Below, piece by piece: positions 1 through 64,000 of a DNA stretch of 64,000 nt. Position 1 is the first letter of the stretch, and each line of letters begins with the position of its first letter. The stretch comes from an archaeon (GTDB lineage Archaea; Thermoproteota; Nitrososphaeria; Nitrososphaerales; Gagatemarchaeaceae). Below the pieces are notes generated by a model that ran no database searches, was not told the origin of the DNA, and saw only the letters and a program-made list of their open reading frames with translations. The stretch covers positions 930,001 to 994,000 of the forward strand of contig CP066694.1 of assembly GCA_016432545.1 (NCBI GenBank). The letters run 5' to 3'. A program made the position numbers and the translations under genes.

Positions 1-1725
1 CTGGCGGTGCCTAGAGCTAAAGTCCTTCCTGAAGGCGTTGTCGCCCCGGAATTTCAGGAGAAGTTCGTGGGACTGTCCTTCGTATCTTGCCTCTGCGTAC
101 CTCAGCAAAGAGAACTCGGGGAATCCTTCCTTCTTCATTGCGGCCCTGACCTTCATTTCAAGTGCTGCGAACTGGGGTTGGAGGGCGCCTGTTCGGGCGG
201 ATGCGGAGAAGGTCCTTGTCAGGTCTCCGGAGAGCAGACCGTGCGCGGAAAAGAGTCCCGCATGGGCGGGGACCACTATGGCCCTGATGCCCAGCTCTTC
301 AGCCAGGTCGCAGGCGTGCGCTGGGCCCGCTCCGCCGAAGGCGAAGAGGACGAAGTCCCTAGGGTCCCTGCCTCTTTCGACGCTGACCATCGAAATCGCC
401 CTAGCCATGTCCGCGTTGACCAGCCTGAGTGCCCCAATCGCGACATCCTCGGCGGCCGTCCCGAGAGTCTTGCAGAGCTGGCTGAGGGCCCTCTCGGCCA
501 AGTCGAACCTGATCGGCATCGACCCGCTCAAGAGTGAGACCGGGTTGAGCCTCCCGAGCAGGACGTTCGCGTCGGTGATGGTTGGTTCAGCGCCGCCTCT
601 TCCGTAGCAGGCAGGGCCCGGCTGGGAACCCGCGCTGCGCGGCCCCACCGAGAGCTGTCCGGACTCGTCAGCCCAGAGGACCGTTCCTCCGCCGGCGCTG
701 ACCTCCGCGAGGTCGATGAAGGGTCCCCTCACCGAGTAACCGCTGCCCCTGATTGACCTCCCGCTGTGTGAGCGTCCCGCCGCTTCGAACTCCCGGGCGA
801 CCTCAGCCTCGCCGCCCACTATGGCCCCGGCTTTGGCGGTCGTGCCGCCCATGTCGAAGGTCAGGACGTTGGGCTCGGAGAGGTGCCGGGCGAGCTGTTT
901 GCAGGCGACCACGCCGGCAGCGGGGCCGCTCTCGATTCCGTGGACGGGCATCGAAGAGGCGAGATTTGGAGTGGTCGCGCCGCCGTCTGAGTTCATCAGG
1001 TAGAGCGGAGCGGTGACCTTTGCCCGCCTCAGCGAAGTGGCGAGTTTCTGAATGTAGGACTCCATGAGGGGGGCGAGGACCGCGTTGACTGTGGTGGTGC
1101 TGGTCCGTTCGAATTCCCGGTACCCGTTGTCGACTTCGCTGGAGATGCTGACGTGGCCTGCGAATCCGGATGTTCGGAGGGCCTGCTTCATCCTGAGCTC
1201 GTGCGAGGAGTTGGCATAGGAGTTCAGGAAGCATATCGCTACCGAGCCGTATCGCCCTCTCGTAATCGACCTTGAGACTGAGCTGGCCAGGCGAGGGTCG
1301 AGCGGGAGGAGCTCCCTGCCGTCGGCACTTATCCTCCCGGGAACTGTGTACCTGTCGCTCCTACGGATCAGTGGGGGCGGGCGCCTCGTGTCCAGATTGT
1401 ACAGCTCAGGGCGCCGCTGTCTGCCGATCTCCAGGATGTCCCTGAAGCCTTCGTTGGTGATGAGCGCAGCGCGCCCGAGTCTCGTCTTGGTGAGGAGGGC
1501 GTTGGTCGCGAGGGTGGTGGCGTGGGAGATCAGAGCGAGCTCTGACGGTCTGGGATTGAGTCTCAGGACACCTCGCACTATGGAGGCGGGCGGGCTCACT
1601 GCGGTGGGGAACTTCAGGACTGAGAGGAGGCCGCTACGGGAGTCGAAAGAGACTATGTCGGTGAAGGTCCCGCCGACGTCGACCCCCACGGAGACCGGGG
1701 AGGAGTTGCCCACGCGGGACGGCAA
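1..1725 (-). CDS. hyuA: Hydantoinase/oxoprolinase subunit A, 3' end beyond window
   Basis: HyuA-type subunit of the ATP-dependent hydantoinase/5-oxoprolinase family, which opens cyclic amides. Translating the minus strand gives one frame open from 1725 to the window edge. It holds the N-terminal nucleotide-binding motif VDVGGTFTDIV (about residues 15-25), a second actin-fold motif DMGGTTAKAG (about 290) and the conserved FGGAGPAHA (about 460). About 575 of the usual ~650-700 residues are visible; the C-terminus lies off the left edge. The TTG at 1725 or the GTG at 1713 could be the start; a weak A/T-rich box at 1738-1748 lies upstream. HyuB, normally the next gene, would lie outside the window. 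Family call firm, substrate unknown. Confidence 0.88.
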   Translation of the reverse strand, partial: MPSRVGNSSPVSVGVDVGGTFTDIVSFDSRSGLLSVLKFPTAVSPPASIVRGVLRLNPRPSELALISHATTLATNALLTKTRLGRAALITNEGFRDILEIGRQRRPELYNLDTRRPPPLIRRSDRYTVPGRISADGRELLPLDPRLASSVSRSITRGRYGSVAICFLNSYANSSHELRMKQALRTSGFAGHVSISSEVDNGYREFERTSTTTVNAVLAPLMESYIQKLATSLRRAKVTAPLYLMNSDGGATTPNLASSMPVHGIESGPAAGVVACKQLARHLSEPNVLTFDMGGTTAKAGAIVGGEAEVAREFEAAGRSHSGRSIRGSGYSVRGPFIDLAEVSAGGGTVLWADESGQLSVGPRSAGSQPGPACYGRGGAEPTITDANVLLGRLNPVSLLSGSMPIRFDLAERALSQLCKTLGTAAEDVAIGALRLVNADMARAISMVSVERGRDPRDFVLFAFGGAGPAHACDLAEELGIRAIVVPAHAGLFSAHGLLSGDLTRTFSASARTGALQPQFAALEMKVRAAMKKEGFPEFSLLRYAEARYEGQSHELLLKFRGDNAFRKDFSSRHRQ

Positions 1726-1804
1726 GAGTCCCCGAGCGTAATTAACAGTTGGTCGGCTGCTGTGGTTGGTTTATACCCACAGGCTATGGACGGAACGGGA
1801 GGCA

Positions 1805-3082
1805 ATGCTGGAGGACTTTCGGGGGATACCATGGGAGGCTCGGTTCCTCATCTACCTCAGCTTCCTGCCGGGGATCTCGCTCGGCTTCATCTACACGGAC
1901 CTTTCCTACTTTCTTCCGAATCTCGCTCTCTCCTACCTGCCTCACGACTCGGCCTTCTTCTGGATGGGCATAGTCGTGGGGACGATGGCGGCCACGCTCG
2001 TGGTCAGCAGCGTCCCACTGGGGATCGTCGCGGACAGGTATGGACGGAGGAGGCTCCTGGTCCTGGGCAACCTCTTGGCCGGCGTGAGCCTGATGGGGTT
2101 CGCCCTTACCACTTCGATCCCGCTGCTTCTCGCCGCGGCCGTCCTCGAAGGGGTCGGGGAGGCGGCATTCGCGGTCTCCTTTGGGGCCCTGGTCGCCGAC
2201 CGCGCGGGCGACGCAAAGAGGACCTCAGCCTTCGCCCTCGTCGCGTTCCTGGGCTGGACCTCGGGGGCCATCGGTGCGCTCTCGATATCATCGGTCGCCG
2301 CGATTCAGGTCCTAGGGTTCGACGAGAGGCAGGCTCACGTGGCCCTGTACGTAGTGGTCGCGCTCCTCGGCCTCTCGGTGACGCCCCTGATGTTCAAGGT
2401 CCACGAGGGGAAGGTCGCCCCCGCAGAACCGAGGAAGGGATTCTTCCCGAAGAAGTCGAAGGATGTGCTCGTCAGGTTCAGCTTCTATAGCGTGACGCTC
2501 GCGCTGGGAGCGGGCCTCTTCGTCCCCCTGATGACCGCGTGGTTCCACGCTGCCTATGGGGTCACCGACGTGGTGAGCGGGCCGGTCCTTGCAGGGTCTG
2601 CGGTCCTGACCTCGGCGGCGATCCTCCTAGCACCCAGGTTCGCGAGGCGCATTGGGATGGTGAAAGCGATAGTGGCGTCGCAGGCGCTGGCCACTGCCTT
2701 CATGCTTCTGGTCCCGTCGTCCCCCACCTTCGCGATCGCGGGGGCCGTCTACTCGATCAGGGTCTTCCTCATGAACCTCTCGAACCCCCTCGGGCAGTCG
2801 CTGTTGATGGGCCTGGTCTCGCCGGACGAGCGGGGAGCTGCCTCCGGGGTCGCCGCCTCTCTCTGGAGGCTCCCCAACGCCCTCAGCAGCTTCGTGGGGG
2901 CAGCGCTGATTGGGGCCGGGCTCGTGGCCCTGCCGTTCTACATTGCGACTGTCCTCTACGTGGTCGCGATTTCGTTGTTCTGGTTCATGTTCAAGAATGC
3001 CAAGCTTCCCGAGGAGTCGATGCGGAGCGCTCAGGTCTTGGCCCAGTCGTCGAGCCTCGAAGGCCCGGAAGAGCCCCGCTGA
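1805..3082 (+). CDS. MFS transporter
   Basis: Major facilitator superfamily permease of 425 residues with about 12 hydrophobic segments. The loop-2/3 motif GIVADRYGRRR matches MFS motif A. A basic cytoplasmic loop near residues 205-220 separates the two six-helix halves. The ATG at 1805 is chosen because the TATA-like box TTTATA at 1769-1774 lies about 30 bases upstream; an in-frame TTG at 1766 would overlap that box. The 3' end overlaps the convergent dinB gene by 52 bases. Substrate cannot be read from the sequence. Confidence 0.9.
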   Translation: MLEDFRGIPWEARFLIYLSFLPGISLGFIYTDLSYFLPNLALSYLPHDSAFFWMGIVVGTMAATLVVSSVPLGIVADRYGRRRLLVLGNLLAGVSLMGFALTTSIPLLLAAAVLEGVGEAAFAVSFGALVADRAGDAKRTSAFALVAFLGWTSGAIGALSISSVAAIQVLGFDERQAHVALYVVVALLGLSVTPLMFKVHEGKVAPAEPRKGFFPKKSKDVLVRFSFYSVTLALGAGLFVPLMTAWFHAAYGVTDVVSGPVLAGSAVLTSAAILLAPRFARRIGMVKAIVASQALATAFMLLVPSSPTFAIAGAVYSIRVFLMNLSNPLGQSLLMGLVSPDERGAASGVAASLWRLPNALSSFVGAALIGAGLVALPFYIATVLYVVAISLFWFMFKNAKLPEESMRSAQVLAQSSSLEGPEEPR

Positions 3083-4119
3083 ATCCCGGAGACCCTTACG
3101 CCGATTAGGCGCACCGGCCGTGACGTCTTCTCGAACTCGTCCAAGAGGCGCCCTACGACCTCCTGAAGTGCGTCCTCTCCGTCGGTGTTGCTCACCAGAG
3201 TCTTCTCCCTGGTGTGGGTTTCGAAGCCCTTGAACCTGATCTTGATCCCTCCGACCCTGTAGGTCAGCCCGGAGGAGCGGACCCTCCGGATCAGCTCCGA
3301 CGAGGCGTCCGAGGCGGCCTGCCTTACCGTCTTGAAGTCCGCGGTGTCCTCCTTGAAGGTCCTCTCCACGCTCAAAGATTTGGGGGTCTCCTGCTGGCGG
3401 ACCTCCGTCCTTTCCTCGCCCTGGACGACCCCCCAGAGCCAGACGCCGTTCTTGCCGAACCATTCCAGGAGCTGCCGTCCCCCCACCTCCTGGAGCTGGC
3501 CGATCCTTTCGATCCCCTTGCTCCTGAGAAACTCGCTGGTCTTGCTGCCTATCCCGGGGACGACGCGAGCGTCGAGGGGGGCGAGGTAGCCACGGACGTC
3601 GTCGAAAGGTACCACCGTCAGGCCGTCGGGCTTGTTCCTGTCGGAGGCGATCTTGGCTGCGGACTTGTTTGGTGCGACCCCGATGGAACAGGTAAGGCCG
3701 TTCCTCTCTTTGACCGCCTTCTTCACTTCAAGGGCGAGGGCCTTCGCAGCCGATTGGCCTGGGGCCCTTTGTGAGACGTCCAGGAAAGCCTCGTCGATGC
3801 TCGACTGCTCGAAGGCGTCGGCGAAGGTCTTGAGGGTCTTCATCACTTCGTCCGAGACGCGCTCGTAGAGGCCCCAATCCGGAGGCAGGTACTTCGCCTG
3901 CGGACAGAGGCGGTATGCCTGGGAGATTGGCATCCCGGAGCGAAGGCCGAACTTCCGTGCTTCGTAGGAACAGGCGACGACTACCCCGCGGCCCTTTCCG
4001 CTCTCCGGGTCCGCGCCCACGACGACCGGAAGGCCCTTCAGCTCGGGGTGTTCGCGGACCTCGGCCGAGACGTAGAATGCGTCGAGGTCGACGTGGAGGA
4101 CGGCCCTGCGCGCTGGCAT
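3031..4119 (-). CDS. dinB: DNA polymerase IV (Y-family, DinB)
   Basis: Translesion DNA polymerase of 362 residues. The palm carboxylates are present: D11 in VDLDAFY, and D109/E110 in SSIDEAFLD. The steric-gate aromatic pair follows D13. The little-finger domain (about 235-345) is complete. The C-terminus ends SRLDDWAKT, which resembles a degenerate PCNA-interacting peptide. The gene follows DUF72 by 7 bases, so the two are probably one transcript. Length and motif order match archaeal Dpo4/Dbh proteins. Confidence 0.96.
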   Translation of the reverse strand: MPARRAVLHVDLDAFYVSAEVREHPELKGLPVVVGADPESGKGRGVVVACSYEARKFGLRSGMPISQAYRLCPQAKYLPPDWGLYERVSDEVMKTLKTFADAFEQSSIDEAFLDVSQRAPGQSAAKALALEVKKAVKERNGLTCSIGVAPNKSAAKIASDRNKPDGLTVVPFDDVRGYLAPLDARVVPGIGSKTSEFLRSKGIERIGQLQEVGGRQLLEWFGKNGVWLWGVVQGEERTEVRQQETPKSLSVERTFKEDTADFKTVRQAASDASSELIRRVRSSGLTYRVGGIKIRFKGFETHTREKTLVSNTDGEDALQEVVGRLLDEFEKTSRPVRLIGVRVSGIQRGSSGPSRLDDWAKT

Positions 4120-4126
4120 TGTTCAG

Positions 4127-4930
4127 CTACGACCCGAAGAGAGTCTGCTGCTCGGACCCCAGGGGCTTCCACTCGAGTTCTATCAGCCCGAGGAGCCTGC
4201 GGAACTCGTTGGCGGATTCGGGGCTGAACCCGGCGAAGTGGTTGTTGAAGAAGACGTAGCCCGACTCGAACTTTCCTGCGTTCTCTTTCACCGATTCGGC
4301 CCAGCGCTTCATGTCTTCTCCCCGGTCCTTCTGGGTGCCGGAGAACTCGGTGATTTCTCTGTCCCCGACCATCCTCACGTAAGCGAAGTCGGCCGTGACC
4401 TCGGGCGGGGTCTCCAGATACTGGTTGAGTGACCAGATCATCGCGACGTTCTCCTTCTTCAGCATCGAGTAGACCTCCGGGGTGAACCAGGACTTGTGCC
4501 TGAATTCTATTGCGTGCTTGAACTCGGGGCTCAGCTGGCCGAGGAAATCCTTCATGGCTTCGAGGTGCGTGGAGAGCTTGACCGAAGGAGGGAGCTGGAT
4601 GGCTATGGGTCCGAGCTTGTCCCCCAGCTTGCTGACGACGCTGTAGAAGTAGGTGAGCGAGGTGCCGAAGCCTTTGAGCTTCGCCTCGTGCGTGATCTTC
4701 TTGGGGAGCTTGGGAGAGAATAGGAAGCCGGGTGGGGTGTTGTTCCTCCACTGAGTGATCATGAACGCGTTGGGCACGCGGTAGAAGCTCGAGTCGATTT
4801 CGACGCAGTTGAAGACCTTCGAGTAGTTGGCGAGGTAGTCCTTGGGCTGGAGGCCCTTCGGATAGAAGACTCCCAGCCAGTCCTTGTACGACCAGCCGCT
4901 GCATCCGATTCGAAGGTCTTCGAGTTCCAA
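4127..4930 (-). CDS. DUF72 (YecE-like) TIM-barrel protein
   Basis: DUF72/YecE family protein, 267 residues, full length. The N-terminal IGCSGWSYKDW and the motifs NCVEIDSSFYR, FSPKLPKKITHE and IEFRHKSWF are typical of the family, whose biochemical role is unsettled. The tail SEQQTLFGS resembles a PCNA-interacting peptide, notable because the next gene is a DNA polymerase whose tail is also PIP-like. The start is TTG at 4930; the AT-rich box at 4970-4980 would give a leader of about 19 bases. First gene of a two-gene operon with dinB. Confidence 0.9.
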   Translation of the reverse strand: MELEDLRIGCSGWSYKDWLGVFYPKGLQPKDYLANYSKVFNCVEIDSSFYRVPNAFMITQWRNNTPPGFLFSPKLPKKITHEAKLKGFGTSLTYFYSVVSKLGDKLGPIAIQLPPSVKLSTHLEAMKDFLGQLSPEFKHAIEFRHKSWFTPEVYSMLKKENVAMIWSLNQYLETPPEVTADFAYVRMVGDREITEFSGTQKDRGEDMKRWAESVKENAGKFESGYVFFNNHFAGFSPESANEFRRLLGLIELEWKPLGSEQQTLFGS

Positions 4931-4969
4931 CCGGAGGCGAGGCCACTCTCATTCCTGATAAAGGCTGTC

Positions 4970-4980
4970 AATATTTATAA
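4970..4980. promoter_or_regulatory. Shared divergent promoter (TATA-like)
   Basis: AATATTTATAA is the most A/T-rich stretch in its surroundings and sits between divergent genes. On the plus strand it is about 35 bases before the TTG of the coiled-coil gene (5012). On the minus strand it is about 45 bases before the TTG of the DUF72 gene (4930). Its near-palindromic composition could serve both directions. Confidence 0.6.
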
Positions 4981-5011
4981 CGCTGCGAGCGTTTCGCGGC
5001 CCGAAAGCGAT

Positions 5012-5557
5012 TTGTCTCAAGGGAACCCTGACATCAGGCAGCAGGTCGAGGCGAACAGGGGGGCGCTCAAGAAGCTGCAGCTACTGATCCCTGGGCTCAG
5101 AGGATACAGGAGCAAGGAGGACATCAGGGTCTCCGACGAGCTCCTGAGGAACCAGGCAGCGGACAGGCTTGACAGGGTGAAGAAGAACCTGGAGGAGATT
5201 AGGAGACAACTTGCGTCTAGCAACGACCTCACCAACATCACCACTATCGGGTCGCTGGTTTCCCAGGTGCAGGGCGTCAGTGGGGAAGTGAGGCACGCGG
5301 CGCAGGGCTATGCCGGCTGGGTCGCTCCGATCACGATAAACGAGGACAAACTCAACAAGCTGTACGACTACGACTATGCATTCATCAACTCTGTCTTCCA
5401 GCTTGAGGAGGCGACGTCCCCGGCGAACCTGAAGTACGACAGCGCGTCGCCGAACTCAATCCAGGCATCGCTGGGCGAGCTGGGAAGGACCTTGGGGGAC
5501 CTGAAGCAGAAGTGGTCAATGAGGATGGAGACGATCGAGGGGATAGCCCTCAAGTAG
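5012..5557 (+). CDS. Coiled-coil protein of SPFH cluster, unknown function
   Basis: 181-residue soluble protein with no signal peptide. Residues 25-75 and 150-175 are highly charged and helical (heptad-like Leu/Ile), suggesting coiled coils; the middle has a Tyr/Asp-rich segment YDYDYAF near 120. I do not recognise the family. It starts at TTG (5012) behind the shared promoter and ends one base before the SPFH gene, so the two are co-transcribed. A scaffold or partner for the SPFH protein is plausible but inferred only from position. Confidence 0.8.
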   Translation: MSQGNPDIRQQVEANRGALKKLQLLIPGLRGYRSKEDIRVSDELLRNQAADRLDRVKKNLEEIRRQLASSNDLTNITTIGSLVSQVQGVSGEVRHAAQGYAGWVAPITINEDKLNKLYDYDYAFINSVFQLEEATSPANLKYDSASPNSIQASLGELGRTLGDLKQKWSMRMETIEGIALK

Positions 5558-5558
5558 G

Positions 5559-6641
5559 ATGGATAGTTTGTTCGGTAAGAAGCAGGACCCGGTCCCCGCC
5601 ACGGGGGGGAGCGCTTTCGGGTCGACCACAATCGCCTGGGAGGACCAGTTCAAGCAGGGGGCGGTCCTGTGGAAAGCGCACAGGAACATCAGGCTCAACG
5701 ACAACATAGTGGTGAGGGAAGACGAGATCGCGGTCTTCTACAGGGACGGCAAGGCCCTGACATACTTCGACCAGCCGAACAGATATGCGCTGACTGACAT
5801 CAACGCGCCCATCGTCGGGAAGCTGCTGAAGTTCTTCACCGGCGTCCAGCAGGAGGCGGAAGTCTTCTACCTCCCCAAGAGGTACCTGGACGGGAAGTTC
5901 GGGAGCACGCAGCCGTACCAGTTCACGGATCCGACGTTCGGCATCGTGAACCTGAGGGTCTTCGGGGAGTACAGGTGGAAGATCGACTCGCCGGAGCTCT
6001 TCGTGAACCAGTTTGTGGGGACTTTCGACGCGGAGACCTCGGACGATGTGGAGGGTAGGGTGAAGGAGCAGGTCGTGATCATGGTCTACAACGTACTTGG
6101 GAAGATGAAGGCCCAAGGGATGAAGGTCACCGACCTGGCCGCCAGCCTGACCAACATCGAACAGATGGTCCTGGCGATGGGACCAGACCACCTGGGACAG
6201 TACGGAATCGAGATCAACAAGATCTCAGGGCTCACAATCAGCCTCCCCGACGAGGTCCAGAGGGCCATCGACACCAGGTCTGAGATGCAGGTGCTCGGGG
6301 TCAACTACATGCAGTACCAGTCGGGCAAGGCGATTGACGACGCCGCCAAGAACCCCTCGGGAGGGGCCGGGGTGACGGCGGGGCTGGGGGCCGGGCTGGG
6401 AGTGGGATATGCGATAGGAGGGCAGATGGCGTCGGGGATGGGCCAGGCGCTGACGAGGAGCTGCCCGAACTGCGCTTCGCTGATACCTGCCAACGTCAAG
6501 TTTTGTCCGAACTGCGGGGCCGCGCAGCCTGGTCCGAGCGCTCCACCCGCCCCAGCCGGGACGGGAAGGTTCTGCCCCAACTGTGGTAGTGCGGTGGGGA
6601 CAGCGTCCAAGTTCTGCGACAACTGCGGCAAGCCGCTCTAG
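5559..6641 (+). CDS. SPFH/virion-core-like protein with C-terminal zinc ribbons
   Basis: 360 residues. Residues 25-260 form an SPFH/Band-7-like domain of the YdjI/'virion core protein' type (TTIAWEDQFKQGAVLW at the start, VNLRVFGEYRWKI, then a helical region). A glycine-rich segment (270-300) could associate with membrane. Two treble-clef zinc ribbons follow (CPNC-x10-CPNC near 306-321 and CPNC-x10-CDNC near 340-356). Such proteins are thought to organise membrane-associated assemblies. It is the second gene of a cluster with the upstream coiled-coil protein and the downstream zinc-ribbon protein. Confidence 0.88.
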   Translation: MDSLFGKKQDPVPATGGSAFGSTTIAWEDQFKQGAVLWKAHRNIRLNDNIVVREDEIAVFYRDGKALTYFDQPNRYALTDINAPIVGKLLKFFTGVQQEAEVFYLPKRYLDGKFGSTQPYQFTDPTFGIVNLRVFGEYRWKIDSPELFVNQFVGTFDAETSDDVEGRVKEQVVIMVYNVLGKMKAQGMKVTDLAASLTNIEQMVLAMGPDHLGQYGIEINKISGLTISLPDEVQRAIDTRSEMQVLGVNYMQYQSGKAIDDAAKNPSGGAGVTAGLGAGLGVGYAIGGQMASGMGQALTRSCPNCASLIPANVKFCPNCGAAQPGPSAPPAPAGTGRFCPNCGSAVGTASKFCDNCGKPL

Positions 6642-6642
6642 G

Positions 6643-6721
6643 GTGAGAGGGGACGTTCTGCCCGAGGTGCGGTACCCAGCTTCCCGATGACGCGGGTTTC
6701 TGCCTCAAGTGCGGCGCGAAG
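6643..6721 (+). other. Displaced 5' end of zinc-ribbon gene (probable 1-base frameshift)
   Basis: A zinc ribbon FCPRCGTQL...FCLKCG is encoded in the same frame as the next CDS, but that frame has no start codon between its stop at 6644-6646 and 6722. A GTG at 6643, one base after the previous stop, reads into the GGGG run at 6649-6652. If one G were removed, it would join the ribbon exactly (M-R-G-T-F-C-P-R-C-G). Either an assembly or sequencing error in the G run, or a real frameshift. Confidence 0.7.
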
Positions 6722-7651
6722 GTGGGGAGCCTGCAGGCCCCCCAAGCTGCCCAGCCACCTGAGCCGGTCATTGCGCCCTCGGGAGCCGAGCAGCTGAAGT
6801 GCCCGAGCTGCGGGGCCCCGATAACCCCGAAGTTCGGCGAGATGATAATCACGTGCGAGTACTGCGGAAGCAGCGTGACGCTCGGGAACCAGGGATGGAG
6901 GAGCGTCAACAAGCACACGATGCTCCCGCTGAGGCTGGCTACCCAAGACCAGGCCACAAAGGCGGTGCACGACCTGATGGACAGGGGACTCTTACACAGG
7001 CACCTGCAGGAATCTTCCACCCTTGAGGAGATGAACCTGGCGATGATCCCGTACTGGCTCGTCCCCGTCTCGGCGAGGACGTCCGTCGTGGCGACCGACA
7101 TGGTCGTGGAGGCTGGGAGCATAGCGACGACCGCGGCCCTGGCGGGGATCATGGGCGCTGCGATGAGCAGTGGAAGGAGGGGCGGAGGCGGGGGGCTGAT
7201 GACGGGGGTCCTGCTCGGGACTGTGCTGAGCGGCGGGGGGGTCGGAGGGAGGGAGACGCCGAAGAAGGCCTTCCAGATGGACTTCGACTACGACTTCCCG
7301 ATAGTGGCCCTGAAGGCCCTGGGAGAGTACCAGCCCAAGGAGTACCAGTTCAACCTCGCAGAGAGGACCCTCTTCGACGCGCCCAAGGTGAAGGGGCTCA
7401 AGGTCCTGAACGGGGACGTGGGAGAGGAGGTGGCAAAGACGCAGGCAAAGACCCTGGTGGACCAGCTCCAGTCGGAGAAGGCGCACGCGGCGCACCACAT
7501 GATCCAGCAGCTCTCCACCGAGTCGGATGTGGGGGAGGCGGAGCTACTTCATGCGCCGGTCTGGTTCGCGAGGTACGGCCACAAGGGCCGCAAGATCGTC
7601 CTCGTCCTGGACGGGAACTCGGGCGGCGTCATCAACAGCCTGGGACTCTAG
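6722..7651 (+). CDS. Zinc-ribbon protein, third gene of SPFH cluster
   Basis: At least 309 residues; a further N-terminal zinc ribbon lies upstream but is out of frame with any start (see 6643-6721). The visible part has a second ribbon, CPSCGAPI...CEYCGSSV (about residues 26-48), then an alpha/beta region ending in an Ala/Gly-rich, possibly membrane-touching segment at 125-175. A C-terminal domain carries PVWFARYGHKGRK, close to patterns in bacterial zinc-ribbon proteins that sit beside SPFH/virion-core genes. Function unknown; co-expression with the SPFH protein is likely. Confidence 0.8.
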   Translation: MGSLQAPQAAQPPEPVIAPSGAEQLKCPSCGAPITPKFGEMIITCEYCGSSVTLGNQGWRSVNKHTMLPLRLATQDQATKAVHDLMDRGLLHRHLQESSTLEEMNLAMIPYWLVPVSARTSVVATDMVVEAGSIATTAALAGIMGAAMSSGRRGGGGGLMTGVLLGTVLSGGGVGGRETPKKAFQMDFDYDFPIVALKALGEYQPKEYQFNLAERTLFDAPKVKGLKVLNGDVGEEVAKTQAKTLVDQLQSEKAHAAHHMIQQLSTESDVGEAELLHAPVWFARYGHKGRKIVLVLDGNSGGVINSLGL

Positions 7652-7691
7652 CGCTCAAGCCAGAAATAACCGGGCTCCGCTCCTTCGGGAC

Positions 7692-7910
7692 ATGTCGACA
7701 ACCAAGCAGGGAGTCCCGGTCACGGTGCCGACCGACGTGTGGCAGAACCTGATGGAGGTCAGGGCCCAGCTCGATTCGGAGTGCCCCGGGGCGCCGACCC
7801 CGGTGGAGGAGCTTCTCAGGGAGCTGGTCGGCCACTACAGGCGGTGCTCGAATGCAGTCGGGGAGGCGGACGACTTCTGCAAGAGGGCGCAGGCCTGGAA
7901 GAAGGGCTGA
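7692..7910 (+). CDS. Small helical protein, unknown
   Basis: 72 residues beginning MSTTKQGVPVTVP. The N-terminal beta-like stretch VPVTVPTDVWQNLMEVR followed by two helices recalls ribbon-helix-helix proteins, but I cannot confirm it. The ATG at 7692 is preferred because the box AGAAATAACC lies about 25 bases upstream; the longer open frame from 7527 overlaps the previous gene. Confidence 0.6.
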   Translation: MSTTKQGVPVTVPTDVWQNLMEVRAQLDSECPGAPTPVEELLRELVGHYRRCSNAVGEADDFCKRAQAWKKG

Positions 7911-7948
7911 ACAAAGAAGATTAGTGGCCCTGAAAGCACCTCGGGCGC

Positions 7949-8812
7949 ATGCCTTCCATGGACGTAGGGGGAGTTGGGCTGTACTACGAGGAGAGCGGGA
8001 GCGGTCAGCCGGTCGTCTTTGTGCACGGAATACCTACCGACTATCGGGCGTGGGCTGCGCAGGTCGGGGCCTTCTCGAAGGGGAGGAGGATGGTCGCGCT
8101 CAGCAGGAGGTACGCAGCGCCGAACCCGAGGAAGGGGGACGTCTCTGATTCAACTGTCCAGAACAACGCCTCCGACCTGAAGGGGTTCCTGGAGGGCCTC
8201 GGAGGAGGGCCGGTGGACCTGGTGGGGCACTCCTACGGAGGGTTCGTGTCGGCCTACCTGGCCGCGCAGTGGCCCGAGCTGGTAAGGTCGCTCGTGCTTG
8301 TCGAGCCGGCGATCTCGACCCTCCTCGTGGCCGACCAGGGAAGCAGTGCGGCCCTGTTGGGCCTGCTGCTGAGGAGCCCCTCGGTGGCTCTCTCGGGACG
8401 AAGGTTCCAGAGCGCAAGCCTCAAGCCCTCGTTGGAGGCTCTCGACGCGGGTCAGCTGGAGAGGGCGGTCGAGCTGAACGTTGACGGCGTTCAGGACAGG
8501 AAGGGGTCGTACGCTGCGCTCCCGGAGGTGACGAGGAAGATGATGCTTGACAATGCGAGGACGGTGGCTGAGCTCAGGACAGAGTTTCCGAGGTTCACCG
8601 CAAAGGAGGCGTCCAAGATCGCGCGCCCGACCCTGGTGGTCAACGGAGAGGAGAGCGCCCTCTGGCTGAGGAAGATTGGGGAGCTGGTGGGAAAGGCGGT
8701 CCCTGGGGCGAGGATGGAGAAGGTCTCGGGCTCGAGGCACTTTCCCCACATGGAGAACCCCGATGAATTCAACTCGAAGGTCCTAGGGTTCATAGAGAAA
8801 TGGATCGCGTGA
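7949..8812 (+). CDS. Alpha/beta hydrolase
   Basis: 287 residues, full-length alpha/beta-hydrolase fold. The oxyanion-hole motif FVHGIPTD is at 24-31. The nucleophile elbow GHSYGG puts the nucleophile at S95. The catalytic His is in the RHFPHMENP segment (H264 or H267). Cytosolic (no signal peptide). Family members act as esterases, dehalogenases or epoxide hydrolases; substrate unknown. The ATG at 7949 follows an AGATTAG box at about 7916 by the leaderless distance. The next gene overlaps by 13 bases. Confidence 0.9.
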   Translation: MPSMDVGGVGLYYEESGSGQPVVFVHGIPTDYRAWAAQVGAFSKGRRMVALSRRYAAPNPRKGDVSDSTVQNNASDLKGFLEGLGGGPVDLVGHSYGGFVSAYLAAQWPELVRSLVLVEPAISTLLVADQGSSAALLGLLLRSPSVALSGRRFQSASLKPSLEALDAGQLERAVELNVDGVQDRKGSYAALPEVTRKMMLDNARTVAELRTEFPRFTAKEASKIARPTLVVNGEESALWLRKIGELVGKAVPGARMEKVSGSRHFPHMENPDEFNSKVLGFIEKWIA

Positions 8813-9210
8813 AGTTCGAGACCATTAGGCAGAAGGCCCTGTTGAAAGCGAGTCCGTGCGAAGTCTGTCAGGCCTATGTGGACCCCTTGAAGCAAACCGA
8901 GGTCACGGGTTCCGAGGCGTCGGGGTCCCCCATGGTCGGGGGCAGGTTCACCGCATGGGACGGAAACATCTCAGGGAAGTACTTGGAGCTTGAAGAGGGA
9001 AGGAAGATCGTGCACGATTGGAAGACCACCGAGTGGCCCAAGGGTTATCCCGCGTCGCTCGTGGAGATCACTGTCACCAAGAAGGGAGGCGGGACGCAGC
9101 TCGAGATGGTCCACTCGAAGGTTCCGGCGGAGCAGGCGGATGACTACGCAGAGGGGTGGGAAGAATACTACTGGAAGCCTCTGAAGAAGTATTTCGCGAA
9201 GAGAGAGTAG
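8800..9210 (+). CDS. AHSA1/START-like (SRPBCC) protein
   Basis: 136 residues matching the Aha1-C-terminal-like SRPBCC fold: G-x-F-TAWDGNISGKYLELEEGRKIVHDWKTTEWP, then a beta strand with VHSKVP and the closing helix WEEYYWKPLKKYF. It overlaps the hydrolase by 13 bases, so the pair is translationally coupled. Small hydrophobic-ligand binding is the usual property of the fold; the ligand is unknown. Confidence 0.87.
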   Translation: MDRVKFETIRQKALLKASPCEVCQAYVDPLKQTEVTGSEASGSPMVGGRFTAWDGNISGKYLELEEGRKIVHDWKTTEWPKGYPASLVEITVTKKGGGTQLEMVHSKVPAEQADDYAEGWEEYYWKPLKKYFAKRE

Positions 9211-9214
9211 CTAA

Positions 9215-9664
9215 TCAGCCAGTCGTGGCAGGAGCGGGAGGCGGGGTCGAGGTCGTGGGCATCATTGTGCCTTTCCCGAAGTAGGCTTTCACGTGCGGCT
9301 TCCACAGGTACCACACGATTATGACGTCGATGGCCAAACCGACTACGGAGCCGAAGTTCCCTGTCGCGAGTGAGCCCAGTCCGCCGAGGATTCCAAGGAT
9401 CGCAAGGATCACAGCGAGCGTCCAAGCCCAGCTCTTTCCAGACCAAAGACCGTATCCGACGAGGATCGCGAACAGGCCGATGATGAGGACTACTGCTCCG
9501 AGGACAGCGATGAATCCTGCAAGGAAGCCATAGCCCGCTGCGGAAGCAAAGTAAGAACCGCCTGCAGCTAGGCCTAACCCGGCTAGGACGGCAATAATCC
9601 CGCCAACCATGTCGAGAATTGCTAGAACCGTCACTCCGGTTGGCCTTGGCGGCCTCTGCATCAT
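9215..9664 (-). CDS. Small membrane protein, four hydrophobic segments
   Basis: 149 residues from the ATG at 9664, which lies about 29 bases from the TATA-like ATAAG at 9691-9695; the frame is open further upstream. Hydrophobic segments fall near residues 12-35, 45-70, 75-100 and 105-125. A Pro/Thr-rich tail ends the protein. It resembles DUF2127/DUF4870-like small archaeal membrane proteins in general style only. Function unknown. Confidence 0.78.
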   Translation of the reverse strand: MMQRPPRPTGVTVLAILDMVGGIIAVLAGLGLAAGGSYFASAAGYGFLAGFIAVLGAVVLIIGLFAILVGYGLWSGKSWAWTLAVILAILGILGGLGSLATGNFGSVVGLAIDVIIVWYLWKPHVKAYFGKGTMMPTTSTPPPAPATTG

Positions 9665-9721
9665 CTCATCAGCATTCGCATCCAAAGTAGATAAGCCTGA
9701 CCCTCTCACGTGAGCGTGGCC

Positions 9722-9901
9722 ATGCCTGAGTGCCCGAAGTGCGGGGCGCAGAACAAGAAGCCTGTAACTCAGTGGACGGGGGGCGCGAAAACGAAGAAGC
9801 CCATGGCCGTCCAGAGATTCGTGTGCGGGAAGTGTGGGACTAGCTTCGTGGCGTGGAAGGATTCGAAGACCGGCGAAGTGAAGACGATGACTAGGAAGTA
9901 G
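9722..9901 (+). CDS. Small zinc-ribbon protein
   Basis: 59 residues from the ATG at 9722 (GTG at 9710 is an in-frame alternative). CPKCGAQ near the start and CGKCG near residue 40 form a single zinc ribbon, separated by a basic strand KTKKPMAVQRF. The fold suggests nucleic-acid binding, but nothing more specific is visible. An AGATAAG box at about 9689 serves as promoter. The 3' end overlaps the convergent zinc-ribbon gene by 11 bases. Confidence 0.75.
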   Translation: MPECPKCGAQNKKPVTQWTGGAKTKKPMAVQRFVCGKCGTSFVAWKDSKTGEVKTMTRK

Positions 9902-10088
9902 TCTTCCCGAACTCGAAGCCGCACTTGAGGCAGGTCCTCATGCCGGGAGCGTCATTGAGCACCTGTCGGGTGCCGCACCTTGGGCAGTCGACGGTCGACG
10001 TGGCGGGCTTGATCGACTCGGCGTGTTGGGCGCGGACCTTGTCGATAGCGTCACTGTAGGCGTTCCTTCCTCGTCTGCCTCCTGGCAT
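9891..10088 (-). CDS. Small zinc-ribbon protein
   Basis: 65 residues: a basic N-terminus (MPGGRRGRN) and one zinc ribbon, CPRC-x14-CLKC, at about 35-56. GGGAGGT lies about 7 bases before the ATG, one of the clear Shine-Dalgarno sites, as expected for the second gene of an operon behind the 10112-10393 gene. Confidence 0.75.
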   Translation of the reverse strand: MPGGRRGRNAYSDAIDKVRAQHAESIKPATSTVDCPRCGTRQVLNDAPGMRTCLKCGFEFGKTTS

Positions 10089-10111
10089 AGGGGGACCTCC
10101 CCAGAGGTAGG

Positions 10112-10393
10112 CTATTTGAGTTCCTCAAGCGTGAAGGTGAAGCGCGCTCCCGCGAATTCGCCCGTGCTTACTCTCTCCCAGGCGACCTTGTAGGTCTTGG
10201 TGACGTTGGCGCCTACGATGCTGATCTGCGTTGGGACGTCCGCGAAGAGCTTCTCGACCTTGGCAGGGTCCTTGGTGAAGATCAGGCTTCTCCTGCGCTT
10301 CATGAGGTACTTGACGGCAACGTTCTGGTGGGCGTGCCCCTCGACCGGGATCTTCTCTCCTCCGACCTCTATGGTGAAGCCGCGCTTTGCCAT
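10112..10393 (-). CDS. Small conserved-looking protein, unknown
   Basis: 93 residues, soluble, alternating beta/alpha pattern beginning with a basic strand MAKRGFTIEVGGEKI. I do not recognise a family. The box TCTATTTACC lies about 26 bases before the ATG, so it is a leaderless first gene; the zinc-ribbon gene follows at 10088. Confidence 0.7.
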   Translation of the reverse strand: MAKRGFTIEVGGEKIPVEGHAHQNVAVKYLMKRRRSLIFTKDPAKVEKLFADVPTQISIVGANVTKTYKVAWERVSTGEFAGARFTFTLEELK

Positions 10394-10473
10394 CCTAGGT
10401 CCGGGTGGGGTTCAGGATGGTAAATAGATTCGGGGTCAAATCCTGTTCAGGGATTGGTCGAAAGGCGAGCCCT

Positions 10474-10806
10474 CTAGGGACGCTTGATGTTGGTCAGGAG
10501 GAGGCGGAACCAGAGCGTCTTGCCCGTCATTGGGTGCCTTCCGGTCTTTCCGTAGGCCTTCTCCGGCGGGAGGGTGACCTCCTTGGTTTCGTTGACTTTC
10601 ATCCCCATCAGTGCTTCTTCGAATCCAGTGATCACCTGGTGCTTTCCCAGCTCGACCTGGAGTGGTTTGTAGTCCCTGGCCGGGCTGAAGAGGGCGGCCT
10701 TGACCGCCTCGGCCTTCATGCTGGTGTCGAAGACTTTGCCGCCCGGGAACTTTCCTAGATAGTGGACGGAGACCGTGTCTCCCTTCTGCGCTGCTAGCTC
10801 ACTCAA
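10474..10806 (-). CDS. FKBP-type peptidyl-prolyl isomerase
   Basis: 110 residues, a single FKBP domain: DTVSVHYLGKFPGGKVFDTS, then ELGKHQVITGFEEALMGMKVNE, then LPPEKAYGKTGRHPMTGKTLWF. It lacks the chaperone insert found in SlyD-like archaeal FKBPs, so it is the short form, in the cytosol. Catalyses prolyl cis-trans isomerisation. Starts at TTG 10806; a TAATTGCTTAA stretch lies upstream. Confidence 0.93.
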   Translation of the reverse strand: MSELAAQKGDTVSVHYLGKFPGGKVFDTSMKAEAVKAALFSPARDYKPLQVELGKHQVITGFEEALMGMKVNETKEVTLPPEKAYGKTGRHPMTGKTLWFRLLLTNIKRP

Positions 10807-11331
10807 TGGGCAACGGGCGCCGCGCTGAGCCAGTTAAGCAATTAGCCGCCCCTCGCTGTCTTCGTCAGCTCATTCGAGCCGTCCGTGGTCCTCCTTCTGT
10901 GCCTCGTTCGTGCGCCGGACGCTTCGTCTCCCGACCTCGGTGTCAAGCATGACGCTCCGCACCTCCTTCGTTCGAGGAAGGTTCTTCGCCGTCCCGAAGC
11001 GCGGCTTTTGGACCGCGTCTGGCCCTCCTGAGCTCGAGGCTGGGCATCGTCGCGACTGGCCGACCGGAATATTCCCGGCCTCGCGCGGAACCGGCGTCGG
11101 CGGTCTGCCACGTCGAAATTTGCCCTGCCAACAGCGAGAGAGCTGACTGGAACTTGACGGGCCAAGTTGTTATCTGGGCTTGACTCTAGTTCCTGACAAA
11201 GAACAGATTTTCTGTTGACCAGCCTATCAAGAGGGCCTGGACGCGGTGGACACCCCCTTGATGAATCGGTGACACCTGCTCTAATCTCCTAAAGCAAGGC
11301 GAAGAAATCCTGTGGGCGGGAGGGATGGGCT
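10807..11331. other. 525-base stretch without a convincing gene
   Basis: Open frames here (for example 10842-11165 on the minus strand) translate to Arg-rich, low-complexity protein with no family signature. The stretch contains a perfect palindrome GGAATATTCC at 11066-11075 inside a GC-rich dyad, an A/T-rich hairpin at 11202-11216, and a TATA-like minus-strand box near 11170. A structured RNA is possible, but I found no diagnostic RNase P or SRP RNA motif. Confidence 0.5.
11202..11216. repeat. Perfect 6-bp inverted repeat
   Basis: AACAGA-TTT-TCTGTT, arms of six with a three-base loop, about 115 bases upstream of the gene at 11332. It could be an operator half-site pair or a small hairpin; nothing decides between them. 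Confidence 0.45.
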
Positions 11332-11763
11332 GTGGCAGAGTCTGCGCTGCACAGGTCGATGAAGGACGTCGTAAGGGCGGAACTCGAGAGGGACGAGTAT
11401 GCGGTGATTGAGGAGCCGCTCTTCCCTCCGGGGCGGAGACTCTCCTGGTCGAGGTACAGGCCAGACTTGCTCTGCTACAGGAGGAGAGGTGGTGCTGAGG
11501 AACTGGTCTTCGTGGAGTGCGAGACGAGGCCCAACATGAAGAGATTCCTGTCCAAGAATTTCATGAGCGTCTCGTTCCAGTCGTACCTGTTCTCAAATAG
11601 CACGGTCAGGAGGATCCTGGCGGTGCCTCGGGGAAAGCTGGACTCGGTCGACATGGTCCTCAGGAGCGAATGGGAGGTCTGGGTCCTGGGCCACAAAGGC
11701 CCTATCCAGAAGGCGGAGAGGACTCTGGCACGCCAGGCACGGCCAGGAAATGAAATCACCTAG
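11332..11763 (+). CDS. PD-(D/E)XK-like protein, small
   Basis: 143 residues. A helix is followed by RPDLLCY, a turn, then ELVFVECET, giving the D-x(n)-E-x-E arrangement of a restriction-endonuclease-like core, with a later basic strand RRILAVPRGK. A second protein with the same layout is encoded at 14509-15099. Starts at GTG 11332. The downstream membrane-protein gene overlaps by 14 bases. Nuclease activity is inferred, not shown. Confidence 0.7.
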   Translation: MAESALHRSMKDVVRAELERDEYAVIEEPLFPPGRRLSWSRYRPDLLCYRRRGGAEELVFVECETRPNMKRFLSKNFMSVSFQSYLFSNSTVRRILAVPRGKLDSVDMVLRSEWEVWVLGHKGPIQKAERTLARQARPGNEIT

Positions 11764-13426
11764 GCTTCCAGCCAACTGGCTGGAGCGCCCTCTTGCCAGG
11801 GACCTGCTTGGGGGCCTCTTCGTTCTTGCGCCGCCCTATGTCTTCGAGAAGGCCGACCAGTTCTTCTTTCTGACTCACCAACACTTCCTCTTCTTCACCC
11901 TTTCAGGAATCAGGTATGACTTCGACGTGGTGTACCTCGCGGCCGCGGGCTACATCGTCGGGCGATCCTCGAAAGGGTTAGCCAGGTCCTGGGCCGTCTA
12001 CCTGATGTCCGTAGTCGTCTTTCTCTGGCTGGTCTATTCTGCCTGCTCGCCAAGACTCTGCTACAACACGGGCGTGGACGGCCTCGAGCCGCTCAGGATG
12101 GGGTCGATATTCGCGGCCGTCGGGATTGCGTCAGTCTTCTCTGGATGGGCCCTACGGCAAGAGGAGCCGCGTAAGGGGGAGGTGATGTTAGCGGGAGGCG
12201 CCGCGTTCTATGCGATAGCGTACCATCCGGTGGTCTTCAGCCTTGCCGGGGCGGGCATACTTCCGCCACTCGACCCAACGGCAGTGTACGCCTTCCTCGC
12301 TGGCCTGGGGTGGGTGGTGTCAAAGAGCCTCCCCGAAGAATTCGGCGTGTTTGGCGTGCTCCGGCGGTTCGCGGTCTCGACCGCTGCGATCCTGGTCCTT
12401 CTTGCAGTCTCCGAAGGCATAGCCGGGCACTACATCACTCAAGAGCTCTGGTTCCTGGCGAGTGCAGCGCTTGCGAGCGCGGGCGGTGCGTTCGTCGGGG
12501 CGGCCCAGTCAAGAGTCTCCGCGAAGTGGGGGAAGAGATTCTATGCGGTTCTGATTCTCTTCGTCCTTCTTGTCACCCTGGTCGTATGGCCGGATGCGGT
12601 CGCGGGCCAGGTCCTGACATCGACCGACCCCCTGCGTCCTGCTGCGTACTCGTACGTGACCCCATACTACGTCGGTGGCTTCATGTCGAGCCCCATGGTC
12701 AGGCCGACGGCGGTAACACTTGACGTGTCCTTCGCACAGGGAGACGCGAGTTCGATTCCTGGAGGAGGGTTCCTTGCCGCGGGCATCGGCGTCCACGCGG
12801 CGGACTGCTGCACCGACGGGATAGACTACGGATACCGATTCGACAGGGTGCTCTATCCGAACGGCAGCCAGTTCCTGACAGGAAGCGCCTGGGAGGTCTG
12901 CGACGCCAACGCCGCCTGCGGGGGGCATTCGTGGAAGCAGTTGCTGTACCACTTCTCCTCCCCGCTCGGATCCTTCGAGGCATCGGAGCCCGTCCACCTC
13001 ATCATTGGTTGGGAGCTAAGGAGGGTCGCGTTCATTTTCGGGGGGAGCCTGAATCAGTCCACGACCGTCGTAGGGTCCTTCCTACTTCCCCGCTCGGCCA
13101 ACGCGGCCTTCAACGCCGGATGGTTGGGCCCTCCAGACAAGCCTTCCTTCAGAGGGGCGTTCTTCTTTCAGTTCGGGGTCGCCAGCGTCGGGACGCCGAC
13201 CGGAAGCTGGTCTGTCACACTGTCCTGCCCGGCGATCCCCCACAACGGTAGCTGGACGTGCGTCGACCACGCCCAGACACTGCAAGGAGACCAGTCCTTC
13301 TGGAAGGTCCTGTGGAGGTGGGGCGAGCTGTTTCCTAAGGTCGATGTAGCGGGCGACAATGCCACGAAGACGATCATTGTCTCCGGTTCGGAGAACACGG
13401 TCGGGAGCTTCGAGCCTCTTTGGTAA
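11750..13426 (+). CDS. Multi-pass membrane protein with large outside domain
   Basis: 558 residues. The first ~290 residues contain about eight hydrophobic segments. The remainder (about 300-558) is a soluble, probably extracellular region with paired cysteines (CCTDG near 350, CDANAACGG near 390, CPAIP...C near 500), several N-x-S/T sites and aromatic-rich beta strands. No recognisable catalytic motif. It overlaps the preceding PD-(D/E)XK-like gene by 14 bases, so the two are co-translated. Family not recognised. Confidence 0.75.
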   Translation: MKSPRLPANWLERPLARDLLGGLFVLAPPYVFEKADQFFFLTHQHFLFFTLSGIRYDFDVVYLAAAGYIVGRSSKGLARSWAVYLMSVVVFLWLVYSACSPRLCYNTGVDGLEPLRMGSIFAAVGIASVFSGWALRQEEPRKGEVMLAGGAAFYAIAYHPVVFSLAGAGILPPLDPTAVYAFLAGLGWVVSKSLPEEFGVFGVLRRFAVSTAAILVLLAVSEGIAGHYITQELWFLASAALASAGGAFVGAAQSRVSAKWGKRFYAVLILFVLLVTLVVWPDAVAGQVLTSTDPLRPAAYSYVTPYYVGGFMSSPMVRPTAVTLDVSFAQGDASSIPGGGFLAAGIGVHAADCCTDGIDYGYRFDRVLYPNGSQFLTGSAWEVCDANAACGGHSWKQLLYHFSSPLGSFEASEPVHLIIGWELRRVAFIFGGSLNQSTTVVGSFLLPRSANAAFNAGWLGPPDKPSFRGAFFFQFGVASVGTPTGSWSVTLSCPAIPHNGSWTCVDHAQTLQGDQSFWKVLWRWGELFPKVDVAGDNATKTIIVSGSENTVGSFEPLW

Positions 13427-13494
13427 TCGCCAGGCGGCTCGTGACTCTCAGGTCTGGGAACCGTAGCAACTGATTTATACTTCGCAAGCCCATT

Positions 13495-13757
13495 AGCAGA
13501 ACACTCGTCCGGCCAGGAAAAGGTTGGATTCGCAGTCCAGGATGCGCTCGGGAAAGCCTTGGCGCATGATACCTGCCTGCGAGCGGGATGGTGGCGCGTA
13601 GAGACGGGGAAACCCGGACTTCACGAAGGCCATGCCGAGGGCAAACCGGGACAGTGGCACTGGAGGAACGCTACGAGGCCGCTGTCGGAGGAAAGCCACA
13701 TCCCTCCTGAGAGCCGGGCGAGGCAATCCAAATATCAGTACAGTTCAACCCATATCG
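13495..13757 (+). ncRNA. Candidate structured noncoding RNA
   Basis: A strong box GATTTATAC at about 13470-13478 predicts transcription from about 13500, yet no credible coding frame begins until 13760. The stretch is full of short helices: CGGG-GAAA-CCCG (GNRA-type loop, about 13607-13618) and a longer stem with arms ATGCGC/GCGCAT around 13541-13566. It also has several A-rich linkers such as GGAGGAAAGCC near 13688. No known RNA family could be assigned; an RNase P RNA relative was considered but the order of conserved boxes does not fit. Confidence 0.3.
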
Positions 13758-13759
13758 GG

Positions 13760-14413
13760 TTGTCGAAGGTTCTGTTCAAGGACAGGGCGGAGGCTGGGAG
13801 GAGGCTGGCCGCGGCGCTATCTGAATTCAAAGGGCAGGACGTCGTTGTGCTTGCCATCCCCAGGGGCGGGGTCGCGGTGGGGAGCGAGGTCGCGGGCGTC
13901 CTGGGCGCGCCCTTGGACGTGGTCGTGACAAGAAAGATCGAGGCGCCAGGGGAGCCCGAGTATGCGCTTGGGGCCGTCACGCAGGAGGGGGAGGTGATCA
14001 TGGACAGGCAGGCGGCAGAGTCCTTGGGGGCGACCAAGGAATACCTTGACTCGCAGGTCCGCAAGAAGAAGGCAGAGGTGGAGGAGAGGGTCCGGAAGTT
14101 CAGGGGGGACAGGAAGTTTCCTGTGCTCGAGGGGAAGACGGTCATAATCGTCGACGATGGCATAGCGACCGGAAGCTCCGTGGGGGCCGCCGTGATGTCG
14201 GTGAAGAAGCGGAGCCCGAAGATGCTGGTGGTCGCTGTGCCGGTCGCGCCGCCGGACGCTGTGGAGACCCTCTCCGAAGATGTGGACAGAGTGGTCTGCC
14301 TGGAGAGACCCACGGAGTTCCTGTCGATAGGGGAGTTCTTCGGCAACTTCGACCAGGTCGAGGACGAGGACGTGAAGCGGATCCTGGAAGACGGCTGGGC
14401 GAGGCGCGGCTGA
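13760..14413 (+). CDS. Phosphoribosyltransferase family protein
   Basis: 217 residues, type I PRTase fold of the COG1926-like group: LAIPRGGVAVGSEVA near the N-terminus, VVTRKIEAPGEPEYALGAV, and the PRPP-binding loop VIIVDDGIATGSS at about 133-145. Such proteins transfer or hydrolyse phosphoribosyl groups, but their substrate is undefined. The TTG at 13760 lies about 27 bases after AAATATC (13731), so it is taken as a leaderless start; the open frame back to 13559 runs through the RNA-like region. Confidence 0.82.
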   Translation: MSKVLFKDRAEAGRRLAAALSEFKGQDVVVLAIPRGGVAVGSEVAGVLGAPLDVVVTRKIEAPGEPEYALGAVTQEGEVIMDRQAAESLGATKEYLDSQVRKKKAEVEERVRKFRGDRKFPVLEGKTVIIVDDGIATGSSVGAAVMSVKKRSPKMLVVAVPVAPPDAVETLSEDVDRVVCLERPTEFLSIGEFFGNFDQVEDEDVKRILEDGWARRG

Positions 14414-14508
14414 GTTCGCAGACCCACGGGCCCAAGCTGGACGTCCGAAGGTTCAGGTCGGACCTGTCGGAGCTGGCCGCGAGGGCATGTCGCGATGACG
14501 AGCCCGGG

Positions 14509-15099
14509 GTGAGGTCGAAAGTCATGGAGCTGAGTGAGATGCTGGTGGGGCTCTACTCGAAGAGGCTGGTCAAGGTCAACCACTCTGCCTTGGAGCTGGT
14601 CTGCGCCAGGGCGCTCGTGAAGAAAGGCTACGAGGTCAAGGTCGAGCACAGGCTGGACTCCTCGCACGTCTGTGACGTGATGGGAGAGAGGGGCGACGGC
14701 GAACTGATCGTGGAGATCGAGACGGGCTTCATTCCTCCGGAGGCGGCGCTCGAGCCCGCGAGGTACGCCCGAAGCAGGGTCGCGAGCAAGATCGCCAGGT
14801 ACAGCAGGTTTGCCGGAAAGTTCGCGCTGGGGACGACCCCGTCGTACGTGCTGGACTATCCAGAGTTCTTCATCAGGCCCCCCAGCACAAGGACCGAAGC
14901 CGAAGCGCGCACGGTGAAGGAGCTCACGGACTTCGTGTACAGCAGACCGCCAATCTCCATAGAGGAGCTGATCAACTCCAGGCTCCATTCGATCTTCGTG
15001 ATCGACGTGGACTCTGCGACCACCAGTGAGGTGGACCCCGAGGCATACAGGGACACTGCGTCGGGATTCTTGGGCAGGAATCCCGCGGTCAAGGCTTAA
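14509..15099 (+). CDS. PD-(D/E)XK-like protein
   Basis: 196 residues from GTG 14509 (ATG at 14524 is an alternative; the frame is open upstream to the previous stop and still looks coding). After an N-terminal helical stretch come SSHVCDVMGERGDGELIVEIETG, with the D-x(n)-E-x-E spacing of PD-(D/E)XK nucleases, and a basic helix RSRVASKIARYSRF. It has the same core layout as the protein at 11332-11763. The function could be DNA repair or defence; neighbours do not decide. Confidence 0.72.
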   Translation: MRSKVMELSEMLVGLYSKRLVKVNHSALELVCARALVKKGYEVKVEHRLDSSHVCDVMGERGDGELIVEIETGFIPPEAALEPARYARSRVASKIARYSRFAGKFALGTTPSYVLDYPEFFIRPPSTRTEAEARTVKELTDFVYSRPPISIEELINSRLHSIFVIDVDSATTSEVDPEAYRDTASGFLGRNPAVKA

Positions 15100-15186
15100 A
15101 TCGCGAGCCTCTGTCCGGGGAGATTGGGTTCGATTTCTGAGAAATCGGCAGGTTGAAGGGAGGCGCCCAGGGAGGTTGTCCTTCTG
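15095..15186 (+). promoter_or_regulatory. pyr operon promoter and leader with hairpin
   Basis: GCTTAAATC at 15095-15103 is placed for initiation near 15126, giving a leader of about 60 bases. At its 5' end the leader carries CGATTTC-TGA-GAAATCG (15131-15147), a perfect seven-base-pair hairpin, and GGGAGGT ends about 10 bases before the pyrE ATG. Most first genes in this window are leaderless, so a leader plus hairpin plus Shine-Dalgarno site stands out. Confidence 0.5.
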
Positions 15187-15810
15187 ATGTCCGAGCCCGC
15201 GTCCGGCAGGGCCGCTCTTGCAGAGGTCCTCTTCAGGATCGGGGCATTGAGGTTCGGGAAGTTCACGCTCGCCAGCGGGAAGTCCAGCTCATACTACCTC
15301 GACCTGAGGGTCGTGCCCAGCTCCCCCGAAGCGTACTGGTTGGCGGTCGAGGCCTACATGGCGATGGCGAAGGAGATTGGCGTCGAGAGCTTCGATGCCG
15401 TAGCGGGCGTCGCGACGGCGGGGGTAACTATCTCGTCGCCGCTGGCCTACCTTCTCAAGAAGCCGATGCTCTACGTGAGGAAGGAGGAAAAGGGACACGG
15501 CCTGGGCCGTCAGGTAGAGGGCGCGGTCAAGCCAGGATGGAAGACCGTAGTCGTGGACGACCTCGTGACGACAGGCGGGAGCGTAGTCACGGCAGTGGAG
15601 GCGCTCAGAGGGTCCGGGTGCGTGGTCAAGGAGGCGGCGGTGTTGGTGGACAGGCTCGAGGGAGGGAAGGAGAACCTCAGGGCGGTCGGGGTCAGGCTCA
15701 GCGCTTTCGCGGACATCAAGGAGCTCGTGGGGACCCTCTATCAGGGAAAGAAGGTGACGAAGGGCGACTATGAGGCCGTCCTCAAGCAGATGGGGGCCGG
15801 GAAGGCTTGA
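15187..15810 (+). CDS. pyrE: Orotate phosphoribosyltransferase
   Basis: Converts orotate and PRPP to orotidine 5'-monophosphate in de novo UMP synthesis. 207 residues, usual length. The phosphate-contacting region FTLASGKSSSYYLD (26-39), the flexible loop RKEEKGHG (98-105) and the PRPP motif VVVDDLVTTGGS (121-132) are intact. First gene of pyrE-pyrD-pyrF; its 3' end overlaps pyrD by four bases. Confidence 0.96.
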   Translation: MSEPASGRAALAEVLFRIGALRFGKFTLASGKSSSYYLDLRVVPSSPEAYWLAVEAYMAMAKEIGVESFDAVAGVATAGVTISSPLAYLLKKPMLYVRKEEKGHGLGRQVEGAVKPGWKTVVVDDLVTTGGSVVTAVEALRGSGCVVKEAAVLVDRLEGGKENLRAVGVRLSAFADIKELVGTLYQGKKVTKGDYEAVLKQMGAGKA

Positions 15811-16736
15811 GCGTCGATGCAATCAGGGTGCAAATGGGGAGTTTGCGCCTCGAGAATCCCACCGTGCTTGCTTCAGGGGTCCACGGGAGCTCGTTGGCCA
15901 AAGTCCTCGAGGCCCTCAAGTACGGCGCGGGCGGAGCGGTCACAAAGTCGGTCGGGCCGTCACCGAGGGAAGGGTACGCTGAGCCCACCCTGGTCGACGT
16001 GGAGGGCGGGATGGTCAACGCGGCCGGCCTTCCGAATCCTGGAGCCGCGAAGTTCTCCGAGGAACTGGTCACGGTGAAGGGCAAGGGCCTCCCCATCTTG
16101 GTCTCGGTCTTCGGTGGGGACGAGAAGCAGTTCGCTGGAGTCGTCAAGGTGCTCGACGCAAACGATTTCCTCGGGTATGAGCTAAACCTCAGCTGCCCCC
16201 ACGTCGAGGGCGTCGGGACAGAGGTCGGGCACGACCCTGAGCTCGTGTCCAAGGTCGTGAAGGCAGTCAAGAAGAGCACGGCAAAGCCCGTCTTCGCGAA
16301 GCTCTCTCCAAACACTGACAGGCTGGTCGAAATCGGCGGCGCAGCAGTGGACGCAGGAGTGGACGGTCTCACTGCTATCAACACCATTAGGGCGATGGAG
16401 GTCGATATCGAGTCGGGCAGGCCTGCGCTCTCCAACGTCTACGGGGGCCTCTCCGGGCCAGCCGTGAGGCCTGTCGCCCTGAGGTGCGTCTACGAACTTA
16501 GGGAGAAGTTCGAGGTCCCGATCATGGGATGTGGTGGAGTCTCGACCTGGGAGGACGCGGTCAAGTTCTTCCTGGCTGGAGCGGACGCAGTGCAGCTGGG
16601 GACGAGCACTGTCAGGAAGTTCGCAATCTTCAACGACGTCAACGTGGGGGTACTCTCCTACCTTGAGAGGAAGGGGCTCCAGGGCCTGGACCAGGTCGTG
16701 GGAGCCGCGCACAGAAGTGGGGGACTCGCGGCATGA
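15807..16736 (+). CDS. pyrD: Dihydroorotate dehydrogenase, class 1
   Basis: FMN enzyme oxidising dihydroorotate to orotate. 309 residues. The motif NLSCPHVEG places the class-1 catalytic base at C130, and the substrate/FMN residues in NTIRAM are present, as are the C-terminal GCGGVSTWEDA and GADAVQLGTS phosphate loops. Class 1B enzymes need PyrK for NAD use; no pyrK lies next to it, so the electron acceptor is open. Start TTG 15807 overlaps pyrE by four bases. Confidence 0.95.
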   Translation: MSVDAIRVQMGSLRLENPTVLASGVHGSSLAKVLEALKYGAGGAVTKSVGPSPREGYAEPTLVDVEGGMVNAAGLPNPGAAKFSEELVTVKGKGLPILVSVFGGDEKQFAGVVKVLDANDFLGYELNLSCPHVEGVGTEVGHDPELVSKVVKAVKKSTAKPVFAKLSPNTDRLVEIGGAAVDAGVDGLTAINTIRAMEVDIESGRPALSNVYGGLSGPAVRPVALRCVYELREKFEVPIMGCGGVSTWEDAVKFFLAGADAVQLGTSTVRKFAIFNDVNVGVLSYLERKGLQGLDQVVGAAHRSGGLAA

Positions 16737-17470
16737 AGGGGTTCAGGGAGAGGATGCTCGACTCGGCGAATGAGAGGAAGAGCAGGGTGGTCCTGGCCCT
16801 CGACATCTCGGGGCCCTACGAAGAGAGGGTCTCGAAGGCGATGGAGGTCTTCAGAGCGACGAAAGAGGAAGTTGCAGCCGTCAAGCTCAACCATCATCTG
16901 CTTCTGCCCTTCGGGCTTGAGGGAATCAGGGGGCTCCTCGGGGACTTCTCGGACGCCGGAGTGCCGGTGATAGCCGACCTGAAGCTCAACGACATCGAGT
17001 CGACGAACCTGAACGCAGCCGAATCTCTGCGGCACTACGGGGTCGACGCCGTGATAGCGAACCCGTTCGTTGGAAGGGAGGAGGGACTCGGAAAGGTCGT
17101 GGAGAGGATGCATGATTTGGGGGGTGGCCTGATCCTCCTGGTGTACATGAGCCACAGAGGAGCCTCGGAGGGATATTCTCTTCGGGTCGAGGGCGGAGAG
17201 CCACTGTACCGGGTCTTCGCGGAGAGGGCGCGAGACTGGGGCGCCGACGGGGTTGTCGTCTCTGCCAAGGAGGGAAAAAAGCTGGCGGAAGCGAGGGAGA
17301 TCTTGGGCAAGGTTCCTCTGATCTTCAGCCCTGGGGTAGGCGCACAGGGAGGGGACGCGAGGGAGGCACTGAAGGGCGGGGCTGACTTCGTCATCGTTGG
17401 AAGGACGATCGCAGAATCGAAGGAGCCCCTCAAAGCCCTCCGCGGGCTCGACGCTGCCGGCCTTGACTGA
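16733..17470 (+). CDS. pyrF: Orotidine 5'-phosphate decarboxylase
   Basis: Last step of UMP synthesis. 245 residues, archaeal type. The catalytic Lys/Asp network is complete: K51, then D82-x-K84-x-x-D87 in ADLKLNDIEST. The phosphate-binding segments SPGVGAQGG and VGRTI close the barrel. Overlaps pyrD by ATGA and ends 10 bases before an unknown fourth gene. Confidence 0.96.
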   Translation: MKGFRERMLDSANERKSRVVLALDISGPYEERVSKAMEVFRATKEEVAAVKLNHHLLLPFGLEGIRGLLGDFSDAGVPVIADLKLNDIESTNLNAAESLRHYGVDAVIANPFVGREEGLGKVVERMHDLGGGLILLVYMSHRGASEGYSLRVEGGEPLYRVFAERARDWGADGVVVSAKEGKKLAEAREILGKVPLIFSPGVGAQGGDAREALKGGADFVIVGRTIAESKEPLKALRGLDAAGLD

Positions 17471-17480
17471 GTGAGCCTCG

Positions 17481-18101
17481 TTGGAACACTGGGTGGAGGT
17501 CAACCTGCACGGGCCCCTGAGGCATCAGGACAAGATCCTCCTTGGGACCCTCCGCCCGCACGTGGCGCGACTCCGGAAGGCCGGCGACCTGATGACATTT
17601 CATTTCTTCCGCGAGCCGGAGATCCGATTCAGGGTCCGACTCAGGACCAAGAGGGCGAAGGCCAGGGAAGTAGGGGTCCTCGGGGCCATGGCCCGGGAGC
17701 TCGTCTCGAGAGGCCTGCTCCGGACTTGGAACTTTGGGAACCATGGTCTGGAAGGCGAGGCCTATGCGGGAGAGGAGGAGGACAGATACGGAAAGAACGG
17801 TTGGAAGGTCGCACAGCAATACTTCGAGCGAGGGTCGGAAGTGGCTCTTGACCTCCTAGCGCTGAGGGCCAGGGGCAGCCTGGAGAGCCCGCTCTGGGCC
17901 GAGGGGGTCGGGAACCCGTGGGAGGGCGGAAGGAAGAACCCGTGGCGCGAGAGGGTCGAGGACCCGCTGGCGTTTCACTGGAGCAGGTACGTCCACCTCT
18001 TCTCCAACCAGCTGGGTTTCGATATCGACGGTGAAGTGGAACTCTGCCGCAGGCAGGCGAGGAACTACGGCAAGGTCTCGAGGATGGGGATGAAGTGGTA
18101 G
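17481..18101 (+). CDS. Unknown; possible lantibiotic-dehydratase C-terminal-like domain
   Basis: 206 residues starting at TTG 17481, 10 bases after pyrF, so probably the fourth gene of the pyr operon. The opening HWVEVNLHGPL and the FHFFREPEIRFRVRLR segment (about 41-55) resemble the W...[x40]...FFiRY-x-x-P-x-x-hlRlRf pattern of the 'thiopeptide-type bacteriocin biosynthesis' domain (lanthipeptide dehydratase C-terminal part). The FHWSRYVHLFSNQLG segment near the C-terminus also fits that fold. The resemblance is by eye and not secure. Confidence 0.55.
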   Translation: MEHWVEVNLHGPLRHQDKILLGTLRPHVARLRKAGDLMTFHFFREPEIRFRVRLRTKRAKAREVGVLGAMARELVSRGLLRTWNFGNHGLEGEAYAGEEEDRYGKNGWKVAQQYFERGSEVALDLLALRARGSLESPLWAEGVGNPWEGGRKNPWRERVEDPLAFHWSRYVHLFSNQLGFDIDGEVELCRRQARNYGKVSRMGMKW

Positions 18102-18488
18102 TCAGGGCTGCGTGGCTCGGCGCTTACTTCCGTAGAAAGACCAGATCCTCTTCTGCTGGACTCGGACGTAGTCGCGCTCGGCCGCTGTGAGCCTCGGGTC
18201 GCTGCTCTTCCGCCTGTCCCTGACCAGTCCGCGAGGAAGGTCGTCGTCGCAGAAGAAGCCGCCCCCGGGAAACCCCGTGTCCTTCCTGACGATGATTGCC
18301 GCGAATCCCGGGGCTCTCTTCTTGATCTCTGCCCTGTCGACCGTCCCTATCATTCTAGAGAGGGCCCTGCCCCTTGAGAGATTGTGTCGCTTCATCAGGT
18401 CCCCGTATGTGACCGTCCTGCCCGACCTGGCTGCCGGGAGGAGGAAGGAGCGGACCTCGCGCGCCTTCTCCGGGGACGGACGGTTCAA
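18102..18488 (-). CDS. Small basic protein, unknown
   Basis: 128 residues, Arg/Lys-rich. SGRTVTYGDLMKRHNLSRGRALSRMIGTVD looks like a helical DNA-binding segment, loosely recalling the wHTH of alkyltransferase-like proteins. It is followed by a Gly-rich strand pair KDTGFPGGGFFCDDDLP. No catalytic PCHR motif of alkyltransferases is present. Tail to tail with the preceding plus-strand gene (ends abut). Confidence 0.65.
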   Translation of the reverse strand: MNRPSPEKAREVRSFLLPAARSGRTVTYGDLMKRHNLSRGRALSRMIGTVDRAEIKKRAPGFAAIIVRKDTGFPGGGFFCDDDLPRGLVRDRRKSSDPRLTAAERDYVRVQQKRIWSFYGSKRRATQP

Positions 18489-18492
18489 AGCT

Positions 18493-18906
18493 TCATGACT
18501 GGACGGTCTCGGGAGCGACGGAGAGCCTTCGGATCAGTTCGTCGATTCTTCGAGAGAGTTCGTCCCTGACACTCCTCAGCTCGTCGTCACTCTTCCCGGT
18601 CGACCCTGGAAGAGGCCAGTCTTCGCCCTTCTCCTCTGCGCCGATGGGGCAGCGGTCAAGGCATCCGAAGGTGACTACCCTTGTCGCGTCACGCACCAGC
18701 TCCGGGGTGACGACCTGCGGCTTTCTTTCAACGTAGTTGATTCCGACTTCCCTCAGGAGCCAGAAGACGACAGGGTTCACCTCTTGTGCGGGGTTGACCC
18801 CGGCGCTCTCGGCCCTCCAGCCAGAGGGTGCCTTGGAGTTGAAGAGCTCCTGTGAGAGGACGCTTCTGAACGTGTTCTCGACGCACACGAAGAGGACCTT
18901 GCGCAT
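18493..18906 (-). CDS. ArsC-like arsenate reductase / low-MW phosphatase fold
   Basis: 137 residues with the LMW-PTP P-loop C8-VENTF-R14-S (C-x5-R). There is a second cysteine pair, C82 and C86, in VVTFGCLDRCPIG, as in thioredoxin-coupled ArsC enzymes that reduce arsenate through a Cys relay. The spacing C82/C86 is shorter than the C82/C89 of the well-known bacterial enzyme. The ATG at 18906 is chosen over the longer frame because an A/T-poor but TATA-like TTCTATC box lies about 24 bases upstream and the P-loop begins right after it. No arsenic operon around it. Confidence 0.8.
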   Translation of the reverse strand: MRKVLFVCVENTFRSVLSQELFNSKAPSGWRAESAGVNPAQEVNPVVFWLLREVGINYVERKPQVVTPELVRDATRVVTFGCLDRCPIGAEEKGEDWPLPGSTGKSDDELRSVRDELSRRIDELIRRLSVAPETVQS

Positions 18907-18980
18907 CGAATGGTACACGAGGATGCCGATAGAAAAGGATGAAGAGTTCAGGGGAGGTTTATACCACGGACTCCGGCCGG

Positions 18981-19361
18981 ATGTGCGTCCGCATGCTCGA
19001 GAAGCTAACGGGGAGCGCAGGCGCAAGCATTCTGGCCCAAATCGGCTGGGTCGTGTTTCTGGTGGGGACAACCCTCTTGGCCGCAGCGACGGGAGACCTG
19101 GACCAGTACACTGCCTCAAGCCTGGTCGTCGCGATCGTGTTCGTGGTCACGGCCTGGTTCTCTTTCAAAGGGAAGCCTTGGGCATTCCTGGCGAGCGCCG
19201 TCCTTGGGATTCTGTTCCTGGTGGCCACGGGATACACGTTCAGCTCCGGCGTGACCGAGAGGTCGCTGATCGTCTGGGCGGCGAGCCTGGGTTCAACACT
19301 CCTCGTTCTGATGACAATAGGGGGAGTCCTGGCCTACGCGGAGAGCAAGAAGGGCGCCTAA
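18981..19361 (+). CDS. Small four-helix membrane protein
   Basis: 126 residues from the ATG at 18981, about 25 bases after the box GGTTTATACC (18955-18964), hence leaderless. Hydrophobic segments near residues 14-35, 40-62, 65-85 and 95-118. No family recognised. Its 3' end overlaps the convergent CBS gene by four bases. Confidence 0.78.
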   Translation: MCVRMLEKLTGSAGASILAQIGWVVFLVGTTLLAAATGDLDQYTASSLVVAIVFVVTAWFSFKGKPWAFLASAVLGILFLVATGYTFSSGVTERSLIVWAASLGSTLLVLMTIGGVLAYAESKKGA

Positions 19362-19867
19362 GATTCTAGGTTCTTCGCTACTCTGAACTGGTCGCCCACG
19401 ATCGAGCGCATGTTGAGAAGCCCGAGAGGCTTCCCCTTGTCGGTGACGAAGAGCGTCCGTATCTTGTACTTTGCCATCATCTTGACGGCCTCTGAGAGAG
19501 GCGTGTCGGCATCTACCGATATCATCGGAGAGGTCATGATCTTCCGGACCGGGATGCTCGAGGAGAGCAGGTCGTCCGCCGCTATGCGGTTGAGGATGTC
19601 CCGCTCGGTCAGAATTCCTTTGGGCTCTCCCTTGATGTTGACTAGGATGTTGCCGGCGCCTCGGTCTCTCATCTCCTGGGCGGCCTTGAGGACGGACTCG
19701 TTGGCGTCTATGGAGAGCGGGTCGGTCTTCACGAAGTTCCTCACCGTCGAGACCTTGGGCTCGGAGGCTTCAAGCCAGAACGTCAGTGAGTAGTGGCAGT
19801 TGGGGCACTCGTCCGGGGTGATCTCCCCTTCGAAGATGTGCCCGCACCGATAGCACTCCCACTTCAA
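19358..19867 (-). CDS. CBS-domain protein with N-terminal zinc ribbon
   Basis: 169 residues from TTG 19867, which sits 26 bases from the box TATATT (19892-19897). A zinc ribbon, CYRC-x11-CPNC (about 5-22), is followed by two CBS motifs (KTDPLSIDANESVLKAAQ... and MTSPMISVDADTPLSEAVKMM). CBS pairs bind adenosine nucleotides and regulate partners; the ribbon suggests contact with nucleic acid or protein. Longer upstream frame rejected because it crosses the promoter. Confidence 0.88.
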   Translation of the reverse strand: MKWECYRCGHIFEGEITPDECPNCHYSLTFWLEASEPKVSTVRNFVKTDPLSIDANESVLKAAQEMRDRGAGNILVNIKGEPKGILTERDILNRIAADDLLSSSIPVRKIMTSPMISVDADTPLSEAVKMMAKYKIRTLFVTDKGKPLGLLNMRSIVGDQFRVAKNLES

Positions 19868-19920
19868 GCGAACAGAAATGACCGTCTGTGGTATATTAAG
19901 AAGACGCGGGAGTTTGGGCC

Positions 19921-20256
19921 TTACGGAGTCGTCTGCTCTTTGGGCGTGGTGGCGATGAGAATCCTCGCCTTCTGCTGGCAGAGCGCGGCGTTGTCTGCGT
20001 AGAATTTCCACGGCGTGTAGTTCTCAGTGACCTTCGCGAGGAGGAGGTAGATCTCGGCGGCCTGCAGGTAGTTTGAGATGGCGGGCCCGTTGCTGCCGGA
20101 CTTCTCGGCGGTCGCTGCGTCGGTCATCAGCTGTGCGGCGTACCAGCGGAGCTTCTCTGACCGGGTCATCGGGGCCTTTGGGGCTGCTTGCATGCCTCCG
20201 TCTGGAAGCCTGAGGCCAAAGAAGGATTGGTCGAAATTTGTAGACGAAATCGACAA
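19921..20256 (-). CDS. MIT-like three-helix protein
   Basis: 111 residues (TTG 20256; ATG 20193 is an alternative start). Residues 33-105 form three helices with the MIT pattern: LRWYAAQLMTDAATAE, then AISNYLQAAEIYLLLA, then WKFYADNAALCQQKARIL. MIT domains occur on Vps4/CdvC ATPases and bind ESCRT-III tails. Here it is stand-alone. It follows the large secreted protein gene by 17 bases on the same strand. MIT assignment is by pattern only; TPR-like helices are the alternative. Confidence 0.6.
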   Translation of the reverse strand: MSISSTNFDQSFFGLRLPDGGMQAAPKAPMTRSEKLRWYAAQLMTDAATAEKSGSNGPAISNYLQAAEIYLLLAKVTENYTPWKFYADNAALCQQKARILIATTPKEQTTP

Positions 20257-20273
20257 AAGGGCACGAGGCCCGC

Positions 20274-22604
20274 TCAGGTCTGGGAGCTCGACAGGACCCT
20301 GATTGAGCCGCTCGCGAGGCTCCCTGAAGCCTTGTACCCGTTCGAGAGGCTGATCGAGAAGGTGTCTGAGGTCGCGGGGCCCTTGTTGCCCACGACCTGG
20401 ATGGTGAACGTGACGGAAGTTGTTGTCTTTCCGTTGCTCACTGTCCCTGTCCCGGTGAAGGAGGCTGTGTTGCCGCTGATGAAGAAGGAGGTAATCGTCC
20501 CGCCCTGGACGAGGAGCGAGGAGTCGGAGTCGAGGTACTGGAGCGAGCCCTTGAGCCCCTTGGGCGTGCTGTCGACCCTGAAGTGGAAGCTTCCTTGGCC
20601 TCCGGGGAGCGCGATCGCTCCTGAGCCGATGGCCCTCCCAAGGGATGGGGCGAAGAGGCCCGGCCCGGCGGTCTGCTTGACGTAGTCGATTGCGGCGAAG
20701 CCGCTGGTGGTGTTTGCGTCTTGGGCGATGACGAAGTTGGCGAAGCCGTAGTTGTCAATCGTGAAGCTAGAATATTCTGCGAGGTTCCTGGAGCCTGAAG
20801 GGCAGGCCGTCCCCTCGGTGCAGATCGGCCCACGGTGGACCACGCCGTCGGGGAGGTCCTTGCCTCCGCTGGCCACCACCTGATAGAAGGTGGGCTGCGA
20901 GGAGAGAGCGTTCGGTGTGACAGCGTAGAAGGTCTTCCACTGTGCGTTCGCGAAGGCGGTGAAGTTGTCGGGGCTGTTGCTGGAGACGCTCGTCCCGTAC
21001 CACATCAGAGCGACCCGTCCGTTGTCGCCCGCCTGGAGCCAGGGCTCGAGGGCGGTGGCAGTCTCCGGGCCGTTGTTGACCCTCACCGGGAGGGTCCATG
21101 TCTTGCCCCCGTCCGAGGAGCTAATCAGGTAGATGCTGCGCCCGGTGCTCCACGCGACGTAGATGTTGCCGGAAGCGTCCACCGCGACCTGCGGGAAGAC
21201 GCTCGTCACGGTCATGTTCGTGGGGCCCCGGAAGGCGGGGGTGACAGTGAATGCCGAGGCAGATGCAGCCGATAGGGGCAGTGGGGGCAGGCTGCATGGT
21301 GCGGGACACGTTGCCAAGTTGATCTGTCTCGGCGAGGGGCCAGCATAGACGTTGTAGAGGCTTCCGTCCGGACCGGTCGCGACCGGCCCTTGGAAGATGG
21401 AGGTATCAGTACCAAGGGTCTTCCCGATGAACGCGCCGTTCGTGAAGGTGAGGCCTCCGTCGGTTGATTGGAGCATCACGAGGTTGGAGGATCCGGTCAG
21501 TTCGACGCCGATGTCGTTGTACGTGATGTAATAGTTCGACGCCCCTGAGGCCGCGGTCCACTGCCTGTCGTCGAGCGGGAGGTCAGTGGAGCTGACGAGC
21601 CAGTTGGAGCCCCTGTTGACAGAGTCTGCGACAGTAATCGACTCTGGGAAGGGGTTGACTCCGAGCCCGTCCCAGAACAAGGAGGAGAGGTAGACCCTTC
21701 CCGTCGAGTTGACTACCAGGCCGTTCCCGGCGTCGAGCAACACGAAGGGAGACCCTAGAGCGATGTCTTCATCTCCTCCTCCCAGGCCGCCGATGGTCTG
21801 GTTGTTCAGCAGAGCATTCTGAGCGCCGTCGGGCTGCCCAAGATACTGGAAGGAGTTCCCGCCGTCAGAAGAGCGCCAGAAGTCGGTGCCTCCTGGGGTC
21901 CCTTGGATGGCAGCCGCGTATATCGTACCGAATGGGTCGATCTTGATTCCCGGCTCGACGTCCTGAGGGCAGATCACGGTGCAAGCGCCCTGCTGTGCTC
22001 CTACGAGCCTGAGGTCTGGAGTAAGGACGAAAGGCGTCCCTGCGGACTTGCCCGCGGTGTCGTCGACATACGTCGCGGACCTAGTGGGGAAGCTGTAGGG
22101 CGGAGGGGTGAGCCCGAGGGTCGCGACCCCGCTGTACACTACCCCGGGCGGGACCAGCCAGTTGTCGGCGTAGATTTGGTAGGTACCCGGCTGTGCCCCC
22201 GCGAGGGTCACTATCTCGTAGTTTGTCCCTGACCCTAGGAGGTCGGAGCCGACTTGGACCCCGTTGTAGTACACGTAGAGGTCATAGTCGTACTGGGTGC
22301 TCGCCCACGTTATCGAAATGTTGAGGAAGTAGTTGGGGTACGCCGTCGCGAAGTCTGAAGGGATGTTGAAGTTCAGGGTGTAGAGGTCGCAGTACCCGAC
22401 CGTCAGACACCTGTTGGGGTTGAAGGAGGTAGTCAGCCCGATGGTGGGGTTCGCGACTGGCGCGGACCCGGTCCACGTGACGGTGGGAGTAAGGGTCGTT
22501 ATCGTTCCGGTAGCAGGCGTGGCCGCGTTGACTATAGTGCCCGCGCGGAGTGAGAGTACGAGCAGGAATGCGACCGCGAGCGCAACGGCGGCCTTGCTGT
22601 TCAA
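20274..22604 (-). CDS. Large secreted BNR/Asp-box protein
   Basis: 776 residues with an N-terminal signal peptide (about 1-28). A jelly-roll-like domain (50-165) with YDYDLYVYYNG precedes a beta-propeller region carrying Asp-box motifs SSDGGNSF, STDGGLTF and SSDGGKTW, as in sialidases and exo-glycosidase-like proteins. The C-terminal ~110 residues form a beta sandwich (FHFRVDS...GLKGSLQYLD). No sialidase Arg triad is evident, so carbohydrate binding or adhesion is as likely as hydrolysis. TTG 22604 lies about 27 bases from TTTATTATCG. A dyad lies upstream at 22674-22697. Confidence 0.85.
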   Translation of the reverse strand: MNSKAAVALAVAFLLVLSLRAGTIVNAATPATGTITTLTPTVTWTGSAPVANPTIGLTTSFNPNRCLTVGYCDLYTLNFNIPSDFATAYPNYFLNISITWASTQYDYDLYVYYNGVQVGSDLLGSGTNYEIVTLAGAQPGTYQIYADNWLVPPGVVYSGVATLGLTPPPYSFPTRSATYVDDTAGKSAGTPFVLTPDLRLVGAQQGACTVICPQDVEPGIKIDPFGTIYAAAIQGTPGGTDFWRSSDGGNSFQYLGQPDGAQNALLNNQTIGGLGGGDEDIALGSPFVLLDAGNGLVVNSTGRVYLSSLFWDGLGVNPFPESITVADSVNRGSNWLVSSTDLPLDDRQWTAASGASNYYITYNDIGVELTGSSNLVMLQSTDGGLTFTNGAFIGKTLGTDTSIFQGPVATGPDGSLYNVYAGPSPRQINLATCPAPCSLPPLPLSAASASAFTVTPAFRGPTNMTVTSVFPQVAVDASGNIYVAWSTGRSIYLISSSDGGKTWTLPVRVNNGPETATALEPWLQAGDNGRVALMWYGTSVSSNSPDNFTAFANAQWKTFYAVTPNALSSQPTFYQVVASGGKDLPDGVVHRGPICTEGTACPSGSRNLAEYSSFTIDNYGFANFVIAQDANTTSGFAAIDYVKQTAGPGLFAPSLGRAIGSGAIALPGGQGSFHFRVDSTPKGLKGSLQYLDSDSSLLVQGGTITSFFISGNTASFTGTGTVSNGKTTTSVTFTIQVVGNKGPATSDTFSISLSNGYKASGSLASGSIRVLSSSQT

Positions 22605-22673
22605 GCGTCTTCTAGAGCTAGGCCTGCGATAATAAACGGAGCCGTATCATCGCAGTAATCACGGAATAGTCTG

Positions 22674-22697
22674 GTAACCTGATAACCTCCAGGTTAC
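22674..22697. promoter_or_regulatory. Inverted repeat, candidate operator
   Basis: GTAACCT (22674-22680), a 10-base spacer that itself contains another ATAACCT, then AGGTTAC (22691-22697). It lies between the HxlR regulator's stop and the promoter of the secreted BNR protein, about 40 bases upstream of that promoter. An HxlR dimer or another winged-helix dimer could bind such a site. Confidence 0.5.
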
Positions 22698-22726
22698 GGA
22701 ACAGTGTTCTCTTTGCATAACGAGCG

Positions 22727-23197
22727 CTACTTCAATTCCGGGTCGAAGCCCTCTTCGTACCTGAGGAAGAGGAAGACGGGCTCCCCCAAGCGGGCTATGA
22801 TGAGGCCCTTCTCAGTCAGGCTGTAGTTGACCCTGGGGGGCCTGGTGCTGAGGACCCTACGCCGGATCAGCTGTTTCGCCTCGAGCTGCTTGAGCTTCTC
22901 CGAGAGGACCCGATGGCTTATCCCCTCCAAGCTCCTCCGGATCTGCTCGAAGCCGAGGAACTTCATCGTGTAGAGCATAACGAGGATCTCCAGTGACCAC
23001 TTCCCGAAGATGGTTTTTGTGACCTGAAGGTTCAGCTCGGCCTGGTTCGAGATGGCTGGGCCGGCGTCGGGGGAAGGCGCGACCTCGTGCGAGAACTTTG
23101 AGACAACGTCGCTGAACTCCCGGAAGCGCCTGCGCATCTTCGCGCGGTCGATGGGAGGATTCGGTGTCAGGCTTACCGCGTCAGGTTCTGTGCCCAC
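22727..23197 (-). CDS. HxlR-family transcriptional regulator
   Basis: 156 residues. The winged-helix core FGKWSLEILVMLYTMKFLGFEQIRRSLEGISHRVLSEKLKQLEAKQLIRRRV is typical of HxlR, preceded by a ~45-residue extension absent from most members. Dimeric DNA binder, often redox- or aldehyde-responsive; no conserved regulatory Cys is visible. The TATA-like TATATAATCG box at about 23228 serves its GTG start. Likely regulates the downstream secreted-protein gene or itself. Confidence 0.9.
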   Translation of the reverse strand: MGTEPDAVSLTPNPPIDRAKMRRRFREFSDVVSKFSHEVAPSPDAGPAISNQAELNLQVTKTIFGKWSLEILVMLYTMKFLGFEQIRRSLEGISHRVLSEKLKQLEAKQLIRRRVLSTRPPRVNYSLTEKGLIIARLGEPVFLFLRYEEGFDPELK

Positions 23198-23245
23198 GTG
23201 AATGGAGCTTGCGAGGCTCGGCAGAGTATATAATCGATTTTGGAG

Positions 23246-23725
23246 TCATGCGAATCCTAACTCGGTCCCCAGTGTCACCCCGTTCGTGGATACGAATCCC
23301 GCCCTGGCCTCTATCACGTAGTTGGCGGGGGAGGTCGGGGTGTAGAGGGGGCAGGTTGGAACCCCTATGCAGGGGGGCGCGTCGGTCTTGATGTAGACGA
23401 CCCTGCCCTGGGATCCGTTGGCGCTTATCCAGATCATGTCGAGGCTCGCATTTGTGTCGCGCATGTAGAAGGAGTAGTATCCGGGGCTGGGCCATGCGAA
23501 GAGCATCGTGGTGTCGTTCGTGATCTTCCGGTTCATCAGCCCAGCTTCTCTCTGAGCTTCGTTCGAAGCGATGTAGGTGAACTGGAAGGTCTTGCCGTTG
23601 ACAGTGAAGTTGGAGGGTATAGGACCGGCGACCGAGCCCCACGTCTCCACTGCGAGTGCGGCCCCGGAGACCAGGACCGCCAGGGCGAAGACGCCGAGGA
23701 ATGCTCGCCTCCCGAGTCGCACCAT
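23246..23725 (-). CDS. DUF192 secreted protein
   Basis: 159 residues with a signal peptide or anchor (about 6-26) and a DUF192 domain: IASNEAQREAGLMNRK, MLFAWPSPGYYSFYMRDTNASLDMIWI, then YVIEARAGFV. Exported archaeal and bacterial members have no settled function. The ATG at 23725 is about 27 bases from the TTAAAAAA box shared with the divergent regulator gene. A CIGVPTC segment could form a disulfide. Confidence 0.9.
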   Translation of the reverse strand: MVRLGRRAFLGVFALAVLVSGAALAVETWGSVAGPIPSNFTVNGKTFQFTYIASNEAQREAGLMNRKITNDTTMLFAWPSPGYYSFYMRDTNASLDMIWISANGSQGRVVYIKTDAPPCIGVPTCPLYTPTSPANYVIEARAGFVSTNGVTLGTELGFA

Positions 23726-23748
23726 CGGCTTCGGCTTGGCTCGCGCCG

Positions 23749-23758
23749 GTTTTTTAAG
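23749..23758. promoter_or_regulatory. Shared divergent promoter
   Basis: GTTTTTTAAG lies about 27 bases from the ATG of the DUF192 gene (minus, 23725) and about 33 bases from the TTG of the winged-helix gene (plus, 23787). It is the only A/T-rich element between them. Confidence 0.55.
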
Positions 23759-23786
23759 GGAGGGAGTTCGTCACAGCTCGATTAGT

Positions 23787-24416
23787 TTGGGGGAGGACCG
23801 GGCGGACGGCCTCGGGGTTGACGGGGAGGGCTCGGGGCTGGGCGGGAATGACGCGGACGTCATGGCGACCATAGAGGCGGAGGGCCTTTCCGTGTTCACT
23901 TTCGACGGGATCAGGAGGATCACCGGGGCGCACCCGGAGACGCTCTCGAGGAGCTTGGAGCGCCTTGAGGAGGACGGGGCCATAGTCAGGTCGGAGGAGG
24001 GCTACGCGACGACTGGCAAGGTTCGAGAGTCATTCGGCCCTAGGCCGGTCAGCGAGCTGGGGAGGAGGGTCTCGCTCCTCCACACTTTCCTTCCGAACCC
24101 TTCAAGCACGGCAATCGTCGTGTCTGCGCTGAAGGGAAGGTGGTTCGACAGGATCAGGTGGGTCGGGATGTCGGGGGCCGAGGAGGGTGTGGTGATGAAG
24201 TGGGTCACGGACGACGGGGGAGCTCTCATAGACGCGAGGTTCACGTCCGGCGAGCTGGAGGTGGAGGCGAGGATCAGGAAGGAGTCTGACATGGAAGGCG
24301 CCCTCAGGGGCGCGCACCAGCTCGTGGCCAGGATTTCAAGGCTCTATTCGAGCCCGAGGCCGGGGGCCAGGCCCCTGACGATGCACATAGGGTACTTCAG
24401 GCCCTATGCGATGTGA
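23787..24416 (+). CDS. Winged-helix regulator-like protein
   Basis: 209 residues from TTG 23787. Residues 28-72 read as a winged helix (FTFDGIRRITGAHPETLSRSLERLEEDGAIV). The C-terminal ~110 residues form an alpha/beta sensory domain that I do not recognise, with RWFDRIRWVGMSG and VEARIRKESDMEGALRGAHQLVARI. Divergent from DUF192 and sharing its promoter, so autoregulation with control of that gene is plausible. Confidence 0.75.
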   Translation: MGEDRADGLGVDGEGSGLGGNDADVMATIEAEGLSVFTFDGIRRITGAHPETLSRSLERLEEDGAIVRSEEGYATTGKVRESFGPRPVSELGRRVSLLHTFLPNPSSTAIVVSALKGRWFDRIRWVGMSGAEEGVVMKWVTDDGGALIDARFTSGELEVEARIRKESDMEGALRGAHQLVARISRLYSSPRPGARPLTMHIGYFRPYAM

Positions 24417-24483
24417 CTGAGTAGGCTCCCAACCCGCTCAACAAGTACCGCCTCTCCCATACCGCAGCCGGTGATTTCGAACT

Positions 24484-25401
24484 ATGACAAATCCTGATGG
24501 AATGGAGCTGCTGCAGTCTTTTTCCAACGCAGTGGCGAGCTTGGCCGACGCGGTCTCGCGGTCGGTCGTCAGCGTGAACGCGGGGAGGCACAGCGGGACG
24601 GGCTTTGTGTGGAGCTCGCACGGCCACATAGTAACTGCCAGCCACGTGCTGGGCCACGCCGAAGGGGCGACGGTGACGCTCGGCGACGGGCGCGAGCTGG
24701 AGGCGAAGGTCCTGGGAAGAGACGGGTACACAGACGTCGCCTTGCTGAAGGTGGACGCCAGCGGCCTGGAGCCGGTCCAGGTCGGAAGCGGCAAGGACCT
24801 CAAGGTCGGGCAGTTCGTCCTGGCGATGGCCAACGCCTACGGGCGGAAGGCCTCGGCGACCTCCGGGATCGTGACCAGCCAGAGCAGGAGCATGCGCGGA
24901 TGGTGGGGCGTCGTAATCGAGAACGCGGTCGTCTCGGACGCCAAGCTGAACCCGGGATACTCGGGCGGACCCCTGGTCGACGCCTCGGGCAAGCTCCTGG
25001 GCATGAACGTGGCCTACTTCTCAGGAAGAGGGGTCGCGGTCTCGGCGGACTCCCTGAAGGAAGTCCTGGAGAAGCTCTCGAAGGATGGGAGGGTGAAGAA
25101 GGGATTCCTCGGAGTCGTCGTGGAGGCGGTCGAGCTTCCCGCTGAGCTCGCCAAGAGCACGGATGTGGGCCAGGAGCAGGGCCTCCTGGTCAGGTCTGTG
25201 GACCAGAAGTCTGCCGCGAGGGCGGCGGGCGTGGTCCTCGGTGACGTGATCCTCAGGCTCGGGGACACGAAGGCCACGGACGAGTACGAGCTGCACAAGG
25301 CCCTCTCAGGCGACATCGTGGGGAGGCCCACGAGCCTGTGGGTCCTCAGGGGCGAGAAGCTGACCGAACTCAAGGTGACGCTAGGGGAGGCGGAGCACTA
25401 G
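24484..25401 (+). CDS. HtrA/DegP-like serine protease with PDZ, cytosolic
   Basis: 305 residues. Trypsin-fold triad H54 (TASHVLGH), D84 (YTDVALLKV) and S160 (NPGYSGGPL). The loop before Ser has Tyr in place of the usual Asn (G-Y-S-G-G-P). A PDZ domain follows (about 195-300: GFLGVVVEAV...AARAAGVVLGDVILRLGD). There is no signal peptide or membrane segment, unlike most HtrA proteins, so it should act inside the cell. Starts at ATG 24484. Confidence 0.92.
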   Translation: MTNPDGMELLQSFSNAVASLADAVSRSVVSVNAGRHSGTGFVWSSHGHIVTASHVLGHAEGATVTLGDGRELEAKVLGRDGYTDVALLKVDASGLEPVQVGSGKDLKVGQFVLAMANAYGRKASATSGIVTSQSRSMRGWWGVVIENAVVSDAKLNPGYSGGPLVDASGKLLGMNVAYFSGRGVAVSADSLKEVLEKLSKDGRVKKGFLGVVVEAVELPAELAKSTDVGQEQGLLVRSVDQKSAARAAGVVLGDVILRLGDTKATDEYELHKALSGDIVGRPTSLWVLRGEKLTELKVTLGEAEH

Positions 25402-25546
25402 GTGTTCCGCCGCCTCTCGAGCTCCATGCCCAGGGAGCCGAACTTCCCGCAGCCTGGCGGACCGAGAGAGCCCCTCCCTCCGCTGCGGCCTCCGAGCTGA
25501 GCGGCTCGGGGCTGTGTTGATTAGGCAGCCCCTGGGGCGAAGGAGC

Positions 25547-25999
25547 ATGAGCGAAGTCCGCGCCAAGACGCCGCACGGCGAGATGTCGGTCGACCAGCTC
25601 GCCGAGATCCAGCCGGGAATGGCTGCGATCATGAAGGAGGTAGGGGAGAGGTACTCCGCCTGCTACTATGCTGCCAAGGGCGGGAACTGGAAGCTCGCGG
25701 CGTATCAGCTAAACATGGTCAGGGTCTCGTTCAGGACGGCCAAGGTCACGAGGCCCAAGTTCACAGAGGACCTCAATGCTTTCGACAGCGAGTACCTCCT
25801 GCCGGTCTTCAAGGCGATCCAGTCCCAGGACTGGGCTGAGTTTGAGGCAGCGTTTCAGAAGGGCATGGAGGGCTCCGACGTCTACCACGACAAGAGGGGG
25901 TATCAGTACATCAGGTTCGTCCTTCCGGACAAAGCGCCCGCCAACCTATACATGGGGCCGCCAGAGAAGTTCACCAGAGCCAAATCCGCGAAAGAGTGA
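25547..25999 (+). CDS. Helical protein, unknown
   Basis: 150 residues from ATG 25547. All-helical pattern with RYSACYYAAKGGNWKLAAYQLNMVRVSFRTAKVTRP, then DWAEFEAAFQKGMEGSDVYHDKRGYQYIRFVLP. The layout recalls small four-helix proteins that bind cofactors, but no haem motif is present. Not recognised. Its stop overlaps the next gene's GTG by four bases, so the two are coupled. Confidence 0.68.
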   Translation: MSEVRAKTPHGEMSVDQLAEIQPGMAAIMKEVGERYSACYYAAKGGNWKLAAYQLNMVRVSFRTAKVTRPKFTEDLNAFDSEYLLPVFKAIQSQDWAEFEAAFQKGMEGSDVYHDKRGYQYIRFVLPDKAPANLYMGPPEKFTRAKSAKE

Positions 26000-26796
26000 G
26001 TTGGGTCAGGATGAGGACGGGCCTGGCGGTGGGGCTCCTGCTAGTCGTGCTCGCAGCTGCCTTCGTGGTGGAGTTCGGAGCGCAGCCACTGCACAACGGG
26101 ACGAGCTCCACCACGCCATCGGGGTACAAGGAGACGACCCTCGAGTCTCTCATCGCAGGGAACTTCACGAGCGCCTCGGATAAGCACGGCACCGGAGGAA
26201 GCCTGGTAGCGGTCCGCAACCTGCTCGTGCTCTACGTGAGGAACGTCTCGGACGGGGACTGGCACATGGCAGTCTCGGACGGGAAGGTCCCGGTCTTCAT
26301 CACTGAGATAATCCCCGCCGACCAGCGGTCAGAGGGCAGGCCCGTTCAAGGCATGGTCATCGACGAGTATGGTGTGGCTTTCTGCGACACCCTCCACCAG
26401 GGCGAGGCGTGGCACGGGAGCACCTGCTGGGAGATCCATCCCATCAAAGAGTGGCACGAGTCAAACGGAAGCGTTCACGTGACCTCGACCTCGTACCAGA
26501 ACATGGGGCTCGAAGTGAGGTTCTCGTATGCATCGAACCCGATCGCGAGAGGGTCGACCCAGACGATAACCGTCTCCGTCTCAGACCTCGACGGGTCGGT
26601 GGTGGGGGCGCTGGTGCAGGTCGCGGTCGGGTATGCATCGGGCTACACTACGAAGAACTTCGAGTGCACGACAGGAGCGGACGGGAGCTGTTCGGTTTCT
26701 TGGCAGATAGGCTCCACGGCGACGCCCGGGACCTTCCAGGTAAACGCCGAGGTCGAGGGTTCAGACTACTCGTCGTCGTTCACAGTGACTTCGTAA
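25996..26796 (+). CDS. Secreted/anchored Ig-like domain protein
   Basis: 266 residues; N-terminal hydrophobic segment (about 9-28) acts as signal or anchor. The central domain contains WHMAVSDGKVPVFITEIIP and a Cys pair FCDTLHQGEAWHGSTCWEIHP, typical of secreted proteins annotated only as hypothetical in soil archaea. The C-terminal ~85 residues form a Big/Ig-like beta sandwich (SDLDGSVVGALVQVAVGYASG...GADGSCSVSWQIG). GTG 25996 or ATG 26011 may start it. Confidence 0.75.
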   Translation: MSWVRMRTGLAVGLLLVVLAAAFVVEFGAQPLHNGTSSTTPSGYKETTLESLIAGNFTSASDKHGTGGSLVAVRNLLVLYVRNVSDGDWHMAVSDGKVPVFITEIIPADQRSEGRPVQGMVIDEYGVAFCDTLHQGEAWHGSTCWEIHPIKEWHESNGSVHVTSTSYQNMGLEVRFSYASNPIARGSTQTITVSVSDLDGSVVGALVQVAVGYASGYTTKNFECTTGADGSCSVSWQIGSTATPGTFQVNAEVEGSDYSSSFTVTS

Positions 26797-26805
26797 GAAC
26801 TGGGC

Positions 26806-27291
26806 TCAGGCAGGGAGGCCGCAGTTGCCGCAGAACTTCTGGCCTGCTGTCAGGGGGGAGCCGCACTTCCTGCAAGAGGCTGCAGAGAAGTTGAGGGGAG
26901 AGGACTGGGGCCTCAGGGGAGGGACGCCAGCCTGGGTAAAGGGCGCCTGGTATCGGACCAGGTTCTCGCGGATGAGGCCGTAGGCTTTCTGGGCGTCGCC
27001 GTTCGGAAGGTCGCCGAGGAGGAGGGGCTCTCCCCCGAAGCGAAGAGTGCACTTCACCGTGGAGCGGAGGACTCCTTTTTCGAGGACGACGTTGGAGACG
27101 TCCTGATAGTTGAAGTCGGTGTAATCCTTGCGGAGCCTGAGGGAGTGGGGATGGCGGAGGATCACCCTCTCGTTGGTTATGAGGACTGAGTCGACGTTGA
27201 TCTTCGGGTGGTAGATCTTCTGTCTGATGTAGAGCTGGACCTGCTCGTTCGGGCCCAGGACGTTCTTGAGGTCGTCTGGGATGGACTGCAT
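26806..27291 (-). CDS. PH-like domain protein with C-terminal zinc ribbon
   Basis: 161 residues from ATG 27291, two bases after the stop of the upstream secreted-protein gene. Residues 15-95 look like a bacterial PH/GRAM-like domain (IYHPKINVDSVLITNERVILRHP...FNYQDVSNVVLEKGVLRSTV). A single zinc ribbon, CRKC-x10-CGNC, ends the protein. The long open frame back to 27858 is the shadow of the upstream gene. Confidence 0.75.
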   Translation of the reverse strand: MQSIPDDLKNVLGPNEQVQLYIRQKIYHPKINVDSVLITNERVILRHPHSLRLRKDYTDFNYQDVSNVVLEKGVLRSTVKCTLRFGGEPLLLGDLPNGDAQKAYGLIRENLVRYQAPFTQAGVPPLRPQSSPLNFSAASCRKCGSPLTAGQKFCGNCGLPA

Positions 27292-27293
27292 GG

Positions 27294-27815
27294 TCAGCTC
27301 GGCCCGCTCACGCTCTTGACGGTCACGACCGGCCTGAGGTTGTAGGACGCGCTGACGTTCGTCATCACCGGGGTGATGTCGAGGACTATGGTCGTCTTCT
27401 CGCCCGGCTTTACGACGAGCTTCTGAGTGGTGAGAGGCACCTTGACCTGGCCGCTTGGGACGTTGAGCGTTACGTTGCTGCCGGCTATCGTGGCTATTGC
27501 CGAGGTCACGTTGAACCTGATCATCGTGTAGTTCCCGGCAGGCACGCTCTGGGAACCGAGCATCTTGGTGATGTTGTTGAGCTTCAGGAGGTCGAAGGTA
27601 GTGGCGTTGACGGCGAAGGTGACCGTGGAGTTGGACTCTCCCTGGAGTACGATGTTCGTTATGGTCAGAAAGATGTGGGTCACGTTGGAAGGGATCGGCG
27701 AGTCGGTGACCCCGACCGCCAAGGTGCCCATCGACCGGTTGGAGAGGAGGTATCCCGCCCCGGCGACCGCGGCTACGATTAATACCAGAACGGCGACAGT
27801 GATTGTAGATCTCAT
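27294..27815 (-). CDS. Secreted DUF4382-like protein
   Basis: 173 residues, signal or anchor helix at 5-25, then a beta-rich domain with GTLAVGVTDSPIPSNVTHIFLTI, FDLLKLNNITKMLGSQSVPAGNYTMIRFNV and VVKPGEKTTIVLDI, the DUF4382 arrangement. Many N-x-S/T sites. The box GTATAATATAC (27845-27855) lies about 30-40 bases before the ATG. Probably a surface-anchored protein; the PH-zinc-ribbon gene follows in the same transcript. Confidence 0.8.
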   Translation of the reverse strand: MRSTITVAVLVLIVAAVAGAGYLLSNRSMGTLAVGVTDSPIPSNVTHIFLTITNIVLQGESNSTVTFAVNATTFDLLKLNNITKMLGSQSVPAGNYTMIRFNVTSAIATIAGSNVTLNVPSGQVKVPLTTQKLVVKPGEKTTIVLDITPVMTNVSASYNLRPVVTVKSVSGPS

Positions 27816-27882
27816 CGTCGGACCGGCGTGACATGAAGTCTGTCCGTATATTATACACGGGTTTTGAACGAGTGTCCTGTCT

Positions 27883-29079
27883 TCAGTTGGAAGGCGATGG
27901 GCCTTTCTTCGAGAAGAAGGTCCGCATCTTCCCGACCGCGTCGGTGAGGGTCGAGTCCTTCTTCGAGTAGCTGAACCTCACCAAGCTCCGCCCCTTGCTC
28001 CTGTCGGAGTAGAAGCTCGAGCCGGGGACGACCGCGACACCGCAGTCTATGGTCATCGAGTACGAGAACTTCGTGTCGTCGAGCTTGCTCAGCTTCCCGA
28101 AGTCTGCAAGGATGTAGTAGGCCCCCTCCGGGGTCATGAAGTCGAAACCGATCTCCCTGAGGCCTGAAGCGATGAGGTCCCTCTTCTTCTGGTAGGTCAG
28201 GGCGAGGTCGGAGTAGAAGGACTTCGGCAGAGAGAGGGCGAAGGCGGAGGCCTCCTGCATGGGGGCGGGGGCGCAGACGGTCATGTAGTCGTGGACCTTG
28301 CGGATCGCGTTGGTGAGGGCTGCGGGGGCGATCGTGTAGCCGACCCGCCAGCCAGTCGCGGTGTAGGTCTTCGAGATCCCTGAGATGGTGACCGTCCGTT
28401 CGGCCATGGAACCTACCGTCGCGAGGCTGACGTGCTTCCGGCCGTCGTAGAGTATGTGCTCGTAAATCTCGTCGGTGACGGCGATCGCGTCGTAGTCCTC
28501 GCAGAGGTCTGCGATGACGCCCAGTTCCTCTTTGGTGATGACCTTCCCGCTCGGGTTGTGCGGGGTGTTGACGATCACCAGCTTGGTCCGCTTCGAGAAG
28601 GCGGCCTTGAGGGCCTCCTCGTCGAGGGTGAACCCGGGGCCCATCGGGACCGGGCGCGGGGTGGCTCCCGCGAGGACCGTCGAGGGGATGTAGTTCTCGT
28701 AGGCGGGCTCGAACATGATGACCTCCTCTCCGGCCTCCGCGAGGGCCATCACCGTGGCCATCATCGCTTCGGTGGAGCCGCAGGTGACTGTGACGTTCTT
28801 GTCTGGGTCGCTCTCGATTCCGTTGAACCAGGATGCCTTGTCGGAGATCGCTCGCCGCAAGTTGGGAGCCCCCCAGGTGACCGCGTACTGGTTGATGTCC
28901 CCTTCGATAGCTCTGACGGCCGCCTCCTTGATGTTCGCCGGGGCCGCGAAGTCGGGGAAGCCCTGGGCGAGGTTGAGGGCTCCGTGCTTGTCTGCGAGCC
29001 TGGTCATCTCTCGTATGACCGATTCCGAGAGGGAAGCGGTCTTGCTGGAGACGAGGCTCCTTTCGTGGCTGGCCTTCAA
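27883..29079 (-). CDS. PLP-dependent aminotransferase class I/II
   Basis: 398 residues, fold type I. Schiff-base Lys K237 in SGISKTYTATGWRVGY, N175 in HNPSG and D203 in VTDEIYEH are present. The N-terminal NLAQGFPDF motif is typical of the kynurenine/glutamine/methionine aminotransferase branch. The TTGA overlap (start TTG 29079) couples it to the upstream TIM-barrel gene. Substrate cannot be fixed; the isomerase-like neighbour gives no clear pathway. Confidence 0.93.
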   Translation of the reverse strand: MKASHERSLVSSKTASLSESVIREMTRLADKHGALNLAQGFPDFAAPANIKEAAVRAIEGDINQYAVTWGAPNLRRAISDKASWFNGIESDPDKNVTVTCGSTEAMMATVMALAEAGEEVIMFEPAYENYIPSTVLAGATPRPVPMGPGFTLDEEALKAAFSKRTKLVIVNTPHNPSGKVITKEELGVIADLCEDYDAIAVTDEIYEHILYDGRKHVSLATVGSMAERTVTISGISKTYTATGWRVGYTIAPAALTNAIRKVHDYMTVCAPAPMQEASAFALSLPKSFYSDLALTYQKKRDLIASGLREIGFDFMTPEGAYYILADFGKLSKLDDTKFSYSMTIDCGVAVVPGSSFYSDRSKGRSLVRFSYSKKDSTLTDAVGKMRTFFSKKGPSPSN

Positions 29080-29888
29080 TTTGCGGCGCCTCCCTTTCGG
29101 CCCAGCCTTGACTTAAATTCCGAGGCTCCCTTCAGCGCCTGGTCGGGGGAGTACCTGTGAGGGTCGAGCTCGAGGCACACCAGCAGGTCAGAGCGGGCGA
29201 AGCGCTCCATCAGAGGCTCGAGGTGGGCGCTGCCTTCGCCGGGAATCAGGTGGTCGTCTGCGGCGCCCGCGTTGTCGCTCAGGTGGACCTCGGAGAGCCT
29301 TGAGCCGGCGAGGTCTGCGACGTGTTCGGAGGAGAGCCCGCTGGCGTGGGCGTGTCCGGTGTCGAGGGTGAAGTGGGTCCCCTCTGTGGAGGAAAGTAGG
29401 GTCTTGATCGAGTCTTCGGTGCTCGCGAGAGGGTAGTGGTATTTTGAGTGGCTGCGGGTCTGGTTCTCGAAGTTGATGGAGAGCCTGCCGTCGCTGACCT
29501 TGACCAGCTCCCTCAAAGTGGAGGCGGAGGTCTCTGAGGACTTGCTGACCATCTTCTCGTTGTGGACGGTCCCGGGATGGAAGGTGATGATGGAGGCCCC
29601 GAGGTATGCCCCCAGTTCGACGTAGTCTGACAGGGTCCTCAGGATGGCGCCCCTCACCGGCTCGAAGGGTGTCGCGGGGTTGAGGTCGGTGAACGGGCCG
29701 TGGATGGTCGTAGTGAAATCGAATGCTGAGAGAGAGTCGCGGAGCCGCTTCTTGTCTATCCAGTCAGGGTAGGCGTGAGGTACCTCCCCCCAGAGCTCGA
29801 TGTAGTCGATGCCCGACTCGCCGATCGCGCGGACGGCGGAGTAGACGTCCAAGCTCAGGAGCGACCACGTGCTAAGGCCTATCTTCAA
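29076..29888 (-). CDS. Sugar-phosphate isomerase/epimerase-like TIM barrel
   Basis: 270 residues, AP-endonuclease-2/xylose-isomerase-like TIM barrel. Metal-ligand motifs: TIHGPFTDLNP, ITFHPGTVHN, INFENQT (Glu), FTLDTGHAH (Asp, His), EVHLSDN (His, Asp) and a C-terminal CLELDPH (Glu). Members include sugar isomerases and endonuclease IV; the lack of extra DNA-binding loops favours an isomerase. Located 33 bases after the cNMP-binding gene, same strand. Confidence 0.87.
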   Translation of the reverse strand: MKIGLSTWSLLSLDVYSAVRAIGESGIDYIELWGEVPHAYPDWIDKKRLRDSLSAFDFTTTIHGPFTDLNPATPFEPVRGAILRTLSDYVELGAYLGASIITFHPGTVHNEKMVSKSSETSASTLRELVKVSDGRLSINFENQTRSHSKYHYPLASTEDSIKTLLSSTEGTHFTLDTGHAHASGLSSEHVADLAGSRLSEVHLSDNAGAADDHLIPGEGSAHLEPLMERFARSDLLVCLELDPHRYSPDQALKGASEFKSRLGRKGGAAN

Positions 29889-29921
29889 TGTCTATCAGAC
29901 CAGGTCAGGGCCCGGCAGAGG

Positions 29922-30347
29922 CTAGGACGTCGGCGAAGTCTGTGCCTTGCGGAGGCGCTTTACGAGTTCCTTTAGCATCGCGTGCGCGATTTCCGGGTGT
30001 TCCTTCGTCACGGCTGCATAGGCCCATGAAGTGATTGCCCAGCACTTTGTCGGGGCGACGGCCACTACGTCGGCCGAGCGCGGCTCGTCGTCGATGAGCG
30101 ACATCTCGCCGAAGAACTGGCCCTTTGCGAGGTTGGCAAGGACCTTCTCGCCCTTCCGCACCTCGGCCTTGCCGTCGAGAATCAGGAAGAACCCGACGCC
30201 CATCGTCCCCTCCTTCACTATCGATGTGCCGGGAGAGTAAGACATCTCCTTCCCCTCCGAGGCGACCGCTTTGCGCTGGTTCTCGTTGAGGCCGGCGAAG
30301 ATCGGGACCGAGCCAATCATCGAGACGGCGTCGCTCGAGGCGGGCAT
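29922..30347 (-). CDS. Cyclic-nucleotide-binding domain protein
   Basis: 141 residues from the ATG at 30347, about 27 bases from the box GATTTAAAC (30371-30379). It is a single CNB domain: VPIFAGLNENQRKAVA, YSPGTSIVKEG, then the phosphate-binding cassette FFGEMSLIDDEPRSADVV with E81 and R90, the residues that bind ribose and phosphate. No HTH follows, so it is not a CRP-type regulator; a C-terminal helix could contact a partner. Two predicted cyclases lie within 6 kb, a probable source of its ligand. Confidence 0.88.
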   Translation of the reverse strand: MPASSDAVSMIGSVPIFAGLNENQRKAVASEGKEMSYSPGTSIVKEGTMGVGFFLILDGKAEVRKGEKVLANLAKGQFFGEMSLIDDEPRSADVVAVAPTKCWAITSWAYAAVTKEHPEIAHAMLKELVKRLRKAQTSPTS

Positions 30348-30429
30348 TCGTGTTCCCGCGCGCCTCAGCCGATTTAAACCCACCGACAATTTTCTTGAGG
30401 GCCTGACTTGGACTTTGCTACCTGGCGAG

Positions 30430-30660
30430 TCAAGTTGTTGGCGCGCGTTTGGTTGTAAGAGAGACGATCAGGGCAGAAGCGGAAACTACTAGGATAGAGA
30501 AGGACACTGCCATCTGACCTACTTCATTTGGATGGATACAAGTTGCGGGGCATGAGAATCCTCCAGGGCAGATGCAGCCACGATTCAACAAATAGGCCAA
30601 CAGGAGCAGAACAAAGCCGATTACCACGCCAAGAGCAGAGACACTTCTGAGTAGTGTCAT
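30430..30660 (-). CDS. Small two-helix membrane protein
   Basis: 76 residues: hydrophobic segments at about 8-26 and 48-68 with four cysteines between (CICPGGFSC...C). Base composition of this stretch is lower in G+C than the neighbours, hinting at a recent or poorly conserved gene. No family recognised. Confidence 0.5.
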   Translation of the reverse strand: MTLLRSVSALGVVIGFVLLLLAYLLNRGCICPGGFSCPATCIHPNEVGQMAVSFSILVVSASALIVSLTTKRAPTT

Positions 30661-30817
30661 CTTCTAAATTGACCGTGTCTAGGACTGGTTCGACCTATAT
30701 TGAATCCTTCCACGAGAGGCCTCGCCGCCAAGAATAGGGACCGCCACACCGAGAAATGGATAGAGCCTAATGGTACGCGAAGGTTAAAGCGAATGCGCCC
30801 CACGCAGGTCCTCGGAC

Positions 30818-32770
30818 TTGAGCGACCCGGCTGGCGAGAGGAGGCTTGGAGCAATAATGTTCACCGACGTCGTCGGCTACTCTTCGATTACCTCCGTTGA
30901 CGAGCGGCGGGCGCTGAGGCTCCTGGACGAGCACAGAGGGGTCTTGAGCTCGGTCTTCCAGAAGTATGGGGGACGGGTCGTCAAGACGATAGGGGATGGT
31001 TTCCTCGTGGAGTTCGCGAGCGCCGTGGAGGCGGTCAACTGCGCGGTCGACGCGCAGAGGCAGATGTCAAACGCCAACCAAGGGAGAGAGGCGGGCGACC
31101 GGGTCTCGGTGAGGATCGGGATACACGTGGGCGACGTGGTGCACTCTGGGGGCGACGTGCTGGGGGACGCAGTCAATGTCGCGGCTCGGGTTCAGCCGGT
31201 GGCTGAGGCGGGCGGGATCTGTGTGACCCGACAGGTGGTCGACCAGGTTGAGAGGAAGGTCGACGCCAAGTTGGTCAGGATTGGCGTCCGCGAACTTAAG
31301 AACATCAGATACCCGGTCGAGCTTTACAGGGTTGAGGTGTCAGGAAAGACGGCAAGCGTAGGTGAGCAGACCTTGGACCAGCGCAGGTTGGCCATCCTCC
31401 CCTTCACGAATCTGAGCGGCGACCCTGAAGACAGGTACTTCGCGGACGGGATGACGGAGGAACTGATCGCCACTGTGTCGAGAATCGGCGAATTGTCGGT
31501 GATCTCAAGGACCTCGGTGATGAGGTACAAGGACAGGTCCGTCTCCATAGGGGAGATCGGGGTCGAGCTTTCGGCTGGGAGCGTGCTCGAGGGGAGCGTG
31601 AGGAGGGCTGGGAACAAGGTGAGGATCACGGTCCAACTCATCGACGCTCGGAGCGAAAGGCACCTCTGGGCACAGAGCTACGACAGGGACCTGACCGACG
31701 TCTTCGCGATCCAGGCGGACATCGCCGAGAAGGTGGCCGAGGCACTCAAGGTTCAGCTGCTGTCGAAGGAGAAGGCGGGATTAGGAAAGAAGAGGCCGGT
31801 GGACCCGGAGGCGTACACCCTCTACCTGAAGGGACGGACGCTGTGGAACGAGAGGACCCAGGATGCGGTGACGACCGCCTTGAAGCACTTCGAGGAGGCG
31901 GTGAAGATCGACCCCGGGTTCGCGGAGGCATATTCAGGCCTGGCGGACTGTTACCTGATATTGGCAGACTACAGGCACATCACGGTCGCTACTGGGATAG
32001 CCGAGGGAAAGAAGTACGCTCGGAAGGCGATCGAGCTCGATGAGGCCTTGGCCGAAGGACACGCGTCGATGGGGTTGGCGTTGGGGACCGAGTGGGAGTT
32101 CGAGGCGGCCGTCGGCGAGTTCAATCGGGCCTTGGAGCTGAGGCCCAACTACGCGTTTGCCCTTCACTGGTCTGCGTTCGACCACTATTTCTTGGGGCTG
32201 TACGACGAGTCGTTCGAGTTGGAGCTGAAGGCGGCGGCGCTGGACCCCTACTCGCTCCCGATAGCGTGCTCCCTGTCCGTCTTATACATGGAGAGAGGAA
32301 GGCAGGCTGAGGCGTTGGAGAGGCTCGACAGGCTTGCCACCCTGAACCCGAACCACATGCTGGCCTACTTCTGGAGGTCCTTCGCCAGGACTTGGGCTGG
32401 GAGGAACGAGGAGGCGATAGCCGATGCGAGGAGGTGCGTTGAGCTGGGAGAAGAGACGATCGCTCTGCTGCAGCTTGCCTGGGTTCTTGCATCGGCAGGG
32501 AAGGTCGAGGAGGCGGTTGGAGTGCTCGATAAGGCTCAGTCGCGCCCGGACGCGGCTAACATGTGGGCTGCTTACCTAGGAGCCGTGCAGCTCCTGGTGG
32601 GAAGGGATGCGGAGGGGTTCGCCTCGATGCAGAGGGCGCTGAAAAAGCTGGACAACAAGCTGTTCACCTTCGGGGTGGCTCCCTCCGAAAGGAAGTTCCT
32701 GGGCGACCCTCGGTGGAAGGCCATCGAGGCGCAACTCAAGAAGTACAGAAGAAGCGCTACCGCTTCCTGA
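30818..32770 (+). CDS. Class III nucleotidyl cyclase with TolB-like and TPR domains
   Basis: 650 residues. N-terminal cyclase homology domain (8-170): metal-binding D17 and D60, adenine-selective pair K56 and D117, transition-state N120 and R124, so it should be an active adenylate cyclase. A TolB-N/FlgO-like domain (190-320: LAILPFTNLSGDPEDRYFADGMTEEL) and about seven TPR units follow to 640. No membrane segment: cytosolic. This architecture is common in Rhizobiales-like bacteria, and rare in archaea as far as I know. TTG 30818 sits about 30 bases after GGTTAAAG. Confidence 0.94.
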   Translation: MSDPAGERRLGAIMFTDVVGYSSITSVDERRALRLLDEHRGVLSSVFQKYGGRVVKTIGDGFLVEFASAVEAVNCAVDAQRQMSNANQGREAGDRVSVRIGIHVGDVVHSGGDVLGDAVNVAARVQPVAEAGGICVTRQVVDQVERKVDAKLVRIGVRELKNIRYPVELYRVEVSGKTASVGEQTLDQRRLAILPFTNLSGDPEDRYFADGMTEELIATVSRIGELSVISRTSVMRYKDRSVSIGEIGVELSAGSVLEGSVRRAGNKVRITVQLIDARSERHLWAQSYDRDLTDVFAIQADIAEKVAEALKVQLLSKEKAGLGKKRPVDPEAYTLYLKGRTLWNERTQDAVTTALKHFEEAVKIDPGFAEAYSGLADCYLILADYRHITVATGIAEGKKYARKAIELDEALAEGHASMGLALGTEWEFEAAVGEFNRALELRPNYAFALHWSAFDHYFLGLYDESFELELKAAALDPYSLPIACSLSVLYMERGRQAEALERLDRLATLNPNHMLAYFWRSFARTWAGRNEEAIADARRCVELGEETIALLQLAWVLASAGKVEEAVGVLDKAQSRPDAANMWAAYLGAVQLLVGRDAEGFASMQRALKKLDNKLFTFGVAPSERKFLGDPRWKAIEAQLKKYRRSATAS

Positions 32771-33275
32771 CTTCTGGCCCTACTAGGACTCTCTTTGGCT
32801 TCGGCCCAAGCGCGAGCACCGCCTTCCCGTAGGCCGACCAAGACACCCCGAGCTTTTGGGCGACCATCATTTCGATCATGGTCGCAAAGTCGTGCTCCTC
32901 CCTGTAGGGAGCCCTGGGGTCGTTCCCCGGCTCGGCGTCCATGGGATGGAGGTTGCGGCGCCGCTCAGATTCGAAGTTGACGTCGAAGGCGACGACCTCG
33001 CGGTCGCTGATGCCGTTCATCTTGCAGAGCTCGTATTCGATCATCTCGTGGAGGGCGACCAGGAAGACGTACCTCTGGTCCTTCATCTTGCTGACCCGAA
33101 TCTCGGCAGGCTTACCGGGTATCCAATCCCCGACGGTCTCGTACCTCTGTTTCTTGTGAGGGACCTGAGAAATCGTGAACTCCATCCTTCGGTCCTTCCC
33201 GCGGACGAGGCTCCTGGGCCTTAGTGCGCCTTTCGGGGCGGCCTTGCGAGAGCGTCTGAGGGCCTGAGAGGACAT
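32757..33275 (-). CDS. HExxE-containing small protein
   Basis: 172 residues (an internal ATG at 33185 could also start it). The core begins MEFTISQVPHKKQRYETVGDWI and contains VALHEMIEYELCKMNGI, an H-E-x-x-E sequence like some zinc peptidases. The tail is DFATMIEMMVAQKLGVSWSAYGKAV. Possibly a metal-dependent hydrolase relative; not recognised. Overlaps the cyclase 3' end by 14 bases. Confidence 0.65.
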   Translation of the reverse strand: MSSQALRRSRKAAPKGALRPRSLVRGKDRRMEFTISQVPHKKQRYETVGDWIPGKPAEIRVSKMKDQRYVFLVALHEMIEYELCKMNGISDREVVAFDVNFESERRRNLHPMDAEPGNDPRAPYREEHDFATMIEMMVAQKLGVSWSAYGKAVLALGPKPKRVLVGPEVRKR

Positions 33276-33474
33276 TTCGTTCGAGAGAGGCCGCCCGGAG
33301 CCGCCCTATGGGGGTGACAGTCTAAAGACGGCCCCTTTTTGGTGAAGCAATCTTGAGCCCCATGAGAGGCTCGGAAGCCCAGGTCTGAAGGTGGCGGGGC
33401 CGTTCCGGTTAATACGGGGTCTTGGGACGAGATGAGAGGCCTAATGAGACGTCCGAGGCGTAGGTGGTGGCGGC

Positions 33475-33888
33475 CTAGCCCTGCTTGGGCATGTCCTTCT
33501 CGTGGACGATGGACGCTGAGTTTATGCAGTATCTCAGCCCGGTCGGGTTTGGGCCGTCGTCGAAGACGTGCCCCAGGTGGGCCCCGCAGTTTGAGCAGTT
33601 GACCTCGACTCTCTTCATGCCGTAGCTGGTGTCGGTCTCCTCGCTGACGCTTTCCTTCTTGATGGGCTGGAAGAAGCTGGGCCACCCTGTGCCCGAGTCG
33701 AACTTTGTGTTAGAGTCGAAGAGCGTCTGCCCGCAGACGGCGCAGTGGAACATTCCCTTTTCGTGGCTGTTCCAGTACTTCCCGGTGAAGGCGCGTTCAG
33801 TACCCTTCAGGAAGCAGACTTCGTACTGCTCCGGAGTCAGCTGGTCCTTGAGCTTCTGCTTGAGTGCCGCCCTCTCCTGGTCGTTCAT
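33475..33888 (-). CDS. msrB: Peptide-methionine (R)-S-oxide reductase
   Basis: 137 residues, complete MsrB. It repairs methionine-R-sulfoxide. Zinc ligands C49/C52 and C98/C101 are present. The catalytic C121 lies in LRYCINSAS, with H104 and H107 in [10 protein letters not shown]. The ATG at 33888 is 26 bases from the box ACTTTATC, hence leaderless. Cytosolic, stand-alone gene. Confidence 0.97.
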
Positions 33889-34037
33889 GAATCAGAATCG
33901 GCCGACCCCCCAGATAAAGTTTCGAGGAAGCGGAATGAGTTGTGCCCGGATCCTGCGAAAGACCATGTCGAGCCTGATGGTAAACGTGCACGAGTGCGGG
34001 CTGTCCAACCTTAAATCGTAATTTGGAGGCGACATAC

Positions 34038-34580
34038 ATGTTGGGCGGGGAGCCTTCCGGGCGCTCGAGACGATGGTTAGGGGCCATCGGGAGAGGAGTT
34101 GTCGCAGCGGTCCTGCTTGGACTCTTCTCAGCGGGATATTGGGCCCTGAATCAGACCTTGGACTCGGTGACCATCCTTCACAGGGCCTTCGTCGACCTTC
34201 CGTTTTCACCTTGGAGGTTGGACGTCTGGACCTACCATGACGTGGCCTTCACCCTCCTTTGGGTTTCCTACGTGGGCTTTGCCTTGTGGGAGGCCTTGCC
34301 CTGGAGGTTCGCACAGCACCACGTTGCGAGAGCCGCAATCGCACTCTTCGGCTTCTCCGTCCTTACTGCCGGGCTCTGGCTTGCCCAAGACCTGATGAAC
34401 GCGGTACTCGTCCTGCGCAGGGGATATGTCGACTTCCCGTTCTTCTTGTCTAGGCCTGACCTTCTGGCGACCAGAGACATAGTGGAACTGCTCGTCCCTG
34501 CGGGCTTTCTTTCCTTGTTCGCTCTCAACCGAGTGGCAGGCCTCGTGCCGCGCGACCAGCAGTCCCGCCCAGGCGCTTGA
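34038..34580 (+). CDS. Four-helix membrane protein, unknown
   Basis: 180 residues from ATG 34038 (an in-frame TTG lies at 34023), about 24 bases after CTTAAATCG. Hydrophobic segments at about 18-40, 60-85, 95-120 and 145-165, with repeated short motifs L-x-R-x-FVDLPF / LRRGYVDFPFF between helices, as if arisen by internal duplication. Family not recognised. Confidence 0.75.
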   Translation: MLGGEPSGRSRRWLGAIGRGVVAAVLLGLFSAGYWALNQTLDSVTILHRAFVDLPFSPWRLDVWTYHDVAFTLLWVSYVGFALWEALPWRFAQHHVARAAIALFGFSVLTAGLWLAQDLMNAVLVLRRGYVDFPFFLSRPDLLATRDIVELLVPAGFLSLFALNRVAGLVPRDQQSRPGA

Positions 34581-34636
34581 GAAAGCTCGAGCTGGATAAT
34601 CTTAAGTGCCCCTCGAGGGCATGATGTCACGTCGTT

Positions 34637-35539
34637 TTGGCAAAGTTCACCTCGGCGCAGCAGGGCTGGAAGGAGCAGCTCGGGACGGTGATGTCCGTCG
34701 AGGTCACGAAGCTCTTCGTAGGGAAGACCAACGTCAGGAAGAGCCCCGGCGACGTCGGGGACCTGGTAGACTCGGTCAGAGAGAAGGGGATCCTAGAGCC
34801 TGTCATAGCCAGGCCGGTGGGAGGAAGGTTCGAGCTCGTAGTCGGGTCGAGGAGGTTCGAGGCGGCCAAGATTGCGGGGATCAAGAAGATCCCGGCGGTC
34901 GTCAGGCCCATGACGGACGAAGAAGCGATCATAGTCTCGCTAGTCGAGAACATCCAGAGGAGGGACATCGAGCCTGAGGAGGAGTACGACGCCATCGCCG
35001 CGCTTAGGAAGGCCAACCCGAAGGCCTACGGGACTTCAGAGCAGCTCGCAAAGGCGATCGGCAAGTCGAGGAGGTACGTCGAAGACAGGATCAATGCGGT
35101 CGAAGCGGTCAGGAACATCAGGAGGGAGTCGAGGTCAGAGATAACGGTCAAGCAGGCCCCGCTCCCGAGGGAGCGGAGAGAGGGCGTCCTTCCGGTCAAG
35201 CACGCCACCTTCCTTCACCGCGCCGAGGAGGCTCCCACTGTCCAAGAGCTTCCCAAGAGAGAGAGGGCCGCCCAGATGAAGGAGCTGGCGGAGACAATCG
35301 CACCGATGCGCAGGCCGGAGGCGGAGAGCGTGGTCAGCCACTTCGTCATGGCCCCGCAGAGGCCTGTCGAAGACATCAAGCGGGAGGTCTCCTACCTGCA
35401 CGCCGTCAAGCTCGAAGTGCTTCTCGATCCCAGGGTGGCGGAAGGCCTGAGGAGGGCCGCTGAGGAGAGGAACACCACGATGGAGGCGGTCGCGACGCTC
35501 GCCATTCACTCGTGGCTGAGACTACAGCGGTACGCATAA
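34637..35539 (+). CDS. ParB/Spo0J-like nuclease-fold protein
   Basis: 300 residues. The ParB N-terminal (CTPase) domain is clear: NVRKSP, then LVDSVREKGILEPVIARPVGGRFELVVGSRRFEAAKIAG (a GERRxxA-type box at about 70-76), then ENIQRRDIEPEEE (104-116). A KorB-like HTH region follows (QLAKAIGKSRRYVEDRI). The C-terminal ~60 residues carry a ribbon-helix-helix-like VKLEVLLDPRVAEGLRRAAEERNTTMEAVA. No ParA gene lies nearby. DNA-binding, chromosome-organisation or regulatory role inferred. Confidence 0.9.
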   Translation: MAKFTSAQQGWKEQLGTVMSVEVTKLFVGKTNVRKSPGDVGDLVDSVREKGILEPVIARPVGGRFELVVGSRRFEAAKIAGIKKIPAVVRPMTDEEAIIVSLVENIQRRDIEPEEEYDAIAALRKANPKAYGTSEQLAKAIGKSRRYVEDRINAVEAVRNIRRESRSEITVKQAPLPRERREGVLPVKHATFLHRAEEAPTVQELPKRERAAQMKELAETIAPMRRPEAESVVSHFVMAPQRPVEDIKREVSYLHAVKLEVLLDPRVAEGLRRAAEERNTTMEAVATLAIHSWLRLQRYA

Positions 35540-35584
35540 GCCAAGATTAATACGAATCAGCCGCCTGGCGGGACTGAGCGGAAT

Positions 35585-37555
35585 TTGAGCGTAGAGAAGT
35601 CGGCGACCAAGCGGAGGCTTGGGGCGATCATGTTCACGGACCTCGTAGGCTACACTTCCATGTCGTCCAGGGACGAGAGCTCTGCGCTGGAGCTCCTTGG
35701 AGAGCTGAAGGGCGTGCTGGGGTCCGTCTTTTCCAGTCACGAAGGACGCATAGTCAAGACACTCGGGGACGGCTTCCTCGTGGAGTTCGGGAGTGCGGTG
35801 GAGGCTGTGGACTGCGCCGTGGAGGTTCAGAGGAAGATGGGGAGCTTCAACGAGGGGCGCGAGCGAGATGAAGGGGTAAGGGTCAGGATAGGCATCCATG
35901 TGGGCGACATCGTGCACTCTGACGGAGATGTGCTTGGGGACGCCGTCAACATCGCCTCGCGGGTAGAGCCGCTGGCCGAGCCCGGCGGAATCTGCATCAC
36001 TCGCCAGGTCGTGGACCAGATTGCAGGGAAAGTGAAGTGGCAGATCACCCCGATGGGCGAGAGGACGCTCAGGAGTCTCCCCGGCCCTATGGAGGTCTTC
36101 AAGGTCTTGGCGCAGCCCGCAGAGAGAGCAGGGAGGCCTGGAGGCATCCTCGACCCTCACCGGGTGGCGATACTCCCGTTCTCGAACCTCAGCCCCGACC
36201 CGAACGACCGCTACTTCGCGGACGGGATGACCGAGGAACTGATCTCGACTGTCTCGAAGATCAGCGGGCTCAACGTGATCTCCAGAGCCTCTGCGATGAA
36301 GTACAGGGACACGACCCTCCCGATGGACCAGGTCGGCAGAGAGCTCCGGGTGGGGGCCATACTGGAAGGGAGCGTAAGGAAGGCGGGGAACAAGGTCAGG
36401 ATCGCGGCGCAGCTCCTGGAGGTGGACATGGACAGATACGTCTGGTCACAGAGCTACGACAGGGACTTGACTGACATCCTCGACGTTCAGGAGGAGATTG
36501 CGAAGCAGGTCGCGGAGGGGCTGAAGCTCAAGCTCCTGAACAAGGACGTGCAGGTCCTGGAGAAGAGGTCCACTTCGAATGCGGAGGCGTACACCCTCTA
36601 TCTCAAGGGGAGGTTCTACTGGGGAGAGAGGACGCTGGAGGGGACGCAGAAGGCGGTCAAGTACTTCGAGGAGGCGGTCAGGCTCGACCCCAAGTTCGCA
36701 TCGGCATATTCCGGGCTCGCCGACTGCTACCTGATCTTCGCGGACTACGGGTGGATGGCGCCTGCCGCGGCCGGTGACCGGGCTAGGGACTACGCTCTGA
36801 AGGCTCTCGAGTTGGACGACTCGCTGGCAGAGGCGCACGCGTCGCTCGGACTGATGCTCGTCAACCACTCCTGGGACTTTGCGACGGGCGAGCGGGAGCT
36901 CAGAAAGGCCCTGGAACTGAACCCCAATTATGGGCAGGCCTTCCACTGGTACGGGACTACTCTGATGTTTCAGGGACGCAACGAAGAGGCACTCAAGCTG
37001 ATCGAGAAGGCCATGGAGTTGGACCCGTTTTCGGTCATCCTTGCCCAGTCGAGAGGCGTCTGTCTCTTCAGGCTAGGGAAGCTGGAAGAAGCCTTCGAAC
37101 AGTTCAGCGAGGTGAAGAAGGAGAGCCCCGGGTTGCCGTCGATTGACTTTTGGCTTTCGCTGGTCCTGTCGAAACAGTCCAGGTTCGTTGAGGCGATAGA
37201 GGCTTCGAAGCACGAGATAGCGGCAAATGGCAACGAGCCCGGGGCGAAGCTCGATCTTGCGTTCATCTACACGTTGGCTGGAAATGGGGACGAGGCGAAG
37301 AGGATCCTCGACGAAGTGATGGCACTGAAAGACGTGTATGTGTCTCCGACCTCGTTGGGGATTGCGTTGCTGGGCCTCGGCAAGGACGACGAGGCCTTCG
37401 GTTTCCTGGAGAAGGCTGCCACAGAGCATGACTCCAATCTGCTCTACTTCCGTTCGCTGCCTCCATACGAGGCCTTCAGGAAGGGAGCCCGCTGGCAGGA
37501 GCTTGAGAGGAAGATCGGTCTCTCCTCGGGGCCGGCTGTCAGCTCACGTACCTGA
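35585..37555 (+). CDS. Class III nucleotidyl cyclase with TolB-like and TPR domains (paralogue)
   Basis: 656 residues, same domain order as the gene at 30818. The catalytic set is again complete: D19, K58, D62, D119, N122, R126. TolB-like domain near 200-325 (VAILPFSNLSPDPNDRYFADGMTEEL), then TPR units (NAEAYTLYLKGRFYWGER..., EAYSGLADCYLI-type repeats) to the end. Starts at TTG 35585, about 34 bases after GATTAATACG. The two copies differ most in the TPR tail, so they may answer to different partners. Confidence 0.94.
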   Translation: MSVEKSATKRRLGAIMFTDLVGYTSMSSRDESSALELLGELKGVLGSVFSSHEGRIVKTLGDGFLVEFGSAVEAVDCAVEVQRKMGSFNEGRERDEGVRVRIGIHVGDIVHSDGDVLGDAVNIASRVEPLAEPGGICITRQVVDQIAGKVKWQITPMGERTLRSLPGPMEVFKVLAQPAERAGRPGGILDPHRVAILPFSNLSPDPNDRYFADGMTEELISTVSKISGLNVISRASAMKYRDTTLPMDQVGRELRVGAILEGSVRKAGNKVRIAAQLLEVDMDRYVWSQSYDRDLTDILDVQEEIAKQVAEGLKLKLLNKDVQVLEKRSTSNAEAYTLYLKGRFYWGERTLEGTQKAVKYFEEAVRLDPKFASAYSGLADCYLIFADYGWMAPAAAGDRARDYALKALELDDSLAEAHASLGLMLVNHSWDFATGERELRKALELNPNYGQAFHWYGTTLMFQGRNEEALKLIEKAMELDPFSVILAQSRGVCLFRLGKLEEAFEQFSEVKKESPGLPSIDFWLSLVLSKQSRFVEAIEASKHEIAANGNEPGAKLDLAFIYTLAGNGDEAKRILDEVMALKDVYVSPTSLGIALLGLGKDDEAFGFLEKAATEHDSNLLYFRSLPPYEAFRKGARWQELERKIGLSSGPAVSSRT

Positions 37556-38303
37556 TCGTCCAGAAGTCCGAGGAGAGGCTCGTCCTGGTGACGTATCGGT
37601 ATGGCATCGTGAAGTATCCCTTCAGCCCGTAGCCGGGCCCCCAGGAGTTCCTGACTATCAGCCTCCTCTTGCGGTGCTCGTACCCGACGGCCATCACCGC
37701 GTGTCTCCCAAGGCGCCCCTCGTGGGCCCTCGGCATGTCGAGGCGTCCAGTGTCCCACACCACGTCTCTGAAGAGGTCGTGGGCAACGAAGCCGAAGACG
37801 AAGGGATGCCCCTCGGCCAGGCAGGCCCTGAGCTCTCGAACCTCGGGCTGTAGCCGGCGGTACTCCATGGCCTTGTGCCTTAGCGCCTTCTCGTAGCAGG
37901 CCTTGGGAGGCTTCTTGTCGAAGTTCTTCTCTGTGTACGGCCAGAGGCTCTCTGGACAGACGCCAAGCTTGTGGACCGACTTTATCGCGTCCCTCACAGA
38001 GACGCCAGTGTCTCGCCGCGTGGTTTTTTCGATGGCTCTGGCGTTGTAGAATAGGAAGAGCCGTGAGGGGGAAATGGAGCGGGTCTGGCTTTCTCTCATG
38101 AGCTCGAAGCGGACCGCGCCCGCGACCGCGTTCGCCGTGCAGCTGTCGAGGCTCTCCTGGCTGTACACGGGAGGACACTGAGGCCGGAGGTCGACATTTT
38201 CTGGGAGGGCGCTTAGTGCCTGAGAGTCGGCCGAGTATGACCAGTCTCTTTTGTCGTCGGAGTCCTCGCGGCACCCGAATCCGTATCTCTGTTCGGCTGG
38301 CAC
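37539..38303 (-). CDS. Papain-like (C1) cysteine protease, no signal peptide
   Basis: 254 residues. The C1 catalytic set is present: Q49 and C55 in VYSQESLDSCTANAV, H201 in GRHAVMAVGY, N219 in VRNSWGPGYGLKGYF. The usual signal peptide and long propeptide are missing, so it should be cytosolic or a short-prodomain form, as in archaeal C1A homologues. GTG 38303 lies about 26 bases from TATTTTATCG. Its 3' end overlaps the cyclase gene by 17 bases. Confidence 0.9.
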   Translation of the reverse strand: MPAEQRYGFGCREDSDDKRDWSYSADSQALSALPENVDLRPQCPPVYSQESLDSCTANAVAGAVRFELMRESQTRSISPSRLFLFYNARAIEKTTRRDTGVSVRDAIKSVHKLGVCPESLWPYTEKNFDKKPPKACYEKALRHKAMEYRRLQPEVRELRACLAEGHPFVFGFVAHDLFRDVVWDTGRLDMPRAHEGRLGRHAVMAVGYEHRKRRLIVRNSWGPGYGLKGYFTMPYRYVTRTSLSSDFWTIRYVS

Positions 38304-38350
38304 CGTCCTCCGAGCGCGAGGTAGAGTATTTTATCGTTCGGACCGCAGTG

Positions 38351-38821
38351 CTAGGCAGAAGTCTCGACCGCTTCGGTCCAAGCATCCGCCAGCTCGTCGC
38401 GCCTGGGCCTGTAGACGACGGCGAAGAAGTCCTCCTTGGACTTCAGGGTCTGCTGGTCGAAACCCTTGACGTAGTCCAGGGCCTCCTTCCATGCCTTTGG
38501 GAAGTATCCTCCGAACCTGGCCTTGACCTGCTTCTCGAAAGCGGCCTCGTCCTGGACCTCGCTCCCTATCGTGAAGAAGAGTTTCTTTCCTGGGGCGCGG
38601 TATGCCATGTCGTCTCCGAGGGCATATGTCCCCTCTTCTGGACTTGCCCCTCCGGAGGACTTTCCGGTCTTGCTCCCTCCTCCCTTGAATCCACGTCTGG
38701 CGGCTGCGACGAAGATTGCCCTGTTGAGGCCCCAGGAGTGCGCGGACTCCAAGGGCATGCCCAGAGTTAGGGCCCGAGCGGCCTGAAGGAGAGCGAAGAC
38801 TTGGAAGCGCTTGACGACCAA
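38351..38821 (-). CDS. Small protein, unknown, last gene of redox operon
   Basis: 156 residues, starts at TTG 38821 with GAGGT five bases upstream. A helical N-terminus is followed by a Gly/Ser/Lys-rich linker (KGGGSKTGKSSGG) and a helical C-terminal domain with FGGYFPKAWKEALDYVKGFD. Not recognised. It follows the thioredoxin-like gene by 11 bases. Confidence 0.68.
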   Translation of the reverse strand: MVVKRFQVFALLQAARALTLGMPLESAHSWGLNRAIFVAAARRGFKGGGSKTGKSSGGASPEEGTYALGDDMAYRAPGKKLFFTIGSEVQDEAAFEKQVKARFGGYFPKAWKEALDYVKGFDQQTLKSKEDFFAVVYRPRRDELADAWTEAVETSA

Positions 38822-38832
38822 GCTACCTCACC

Positions 38833-39378
38833 TCACTGAGGCTTGTACGAGAACCACTTGATGCTGCACCCGAAGGGCCTCGTGTCCGGGACTCGGACTT
38901 CTCTTCCGGCGACCAGGTCGTCGAGAGCGTTCCTCAGGTCGTGCGTGGTCGTCTTCGACGGGTCTCGCGAGTCGTCGACGCGTCCCCTGTATCTCAGGAC
39001 GCGGCCCTTGTCGAAGGCGAAGACGTGAGGCGTGCAGACCGCGCCGTAGGCCTCGGCGACCTTCTGAGGCTCGTCTCTCAGGAAGGGGAAGTTGTACCCC
39101 TTGTCCTTGGCGCGGCTGACCATGTGGGGGAAGTCGTCCTCGGGGTAGGCCTTCTCGTCGTTGGAGTTGATCGCCACGAATTGCACCCCCTTGGAGGCAT
39201 AGTCGGATTGTATCGCGACAAGGCGTCCCTCGAAATCTCGAACATATGGGCAGTGAACACAGGAGAATAGCACCACCAGCACGGGACTTTGAAACGAAGA
39301 CAGGGAGTGCTGTCTGCCGTCCACGCCAGGGAGGTCAAAGTCTGGCGCTGTCGCGCCAAGCGGAATTGTAGGCATCAT
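38833..39378 (-). CDS. Thioredoxin-like/peroxiredoxin-family protein
   Basis: 181 residues from ATG 39378, which overlaps the preceding stop (ATGA). Thioredoxin fold of the AhpC/TSA branch: ATAPDFDLPGVDG, LFSCVHCPYVRDFEGRL (C-V-H-C), FVAINSNDEKAYPEDDFPHM, then TPHVFAFDKGRVLRYRGRVDD. This matches the cytosolic 'thioredoxin family protein' group found with other redox genes. Substrate unknown. Confidence 0.9.
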   Translation of the reverse strand: MMPTIPLGATAPDFDLPGVDGRQHSLSSFQSPVLVVLFSCVHCPYVRDFEGRLVAIQSDYASKGVQFVAINSNDEKAYPEDDFPHMVSRAKDKGYNFPFLRDEPQKVAEAYGAVCTPHVFAFDKGRVLRYRGRVDDSRDPSKTTTHDLRNALDDLVAGREVRVPDTRPFGCSIKWFSYKPQ

Positions 39379-40019
39379 GACTTCTTCCTCCGCTTTGGCG
39401 GCTCTTGATAATTCTGTCGCCATGGGAGCCTGCTCCCTCCATCGTCCCCAGGATGGAGGTCGTCCACGACCTTCTCCAGAGTCTCCATTGCCGTTTCGAC
39501 AGACCTAGAGACCCTTCGGAAACCAATCAGTTTCGGGCATCTCGACCAGACCATCAGGACCTTCGCGTGCGAGCCCTTCTCGGTGTGGATTTCGTCAGTG
39601 TAGACAAGGAGCTTTGCCTCTAGTTCCTTGGCCGCGTCCCTGAACTGCCCCGGCTTCGAGTGAAGCTTGTCCATGCGGACCTCGCCCCGCTCCTCGACGA
39701 GGGCCAGAAGCCTGCGACCGTCCGCCCGCAGGTTCCCCATCTGCCAGTCCGCCCTCGACGTCGCCACAGCCAAGAAGTCAGACCAGAGTCTCCGGTGGAG
39801 GTAGGTCACCTTCCCGGAGACGAGGCGCGTCACTAGCACGTCCGGGTTCGCCTCCAGATCGTTCAGCTCGTTGTATATCTTGAGGGAGTCCCTATGCCCC
39901 CACCAGGAGCCGGTCACTGAAGGTCCTCCGACCATCCTGACTGCGCTGGGGAGTTCCTTATCCGAGAGCATGATGAGCCCCTTTGACTCGAGGGAGGCGA
40001 GAAGGCGCTTCGAGGTCAA
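39375..40019 (-). CDS. Winged-helix-like DNA-binding protein, unknown
   Basis: 214 residues. SKRLLASLESKGLIMLSDKELP at the N-terminus and a central HTH-like GEVRMDKLHSKPGQFRDAAKELEAKLLVYTDEI suggest winged helices, in the manner of AlkZ-like (HTH_42) proteins, but their full signature is absent. The C-terminus is basic (PPKRRKKS). It overlaps both neighbours by four bases: nitroreductase upstream, thioredoxin-like downstream. Confidence 0.65.
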   Translation of the reverse strand: MTSKRLLASLESKGLIMLSDKELPSAVRMVGGPSVTGSWWGHRDSLKIYNELNDLEANPDVLVTRLVSGKVTYLHRRLWSDFLAVATSRADWQMGNLRADGRRLLALVEERGEVRMDKLHSKPGQFRDAAKELEAKLLVYTDEIHTEKGSHAKVLMVWSRCPKLIGFRRVSRSVETAMETLEKVVDDLHPGDDGGSRLPWRQNYQEPPKRRKKS

Positions 40020-40534
40020 GGCTGGAGCGAGCTCAGGCTGCCCCCGAACTTCTCGAGGAAGGCCACCTCTGCGAGCGGCTTGCGGTTCTTCCTGCCGAGG
40101 AGCTTCTTCTTCGGGTAGCCGAAGCCGACTGCGATCGTAGGACTGAGGTCTTCAGGGACTCCGAAGTCGCGCGCTATCTCGGGGGCCTTCAGTCCGGTGA
40201 AGACGCCAGAGCCGACCCCGTTGTCCCATGCGGTCAGCTGCATGTCCTGGACTGCTCTTCCAGCGTCAATCATGTGATAGGACTTCTTGGGGTCAGTGCA
40301 GACCACAACCGCGAAGTTCGAGCCCGCGACCCAGCCTCCCCACGAGCTGTCCTCCCCGAGCGTCTTGAGGCTCTTTGGGTCCTGGAGAAGGATGAAGCGC
40401 CAGTGTTGCGAATTGGTCCCGCTCTGCGTCAGGCGTGCAGCTTCAAGGACTGCTAATTTGACTGCGGCGGGAACAGGGAGGTCTGAGAATTCTCTGATGT
40501 CGAGCTTTGTCTTGACAGCTTCGGTAGCGTGCAT
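40016..40534 (-). CDS. Nitroreductase-family flavoprotein
   Basis: 172 residues. FMN-binding signatures: AARLTQSGTNSQHWRFILLQD near the N-terminus and DAGRAVQDMQLTAWDNGVGSG in the middle, ending VGFGYPKKK. Reduces nitro or quinone-type substrates with NAD(P)H; substrate unknown. ATG 40534 is about 26 bases from GTTTAAC. First gene of a four-gene operon (nitroreductase, winged helix, thioredoxin-like, unknown). Confidence 0.9.
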   Translation of the reverse strand: MHATEAVKTKLDIREFSDLPVPAAVKLAVLEAARLTQSGTNSQHWRFILLQDPKSLKTLGEDSSWGGWVAGSNFAVVVCTDPKKSYHMIDAGRAVQDMQLTAWDNGVGSGVFTGLKAPEIARDFGVPEDLSPTIAVGFGYPKKKLLGRKNRKPLAEVAFLEKFGGSLSSLQP

Positions 40535-40575
40535 GGGCCTGTCGTCGTTTCAGGGCCTGTTAAACTGTCCGTAAG

Positions 40576-40580
40576 AAAAA
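40576..40580 (-). terminator. Short T-run, possible terminator
   Basis: Five A on the plus strand give UUUUU on the minus-strand transcript, 42 bases after the stop of the glyoxalase-fold gene and just before the promoter of the nitroreductase operon. Archaeal terminators are often simple T-runs. Confidence 0.35.
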
Positions 40581-40621
40581 CGAGGAGAGGCCGCTCGTTG
40601 GCGGCCTGCACTGGCGCGGAC

Positions 40622-41005
40622 CTACATCTTCTGCGCTGACTGCCAGAGGCCTATGACGTTGCCCTCTGTGTCCTTGAAGTAGGCAGACCAGCCGATGTTG
40701 CCCACCGCGGACTTCTGACCCACGACAGAGCCGCCGAGCTTCTTGATCATATCCAGCTTGGCGTCGATGTCGTCGACCTTGAGGGTCACTGTCGGGACGG
40801 ACAGGGGGCCCGTCCTCTTGCCCAGGCCGCCGTTGATCGAGCCCGGAGAGGTAGGGGTTCCGTTCTGGTCGGATGGAGTCGTGCCGACCAGGAAGTAACC
40901 TGAGTTCTCCCAGTCGTTCAGCTGCCACCCGAAGGCCTTGGCGTAGAAGTCCTTTGCGCGGTTGGTGTCGTCCGCGGGTATTTCGAAGTGAACTACGCTG
41001 TCCAT
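40622..41005 (-). CDS. Glyoxalase/VOC-fold protein
   Basis: 127 residues, one vicinal-oxygen-chelate module pair: VVHFEIPADDTNRAKDFYAKAFGWQL and, in the second half, YFKDTEGNVIGLWQ. The divalent-metal His/Glu positions are plausible (H6, E8 and the final DTEGN region). Substrate unknown. The box CGTTAAATAC lies about 27 bases before the ATG. Confidence 0.88.
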   Translation of the reverse strand: MDSVVHFEIPADDTNRAKDFYAKAFGWQLNDWENSGYFLVGTTPSDQNGTPTSPGSINGGLGKRTGPLSVPTVTLKVDDIDAKLDMIKKLGGSVVGQKSAVGNIGWSAYFKDTEGNVIGLWQSAQKM

Positions 41006-41048
41006 TTCGGGACAGGTGAAGGTCGCCCTGTATTTAACGAAAGGGCGG

Positions 41049-42038
41049 CTAGTCGCCTATGCTCAAGTCGGGTGCATTCAGGAGGACTGCCTCGATCCTC
41101 CCCATGATTCCCTCGGTCAGGGCCGGGACGAAGTCAAGGGACGCCATGTTCTCTTTCACCTGCTCCGGTTTGGTCGCGCCCGTGATGACTGTGCTGACGT
41201 TCTTGTTGCTCCTCGCCCATGCTAGTCCGAGCTGCGCCATGGTGCAGCCCAGCTCCTTCGCGATCGGCTGAAGCTTGGCTATCTTCTGTACGTTCTGCGG
41301 AGTGATGACGCTCTCCTGGAGCCACGCGTACCCCTTCAAGGTCGCGCGCGACCCTTCTGGGAGGCCGTTCGCGTACTTGCCCGTAAGGAGGCCCGAGGCG
41401 AGGGGGCTCCATGTGGTCGTCCCGAGACCGATCTCTCTGTAGAGCGGGAGGTACTCTTTCTCGACCCTGTCGCGGTGGAGCATGTTGTACTGCGGCTGCT
41501 CCATCTGAGGCGGGTTCAGGCCCAGCCGGGTGGCGATCCCGTGGGCCCTCATGATGTCGGCGGCGCTCCACTCGGAGGTCCCCCAGTACATGATCTTGCC
41601 CTGGTGGATGAGGTCATCCATGGCGCGGACCGTCTCCTCGATGGGAGTGTTCGCGTCCGGCCTGTGGCAGAAGTAGAGGTCGAAGTAGTCGAGCTGCATC
41701 CGCTTGAGCGAGTTCCTGCAGGCCTCGGAGATGTGCTTCCTCGAGAGCCCTTCGTTGTTGGGCCCCTTGCCGCTCCAACCGCCCCAGAAGACCTTGCTCG
41801 AGACGACTACGTCCTCGCGCCTCCAGCCCAGCTTCTTGATGACGTTGCCCATCACGATCTCGGCGTTCCCCCTCGCGTAGGCCTCCGCGTTGTCGAAGAA
41901 GTTGACACCGGCCTCGTAGGCTGCCGACATGCACTCCGTCGCGGCGCCCTCCCCGACCTGTCCCCCGTACGTTACCCAGGCCCCGAGGGAGAGCTCGCTG
42001 ACCTTGAGTCCTGCGCTGCCTAGCCTGTTGTAGTTCAA
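41049..42038 (-). CDS. Aldo/keto reductase
   Basis: 329 residues, NADP-dependent (alpha/beta)8 barrel of the K+-channel beta-subunit-like branch. Catalytic D49, Y54 ([14 protein letters not shown]), K82 (VVSSKVFWG) and H (FCHRPD) are in place. The C-terminal [16 protein letters not shown] binds the cofactor phosphate. Starts at TTG 42038, divergent from the membrane-protein gene. Confidence 0.94.
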
Positions 42039-42131
42039 TCGGTGCGCCCGAGGGCCGTCCAGCCCGCTATTAGGATGATTCCTGAGCGGCGACGCGAAGC
42101 GTTATTATCGCGAGCAGGGCTTCGCCGGGCA

Positions 42132-43199
42132 TTGGCGACGTCGCCGATCACCTTCCCCGACCTGATTCTTCTTGTGGTGACGGTCACTGCCGCGGTCGTA
42201 GCCGCAAGGGTCCTCTGGAACCTCGCCTCATCTAGGCACCGCAGGGCCTACGGCAGGCCCGTCAGGTACGTCTTCCTATTTGCGACGGTGGTCGGACTAG
42301 CCCTACCCTGGGACGAGACCGTCGGCCTCATCGGCGCGCTGCTGTCGAGCGTGGTCCTTCTCCTCCTGGCCTCGGCGTACTCGCTCCTCGGGTGGAGGAC
42401 CAGCAGGTCAAGGTCGCTGGCCCTGGTCTGGATCCCGCGGGAGGCGATGCGGGACTGGTTCCTCTACCTCTCGGTCGGGGCGGGGGTGATCGGGGTCGTG
42501 ACCACCCTGATCTCGCTCGCGGCGAGCCCGTTCTTGGGGCTCAGCCTGAGTTCGTACGTCCCGCTCGCCTTCGACACGGTGTCGATACTGTCGGCCCTCC
42601 TCGAGTTCACGGTCTACGTCCCGTCGTACAACCACATCTTCGCCCTGATCTACGACTTCATCGTCCACACGAGGAGGATCGCACCCGACTCGGGGGAGCC
42701 GTTCCTCGACGACCTCGACTTCAAGAGGGTCACCGAGGGGAGCCACTACACGGACTTCGAGGTCAGGGACGCGCTGGAGTTCCTTGTCAGGAGGGGCTTC
42801 GCCTCGAAGATCTCGCCGGTCCCGGTCGCGCGGGTCGTGTTCAAGATAGGCCGGTACGGGCTGAGATACCTGAAGTCTGTCTGGGAGGAGGTCTACTTCT
42901 CCATGGACAGGGAGAGGGCGCAGATCGAGTCGAGGATGCTCTACCTCAGGGAGAAGCTCAGGTATTCTTCGAACATAGACAGGGAGCTGGAGAGGCGCGT
43001 CAGGGACGAGCTGGTTGACTTCCGGAGGAACATCGACGACCTCAGCGCCTACGGAATCTTGCTTGGCGACTCGGGCAGGGCCACCCTGCTTGAGAAGCTC
43101 TCAGATCTCGAGAGGGTACTGACCAACGCAATCGGGGAGAAGGCGAGGGCCAAGGAAGAGAAGCGGAAGGCTGCCCGTGAGGAAGGCCCGGGGATCTGA
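42132..43199 (+). CDS. Membrane protein with wHTH and coiled-coil tail
   Basis: 355 residues from TTG 42132, about 26 bases after TTATTATCG (42102-42110). Five or so hydrophobic segments fill residues 8-185. A cytosolic winged-helix-like region follows (RVTEGSHYTDFEVRDALEFLVRRGFASKI), then a long charged coiled coil (280-355) ending in a basic tail. It could link membrane state to DNA or to a partner; this is inference. Confidence 0.75.
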   Translation: MATSPITFPDLILLVVTVTAAVVAARVLWNLASSRHRRAYGRPVRYVFLFATVVGLALPWDETVGLIGALLSSVVLLLLASAYSLLGWRTSRSRSLALVWIPREAMRDWFLYLSVGAGVIGVVTTLISLAASPFLGLSLSSYVPLAFDTVSILSALLEFTVYVPSYNHIFALIYDFIVHTRRIAPDSGEPFLDDLDFKRVTEGSHYTDFEVRDALEFLVRRGFASKISPVPVARVVFKIGRYGLRYLKSVWEEVYFSMDRERAQIESRMLYLREKLRYSSNIDRELERRVRDELVDFRRNIDDLSAYGILLGDSGRATLLEKLSDLERVLTNAIGEKARAKEEKRKAAREEGPGI

Positions 43200-43205
43200 C
43201 CGCGG

Positions 43206-43559
43206 CTACCTGTGCTTCATCAGCTGGCCAATCTCTCGGTCGAGCCTGACGACCTCTTCTTGGTGCTTGTCCATCTCGCCCTGGTCGCGCTCGATGCTCT
43301 GCTTTTTGCTGGTGACCTGGGCCTTGAGCGAGGTGAGGTTCCTGTTGGTCGTGTCCATCTTGGTAGTCAGGGCGCGCATCTTGGCGTCCATGTCTGCCTT
43401 CTGTGACTGGAGGTCTGAGTAGAGCTTCTCGGTGTCTGCGAGCTGGCGTTTCAGCTCCCGCATCTCCTGCTCCTGGCGCCTGACCTTCTCGTAGTAGTCC
43501 TTGGCCTTGGCCTCGTTGTTACGCTTTCGTTCCTGCGCGCCGGCGAGGCCGTAGCTCAC
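43206..43559 (-). CDS. Small coiled-coil protein
   Basis: 117 residues, nearly all heptad-patterned coiled coil (KVRRQEQEMRELKRQLADTEKLYSDLQ...). No catalytic motif. Its start overlaps the MFS stop by four bases, so the pair is translationally coupled. Confidence 0.8.
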   Translation of the reverse strand: MSYGLAGAQERKRNNEAKAKDYYEKVRRQEQEMRELKRQLADTEKLYSDLQSQKADMDAKMRALTTKMDTTNRNLTSLKAQVTSKKQSIERDQGEMDKHQEEVVRLDREIGQLMKHR

Positions 43560-44839
43560 GGAGGCGACCGGGCGGGCTGATTATTTATTCCTGATATGGG
43601 AGGAGGCGAGGCGATTGGGGAAGGCTGGTCGGGGATCAGCTTGAGCAGGGCCACGGTGGTCATCGCCTCCCCGACGATTCCGACCGCGAGGGGGAGATGG
43701 TAGCCGTACGTCGCAGAGAGGTACCCGCCGATGATCGGGGCGGGAGCTGAGATCAGGCCTCTGTAGAAGGAGAGCATGCCTCCGATGTTGGCCCTGTCCT
43801 CCAAGGGAGCGGCTCTCATTATCAGGGAGGAGACCGAAGGGACCCAGGTCGCGACGGAGATGCCGAAGACCGCGGAGGTCGCTATGAGGACAGGGATGGA
43901 CTCTGTGAAGAACCAGGCTCCCATGATCACTACGGTTAGGCCCTCGGAGAAGGCCAGGGTCCGCCTTATCCCCACCTTCTGCAGGAACTTGGTCGCGAAG
44001 TACTGGCTGACGACAACTGAAACGGAGATGGTCCCAACTATCAGGCCTATGTCGCCGTTAGTGAATCCGGCCTGGTCGGCCCAGGCTCCGTAGATGATCG
44101 CACCGCCTACACCGAAGAAGGTCGCGTCCATGGCCATCGGGACGAAGATCATCCAGAGCCCCGGAGGGACCTTTACTGACCTTCTGAGGGAGAAGGTCTT
44201 TGCTGGGCGTTCGCTCCCCTTGCCGATCGTCTCTCTCAGTTGTGTGAACATCACAAGGAGGTTCGATGACTCGATGACGGCGGCGACCGCGAAGAGGAGA
44301 AGGTAGCCGAACGTCTGGGTGAGGTATCCTGCGGCGAAGGGAATGAAGGCCCCAGGGAGGGCGGTGAAGAAGAAGACGGCGCTGAATGCGATGTTGAGCC
44401 TAGCGGGGTCCATCTCCACAGTCTCCGCGATCATGGCCTGTTGCGCTGGGTTGCCGAGGAGGGAAAGGCCCAGCAGGACGTAGCCCAGCGAGAGCGGGAG
44501 GAGGCCGTGGGTCATAGCCGCGAAGAGGAAGGAGAGCATGGAGCAGATGCCGACGACGCTCCCCAGAATGATTAGCAGCTTCCGCCCCAAGATGTCCGCC
44601 AGGGCCCCGGTGAACGGCTGGACCGACGAGCTGGCGATCCCGAGCGGCCTGGCGCCGACCGCGACCAGGACTCCAAGTATGGCGAGGCTGAACCCGAGGT
44701 CCTTGACCACGAAGGGCTGGAGCACGGTGTTTAGGAGGCTCAGGTAGGTCCCGGTCATCATGCTCGTGAAGGCGAGGACCCTCACGTTGCCGCGCAGGAG
44801 GGTCCTGGTTATCGAGAGGGTTCCTTGGGGCCTGGTCAA
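43556..44839 (-). CDS. MFS transporter
   Basis: 427 residues with 12 hydrophobic segments in two six-helix halves separated by a basic loop (RETIGKGSERPAKTFSLRRS, near 215). The loop GALADILGRKLL corresponds to MFS motif A. Sugar or drug transport cannot be told apart. Starts at TTG 44839; the coiled-coil gene follows in the same unit. Confidence 0.9.
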   Translation of the reverse strand: MTRPQGTLSITRTLLRGNVRVLAFTSMMTGTYLSLLNTVLQPFVVKDLGFSLAILGVLVAVGARPLGIASSSVQPFTGALADILGRKLLIILGSVVGICSMLSFLFAAMTHGLLPLSLGYVLLGLSLLGNPAQQAMIAETVEMDPARLNIAFSAVFFFTALPGAFIPFAAGYLTQTFGYLLLFAVAAVIESSNLLVMFTQLRETIGKGSERPAKTFSLRRSVKVPPGLWMIFVPMAMDATFFGVGGAIIYGAWADQAGFTNGDIGLIVGTISVSVVVSQYFATKFLQKVGIRRTLAFSEGLTVVIMGAWFFTESIPVLIATSAVFGISVATWVPSVSSLIMRAAPLEDRANIGGMLSFYRGLISAPAPIIGGYLSATYGYHLPLAVGIVGEAMTTVALLKLIPDQPSPIASPPPISGINNQPARSPP

Positions 44840-44950
44840 GAGTGCGTCCGCCCGAAGGGCTGAGCAAACGCCGTTTTCATCTTTGGGAAACGGAGTGGCC
44901 CTCGCGCCGAAGGCGTAAAAAGGCAGGTAGTCGGGGCCGCTGCATCCGAG

Positions 44951-46432
44951 TTGGCCAAGAACCCAATCGTCAAGGACATCCTGAAGGGTTATTCCAAGGT
45001 CTGGGCCCTGAACTCAGCACAAGCGCTGATGGGATGGGACCTGGAGACGCACATGCCTGAGGGCGCAGCCCGCTCGAGGGGTATGGCTGCGGGTCAGATT
45101 GCCATGATGGTCCAGAGAGCCAACATCGACCTCAAGGGCCTCGCGGACAGGGCCGAGCGGAGCAGGGACCTAGACGACGTCGAGTCTGGGATCGTCAGGG
45201 GAATCAAGAGGGACCTGCACTACTACACCCACGTGCCGCCTGAGCTCGTGGACGAGATTCAGCGGGTCACGTCAGAGGCGACGGTCGTCTGGAGGACAGC
45301 GAGGAAGAAGTCGGACTTCAAGCTCTTCAAGCCGCACCTCGCCAAGATCATAGGGCTCAACAGGAAGGTGGCCGAGAAGCTCGGGTACAAGGGACACCCC
45401 TACAACGCGCTGATGGACCTCTACGAGGAGGATTTCAGGGTCAAGGACGCGGACGCGGTCTTCAAGAGGCTGGTCCCGCAGACCAAGAAGATCCTGGCGA
45501 AGGTCAGGGCGGAGGGAGTCTACCCGGCCAAGCACCCGCTTGAGTCGGCGAAGTACGACATGAAAGCAATGGAGAGGGTGAACGAGGAGGCGATCAAGCT
45601 GCTGCACATGCCGACGGACAGGTTCAGGATGGACGTGTCGACCCATCCGTTTACAGTCGGAATGGCGCCCGACGACGTGAGGATCACCACGAGGTACGAA
45701 GGGACCGACTTCCGCGCTTCTCTCTTCGGCACGATTCACGAGTGCGGGCACGCGATCTACGGCCTGGGGGTCGGGCAGGAGCTGGCGTACACCCCTGCGG
45801 GCGGCGGAGCCTCCTTGGGAGTCCACGAGTCGCAGTCTAGGTTCTGGGAGAACATCGTGGGAAGGAGCATGGAGTTCGCGAAGCTCGCCGCCCCGATGAT
45901 GAAGAAGAACCTGAAGTTCCTCTCGAAGTACGATGCGGAGGACCTCTACTACTACTTCAACACGGTCAGGACGAGCTACATCAGGGTCGAGGCGGACGAG
46001 CTTACCTACAACCTCCACATAGCGCTGAGGTACGAGCTTGAGAAGAAGATGCTCGCGGGCGAGGCGGACGCGTCTGACATCGCCGAGCTCTGGAACGATA
46101 CTTTCGAAGAATACCTGGGCATCCGGCCGCCCAACGATGCGCAGGGGGTCCTCCAGGACATCCACTGGAGCGGAGGCTCGATGGGGTACTTCCCCACATA
46201 TACGCTCGGGAACGTGATGGCAGGGATGATCTGGCACAAGATGGGCGACGGGGAAGCGATTCGGAGCGCGGTTGCGAAGGGCGACCTGATGAAGCTCAAG
46301 GCGTGGCTCGGGACGAACATCCACAAGTGGGGGGCAGTGTATCCGCCGAAGGTCCTACAGGAGAAGATCTTCGGGGAGGCGTACAATCCTTCGAGCCTGA
46401 TCGCGTATCAGGAAGCAAAGTTCCTCCGCTGA
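44951..46432 (+). CDS. Carboxypeptidase, M32 (Taq) family
   Basis: Zinc carboxypeptidase of 493 residues, full length and cytosolic. The zinc motif HECGH sits in GTIHECGHAIYG (about 262-266), with the third ligand Glu in GVHESQSRFWEN. WDLETHMPEGAARSRG near the N-terminus and GYFPTYTLGNVMAGMIW near the C-terminus are family hallmarks. The TATA-like CGTAAAAAGG lies about 30 bases before TTG 44951. Confidence 0.96.
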   Translation: MAKNPIVKDILKGYSKVWALNSAQALMGWDLETHMPEGAARSRGMAAGQIAMMVQRANIDLKGLADRAERSRDLDDVESGIVRGIKRDLHYYTHVPPELVDEIQRVTSEATVVWRTARKKSDFKLFKPHLAKIIGLNRKVAEKLGYKGHPYNALMDLYEEDFRVKDADAVFKRLVPQTKKILAKVRAEGVYPAKHPLESAKYDMKAMERVNEEAIKLLHMPTDRFRMDVSTHPFTVGMAPDDVRITTRYEGTDFRASLFGTIHECGHAIYGLGVGQELAYTPAGGGASLGVHESQSRFWENIVGRSMEFAKLAAPMMKKNLKFLSKYDAEDLYYYFNTVRTSYIRVEADELTYNLHIALRYELEKKMLAGEADASDIAELWNDTFEEYLGIRPPNDAQGVLQDIHWSGGSMGYFPTYTLGNVMAGMIWHKMGDGEAIRSAVAKGDLMKLKAWLGTNIHKWGAVYPPKVLQEKIFGEAYNPSSLIAYQEAKFLR

Positions 46433-46547
46433 CGCTCGTAGTCCATAAGATTCTTCGCGGTCCTTTCCACCAACTCAGCAGTCTGCGAGCCCTTAGTATG
46501 ACTGAGCCGAAAAACCGTTAATTAGGGGCAGGGTTCAAACTGGAAAT

Positions 46548-46751
46548 ATGAACATGAGCCCACAGCTCAAAGAGAAGTACACGGCCCACATCGGATCGGA
46601 CGTGGAGTATCCTGCTTCATGCGATCAGATAGTTAACGCGTGTAACAACATGTCCGAGTTCAGCTCGGAAGAGAAGGCATGGTTCTCTGAGGCACTTCCT
46701 CACGGCACCTATGCCAGCCCTGCCGACGTGAACAAGGCAGTCGGCATCTAG
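46548..46751 (+). CDS. Small DUF2795-like protein
   Basis: 67 residues with three short helices (SCDQIVNACNNM...SSEEKAWFSEALPHGTYASPADVNKAVG), a pattern like DUF2795. The CGTTAATTAG box at about 46517 gives a nearly leaderless ATG. A T6 run (46773-46778) follows the stop, so it is probably a monocistronic, compact gene. Confidence 0.72.
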   Translation: MNMSPQLKEKYTAHIGSDVEYPASCDQIVNACNNMSEFSSEEKAWFSEALPHGTYASPADVNKAVGI

Positions 46752-46768
46752 ACCCCTCTCAAGTCTCC

Positions 46769-46778
46769 GTTATTTTTT
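46769..46778 (+). terminator. T-run terminator
   Basis: GTTATTTTTT follows the stop of the small DUF2795-like gene by about 17 bases. Archaeal RNA polymerase terminates at such T-rich runs. Confidence 0.45.
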
Positions 46779-46839
46779 GCGACCCCAGAAGACACTCTAA
46801 GACGCAGGACGAGCCTTTGTCGTTCTCGCATCAGACTGC

Positions 46840-46953
46840 CTAATCCCGGCTGACCCAGCCCTTCCAGTCGCCGTCCCTGGCCCCGTGGGTCTTCTCGATG
46901 TGCTCTCTGAGCTCGCGCTCCTTCTCGCACGAGAACCCGCAGTAGCAATTCAA
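46840..46953 (-). CDS. 37-residue C2H2-type mini zinc finger
   Basis: Too short for ordinary gene calls. TTG 46953 opens a frame of 37 residues, MNCYCGFSCEKERELREHIEKTHG and 13 more, ending at a TAG. Cysteines at 3, 5 and 9 precede a helix with H18 and H23, a classical C-x-C-x3-C...H-x4-H finger with the ERELREHIEKTHG helix. An in-frame stop lies three codons before the TTG, and a TATA-like GGTAATAC box lies about 28 bases upstream. The shape, start and promoter together support a real gene. Confidence 0.7.
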   Translation of the reverse strand: MNCYCGFSCEKERELREHIEKTHGARDGDWKGWVSRD

Positions 46954-47033
46954 GGCCTCCCTTCAGACCAGATGGCTGGTATTACCCCTTTGCCGAGAAC
47001 GCTCTCTACGGGGTTGGTCCTGCCTTCCATCAG

Positions 47034-47040
47034 AAAAAAA
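47034..47040 (-). terminator. T-run terminator
   Basis: AAAAAAA on the plus strand gives a run of seven U on the minus strand, about 30 bases after the stop of the secreted protein gene at 47071-47622. It lies just ahead of the box for the mini zinc finger. Confidence 0.45.
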
Positions 47041-47070
47041 GAGAGGCGGAGCGAAGTTCTCTCGCGTCCC

Positions 47071-47622
47071 CTAGTCTGTGTCTGGGGAGCTCAGCTGAAC
47101 GAAGAACTCGCTCGAGCCGTTCTTGAAGTCGAGTCGGATCGCGCCGACGTCTGCTGAGGTGGAGTTGCCCTGGAGCCCTGCGACCCTGATCAGGAAGGTG
47201 CCGCCGGATGTCGTCCCGGTGCCTATCCCTGACCTGCCGCCGTGGTTCAGGATGACTGAGCCGCCAGTGATGTTGTAGGTGGTCGTCCCGAGCTTGAAGC
47301 TCCCGCCTGTCAGCGAGAGTGTGCAGCCGCGGGCGTAGATCTGTGAGACCTTGAAGTCAAAGACTCCAGAGGCGTTGCCTTTGACAGAAGCGTTGGCTGC
47401 ATTGACGTAGTGTCCTTGAGGAAAGGTGACTGTCAGTGTCTCGTTGGCGGTGAGACGCCAGCATGCGAGACTATGGCTGTTGGGGCCGTGCGGACCATGC
47501 GGTCCATCCGGACCGTGCTCTGGGGCCTCGTTCTGATGCCCTGAATTTGCGAGGGCGACAGCACCCAGGCCGGCTACGAGTAGCACGACCAGCGCAGACG
47601 CTGCGATAGTAGTCGTTTTCAC
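47071..47622 (-). CDS. Secreted protein with His/Pro/Gly-rich N-terminal segment
   Basis: 183 residues: signal peptide (about 1-25), then HQNEAPEHGPDGPHGPHGPNSH, a His-rich stretch that may bind metal, then a beta-rich domain with C53/C98 likely disulfide-bonded. N-x-S/T sites are frequent (NETLT, NAS, NST). Family not recognised. A CTTATC box lies about 27-30 bases before the ATG. Confidence 0.72.
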   Translation of the reverse strand: MKTTTIAASALVVLLVAGLGAVALANSGHQNEAPEHGPDGPHGPHGPNSHSLACWRLTANETLTVTFPQGHYVNAANASVKGNASGVFDFKVSQIYARGCTLSLTGGSFKLGTTTYNITGGSVILNHGGRSGIGTGTTSGGTFLIRVAGLQGNSTSADVGAIRLDFKNGSSEFFVQLSSPDTD

Positions 47623-47707
47623 GGGTTCTTCGCGGGCTGCACTCGATAAGATAGAGCGATTTGGTACGGGGGGACGGCTTGCGTTCAGTTTGTTGAACAG
47701 CGTCCGG

Positions 47708-48451
47708 CTAAGGCTGGGCGATTGTGGCCTTTTTCAGGACCGTGAGCACGACGTTGTCCTTGACGCAGCACCCTTCCTTCGCACGCATGGACTCGATTGC
47801 TTCCTTGACCCTGTCTTTTGCGGCCCTGCCGAGCGCCCTGTAGTCTTCTTTGTAGTCGGCGATTAGATCGTTGAGGGCCTCCTTGGACGTGTCGTAGCGG
47901 GTCTCGATGGAGAACTCCTCCTCGGAGATGAATGAGAATTTTGTCTCAATCAGAGAGGCGTACTTGAGGGCAAGACGCGACTGCCTGTACCTGTCGTCGT
48001 CGACGCTCGTCCCAAACTGGCCCTGGATCAGGTACGGGACCACCCCCTTCCCGAATGGCTGATACAAGGAGGGCTGAAGGTTGAGGAGAGTCCCTCCCGG
48101 GCGGAGGACTCTCCACGCCTCGTCGAGGGCCCGCCCAATCGCAGGGACGTCAACGCAGCAGAGCGACCACGAAAAGAAGACCACGTCGAAGGAGCTGTCA
48201 GGGAATCGCAGGGCCTCTGCGCGCCCGACCTTGAACTCCAGGTGTTTCTCGCCCTTCCTCTGGCTTCGCCTCGCCGCCCTGATCCTGGCGAGGTCGCTGT
48301 CGATGGCGACTACTCGTCTAGCCTTGTGGAAGTACCTGAAGGTCAATCTCCCCTCGCCGCATCCCACTTCGAGGACGTCTTTCCCCTTCAGGCTGACGGC
48401 CTTGAGGATATTGCGCAATTCGATGCCTTCGGGGTCGTCCGCGATGGGCAT
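47708..48451 (-). CDS. SAM-dependent methyltransferase
   Basis: 247 residues, Rossmann class I methyltransferase. Motif I DVLEVGCGEGRLTF, acidic AIDSD (ribose-binding), RAEALRFPDSSFDVVFFSWSL, and the post-core WRVLRPGGTLL are clear. A cysteine-containing tail (MRAKEGCCVKDN) is unusual. Substrate unknown. It follows the DUF45 gene by 25 bases on the same strand. Confidence 0.9.
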   Translation of the reverse strand: MPIADDPEGIELRNILKAVSLKGKDVLEVGCGEGRLTFRYFHKARRVVAIDSDLARIRAARRSQRKGEKHLEFKVGRAEALRFPDSSFDVVFFSWSLCCVDVPAIGRALDEAWRVLRPGGTLLNLQPSLYQPFGKGVVPYLIQGQFGTSVDDDRYRQSRLALKYASLIETKFSFISEEEFSIETRYDTSKEALNDLIADYKEDYRALGRAAKDRVKEAIESMRAKEGCCVKDNVVLTVLKKATIAQP

Positions 48452-48476
48452 GGACTGGCGCCGATGGGCCGACTTC

Positions 48477-49178
48477 TTAGGTCTGTTGAGGACGTCGGGC
48501 CGAGGGCTCGTACGGAATGAAGTCGTTTAGCTCCCTCTCGCGCTCCCTGTAGTCAGGGCAGACGGACAGGAGTTTGTTCTTGAAGGCCCTGGAGTGGTTG
48601 AACTCCGCTAGGTGGGAGAGCTCGTGAAGGACGACGTACTCCCGAAGCCTCTCAGGCAGGGCGATGAGCTGCCAGCTGAAAGAGAGCCGGCCCGTGCGAG
48701 TGCAGTACCCCCACTTGCCTATCTCTCTCACGTCGACCTTGCTGGGGCGGACCCCGAGCCGCGGGGAGAGCTCCTTCACCTTCCTTGTGACGTAGGCAGA
48801 GGACTCCTTGAGGAACCAGCGGCGGACCAGCTCCCGCACCGACGCGGGGCCTTCGGCCGTGACCCGGACCTCTTTGCTGGCCTCGTCCACTGAGAGGGCC
48901 ATGCCTGGGCCGTTGGACTGGACGATCTTCATCCGGAGGCCTCCGTACATCACGCTGCCCTCCTCGAGGACCCTCCTGGCTCTCGAAAGCCGGCGGCGCT
49001 CAGCAAGGATCCAAGGCAGCTTCCGCTTGATCGCGCTCTCTGCGTCGCCCCTCCTCCCGCGGGGAAGGACGACCTCCAAGGTCAGGTCAGGCCTGAACTT
49101 GAAGTAAGTGTAGTGCCTTCCGGCGCCCCTGAGGATGGCGTAGTCGATGCGGTTCTCTCCGATGTCCAGGCTCGGCAC
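48477..49178 (-). CDS. YgjP-like (DUF45/M48-type) metallopeptidase
   Basis: 233 residues from GTG 49178, the leaderless distance from GTACATAACC. The zinc motif HELSH lies in YVVLHELSHLAEFNHS (about 187), with the third ligand His in FNH. Preceded by the family WGYCTRTGRLSFSWQL strand. Shares its strand with the methyltransferase gene. The annotated start further upstream (49256) crosses the promoter. Confidence 0.9.
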   Translation of the reverse strand: MPSLDIGENRIDYAILRGAGRHYTYFKFRPDLTLEVVLPRGRRGDAESAIKRKLPWILAERRRLSRARRVLEEGSVMYGGLRMKIVQSNGPGMALSVDEASKEVRVTAEGPASVRELVRRWFLKESSAYVTRKVKELSPRLGVRPSKVDVREIGKWGYCTRTGRLSFSWQLIALPERLREYVVLHELSHLAEFNHSRAFKNKLLSVCPDYRERERELNDFIPYEPSARRPQQT

Positions 49179-49264
49179 TGAGTGAAGAATTTCTGTGGTC
49201 GTACATAACCAGTTGGGCTGGGCCGACAAAGACAAAACACCATGGCCGCAGACCATCGTCGCCC

Positions 49265-49915
49265 ATGTCTTCCGGTGAACGCAGGCCCAGGCCTAGGATA
49301 GAGACGCTCGCAGACCTGATCTTCGCCCTCTCGCTGTCGATAGGCTCAATCTCGCTGATCGAGAAGGCTCCCACGACGTCGGAAGAGATTCTGAGCCACA
49401 TCGCGGCGTTCGGGTATACGTTCCTGATCTTGATCACGGCGTGGCTCGTCTACACGACTTACATGTCGGTCCTCCCCCATGAGTCGAGGTGGATCACGTC
49501 CCTGAACGTGGCCCTGCTCCTGCTTGTCGCCCTCCTTCCTTATCTGCTGAACAGCGTAGAGCTTGTTAACCCAGCCCTCACCCCGGCCGAGTCCTCTGCC
49601 ATCCGCGACTTCTCCTCCAGCCTCTTCGCGGCTGACCTGGCGGGAATCATGTTCATCCTTGCTGGGTTCGCCCACATCATCAGCATCGAGGAGAAACAGC
49701 TGGTCGCCCCGGAGCTGGCTTCCCTCTTCAGGAACGGAAGGAACAGGCTGGCCATCCTCTCGGCGGTCCTGCTCGTTTCCATCGCCCCGATATTCTGGCA
49801 GTGGACGCTCTTCGGGGTACCGGCGAGGCTCTACGTGTGGTACGCGCCCCTGGTGTCTTACTGGCTGGGAAGGGCGGTCAGGCCCCAGAGCCGGACCTAC
49901 TCACTCGGGACGTAG
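49265..49915 (+). CDS. TMEM175/DUF1211-like membrane protein
   Basis: 216 residues, six hydrophobic segments. The N-terminal RIETLADLIFALSLSIGS resembles the R-x-E-x-F-S-D-x-V-F-A signature of TMEM175-type (DUF1211) potassium-channel proteins, with L-A-D in place of F-S-D. Channel function is inferred from that signature only. It starts at ATG 49265, divergent from the YgjP-like gene. Confidence 0.72.
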   Translation: MSSGERRPRPRIETLADLIFALSLSIGSISLIEKAPTTSEEILSHIAAFGYTFLILITAWLVYTTYMSVLPHESRWITSLNVALLLLVALLPYLLNSVELVNPALTPAESSAIRDFSSSLFAADLAGIMFILAGFAHIISIEEKQLVAPELASLFRNGRNRLAILSAVLLVSIAPIFWQWTLFGVPARLYVWYAPLVSYWLGRAVRPQSRTYSLGT

Positions 49916-49955
49916 GCTCGGACTGCTTATCTAGAGTGCCGGGCCCGCGGAATCG

Positions 49956-50150
49956 TTGGCCTCTAGGAAGGTCGTCTATGCCCTCCTCCCAATCATAGCC
50001 ATTGCTGTCATTCTCATGGCGTACTTTCGAGCCTTCAGTTCGACCGCTGTGATCGCACTGGTCGTCGTCCTGTACATCGTGGTGAGCGTCATGAACCGCA
50101 GGAAGTTCGCGAAGCAGGAACGCGAAGCGAAGTCAGGGAAGGCCCGCTAA
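49956..50150 (+). CDS. Small membrane protein
   Basis: 64 residues with two hydrophobic helices (about 6-22 and 27-45) and a charged C-terminal tail (RRKFAKQEREAKSGKAR). TTG 49956 follows the CTTATCTA box by about 27 bases, so the start is leaderless. No family recognised. Confidence 0.65.
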   Translation: MASRKVVYALLPIIAIAVILMAYFRAFSSTAVIALVVVLYIVVSVMNRRKFAKQEREAKSGKAR

Positions 50151-50160
50151 AGCCACAGTG

Positions 50161-51480
50161 CTAGGGGACGGGTCCGACAATCACCGATGGAGAAGGTCTG
50201 GGCCTTCTCGCCCTCAGGTAGAGGACTAGCACAACAGTCAGTCCCAAGAGAGCAAGAGCGCCGAGCGCAAGGACGACCCCTCCTGCAGTGGAGGCGCCAA
50301 GACTTTCCATCCGAGAGGTTGATGTCGTCGACGGCACTGTCATCGAGGTAGCGGCGGCAGTGACGCTGGTAGTCATGTGGAGAGTAGAGGTCGCCCCGTA
50401 CGAAGTCGAGACCGTGATGTCGGCGTAGTCGGGGGATTCCATGTAGGGTATCGAAGCGGGCAGGCTGTAGTACTTCTCGACGTCGGACTTGTATCGTGCG
50501 GCCGAGAGCTGGTAGAGGACATAGAGGTTGAGGGTGGACGGATGCCTGCGGTAGTCGTAGCTTCCGCTGAAGTGGTTCATCAGGTCGTTGGTGCGGGCGG
50601 TGTGCCACAGGCCCAGGCAGTGGCCCAGCTCGTGCTCCCCTATGTCTCGGAGCGCGACGTCGTCCAGCGTGATGTTCCGGTCTAGAGCACCGCCGGTCAC
50701 TACCAGGTCTATCGAGACGACACAGGTGACGCTCTTGAACTTCTTGTCGGCATCCAAGTTGTAGTTCCAGTAGGCCGAACCCCAGTTCGAGTCACTCTGA
50801 ACCTGGGAAAACGAGACCTTGATCGGAGCCGAGGAGTTGTTGGACAGAATCAGGTAGTAGACCGGCCGGGAAGGAAGCCCATACTGAGCCTGGAACCACA
50901 GCTGGCTGGCGTTCCACTGCGCCATCGCTTCAGCGACGGCAGACCTTGCGAGCGGCGTCCCGCCGTCGAGGTAGACCGCTATCGTGTTGCTCGGCCAGGC
51001 GAAACCTCCGGTGGGCTCAATCTCGACCGCGGTCGTCGCTATCGTGAAGAGCTGGTTCTCGACCAGCTTGCCGTCCACGTAGACGTCGACCTCCCAGAGC
51101 CCTTGCTTCATGGCTGCGGGGTGCCCAGCTACCTGAATGAACGACCACGCGTAGTAGCTCCTCCAGGTCATGCCTTGCCCCGGGTCAGGAATCGTATACG
51201 AGGTCCTGTAAAAATCCGAAAAGTTCTGGTCGAGCCAGACCCAAGTTATGTTGTGAGAGGGTGACGGAACGTTCACGAACTTCAGCCAGGAGTACACAGA
51301 CTGGTCGAGGACTGAGAAGGTCTGTGTCCGGTTGATCGGCAGGTTGGTGGCCTGGTCGACCGACTGGGTGGTCGCGAAATCGGCGGGTACAAGCTGGGTA
51401 GCTCCGACTGCGTTCGGAACGATCGAAGGGACCAAGAGCAGGAGGGCCAGAGACACGGCCAGCTTCCTAATCGGCGCCAA
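50161..51480 (-). CDS. Surface-anchored metzincin-like zinc protease
   Basis: 439 residues. Signal peptide (about 5-26), an unassigned N-terminal domain, then a matrixin-type active site: H283-E284-x-x-H287-x-x-G-x-x-H293 in GEHELGHCLGLWHTA, with the Met-turn M301 in NDLMNHFS. A Thr/Ser-rich linker (about 360-400) and a C-terminal transmembrane helix (about 400-425) with an RARR stop-transfer sequence anchor it to the surface. Extracellular proteolysis is likely. Confidence 0.9.
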   Translation of the reverse strand: MAPIRKLAVSLALLLLVPSIVPNAVGATQLVPADFATTQSVDQATNLPINRTQTFSVLDQSVYSWLKFVNVPSPSHNITWVWLDQNFSDFYRTSYTIPDPGQGMTWRSYYAWSFIQVAGHPAAMKQGLWEVDVYVDGKLVENQLFTIATTAVEIEPTGGFAWPSNTIAVYLDGGTPLARSAVAEAMAQWNASQLWFQAQYGLPSRPVYYLILSNNSSAPIKVSFSQVQSDSNWGSAYWNYNLDADKKFKSVTCVVSIDLVVTGGALDRNITLDDVALRDIGEHELGHCLGLWHTARTNDLMNHFSGSYDYRRHPSTLNLYVLYQLSAARYKSDVEKYYSLPASIPYMESPDYADITVSTSYGATSTLHMTTSVTAAATSMTVPSTTSTSRMESLGASTAGGVVLALGALALLGLTVVLVLYLRARRPRPSPSVIVGPVP

Positions 51481-51531
51481 GCCAAGTCGTGAAGACGGGC
51501 TCTTGGGACTCAGGGATGCTGCACCCTGGTC

Positions 51532-52410
51532 CTAGGTCCGTCCACGCCTTATCGCGCCAAGGTAGACGCCTACCAGGACCACCGCGCTGCCTGCGAGGAA
51601 CACGAGTGAGATGCTCTCTCCTGCGATCGCCGAGGCGACGACGAAGGTGACGAGAGGGGAGAGCAGGGAAGTGTAGGATGAGGCGGAGGCAGTCCAGTGG
51701 TAGATGACCCACACGAGGAGGACGAAGGCCACGACGGAGCTCGTAACGAGCCAGCCCAGGGCGATCCAGGTCCGTGCCATGACGGGGTAGGCCTGGTGCT
51801 CGCCTGAAACGAGCGAGACCACGAAGAGAATCGCGGTGCCGACAGACATTCCGACCGCGTTGATGCTCACCGGGTGTCCCCGTGGGAACTTCTTGACGAT
51901 GACGCCGCTCGCCGCTGCCAATGCCGCCCCGAGGAAGATCGCGACGAGAGAACCGAGTGGGTACGAGGAGCCGAGCTGCTCAGCGAAGATGAAAGCTATG
52001 CCGACGAGGGCCACGGCGGCCCCGAGCAGCGCGCCCCACCTGAACTTCTCGAGCTTCGCGCCCGCGGCCATCAGGAAGGTCATCGCGGGGACGGTGGCGA
52101 AGATTATCGCTGCCGTGGCCGAGGTCACGTGGAGCAGGCCCCAGTAGATCAGGGCGAAGTTGCCCCCGAAGGCGGTCGCGCCGAGCAGGACGGCTCCGGT
52201 GAAAGCGCCGTCCTTCGGAAGGGGGACCCTCCTGACGCCGACCACGACGAAGAGGACCGCGGATGCGATTGCGAACCTCAGGGTGGCTCCCCAGAACGGA
52301 GGAAGCTCCTGGTTGCTGAACCGGACAGCGACGAAGTTGACGCCAAGGAAGAGGACGACGAGAGTGAACGCGACCAGGACCCGGCTGTCGGGCTTGACTG
52401 GCTTCGCCAA
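51532..52410 (-). CDS. EamA/DMT-family transporter
   Basis: 292 residues from TTG 52410, which lies about 26 bases from CTAAATATG (52433-52442). Ten hydrophobic segments in two EamA repeats, each opening with an FLGVNF / FVVSLV-type segment; the G-x-x-x-A-x-x-x-G stretches VTSATAAIIFATVPAM and VALVGIAFIFAE are typical. Metabolite export or uptake unresolved. The longer frame from 52434 would start in the promoter. Confidence 0.88.
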   Translation of the reverse strand: MAKPVKPDSRVLVAFTLVVLFLGVNFVAVRFSNQELPPFWGATLRFAIASAVLFVVVGVRRVPLPKDGAFTGAVLLGATAFGGNFALIYWGLLHVTSATAAIIFATVPAMTFLMAAGAKLEKFRWGALLGAAVALVGIAFIFAEQLGSSYPLGSLVAIFLGAALAAASGVIVKKFPRGHPVSINAVGMSVGTAILFVVSLVSGEHQAYPVMARTWIALGWLVTSSVVAFVLLVWVIYHWTASASSYTSLLSPLVTFVVASAIAGESISLVFLAGSAVVLVGVYLGAIRRGRT

Positions 52411-52480
52411 GGTGGATGAGCCCCTGGCTGGCATATTTAGCCGGGAAGCTCCAAGTAGGGCCTAGGTCCCAGTATCAGAA

Positions 52481-53434
52481 TTGAAGGCGAAGAATAGGTT
52501 CTCTTTCGAGGTCAGGCCGGTCCCGCCCTACGACTTCAGGGCGACGCTCAGGAAGCCTGCGGGCTGGGACTTCATCAACCACGAAGAAGTCTTCGAGGAT
52601 GAAACCCTCTGGACGGCGGCCTGGGTCGACGGGAGGCTGACCGGTTTCAAGGTCAGGTCAGCAGGGACGGTAGAGGGGCCGGTACTCAGGGCCGAGGCCT
52701 ACACCAAGCGGAAGCTCACTGCGGAGGAGAGGAGGAAGCTCGAACGGACCTTCAGGGCCCTTGCGGGGGCGGACGACGACCTCGCTGGATTCTACAGGTT
52801 CGCGAGGAAAGACGGCATCCTGCGCCATGCGGTGAGGGACCTCTACGGGATGCACGACACCCAGGCCTCCTCCCTGTTCAATTCTGTCGTGCTGAGCATC
52901 TGCCTCCAGATGGCGCGCCTTGAGCGGAGCTACCAGATGATGGAGGCCATCAACGAGCACCACGGCGACACCGTCGAGTTCGACGGGAGGGAATTGCTCG
53001 TGGGCCCGCCCGCAGAGAGGCTGGCGTTGGTCGACCCCGTGAAGCTGTCAAGGGAATGCAAGCTGGGCTACAGGGGGAAGTACGTCGTGGGCTCTGCGAA
53101 GATGATTGCGGACCGGTTCCCGAGCGTCGGCGAGATCTCTGAGATGGACCCTGCCAGGGCTCGAGAGTTGCTGATGGAGCTCCCCGGCGTCGGCGACTAC
53201 TCAGCGGACATCATCAATCCCAAGGCAGGGTTCCCAATCGACGCCTGGTCCGTGGACGTCTTCGGGAAGCTATTCTTCGGCAGGGAGCCCAAGAACGCGA
53301 GGGACGCGATCAGCAGGGTCAAGCGCGAGGGCATCAGGAGATGGGGGCCGTGGGCATGGATGGGTTTTCTCTACGTTGCCCAGGACATAGGCAACCTCTC
53401 CAAGAAGCTTGGAATTGAGCTCAGGCTGACGTAG
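52481..53434 (+). CDS. HhH-GPD DNA glycosylase (AlkA/Ogg-like)
   Basis: Removes damaged bases. 317 residues. The helix-hairpin-helix ELPGVGDYSADII precedes PIDAWSVDVFGKLFFG, which carries the conserved catalytic-region Asp residues (about D253 and D257). N-terminal TBP-like domain (1-110) and the TASSLFNSVVLSICLQMARLERSYQMM helix match archaeal OggII/AlkA-type proteins. No Fe-S cluster cysteines. Damage specificity (8-oxoG or alkylated bases) cannot be fixed. Confidence 0.88.
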   Translation: MKAKNRFSFEVRPVPPYDFRATLRKPAGWDFINHEEVFEDETLWTAAWVDGRLTGFKVRSAGTVEGPVLRAEAYTKRKLTAEERRKLERTFRALAGADDDLAGFYRFARKDGILRHAVRDLYGMHDTQASSLFNSVVLSICLQMARLERSYQMMEAINEHHGDTVEFDGRELLVGPPAERLALVDPVKLSRECKLGYRGKYVVGSAKMIADRFPSVGEISEMDPARARELLMELPGVGDYSADIINPKAGFPIDAWSVDVFGKLFFGREPKNARDAISRVKREGIRRWGPWAWMGFLYVAQDIGNLSKKLGIELRLT

Positions 53435-53481
53435 CCTGCTTTGGGCTTAAGAGCGGGTAGGGCGGATATGACTGAGGGGAG

Positions 53482-53742
53482 GTGAGCGTTACGTCAGAGG
53501 AGAAGAGCGAAGAATACTGGGAGCGCGTAGAGGACATCGGCGAAGTCGTGCTGGGCCAGGCGACGACCGTGAAGTTCCAGAGGGGAGTCACGAAGAGGAA
53601 CGGGCGAGAAGTGATCTCGTTCCGCGTCTGGGTGAAGGGGAACCGCTACACGGGACCCACGAAGCAGGGCTTCAACCTGGAGCCGAAGGTCGCCGAAGAG
53701 TTCTACGCGATGCTGGGCAAGGCTCTCGGCAAGTCAGGCTAG
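53482..53742 (+). CDS. PC4/p15-like ssDNA-binding protein
   Basis: 86 residues. After an acidic N-terminus, VKFQRGVTKRNGREVISFRVWVKGNRYTGPTKQGFNLEPKVAEEFYAML follows the PC4/Sub1 pattern (strand with R, then G-x-Y-x-P-T-K-x-G-x-x-L). PC4-like proteins bind single-stranded DNA and stimulate transcription. Starts at GTG 53482 right after GGGGAGG. It lies 3' of the glycosylase, on the same strand, and its 3' end overlaps the convergent methyltransferase gene. Confidence 0.82.
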   Translation: MSVTSEEKSEEYWERVEDIGEVVLGQATTVKFQRGVTKRNGREVISFRVWVKGNRYTGPTKQGFNLEPKVAEEFYAMLGKALGKSG

Positions 53743-54596
53743 GCCTTTCGGCCGGTGAAGAAGACCGTGTGGTCCTTGATCACAAGCTCGTGCCCGGGGG
53801 AACCCCCCAGTGCCGCCAGGGCCTCCTTCCTGAAGCTCTGAATTTCTTGCGCCGACATCTCCGCAGCTTCGTCGCGCCAGTCGAAGGCCAGCTCCCTCTC
53901 GACGTACGCCAGGGCGTCCCTGTATCTCACCACCCGGTCTTCCTGCGAGGCCTTGGAGTCGGCGTAGCCGAGCCGCCTCATGAGCGCGAGGGCCACTTCC
54001 GGGTCCCTGTACTTTTCAACGGCTTCGTTCTGAAGCAGGTCTGCCTCGCGGATCTTTGCGAGCCTCTCTGTCGGGGCCTTGGTCTTGTACTTCTCGAAGA
54101 TCTCCGAAGTCGTCTCGACCTCCTTCGGGTCGCCGAGCCCGCTGTGGCTGTAAGTGATGCGGCCGCCGGGCTTCAGGACCCTCAGGCACTCCTTCAGGGC
54201 GGCCGCGTAGTCCATGAAGCAGCAGAGCGAATAGTTGCCCACGACAAGGTCGAAGGAGTCGTCGGCCAGGCTCAGCTTCTCAGCGCTCATCCCCTCGAAC
54301 GTTAGGTTTGATGAGCCGGCCGCCTTTCCCTTTCTCATGGCGATTGCAAGCATCTGCTCCACGGTGTCCACGCCCAACACGCTGCCACTATCCCCGACTG
54401 CCCTGCTCATCCTGAGCGCAATCTCGCCGGTGCCGGTCCCCACGTCGAGGACTCTCGAACCAGGCGTGGCGCCTGCCCTTCCTGACATCGTGTCGTAGAG
54501 GACCTGCCAGAGCGGGACAATGTTCGCCTCGAAGTATTCGGCTGACTTGCTGAAGAGCTCGCAGTTGGAGAGGCACGCGGCTTCCTCTGGGGTCAT
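53739..54596 (-). CDS. SAM-dependent methyltransferase (UbiE-like)
   Basis: 285 residues. Motif I VLDVGTGTGEIAL, acidic GVDTVEQML, DDSFDLVVGNYSLCC and LRVLKPGGRITYS mark a UbiE/COQ5-like class I methyltransferase. The C-terminal ~90 residues are helical and charged. ATG 54596 is about 26 bases from CTTAATG, hence leaderless. Substrate unknown. Confidence 0.9.
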   Translation of the reverse strand: MTPEEAACLSNCELFSKSAEYFEANIVPLWQVLYDTMSGRAGATPGSRVLDVGTGTGEIALRMSRAVGDSGSVLGVDTVEQMLAIAMRKGKAAGSSNLTFEGMSAEKLSLADDSFDLVVGNYSLCCFMDYAAALKECLRVLKPGGRITYSHSGLGDPKEVETTSEIFEKYKTKAPTERLAKIREADLLQNEAVEKYRDPEVALALMRRLGYADSKASQEDRVVRYRDALAYVERELAFDWRDEAAEMSAQEIQSFRKEALAALGGSPGHELVIKDHTVFFTGRKA

Positions 54597-54682
54597 ACGG
54601 GAATCCGACTGCCCCGGGCATTAAGAAGCCTCCGCCATTGAATCGAGAACCGATAAATCGAAGCCAATCCGGAGCTTTTCGT

Positions 54683-55138
54683 TTGTTCTGCCCCAACTGC
54701 GGGAAGCAGTCCCTTCCGAACGACAAGTTCTGCCACAGCTGCGGAAGGAGCCTTGAGAGGGCCGCGACGGCGTTCTCTTCCGCCTCTCCAATGGGCCAGC
54801 CTTCCCAGGCTTCGCTCCCGCCGTCGGCTCCCTCTGAGCAGGTCAAGAGTCCGGCCGGCGCAGCCGTCCTGAATTTCTTCCTCCCCGGAATGGGCTACGT
54901 CTACACAGGCCTCGGAAGGGACGCGGGGGAGGTGGTCTTCGGCTTCCTTGTCTTCCTGTTCTATACGGTGGGCCTCTGGGGGGGAGTCATCGCGGTCAGC
55001 CTCTCCAACGCCGGAATCGGGAGCGGCGGGGGAGGGAGCTCGGGTACAGTGTCGCCCTTCGACGCACTGATCCTCCTGGCCTTCCTGCTGCCGTTCGCAT
55101 TCGCCTACGACGGCTACAGGCGGGCAAAGTTCGCGTAG
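54683..55138 (+). CDS. Zinc-ribbon membrane protein
   Basis: 151 residues from TTG 54683, about 26 bases after CGATAAATC. A single zinc ribbon (CPNC-x10-CHSC, about 3-18), a Pro/Ser linker, and three hydrophobic segments (about 60-80, 88-112, 130-147) with a PGMGYVYTGLGRDA motif, as in TM2/DUF5683-like small membrane proteins. Two bases separate it from the SpoIIM-type gene. Confidence 0.82.
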   Translation: MFCPNCGKQSLPNDKFCHSCGRSLERAATAFSSASPMGQPSQASLPPSAPSEQVKSPAGAAVLNFFLPGMGYVYTGLGRDAGEVVFGFLVFLFYTVGLWGGVIAVSLSNAGIGSGGGGSSGTVSPFDALILLAFLLPFAFAYDGYRRAKFA

Positions 55139-55140
55139 CG

Positions 55141-56376
55141 ATGAAGTTCTGCACCCAGTGCGGCGTCGAGGTGGAGGAGGGGCAGCCCTTCTGCAGGAAC
55201 TGCGGTCACGACCTGCTCGCAAGGGAGGCTCCCCGTTCCTTGGAAGCCGTGGCGGACAGACCATTTTCGATGAGAGGGTTGGGGACCAACAGCGAGGTCT
55301 TCCTGTCGGAGGAGGGGCTCCTCAAGGTCAGGATCAGGTCCGAATACTTCGTGGCTTTCATCGGCCTTGCGTCCCTGCTGGTGCTCGTCCCGCTCTACTA
55401 CGTGTTCCAGACACCTTCGTGGGGAGTCTACTACACAGCCTGGTTCGTGCTCGCGGCTCCGGCCTATGAGGAGTTCAAGTGGCGTGGCATGGAGAGACTC
55501 GGGAAGCTGCCAATCGAAGAGCTGGCCAGGCGCAGAGGGTCGGTCTTCGTGGCCTGGGCGGAGGTCGACAAGGCGAGGCTGCGCGGTCGCACGGTCTTCG
55601 TCACCAGCAGGCGGCTCCGTCAGAGGCTCTCGGCGACTTTCGACGAGGCCGACGTCCAGTTGATCAACCAAGGCCTGGCCTCGAGGTTGGGCGGGAAGCT
55701 CAGGGTCGATTCCCCGAGGAGGGCCCTTGCGATCTTCTCCAACTTCCCGGCGCTCGTCGGAGTCCTGTTCGCGGCCAACGTCGCCGTGCTCTTCCTCGCG
55801 GCAGGGCTCCCGTTCTTCGCTGGAGAGGAGCAGGCCTACACCGCGACGCTGGGCACGATCAGCCAGACCGCCTCGCTCCCTCTCATTCAGGAGTTCCAGG
55901 CGATCTTCCTGAACAACACTAAGGTGGTCTTGATCAGCGGGATACCAGGCCTCGGCCTGTTCTCGCTCCTCTTTTCATCCTACAACACCGGGAGGATTCT
56001 GCAGGTCATCGCCATTCAGGGGCACATCACCGGCTGGGCCGCCACCCTGTTCCTCTTCCTCTTCCCCCACACCTGGGTCGAAGAGCTCTGCTACCCCATC
56101 GCGACCGCGGCAGGGCTGTACTACGTGTCAAACCGCAACCCGCTCCCGATTGCCGCCCTGGGGACGAGGCTCGCGAGGCGCTCGGTCAGGATGTCCTTCG
56201 CGATGCTCGGCGCGGTCTTCCTGCTTGTCGTAGCCGGAGTCCTGGAGGTGATCGAGCCGCCGTTAGGGCTCGGGGCGCTGGTGCTCTGGTTGCCCGTGGG
56301 CGTGGGAGCCTTCTTCTTCGTGCAGAGGGTCCTTCCTTGGCTCCGGAGGGCGACGGCATACAAGGCCCCGGCCTAA
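55141..56376 (+). CDS. Zinc-ribbon protein with SpoIIM-like membrane domain
   Basis: 411 residues. N-terminal ribbon CTQC-x12-CRNC (4-21), a PH-like cytosolic segment (45-190: LSEEGLLKVRIRSEYFVAFI...FVTSRRLRQRLSATFDE), then a SpoIIM/DUF95 membrane domain (about 200-370) with EFQAIFLNNTKVVLISGIPGLG, YNTGRILQVIAIQG and FPHTWVEELCYPIATAAGL. Role outside sporulation is undefined; family members often sit with transporter or secretion genes. Second gene of a pair with 54683-55138. Confidence 0.88.
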   Translation: MKFCTQCGVEVEEGQPFCRNCGHDLLAREAPRSLEAVADRPFSMRGLGTNSEVFLSEEGLLKVRIRSEYFVAFIGLASLLVLVPLYYVFQTPSWGVYYTAWFVLAAPAYEEFKWRGMERLGKLPIEELARRRGSVFVAWAEVDKARLRGRTVFVTSRRLRQRLSATFDEADVQLINQGLASRLGGKLRVDSPRRALAIFSNFPALVGVLFAANVAVLFLAAGLPFFAGEEQAYTATLGTISQTASLPLIQEFQAIFLNNTKVVLISGIPGLGLFSLLFSSYNTGRILQVIAIQGHITGWAATLFLFLFPHTWVEELCYPIATAAGLYYVSNRNPLPIAALGTRLARRSVRMSFAMLGAVFLLVVAGVLEVIEPPLGLGALVLWLPVGVGAFFFVQRVLPWLRRATAYKAPA

Positions 56377-56768
56377 CCTTCTGACTTCGACTCGAGTATC
56401 CGTGGCCTGCTCATCTGGAGGAGTGCGAACTCGTTCCCGCTCTTGTCGACGAAGTTGACGCAGGGGCCGTCAGGGATCTCGAAGGGCTCGCCGTCCGGTT
56501 CCCAGCCCCTCGCCTTGAGCAATTTGGTGGTCTTCTTGAGGTCCTCCACCTCGTAGATCAGCCTCTTGCTGGGTTCCTTGACGTGGTCGGCGAGGAGGAT
56601 GTACGGCTCTCCGCCGAGGTCGAAGGCCGCGACCCTCGCTCCGAATTCCTTGAACTCCCACACTAGCCGCGCGCCGAGCACCTCAAGATAGAACTTGTGG
56701 TCTCCGTCGAAGTCCTTCGTCCCCGTGTAGACATAGGCCAGGCGCTTGAAGGGGTGCTCAGACGGCAT
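56373..56768 (-). CDS. Glyoxalase/VOC-fold protein
   Basis: 131 residues. RLAYVYTGTKDFDGDHKFYLEVLGARLVWEF and the closing PCVNFVDKSGNEFALLQMS fit the VOC fold. The metal ligands of true glyoxalase I are not fully conserved, so it may bind without catalysing. Overlaps the SpoIIM-like gene tail by four bases. Confidence 0.82.
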   Translation of the reverse strand: MPSEHPFKRLAYVYTGTKDFDGDHKFYLEVLGARLVWEFKEFGARVAAFDLGGEPYILLADHVKEPSKRLIYEVEDLKKTTKLLKARGWEPDGEPFEIPDGPCVNFVDKSGNEFALLQMSRPRILESKSEG

Positions 56769-57196
56769 CCTTGCATGACTTGACGACAGTCATAGAAGGC
56801 AGTTTCGCCTCGCGGGACAGCGAGCGGCCTTAGGTCACAGACCTAGAATATGGATTCTGGCTCTGGGAAAACGAATAGACGCCAGACTGCTCTTGGCGTG
56901 CGTGTTCGGCATCGGCTATAGAAGTCGTCAGAGGCGGCGCGGTTTCAGCCTGGCGGCTCTCACGGGCGCACCGTTTGTTTCAAGAATTTCATTAATCTGT
57001 TAGGACTTTTCGATGAAAAAGTAGAAGGAGTAACTTTGATGCCCTTCGTCTCATGTTCACGTACCAGAAGGTGAGGTTGGGTCTGTTCCTGCTGACTGTG
57101 ACCCTTCCAATCCTCTCAGCGGCCCTTGGGGCATCAATCAGCCCCCTGGACGAAGTAGGCGGCGGCGTCTCCATCTAGGAGGCGCCCTCCGATTTA
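56769..57196. other. 428-base intergenic stretch
   Basis: Low-G+C patch around 57000-57045. Apart from the small plus-strand frame described next, I see no gene. The short minus-strand frame at 56992-57174 has no signature and is probably spurious. Confidence 0.5.
57053..57178 (+). CDS. Candidate 41-residue single-span peptide
   Basis: ATG 57053 opens a 41-residue frame, MFTYQKVRLGLFLLTVTLPILSA and 18 more, ending in TAG at 57176. A basic N-terminus before a hydrophobic stretch then polar residues is what a small secreted or membrane peptide looks like. No strong promoter is placed at the leaderless distance. It lies tail to tail with the double-HTH regulator. Could be chance. Confidence 0.35.
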   Translation: MFTYQKVRLGLFLLTVTLPILSAALGASISPLDEVGGGVSI

Positions 57197-58309
57197 TTAG
57201 AACTTCATGAACGGCCGTTTCATCTTCTCTAGGTCGTACTTCCAGACGCCGTCGAACATGTGGTGAGGAATGGTGAAGGCGCTCGCCTCGGTCTTCTTGA
57301 CGAAGGAGAGCTCCACCCTGCCATACAGGTCGGGGATCTGGCTGTTTAGATAGTCAAAAGTCGAGTTCGCCTCCTGGACCGGGATGCAGAGGGTGGCCAC
57401 ATAGGAACCGTCAGACATCGTGTTCTCTTCCCAAAGGAATGGAATCCTCCCGACTGCGTCCCTGGCCCTCCCGAGCTCTCTTCCGAGTTCCCTGAAGGTG
57501 ACCCTGGCAAGAAGGGCGCTGTGGGACACCGACCTCTCGATGTCGCGCTGCCACCTGATGAGGTATCCCGAGACCATCCCGGCCTTCTGCACATGGACCC
57601 TGTAGTGGTACTCCAGCGTCTTCTGGTGAACCCCAACTTTCTTTGCTATGGAGGCGATGTGCTGGAGCGCGTCAATCTGCAACTCCTTCAAGAGGAGCAG
57701 GTCGTTGTAGTCGAGGTGCGCAGGCCTCGTCTTCTTGGTCCGCTCGCCGACGGCGCGTTTAGACTGGCTCAGCTGACTCCAGTCGATGTCCCACCTGTTG
57801 GCTTGGAAGTTGAAGTAGCGGGGATTCATGGTCGGATGCCTCAAGTCGATCGCTTCTGTCAGGGCGTAGCTCTGGAGGAGACCCCGGGCCCTGAGGTAGG
57901 AGAGGAATTCTCGGTGCTCCCTCGCCCTCTCCTCGGGGACCAAGAATAGGCAAGCGAATGTGCCCTGGGGAAGCAGCTTGCCATAGTAGGCGAGGTATGC
58001 GTGCTGGTTCAGCGCCAGGAAGAGGGATCTTGGAGGCACCGAAAGCCTCGGGGATGGTCGGAGCTCTCCCCAGTGTGGCACGAGGCCCAGCCTTCTGTAG
58101 TCGGCTTCAGCGTGGACGCGGAACCCAAGCCTCTTGAACCTCTTGTTGAGCTTGTAGCGCACCGTCTCGGCGTGGACGCCCGTCAGCCTCGAAAGCAGCG
58201 ACACATTCTTCGGCCCCACCTTCTGTATCGCTTCGATTATCCGGGCCTCGACGTCCCCTGAGTCCTTCTGGAACCTCTGGACAGTCTTGGGTCCTTCCAA
58301 CCCGGCCAC
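57197..58309 (-). CDS. Double-HTH regulator, Lrp-like
   Basis: 370 residues. Two winged-helix-like units: IIEAIQKVGPKNVSLLSRLTGVHAETVRYKLNKRFKRLGFRV (about 24-65) and LLLLKELQIDALQHIASIAKKVGVHQKTLEYHYRVHVQKAGMV (about 205-245), each followed by an alpha/beta region. The fold order resembles archaeal Lrp/AsnC-like duplicated regulators. Starts at GTG 58309 or TTG 58300, near GATAATTAG. Target unknown. Confidence 0.8.
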   Translation of the reverse strand: MAGLEGPKTVQRFQKDSGDVEARIIEAIQKVGPKNVSLLSRLTGVHAETVRYKLNKRFKRLGFRVHAEADYRRLGLVPHWGELRPSPRLSVPPRSLFLALNQHAYLAYYGKLLPQGTFACLFLVPEERAREHREFLSYLRARGLLQSYALTEAIDLRHPTMNPRYFNFQANRWDIDWSQLSQSKRAVGERTKKTRPAHLDYNDLLLLKELQIDALQHIASIAKKVGVHQKTLEYHYRVHVQKAGMVSGYLIRWQRDIERSVSHSALLARVTFRELGRELGRARDAVGRIPFLWEENTMSDGSYVATLCIPVQEANSTFDYLNSQIPDLYGRVELSFVKKTEASAFTIPHHMFDGVWKYDLEKMKRPFMKF

Positions 58310-58609
58310 CAGGAGTTCCTAGCGATAATTAGTCTTCCGAGGCCATGTCAGCTACGGTCGTGCAGGGGTCCTACAGAGAGAACAGCCAGAGACGCTCTTG
58401 GAAGGCCACGAGCCTGCGGTCGTATCTGCGACTTTGGGCCCTCATGCGTGTTGGCTGCATCCACTGGATTTGCTCAAATCTCATGGCGTGTGGCGTTTCA
58501 AGTTTGGCGTCCGCTGTGACTTCTGGGCCACATGGCTCGGCCCGCCTTAATGGCCTACTGGATCTAGCGGGGCAACGTTAAATTACGAAGGCCCGGTTTT
58601 CACGCCGTC
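58310..58609. other. Intergenic stretch upstream of Ku operon
   Basis: About 300 bases. The first ~20 bases hold the regulator's promoter; the last ~35 hold the Ku promoter (CGTTAAATTACG, 58576-58587). I see no credible gene between; the 78-residue frame at 58345 has no signature. Confidence 0.5.
58576..58587 (+). promoter_or_regulatory. Promoter of Ku-ligase-PolX operon
   Basis: CGTTAAATTACG lies about 26-30 bases before TTG 58610, giving a leaderless mRNA for the Ku-like gene. No other box is seen before the ligase or PolX genes, so the three probably share this promoter. Confidence 0.6.
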
Positions 58610-59458
58610 TTGCCCAAGGGGGACATCTTCTCAGAGGTGGAGAAGCAGGCCGACAGCGCGGCGGTCTCAAGAGCTTCATGGCGAGGGGTCCTGAGCCTGG
58701 ACATCCCTACGCTGGGCCTGGGGGCGGTGGAGTACCACATGAGGGCCGCCAAGGCGCACGGAGACCTCCAGCCAGTGAAGGTGGTGAAGCTTGACAAGAA
58801 GTCGGGCAAGGAAGTCGTGAGCAGGGAAGTCCCGCGGATCTATCGCTACAAAGAGGGGCCCAGCGGGGAGCGCCTGGACGTCCAGGAAGTCTCGCCCGAG
58901 GAGGTCAAGAAGCACGTCAGGTACAAGGACGGGTTCCCCGTCTTCGCCAAGACGGAGAAGCGCTACTTTCTGAAGTACGAGCTTGAGTTCACCGGCAAGT
59001 GGATAGAGGTGCCCCTCGCGCAGACGATGGACAAGCAGGAGGGGGAGGAGGTAGAGCCCTTCGACAGGACCACGAGGATCGAGGTGGAGAAGGACGGCTT
59101 CGTCCCGCTTGACAGGGTCGCTGAGTACAAGTTCAAGGAAGTCTACCAGCTCGCGCCCGACACCGACAAGAAGGTAGGAGAGACCAACTCGAGGATCATG
59201 CAGCTTGCGCGGTACCTCATCGAGAAGGACATGGCGCTGGTCGCGTTCTTTTCGTGGGGGAGGGGCTACAACTTCTACACGAGCGTCATCTATCCGTACG
59301 AGCGGAAGGACGGAAGGCTCTGGCTGTTGATGGGGATGAGCGAGGGGATCCTGAAGCTCGACGACGCCTGGGCCATCTCGGAGGAGAAGGGGAGACAGCG
59401 CCTCCCTGCCGTCCCGGTCGCAAGAAAGAAGAAGGCGAAGGCAGTCATCTCGAAGTAG
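58610..59458 (+). CDS. ku: Ku-like DNA end-binding protein
   Basis: 282 residues, the length of prokaryotic Ku. SWRGVLSLDI (23-32) corresponds to the conserved xWxGxIxFGLV strand. The segment DRTTRIEVEKDGFVPLDRVAEYKFKEVYQLAPDT (about 152-185) corresponds to Ku's IxxFVxLDEIDPxYFxKPYYLxPD. It is followed by the FFSWGRGYNFYTSVIYPYERKDGRLWLLMGM strands (213-243) that match the RFVLR...LVALRPxGxxLxLxTLR region. A basic tail (RKKKAKAVISK) ends the protein, as in many Ku proteins. Expected to form a ring on DNA ends and recruit the ligase. TTG 58610 start. First gene of the operon. Confidence 0.75.
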   Translation: MPKGDIFSEVEKQADSAAVSRASWRGVLSLDIPTLGLGAVEYHMRAAKAHGDLQPVKVVKLDKKSGKEVVSREVPRIYRYKEGPSGERLDVQEVSPEEVKKHVRYKDGFPVFAKTEKRYFLKYELEFTGKWIEVPLAQTMDKQEGEEVEPFDRTTRIEVEKDGFVPLDRVAEYKFKEVYQLAPDTDKKVGETNSRIMQLARYLIEKDMALVAFFSWGRGYNFYTSVIYPYERKDGRLWLLMGMSEGILKLDDAWAISEEKGRQRLPAVPVARKKKAKAVISK

Positions 59459-59461
59459 GCC

Positions 59462-60295
59462 TTGAGCGACCAGCTCCCGAACTATGTCGGGGAGAACTAT
59501 GCGAAGGCAGTCAAGCAGGACCTCGGGACATGGCTCGTCAAGAACCCCCTGCCCGCTCTCGTCGAGAGGAAGTACGACGGCATCAGGGTCTTCCTCTTCA
59601 AGAGCGGAGAGAAGCTGGTCCTGTCGAGCAAGCACGGGGGAGTCTACACCCCCAAGGGGAGCCCGGCCGTCTTCTCGAGGGTCCCCGAATTCCTCCACGC
59701 GCCGCACAGGATGATACTCGACGGCGAGTACCTCGCAAGAGAGGCCAAGGGGCTCTTCCTCTTCGACGTGCTCCAGGTCGACGACAGGGACCTGAGGGAG
59801 AAGCCTCTGAGGGCAAGAAAGAAGGTCCTCCGAGAGATTCTCAAGGGCACGGGCCTCGAGGTGGACTACATGCAGGCCAGGACCCCTGAGAAGATACTCC
59901 AGCTCAAGGACCTCGCAATCAAGAAGGGAGGGGAGGGCGTGGTCGTGAAGAACCCCGAGTCGGCATACGGGCAGCCGGGCTCGTGGCTCAAGCTGAAGAG
60001 GTTCGACACCGTCGACTGCTTCGTAGTCGACTTCGAGGAGACCAAGGAGATGAGGCAGACGGGGGTTGCGAGGTCGTGGTGGGTCGGCGTGTACGACGAC
60101 GCGGGCCAGGTCGTGGACCTGGGGAAGGTGGGGTCGACCTTCGAGAAGGTGGACCCTCGGCAGGTCAAGAAGGGCTCGGTCGTCGAGATCAGGTTCCAGG
60201 AGCTGACGCGCGACAAGAAGCTGAGGGCGCCGTACATCCTGAGGGTAAGGCACGACAAGACTCCCGAAGAGTGCCTGATGTCACAGTTCGCTTAG
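59462..60295 (+). CDS. Minimal ATP-dependent DNA ligase (LigC/LigD-like)
   Basis: 277 residues: nucleotidyltransferase plus OB domain, no N-terminal DNA-binding domain, as in bacterial NHEJ ligases. Motif I K37-Y-D-G (ERKYDGIRV; K37 takes the AMP), motif III LDGEYL (86-91), motif IIIa LFLFD (98-102), motif IV GGEGVVVK (156-163), motif V WLKLKR (175-180) and motif VI with RAPYILRVRHDK (255-266) are all intact. Starts at TTG three bases after the Ku stop. Joins strand breaks, probably brought by Ku. Confidence 0.93.
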   Translation: MSDQLPNYVGENYAKAVKQDLGTWLVKNPLPALVERKYDGIRVFLFKSGEKLVLSSKHGGVYTPKGSPAVFSRVPEFLHAPHRMILDGEYLAREAKGLFLFDVLQVDDRDLREKPLRARKKVLREILKGTGLEVDYMQARTPEKILQLKDLAIKKGGEGVVVKNPESAYGQPGSWLKLKRFDTVDCFVVDFEETKEMRQTGVARSWWVGVYDDAGQVVDLGKVGSTFEKVDPRQVKKGSVVEIRFQELTRDKKLRAPYILRVRHDKTPEECLMSQFA

Positions 60296-60306
60296 GCAGG
60301 AGTCGC

Positions 60307-60849
60307 TTGTCGCTCAAGAAGGACCTGCCACTCGAGGCCGCAGAGCGCGTGGCCCTTGATTTTCTTGCGAAGACGAAGGGTCTGTACTCGAAGTGTCTGC
60401 TCGCGGGGAGCATAAGGAGGAAGGAGCCCGTGGTCCACGACATCGACTTCGCGGTTATCCCGAAGGGAAAGGACTTCGCTGCCTGGAAGGACAGAGTGAC
60501 GAAGAGGGTGGGAGAGATCGGCGGGTCAGTCGGCCCCTTCGGGGACACGATCTCCACGTTCGTCTACAAGGGCATCCAGGTCAACCTGTTCCTGTGCCTC
60601 AACGCGGACGCGTGGGGCGTGACCCAGATGTGGGCGACGGGGCCCAAGGGGCATACGATAGGCATGACCATCAAGGCCAGGGAAAGGGGGCTGATCATCA
60701 ACTCGAAGGGGCTCTGGACGAGGGACGAGCCGCCGCGCCTCGTGAAGACGAGGACTGAGCAAGAAGTGGGGAGGCTCCTGGGGTGGAAGTTCAAGCCGCC
60801 CGATGACCGCGGCAAGGGGTCCAAGAAGGGCCCTGTATACGAAGAGTGA
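60307..60849 (+). CDS. Minimal PolX-type nucleotidyltransferase, one catalytic Asp replaced
   Basis: 180 residues. Palm signature GSIRRKEPVVHDIDFAVIP (34-52) gives metal-binding D45 and D47. The ATGPKGHTIGMTIKARERGLIINSKGLW segment matches the PolX TGS-x-x-HN-x-x-x-R-x-x-A-x-x-x-G-x-x-L-N block. The third carboxylate, normally in x-V-D-L, is Asn (N93 in IQVNLFLC, codon AAC). The 8-kDa HhH domain and fingers are missing. TTG 60307, 11 bases after the ligase stop. Expected gap filling or end processing; activity needs testing given N93. Confidence 0.85.
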   Translation: MSLKKDLPLEAAERVALDFLAKTKGLYSKCLLAGSIRRKEPVVHDIDFAVIPKGKDFAAWKDRVTKRVGEIGGSVGPFGDTISTFVYKGIQVNLFLCLNADAWGVTQMWATGPKGHTIGMTIKARERGLIINSKGLWTRDEPPRLVKTRTEQEVGRLLGWKFKPPDDRGKGSKKGPVYEE

Positions 60850-60884
60850 AAGGACGAGCTAGGGTCTTCGATGCAGCCCGCGGC

Positions 60885-61427
60885 CTAATGGAATTTCATC
60901 TCGCCAGCGCGGATTGGAACTGAGAGCCAGTTCTCGTGCGGCGGGAGTGGACAGACGAAGTCGTCGCTGTAGGCGCAGTAGGGGTTGTAGGCGTAGTTGA
61001 AGTCGAGCAGGTACTGGTCGTCGTGCTGCACCTCGAGGTCGATGTAGCGCGCGGCGCCGTATGACTCCTTCCCCGAAGTCGCGTCCCTGAACGGGATGAA
61101 GAGGTGCGGGTCTTCCCTCTCCGCGGACTGGTAGGCCTGGACGCGCGATGGTTGGCCGCCGGCAGTGAATTCAAAGTAACCGACCTTGTTGAAGAGCTGG
61201 CGGGTGCCCTTGCTGGTGGTCATGATTACGCTGTCGGTGCTCTGGTATCTCTGGAGCTTGGCCTCGAACAGAAGGCCCGGATCTGGCTCGAAGTACTTCA
61301 GACCGTCGAAAGTAGCCCGATCCCCGTGCGGAAGCGGAGAGTCGTCTCCGGTCTTGTAGAACTCGTCCTTCTGTTCCCTGAACCTCAACAGCGCCCTGTT
61401 CCAAGTATCAACATCCTCGGGCTTCAT
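60885..61427 (-). CDS. DUF1684-family protein
   Basis: 180 residues from ATG 61427 (TTG 61451 is an alternative). GYFEFTAGGQPSRVQAYQ, FIPFRDATSGKESYGAARYIDLEV, LDFNYAYNPYCAYSDDFVCPLPPHENWLSVPIRAGE are strong DUF1684 motifs. The family is of unknown function and mainly bacterial; this copy has no signal peptide. Tail to tail with PolX. Confidence 0.92.
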   Translation of the reverse strand: MKPEDVDTWNRALLRFREQKDEFYKTGDDSPLPHGDRATFDGLKYFEPDPGLLFEAKLQRYQSTDSVIMTTSKGTRQLFNKVGYFEFTAGGQPSRVQAYQSAEREDPHLFIPFRDATSGKESYGAARYIDLEVQHDDQYLLDFNYAYNPYCAYSDDFVCPLPPHENWLSVPIRAGEMKFH

Positions 61428-61491
61428 GAGAGACGTACGGAACTCGCCCAAGAAGAATCTTTCTGGGATTTGCGCCTGTTGTGCCCCGCGG

Positions 61492-61710
61492 CTAGGCCTC
61501 GAGTTCTTCGACGGTCACGCTCCGGTCGTGGGCTCTCCGGCCCACCAGCACGGAGAGGGGGTCAGATACCCTGGGAGACCTCCTCACCCGAATTTCTTCT
61601 CCAGAGATTGCCACGATGGAGATGATTTCGCCGGCCCTGATGCCGACCTCTTCGCGCACTTCCTTGGGGATGGTCACCTGAAACTTCGACGTCACCTTCG
61701 ACTTTGGCAT
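61492..61710 (-). CDS. AbrB/SpoVT-like DNA-binding protein
   Basis: 72 residues from ATG 61710, about 26 bases from GGTTAAATG. SKVTSKFQVTIPKEVREEVGIRAGEIISIV is the swapped-hairpin AbrB domain. Antitoxin or general regulator; no PIN or other toxin gene lies beside it. Confidence 0.9.
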   Translation of the reverse strand: MPKSKVTSKFQVTIPKEVREEVGIRAGEIISIVAISGEEIRVRRSPRVSDPLSVLVGRRAHDRSVTVEELEA

Positions 61711-61839
61711 CAGCGACAAGCACCCTCAATCGACATTTAACCCATACGTCATACCGTAGGAAATTACCCGCATCCAGGTTCCGCGAATTCAGGTTTGATG
61801 AAAGCCTCGCGAAGTCGTGCCCACAGAAGAGCTTTGTCG

Positions 61840-63318
61840 TCAGCTTGGCGATATTGCAGGGACCTCTGGAGCGCCCGTCTGCGGCCCCTGCTGGGCCCAG
61901 GAGGGTTTGACATCCTTCAGGCGGAGCGTGATCACGAATGCCAAGACCCCGAGCAGCGCAGCTGCGACCATCGCCACCTGGAACCCTGCTACGATCCCCT
62001 GGGCGACCGCTGAAGGTGACCCCGCGGCCGGCGGGTCGAAAGCCCCTGCGATGGTTAGGAGCACGGCGAGTCCGACAGGAAACCCGATACGAAAAGACGT
62101 GTTGACCACGCCGGAGGCGAGGCCCTCCTCTCCGGGCTTCGTCCCCGCCACGGCAGCGATGTTGACGGCTGGGAACCCTATGCTCGCCCCGAAGGCCCAG
62201 ACCACGAAGCCCGGCATGAGCACGAAGGGGCTGCCGTTGACGGACATCGGCGTCATCAGTAGAGTACCGAAGATGATCAACAGCGCCGACAGGAGGATTG
62301 CCCGCCTTGCCCCGAGGCGATTGACCAGGCGCGAAGCCCCCCATCCACCCACGAGGAAGAAGACGAGAGCCGGAGGAAGCGTAAGGATGCCAGAATAGAC
62401 TGCCGAGTAGCCTAGGACGTTCTGGAAGTAGACCGGGACGATGAACGAGACGCCTCCGACGACCGAGGTCAAGACAAGGGCGATGGCGTTGGCCGTCAGG
62501 ACCGACCCGCGCCTGACGAAGGAGAGAGGCATCAGAGGCGACTTCGATTTCGATTCGATGGCCACGAATGTGGCCAGGGTGGCGACCGCCAGGCCGAGTG
62601 GGACCAAGGTCGAGATTGATGCGAATCCGACGCCCGCCGCGTTGGTCAGCGCGTAAACGAACAGAATGATGCCGGTGGTGACGGTGAGGGCGCCTGGGAC
62701 GTCGAGGCGCTGGTTCTTCAGCCAGCCTCCTCCTCCAGGAAGGTACCTCTGGCAGAAGAGCACCGTCACAATCCCTATCGGGACGTTGATGAACATCACC
62801 CAGCGCCAGCCAAGAAAGGTCGTCAAGACTCCCCCTGTGACGGCGCCGGCCGCAAACCCGCCAGACAGGACGGCGATGATGTAGCCGAAGGCCTTGTTCC
62901 GCTCCGGGCCTTCCGGGAAGAGTCTGATGAAGATCGCGAACGCTGTGACAGTGGTCATTGCAGCCCCTATCCCCTGGAGCGCCCTTGAGACGATCAGGAA
63001 CAGGAGGGACGGCGCGAGACCGCCCGCGAAGGAGGCGACCGTGAACAGGACCAGCCCGGCCATGAATATCTTCTTCTGGCCATAGACGTCCCCCGCCCTC
63101 CCCATCAGGAGCAGGAACCCTGCTAGGGTGATCGCATAGGCGCCGTATATCCACTGGCTGGCTGCGATCGAGGCTATGAACTCGGTCCTGATGGAAGGCA
63201 GCGCGACAGTGACGATCGACGCATCGATTATGTCCATGAAGAACGCGGCTATGACGAGGATGAAGACCAGGCGGACGTGGGGCGGCCGGCTCGGGGGAGC
63301 TGCAGGTGGATTCTCCAT
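61840..63318 (-). CDS. DHA2-family (EmrB/QacA-like) MFS exporter
   Basis: 492 residues from ATG 63318, about 10 bases after the start expected from TTCTTAAG (the TTG at 63339 is an alternative). Fourteen hydrophobic segments. Motif D1 FMDIIDASIVTVALPSI, motif A GRAGDVYGQKKIF and motif C AGAVTGGVLTTFLGWRWVMFINVPIG mark the proton-driven drug-export branch. No efflux partner gene nearby. Confidence 0.93.
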   Translation of the reverse strand: MENPPAAPPSRPPHVRLVFILVIAAFFMDIIDASIVTVALPSIRTEFIASIAASQWIYGAYAITLAGFLLLMGRAGDVYGQKKIFMAGLVLFTVASFAGGLAPSLLFLIVSRALQGIGAAMTTVTAFAIFIRLFPEGPERNKAFGYIIAVLSGGFAAGAVTGGVLTTFLGWRWVMFINVPIGIVTVLFCQRYLPGGGGWLKNQRLDVPGALTVTTGIILFVYALTNAAGVGFASISTLVPLGLAVATLATFVAIESKSKSPLMPLSFVRRGSVLTANAIALVLTSVVGGVSFIVPVYFQNVLGYSAVYSGILTLPPALVFFLVGGWGASRLVNRLGARRAILLSALLIIFGTLLMTPMSVNGSPFVLMPGFVVWAFGASIGFPAVNIAAVAGTKPGEEGLASGVVNTSFRIGFPVGLAVLLTIAGAFDPPAAGSPSAVAQGIVAGFQVAMVAAALLGVLAFVITLRLKDVKPSWAQQGPQTGAPEVPAISPS

Positions 63319-63438
63319 TGGAGTTCTTTGCCCGCCCAATTGCGCCGGTTCTTAAGCCACTCTGATGGATTCTTCCCTCCTAGGTTTCTGTCCAAGCTTC
63401 AAGGCAACGGCTAGGCCGCTTAGCTCGACAGATTGAAG

Positions 63439-64000
63439 TCAGGTGGTTGAACTGGAAGTAGTCGTGACCGTCACTTCACAGTTGAAACACGTGACGTTTG
63501 TCGACGCCGTCGCCGTAGTGGTCTCGTAAGTAATGACAGTCGAAGTGGACGTAAGGAAGGAGGTACTGGTCACCGTGGTGGCATTGGTGAGCGTGATTGT
63601 AGAGAGCGTGGTCGTCGAGGAGACTCGGGGCCTGCAGAGGTCCCCGGTGCTGGCCGTCTGCCCCCCGTTCAGATGTACAAGGGTGACGTCGCAAGTCCTG
63701 ATCACGATGTTGTCGGTGCCGGGAGTCGAAGCGCCTGTGAAGCCTGATTGAGTGTATCCGACTACGTAGGCCTGCGTCGCGAAACCAATCTTTAGCTGGA
63801 AAATCTCGAAAGTGATACCCGCAGCCCCTGACGCGAAGATGTGTATTATTGCCTGGATCTTGTGTCCTCCCAGAAGTGCGTTCACTACACTCGTACTGTA
63901 AGAACAAGGTAGGTCGAAGCCGTTAGCGTTCAGGCCGCAGCCTGAGCCCTCCGTGATGTTCACCAAGTTCAGGCCGGCCGCTCCGAGGATGATGTGACCT
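63439..64000 (-). CDS. Ser/Thr-rich surface protein, 5' end beyond window
   Basis: The frame is open to the right edge. The visible ~187 residues have a beta-rich domain with cysteine pairs (GCGLNANGFDLPC..., TCDVTLVHLNGGQTASTGDLC), then a low-complexity Ser/Thr region (about 100 residues) and CFNC near the end. Such tails are typical of heavily glycosylated archaeal surface proteins. The signal peptide lies outside the window. Confidence 0.75.
   Translation of the reverse strand, partial: GHIILGAAGLNLVNITEGSGCGLNANGFDLPCSYSTSVVNALLGGHKIQAIIHIFASGAAGITFEIFQLKIGFATQAYVVGYTQSGFTGASTPGTDNIVIRTCDVTLVHLNGGQTASTGDLCRPRVSSTTTLSTITLTNATTVTSTSFLTSTSTVITYETTTATASTNVTCFNCEVTVTTTSSSTT

Follow-up and report, generated by a model that had tools for sequence, protein, structure and literature searches.

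A candidate end-joining operon encoding a divergent Ku-like protein, a minimal ligase and a PolX-like protein with an altered catalytic triad in Gagatemarchaeaceae

Organization of the locus and its Ku-like and ligase genes

The stretch of DNA analysed here, referred to as the window, comprises 64,000 nucleotides and is part of a complete single-contig genome of 1.5 Mb, whose archaeal origin had been claimed correctly by a preceding sequence-only reading. The locus of interest consists of three genes on one strand, preceded by one TATA-like element and separated by gaps of 3 bases between the Ku-like and ligase genes and 11 bases between the ligase and PolX-like genes:

58578-58585, + strand: TATA-like element TTAAATTA, read from the sequence; the Ku-like start follows after about 30 bp
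58610-59458, + strand: Ku-like protein, 282 residues, TTG start, matching PF02735
59462-60295, + strand: minimal ATP-dependent DNA ligase, 277 residues, TTG start, matching PF01068 and PF04679
60307-60849, + strand: minimal PolX-like protein, 180 residues, TTG start, assigned by a match to PF14791 and by fold search

The open reading frames and spacings are those described in the sequence-only reading, which let the unit begin at 58576, just before the TATA-like element. An open reading frame of 288 residues beginning at an upstream GTG was discarded as the third gene, the conserved start being the TTG at 60307. Among the upstream regions of 19 homologous Ku genes, 14 have a TATA-like sequence between −32 and −40 (about 0.2 expected from shuffled sequences), as counted with a pattern that does not score the window's own TTAAATTA. 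A scan of the locus for sigma-70 promoters was uninformative, the host being an archaeon. Divergent to the operon, on the − strand at 57197-58309, lies a gene for a regulator with an AsnC-type helix-turn-helix (HTH), whose family has undergone expansion in the genus (11 matches in genome G009). Comparison with empty sites by means of this flanking gene was abandoned, as the gene family is large and provided no usable empty site. At 61492-61719 (− strand), a gene flanked by one for a DUF1684 protein and one for an MFS transporter encodes a MazE/AbrB-type antitoxin-like protein of 75 residues, with no toxin gene noticed next to it.

The first gene very probably encodes a divergent and remote Ku, as judged from profile matches. 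The window protein scores 30 bits against PF02735 (cut-off 25, E 5.7e-7), and all 19 aligned homologues match the same model (E up to 1; best 3.3e-8), while none of them hits another family below E 0.01; the reversed Ku sequence and four shuffled versions gave no match. In the genome search, the PF02735 scores of some relatives' Ku proteins lie below the cut-off. For a broad comparison, 26 canonical Ku sequences of archaeal, plasmid and phage origin were aligned, and hhalign matched this alignment over residues 14-232 with a score of 35.5 (P 2.7e-4, probability 42%). The match starts at the Ku-typical W-x-G-x-[IL]-S motif and is collinear over this range, one additional segment of roughly 50-60 residues aside. 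All 200 column shuffles scored lower (top shuffle 31.5), as did the reversed profile and unrelated profiles. A narrow profile comparison with seven Ku proteins of ammonia oxidisers resulted in a probability of 1.3%, the cut-off of the NCBIfam model Ku_bact was missed (14 of 150 bits), and phmmer and hmmsearch against the PDB sequences returned no Ku matches. The AlphaFold2 model calculated with 19 close homologues reached a pLDDT of 47, too low for a fold search. The basic C-terminal tail is conserved with the consensus KKPKVxISK. The Ku homology proposed from the sequence is thus supported, but as a remote one.

The ligase is built up of a nucleotidyltransferase and an OB domain and does not contain the N-terminal DNA-binding domain, which agrees with its earlier description as an enzyme reduced to the catalytic core. 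It matches PF01068 (4.1e-22), PF04679 (2.1e-7) and the RNA_ligase family PF09414 (3e-8), and among NCBIfam models it scores best against TIGR02779 (NHEJ ligase), with 110 bits, below the cut-off of 228. Motifs I, III, IV, V and VI are present, with Lys37 as the nucleotidyl acceptor; K37, F101-D102, E158-G159, K163, K177, K179 and R263-D265-K266 are invariant or nearly so among 21 ligase homologues.

The PolX-like protein and its active site

The third protein is composed of a palm and a C-terminal thumb, without the 8-kDa/HhH N-terminus and the PHP exonuclease domain that belong to the prokaryotic PolX layout. PF14791 (thumb) is the sole matching Pfam model (3.4e-9), and profile matches extend to the PolX of Thermus (1.1e-9) and to a viral repair PolX of 174 residues (about 1e-8). 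An AlphaFold2 model of pLDDT 88.9 has the Thermus thermophilus PolX complexed with gapped DNA (pdb-code: 3auo) as its top Foldseek match (E 3.1e-11, TM 0.77). Profile, model and fold search agree on a Pol β-type palm and thumb fold, and the assignment as PolX-type made from the sequence is borne out.

The catalytic triad, however, is altered. D45 and D47 are kept in every operon copy, whereas Asn93 (within QVNLFLC) is aligned on the third catalytic Asp of both Thermus PolX and the viral enzyme, so that the operon PolX does not possess all three catalytic carboxylates. All 20 operon copies carry Asn93; an Asp is found at this position in five stand-alone mini-PolX of other Thermoproteota and in two full-length PolX. 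The host's own full-length PolX keeps the third Asp. According to the alignment, the position of Pol β N279 is occupied by Thr117, the Tyr-Phe steric gate corresponds to Trp-Ala, and the TGS motif has Gly-Pro in place of GS, as it also has in the viral enzyme. The N279, TGS and gate positions lose conservation in polymerase-dead bacterial PolX (Prostova et al. 2022, PMC9226535). In contrast to this drift, G34-S35 and R37-R38, forming the GS-x-RR of the triphosphate site, are invariant in all operon copies, among which overall identity to the window copy falls as low as 55%. Because both GS-x-RR and D-x-D are invariant, and because the dN/dS of PolX equals that of the ligase, Asn93 appears as a selected site and not as a sign of decay. 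This pattern suggests that binding of nucleotide and metal is still under selection; ordinary gap filling, on the other hand, cannot be assumed for a protein in which the third Asp has become Asn. Neither this exchange nor the restriction to palm and thumb had been noted in the sequence-only reading.

Stand-alone palm-thumb mini-PolX of 153-194 residues with an intact Asp triad were encountered in other Thermoproteota at L107 6368-6829, L108 1983-2567, L109 7163-7738, L110 1440-2003 and L111 6709-7290. They are unusual in themselves since the PHP domain has been described as obligatory in prokaryotic PolX. A connection of these proteins to Ku was considered and rejected, as no Ku or ligase is recognisable in the five neighbourhoods and a mini-PolX is present in one of 11 Ku-bearing genomes.

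Distribution of the operon and further repair genes

The Ku gene occurs in 24 of 121 relatives, spread over six genera and two families, and in a class-wide sample of 300 genomes it was detected in the genus of the window genome only. The order Ku-ligase-PolX is kept in 19 of 21 named contigs from relatives, acid-soil Thaumarchaeota of the Gagatemarchaeaceae and a second family, and the co-occurrence in related metagenome-assembled genomes (MAGs), which the sequence-only reading had proposed as a check, is thereby found. The closest named relatives are acid-soil MAGs such as SubAcS15-57, with a Ku 88% identical to that of the window; MAGs of this type have been placed in Candidatus Subgagatemarchaeum, family Gagatemarchaeaceae (Sheridan et al. 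2023, PMC10640624), in a paper whose text mentions neither DNA repair nor ligase nor end joining. Median dN/dS values of 0.10 (Ku), 0.18 (ligase) and 0.18 (PolX) indicate purifying selection on all three genes. The recurrence of Ku, the retained gene order and the low dN/dS together argue against a chance assembly of the operon, and its absence from many genomes of the same genus indicates that it is dispensable.

Two contigs deviate from the common order. In L036 (genome G025, a close relative), Ku is broken at about codon 255 and the remaining operon resides on another contig. A TniQ-family gene (PF06527, 2e-16) lies beside the break (L036 6765-8710, with L179 and L180 of the same genome), and a TniQ-type transposon has probably inserted into this Ku. 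In L051 (genome G084), PolX is absent and Ku is frameshifted, for which either decay of the operon or errors in the contig may be responsible. Frameshifted Ku genes were seen at L051 2093-2916 and L050 6001-6832. In one relative, an open reading frame of 190 residues with no Pfam match is interposed between ligase and PolX (L033 7726-8298) and may represent a selfish endonuclease gene. The viral contigs searched contained no relatives of Ku or PolX, and plasmids and phages provided only distant PolX relatives of about 22-37% identity.

A LigD-type POL domain (TIGR02778) was detected in none of the 24 Ku-bearing genomes, whereas the Bacillus subtilis control scores. Matches to TIGR02778 in other families of the order were not accepted as LigD-POL, being far below the cut-off; they probably correspond to the small subunit of the archaeal primase. 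The proposal that PolX replaces the LigD polymerase therefore holds insofar as LigD-POL is absent and PolX stands in its place, but not with respect to a working polymerase, given the Asn in all 20 copies. The window genome additionally encodes a stand-alone LigD-type phosphoesterase (G000:C1:222349-222720; PF13298, 8.6e-39) with HYDFR and GDHS stretches, a domain that many but not all prokaryotic NHEJ systems contain. This gene is present in 20 of the 24 Ku-bearing genomes and occurs in Ku-less genomes too; within the genus it was found in 8 of 8 genomes with Ku and in 9 of 23 without (P 0.003 by Fisher's test, a value that ignores relatedness). A full-length PolX of 562 residues with intact triad and PHP domain is encoded at G000:C1:1380184-1381872. 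As both proteins may contribute from elsewhere in the genome, the notion of a self-contained machine is not supported in its original form.

Proposed function and comparison with known systems

On the basis of sequence and fold comparisons, we consider it rather probable that the three genes constitute a dedicated NHEJ operon of a Subgagatemarchaeum-like archaeon, with an altered PolX subunit. The identity of the genes follows from homology, and the conservation of the operon, the absence of LigD-POL, the phosphoesterase gene, the Asp-to-Asn exchange and the purifying selection are observed; beyond this, we propose that the cell probably repairs breaks by a Ku-ligase-PolX route. The divergent Ku, presumably as a homodimer, would thread onto the ends of a double-strand break, bridge them and recruit its partners. 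The minimal ligase, devoid of a DNA-binding domain of its own, would be delivered to the break and seal the strands. In the place of the LigD polymerase, the palm-thumb protein might bind the 3′ end together with the gap and align them while holding nucleotide and metal, its active site of D-x-D plus Asn probably permitting no more than a slow or specialised addition of nucleotides. Cleaning of the ends, i.e. removal of 3′-phosphates or ribonucleotides, would probably be accomplished in trans by the stand-alone phosphoesterase.

The role of the PolX subunit is the point at which alternative scenarios diverge. An ordinary gap-filling polymerase that replaces the LigD primase-polymerase, with Asn93 still assisting in binding of metal A, would fit the position in the operon, the absence of LigD-POL and the invariance of D45, D47 and GS-x-RR; moreover, a palm-thumb PolX of about 174 residues is a known active architecture, and its TGS motif shows the same TG-P form. 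We nevertheless regard this scenario as improbable, since all 20 operon copies carry an Asn where the five stand-alone mini-PolX of archaea and the full-length PolX carry an Asp, and since Thr117 and Trp-Ala occupy positions whose alteration marks polymerase-dead bacterial PolX (PMC9226535). At the other extreme, the protein could be a pseudo-polymerase serving purely as a scaffold, which aligns the ends or bridges Ku and ligase without any chemistry and leaves the gaps to the full-length PHP-containing PolX or to another polymerase. The exchange in the triad, the presence of the 562-residue enzyme in the same genome and the loss of polymerase activity in noncanonical bacterial PolX (PMC9226535) are in line with this idea, which we judge somewhat unlikely because neither the two remaining Asp nor the residues that bind the triphosphate vary, whereas the triads of polymerase-dead bacterial PolX drift. 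We regard a slow or specialised transferase, or an aligner that depends on nucleotide, as likelier than an ordinary gap-filling polymerase.

A function outside NHEJ, in which a relative of the Ku barrel acts in another process such as RNA or plasmid-end repair, with ligase and nucleotidyltransferase forming an RNA-type repair set, might be read from the weak Ku scores and from the ligase match to PF09414 (3e-8). The DNA ligase model, however, fits far better (4e-22), the top NCBIfam model is that of an NHEJ ligase, the Ku profile match is accompanied by clean controls and the PolX fold is that of a DNA-repair polymerase; such a function is thus very improbable. Returning to the NHEJ operon with an altered PolX subunit, we tentatively raise the possibility, without counting it as the probable outcome, that Ku, ligase and a palm-thumb PolX with D-x-D plus Asn form a third kind of NHEJ core. 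This PolX would be an enzyme or a factor for aligning ends that lacks a characterised counterpart and evolved specifically within an archaeal end-joining operon, family X thereby taking over from a primase-type polymerase, convergently with eukaryotic Pol μ, Pol λ and TdT.

Eukaryotes employ family X polymerases in end joining and prokaryotes primase-type LigD polymerases. If our proposal is true, the combination of Ku, ligase and a family X protein without LigD polymerase would imply that the eukaryote-like pairing arose in archaea too. It would also offer a system of three proteins, all below 290 residues, for testing the contribution of the polymerase subunit, and the invariant Asp-to-Asn exchange directly poses the question whether this subunit acts by synthesis or by alignment of ends.

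A description of a Ku-ligase-PolX operon was not found in the open-access papers that were searched. The NHEJ system of Methanocella paludicola (Ku with separate ligase, polymerase and phosphoesterase) likewise has an archaeal Ku and a minimal ligase that stands alone, and uses a separate small protein for each step; a phosphoesterase gene is shared with the window genome. It relies on a LigD-type primase-polymerase, whereas none was found in the window genome, whose operon contains the palm-thumb PolX with altered triad instead; the window Ku is far from all canonical Ku proteins compared, a set that does not include the Methanocella Ku. Methanocella had been named as the described archaeal system in the sequence-only reading, which is incomplete, as a bacterial-type NHEJ complex has been reported for ammonia-oxidising Nitrososphaerales (Abby et al. 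2020, PMC7554672). The latter form and the bacterial Ku-LigD system also place Ku next to an ATP-dependent ligase of the NHEJ kind. The ammonia oxidisers (family f8), however, possess a canonical full-length Ku with matches of about 1e-40 or better, compared with about 1e-5 for the window Ku in the genome search, and this Ku sits opposite a LIG-POL fusion gene at the four loci with a readable flank, whereas the window operon lacks POL. Canonical Ku beside LIG-POL fits the acquisition of bacterial NHEJ reported by Abby et al. 2020. Compact NHEJ operons are also found in other Thermoproteota (families f18, f40 and f20), there in the order POL-Ku-(ligase plus phosphoesterase). At 11 of 11 of these Ku loci (L138-L148), a LigD-type POL lies upstream on the Ku strand within about 1.5 kb and the ligase, followed by or fused to the phosphoesterase, comes directly after Ku; PolX is present at none of them. 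In L148, ligase and phosphoesterase are separate genes. As both layouts differ from that of the window, the Gagatemarchaeaceae operon constitutes a separate arrangement.

With respect to PolX itself, the 174-residue viral enzyme, which acts in base excision repair, resembles the operon protein in domain content, length and TGP motif, but it carries three Asp and has no Ku partner, whereas the operon PolX has Asn93. PolX genes are genomically associated with LigD or an ATP-dependent ligase in some classes; among archaea, Methanomicrobia show such a link between PolX and an ATP-dependent ligase (Prostova et al. 2022, PMC9226535). The noncanonical prokaryotic PolX of the same study likewise display an altered triad together with altered residues of the dNTP pocket; they retain the PHP exonuclease while their triads drift, whereas the operon PolX has dispensed with the PHP and N-terminal domains and carries one invariant change.
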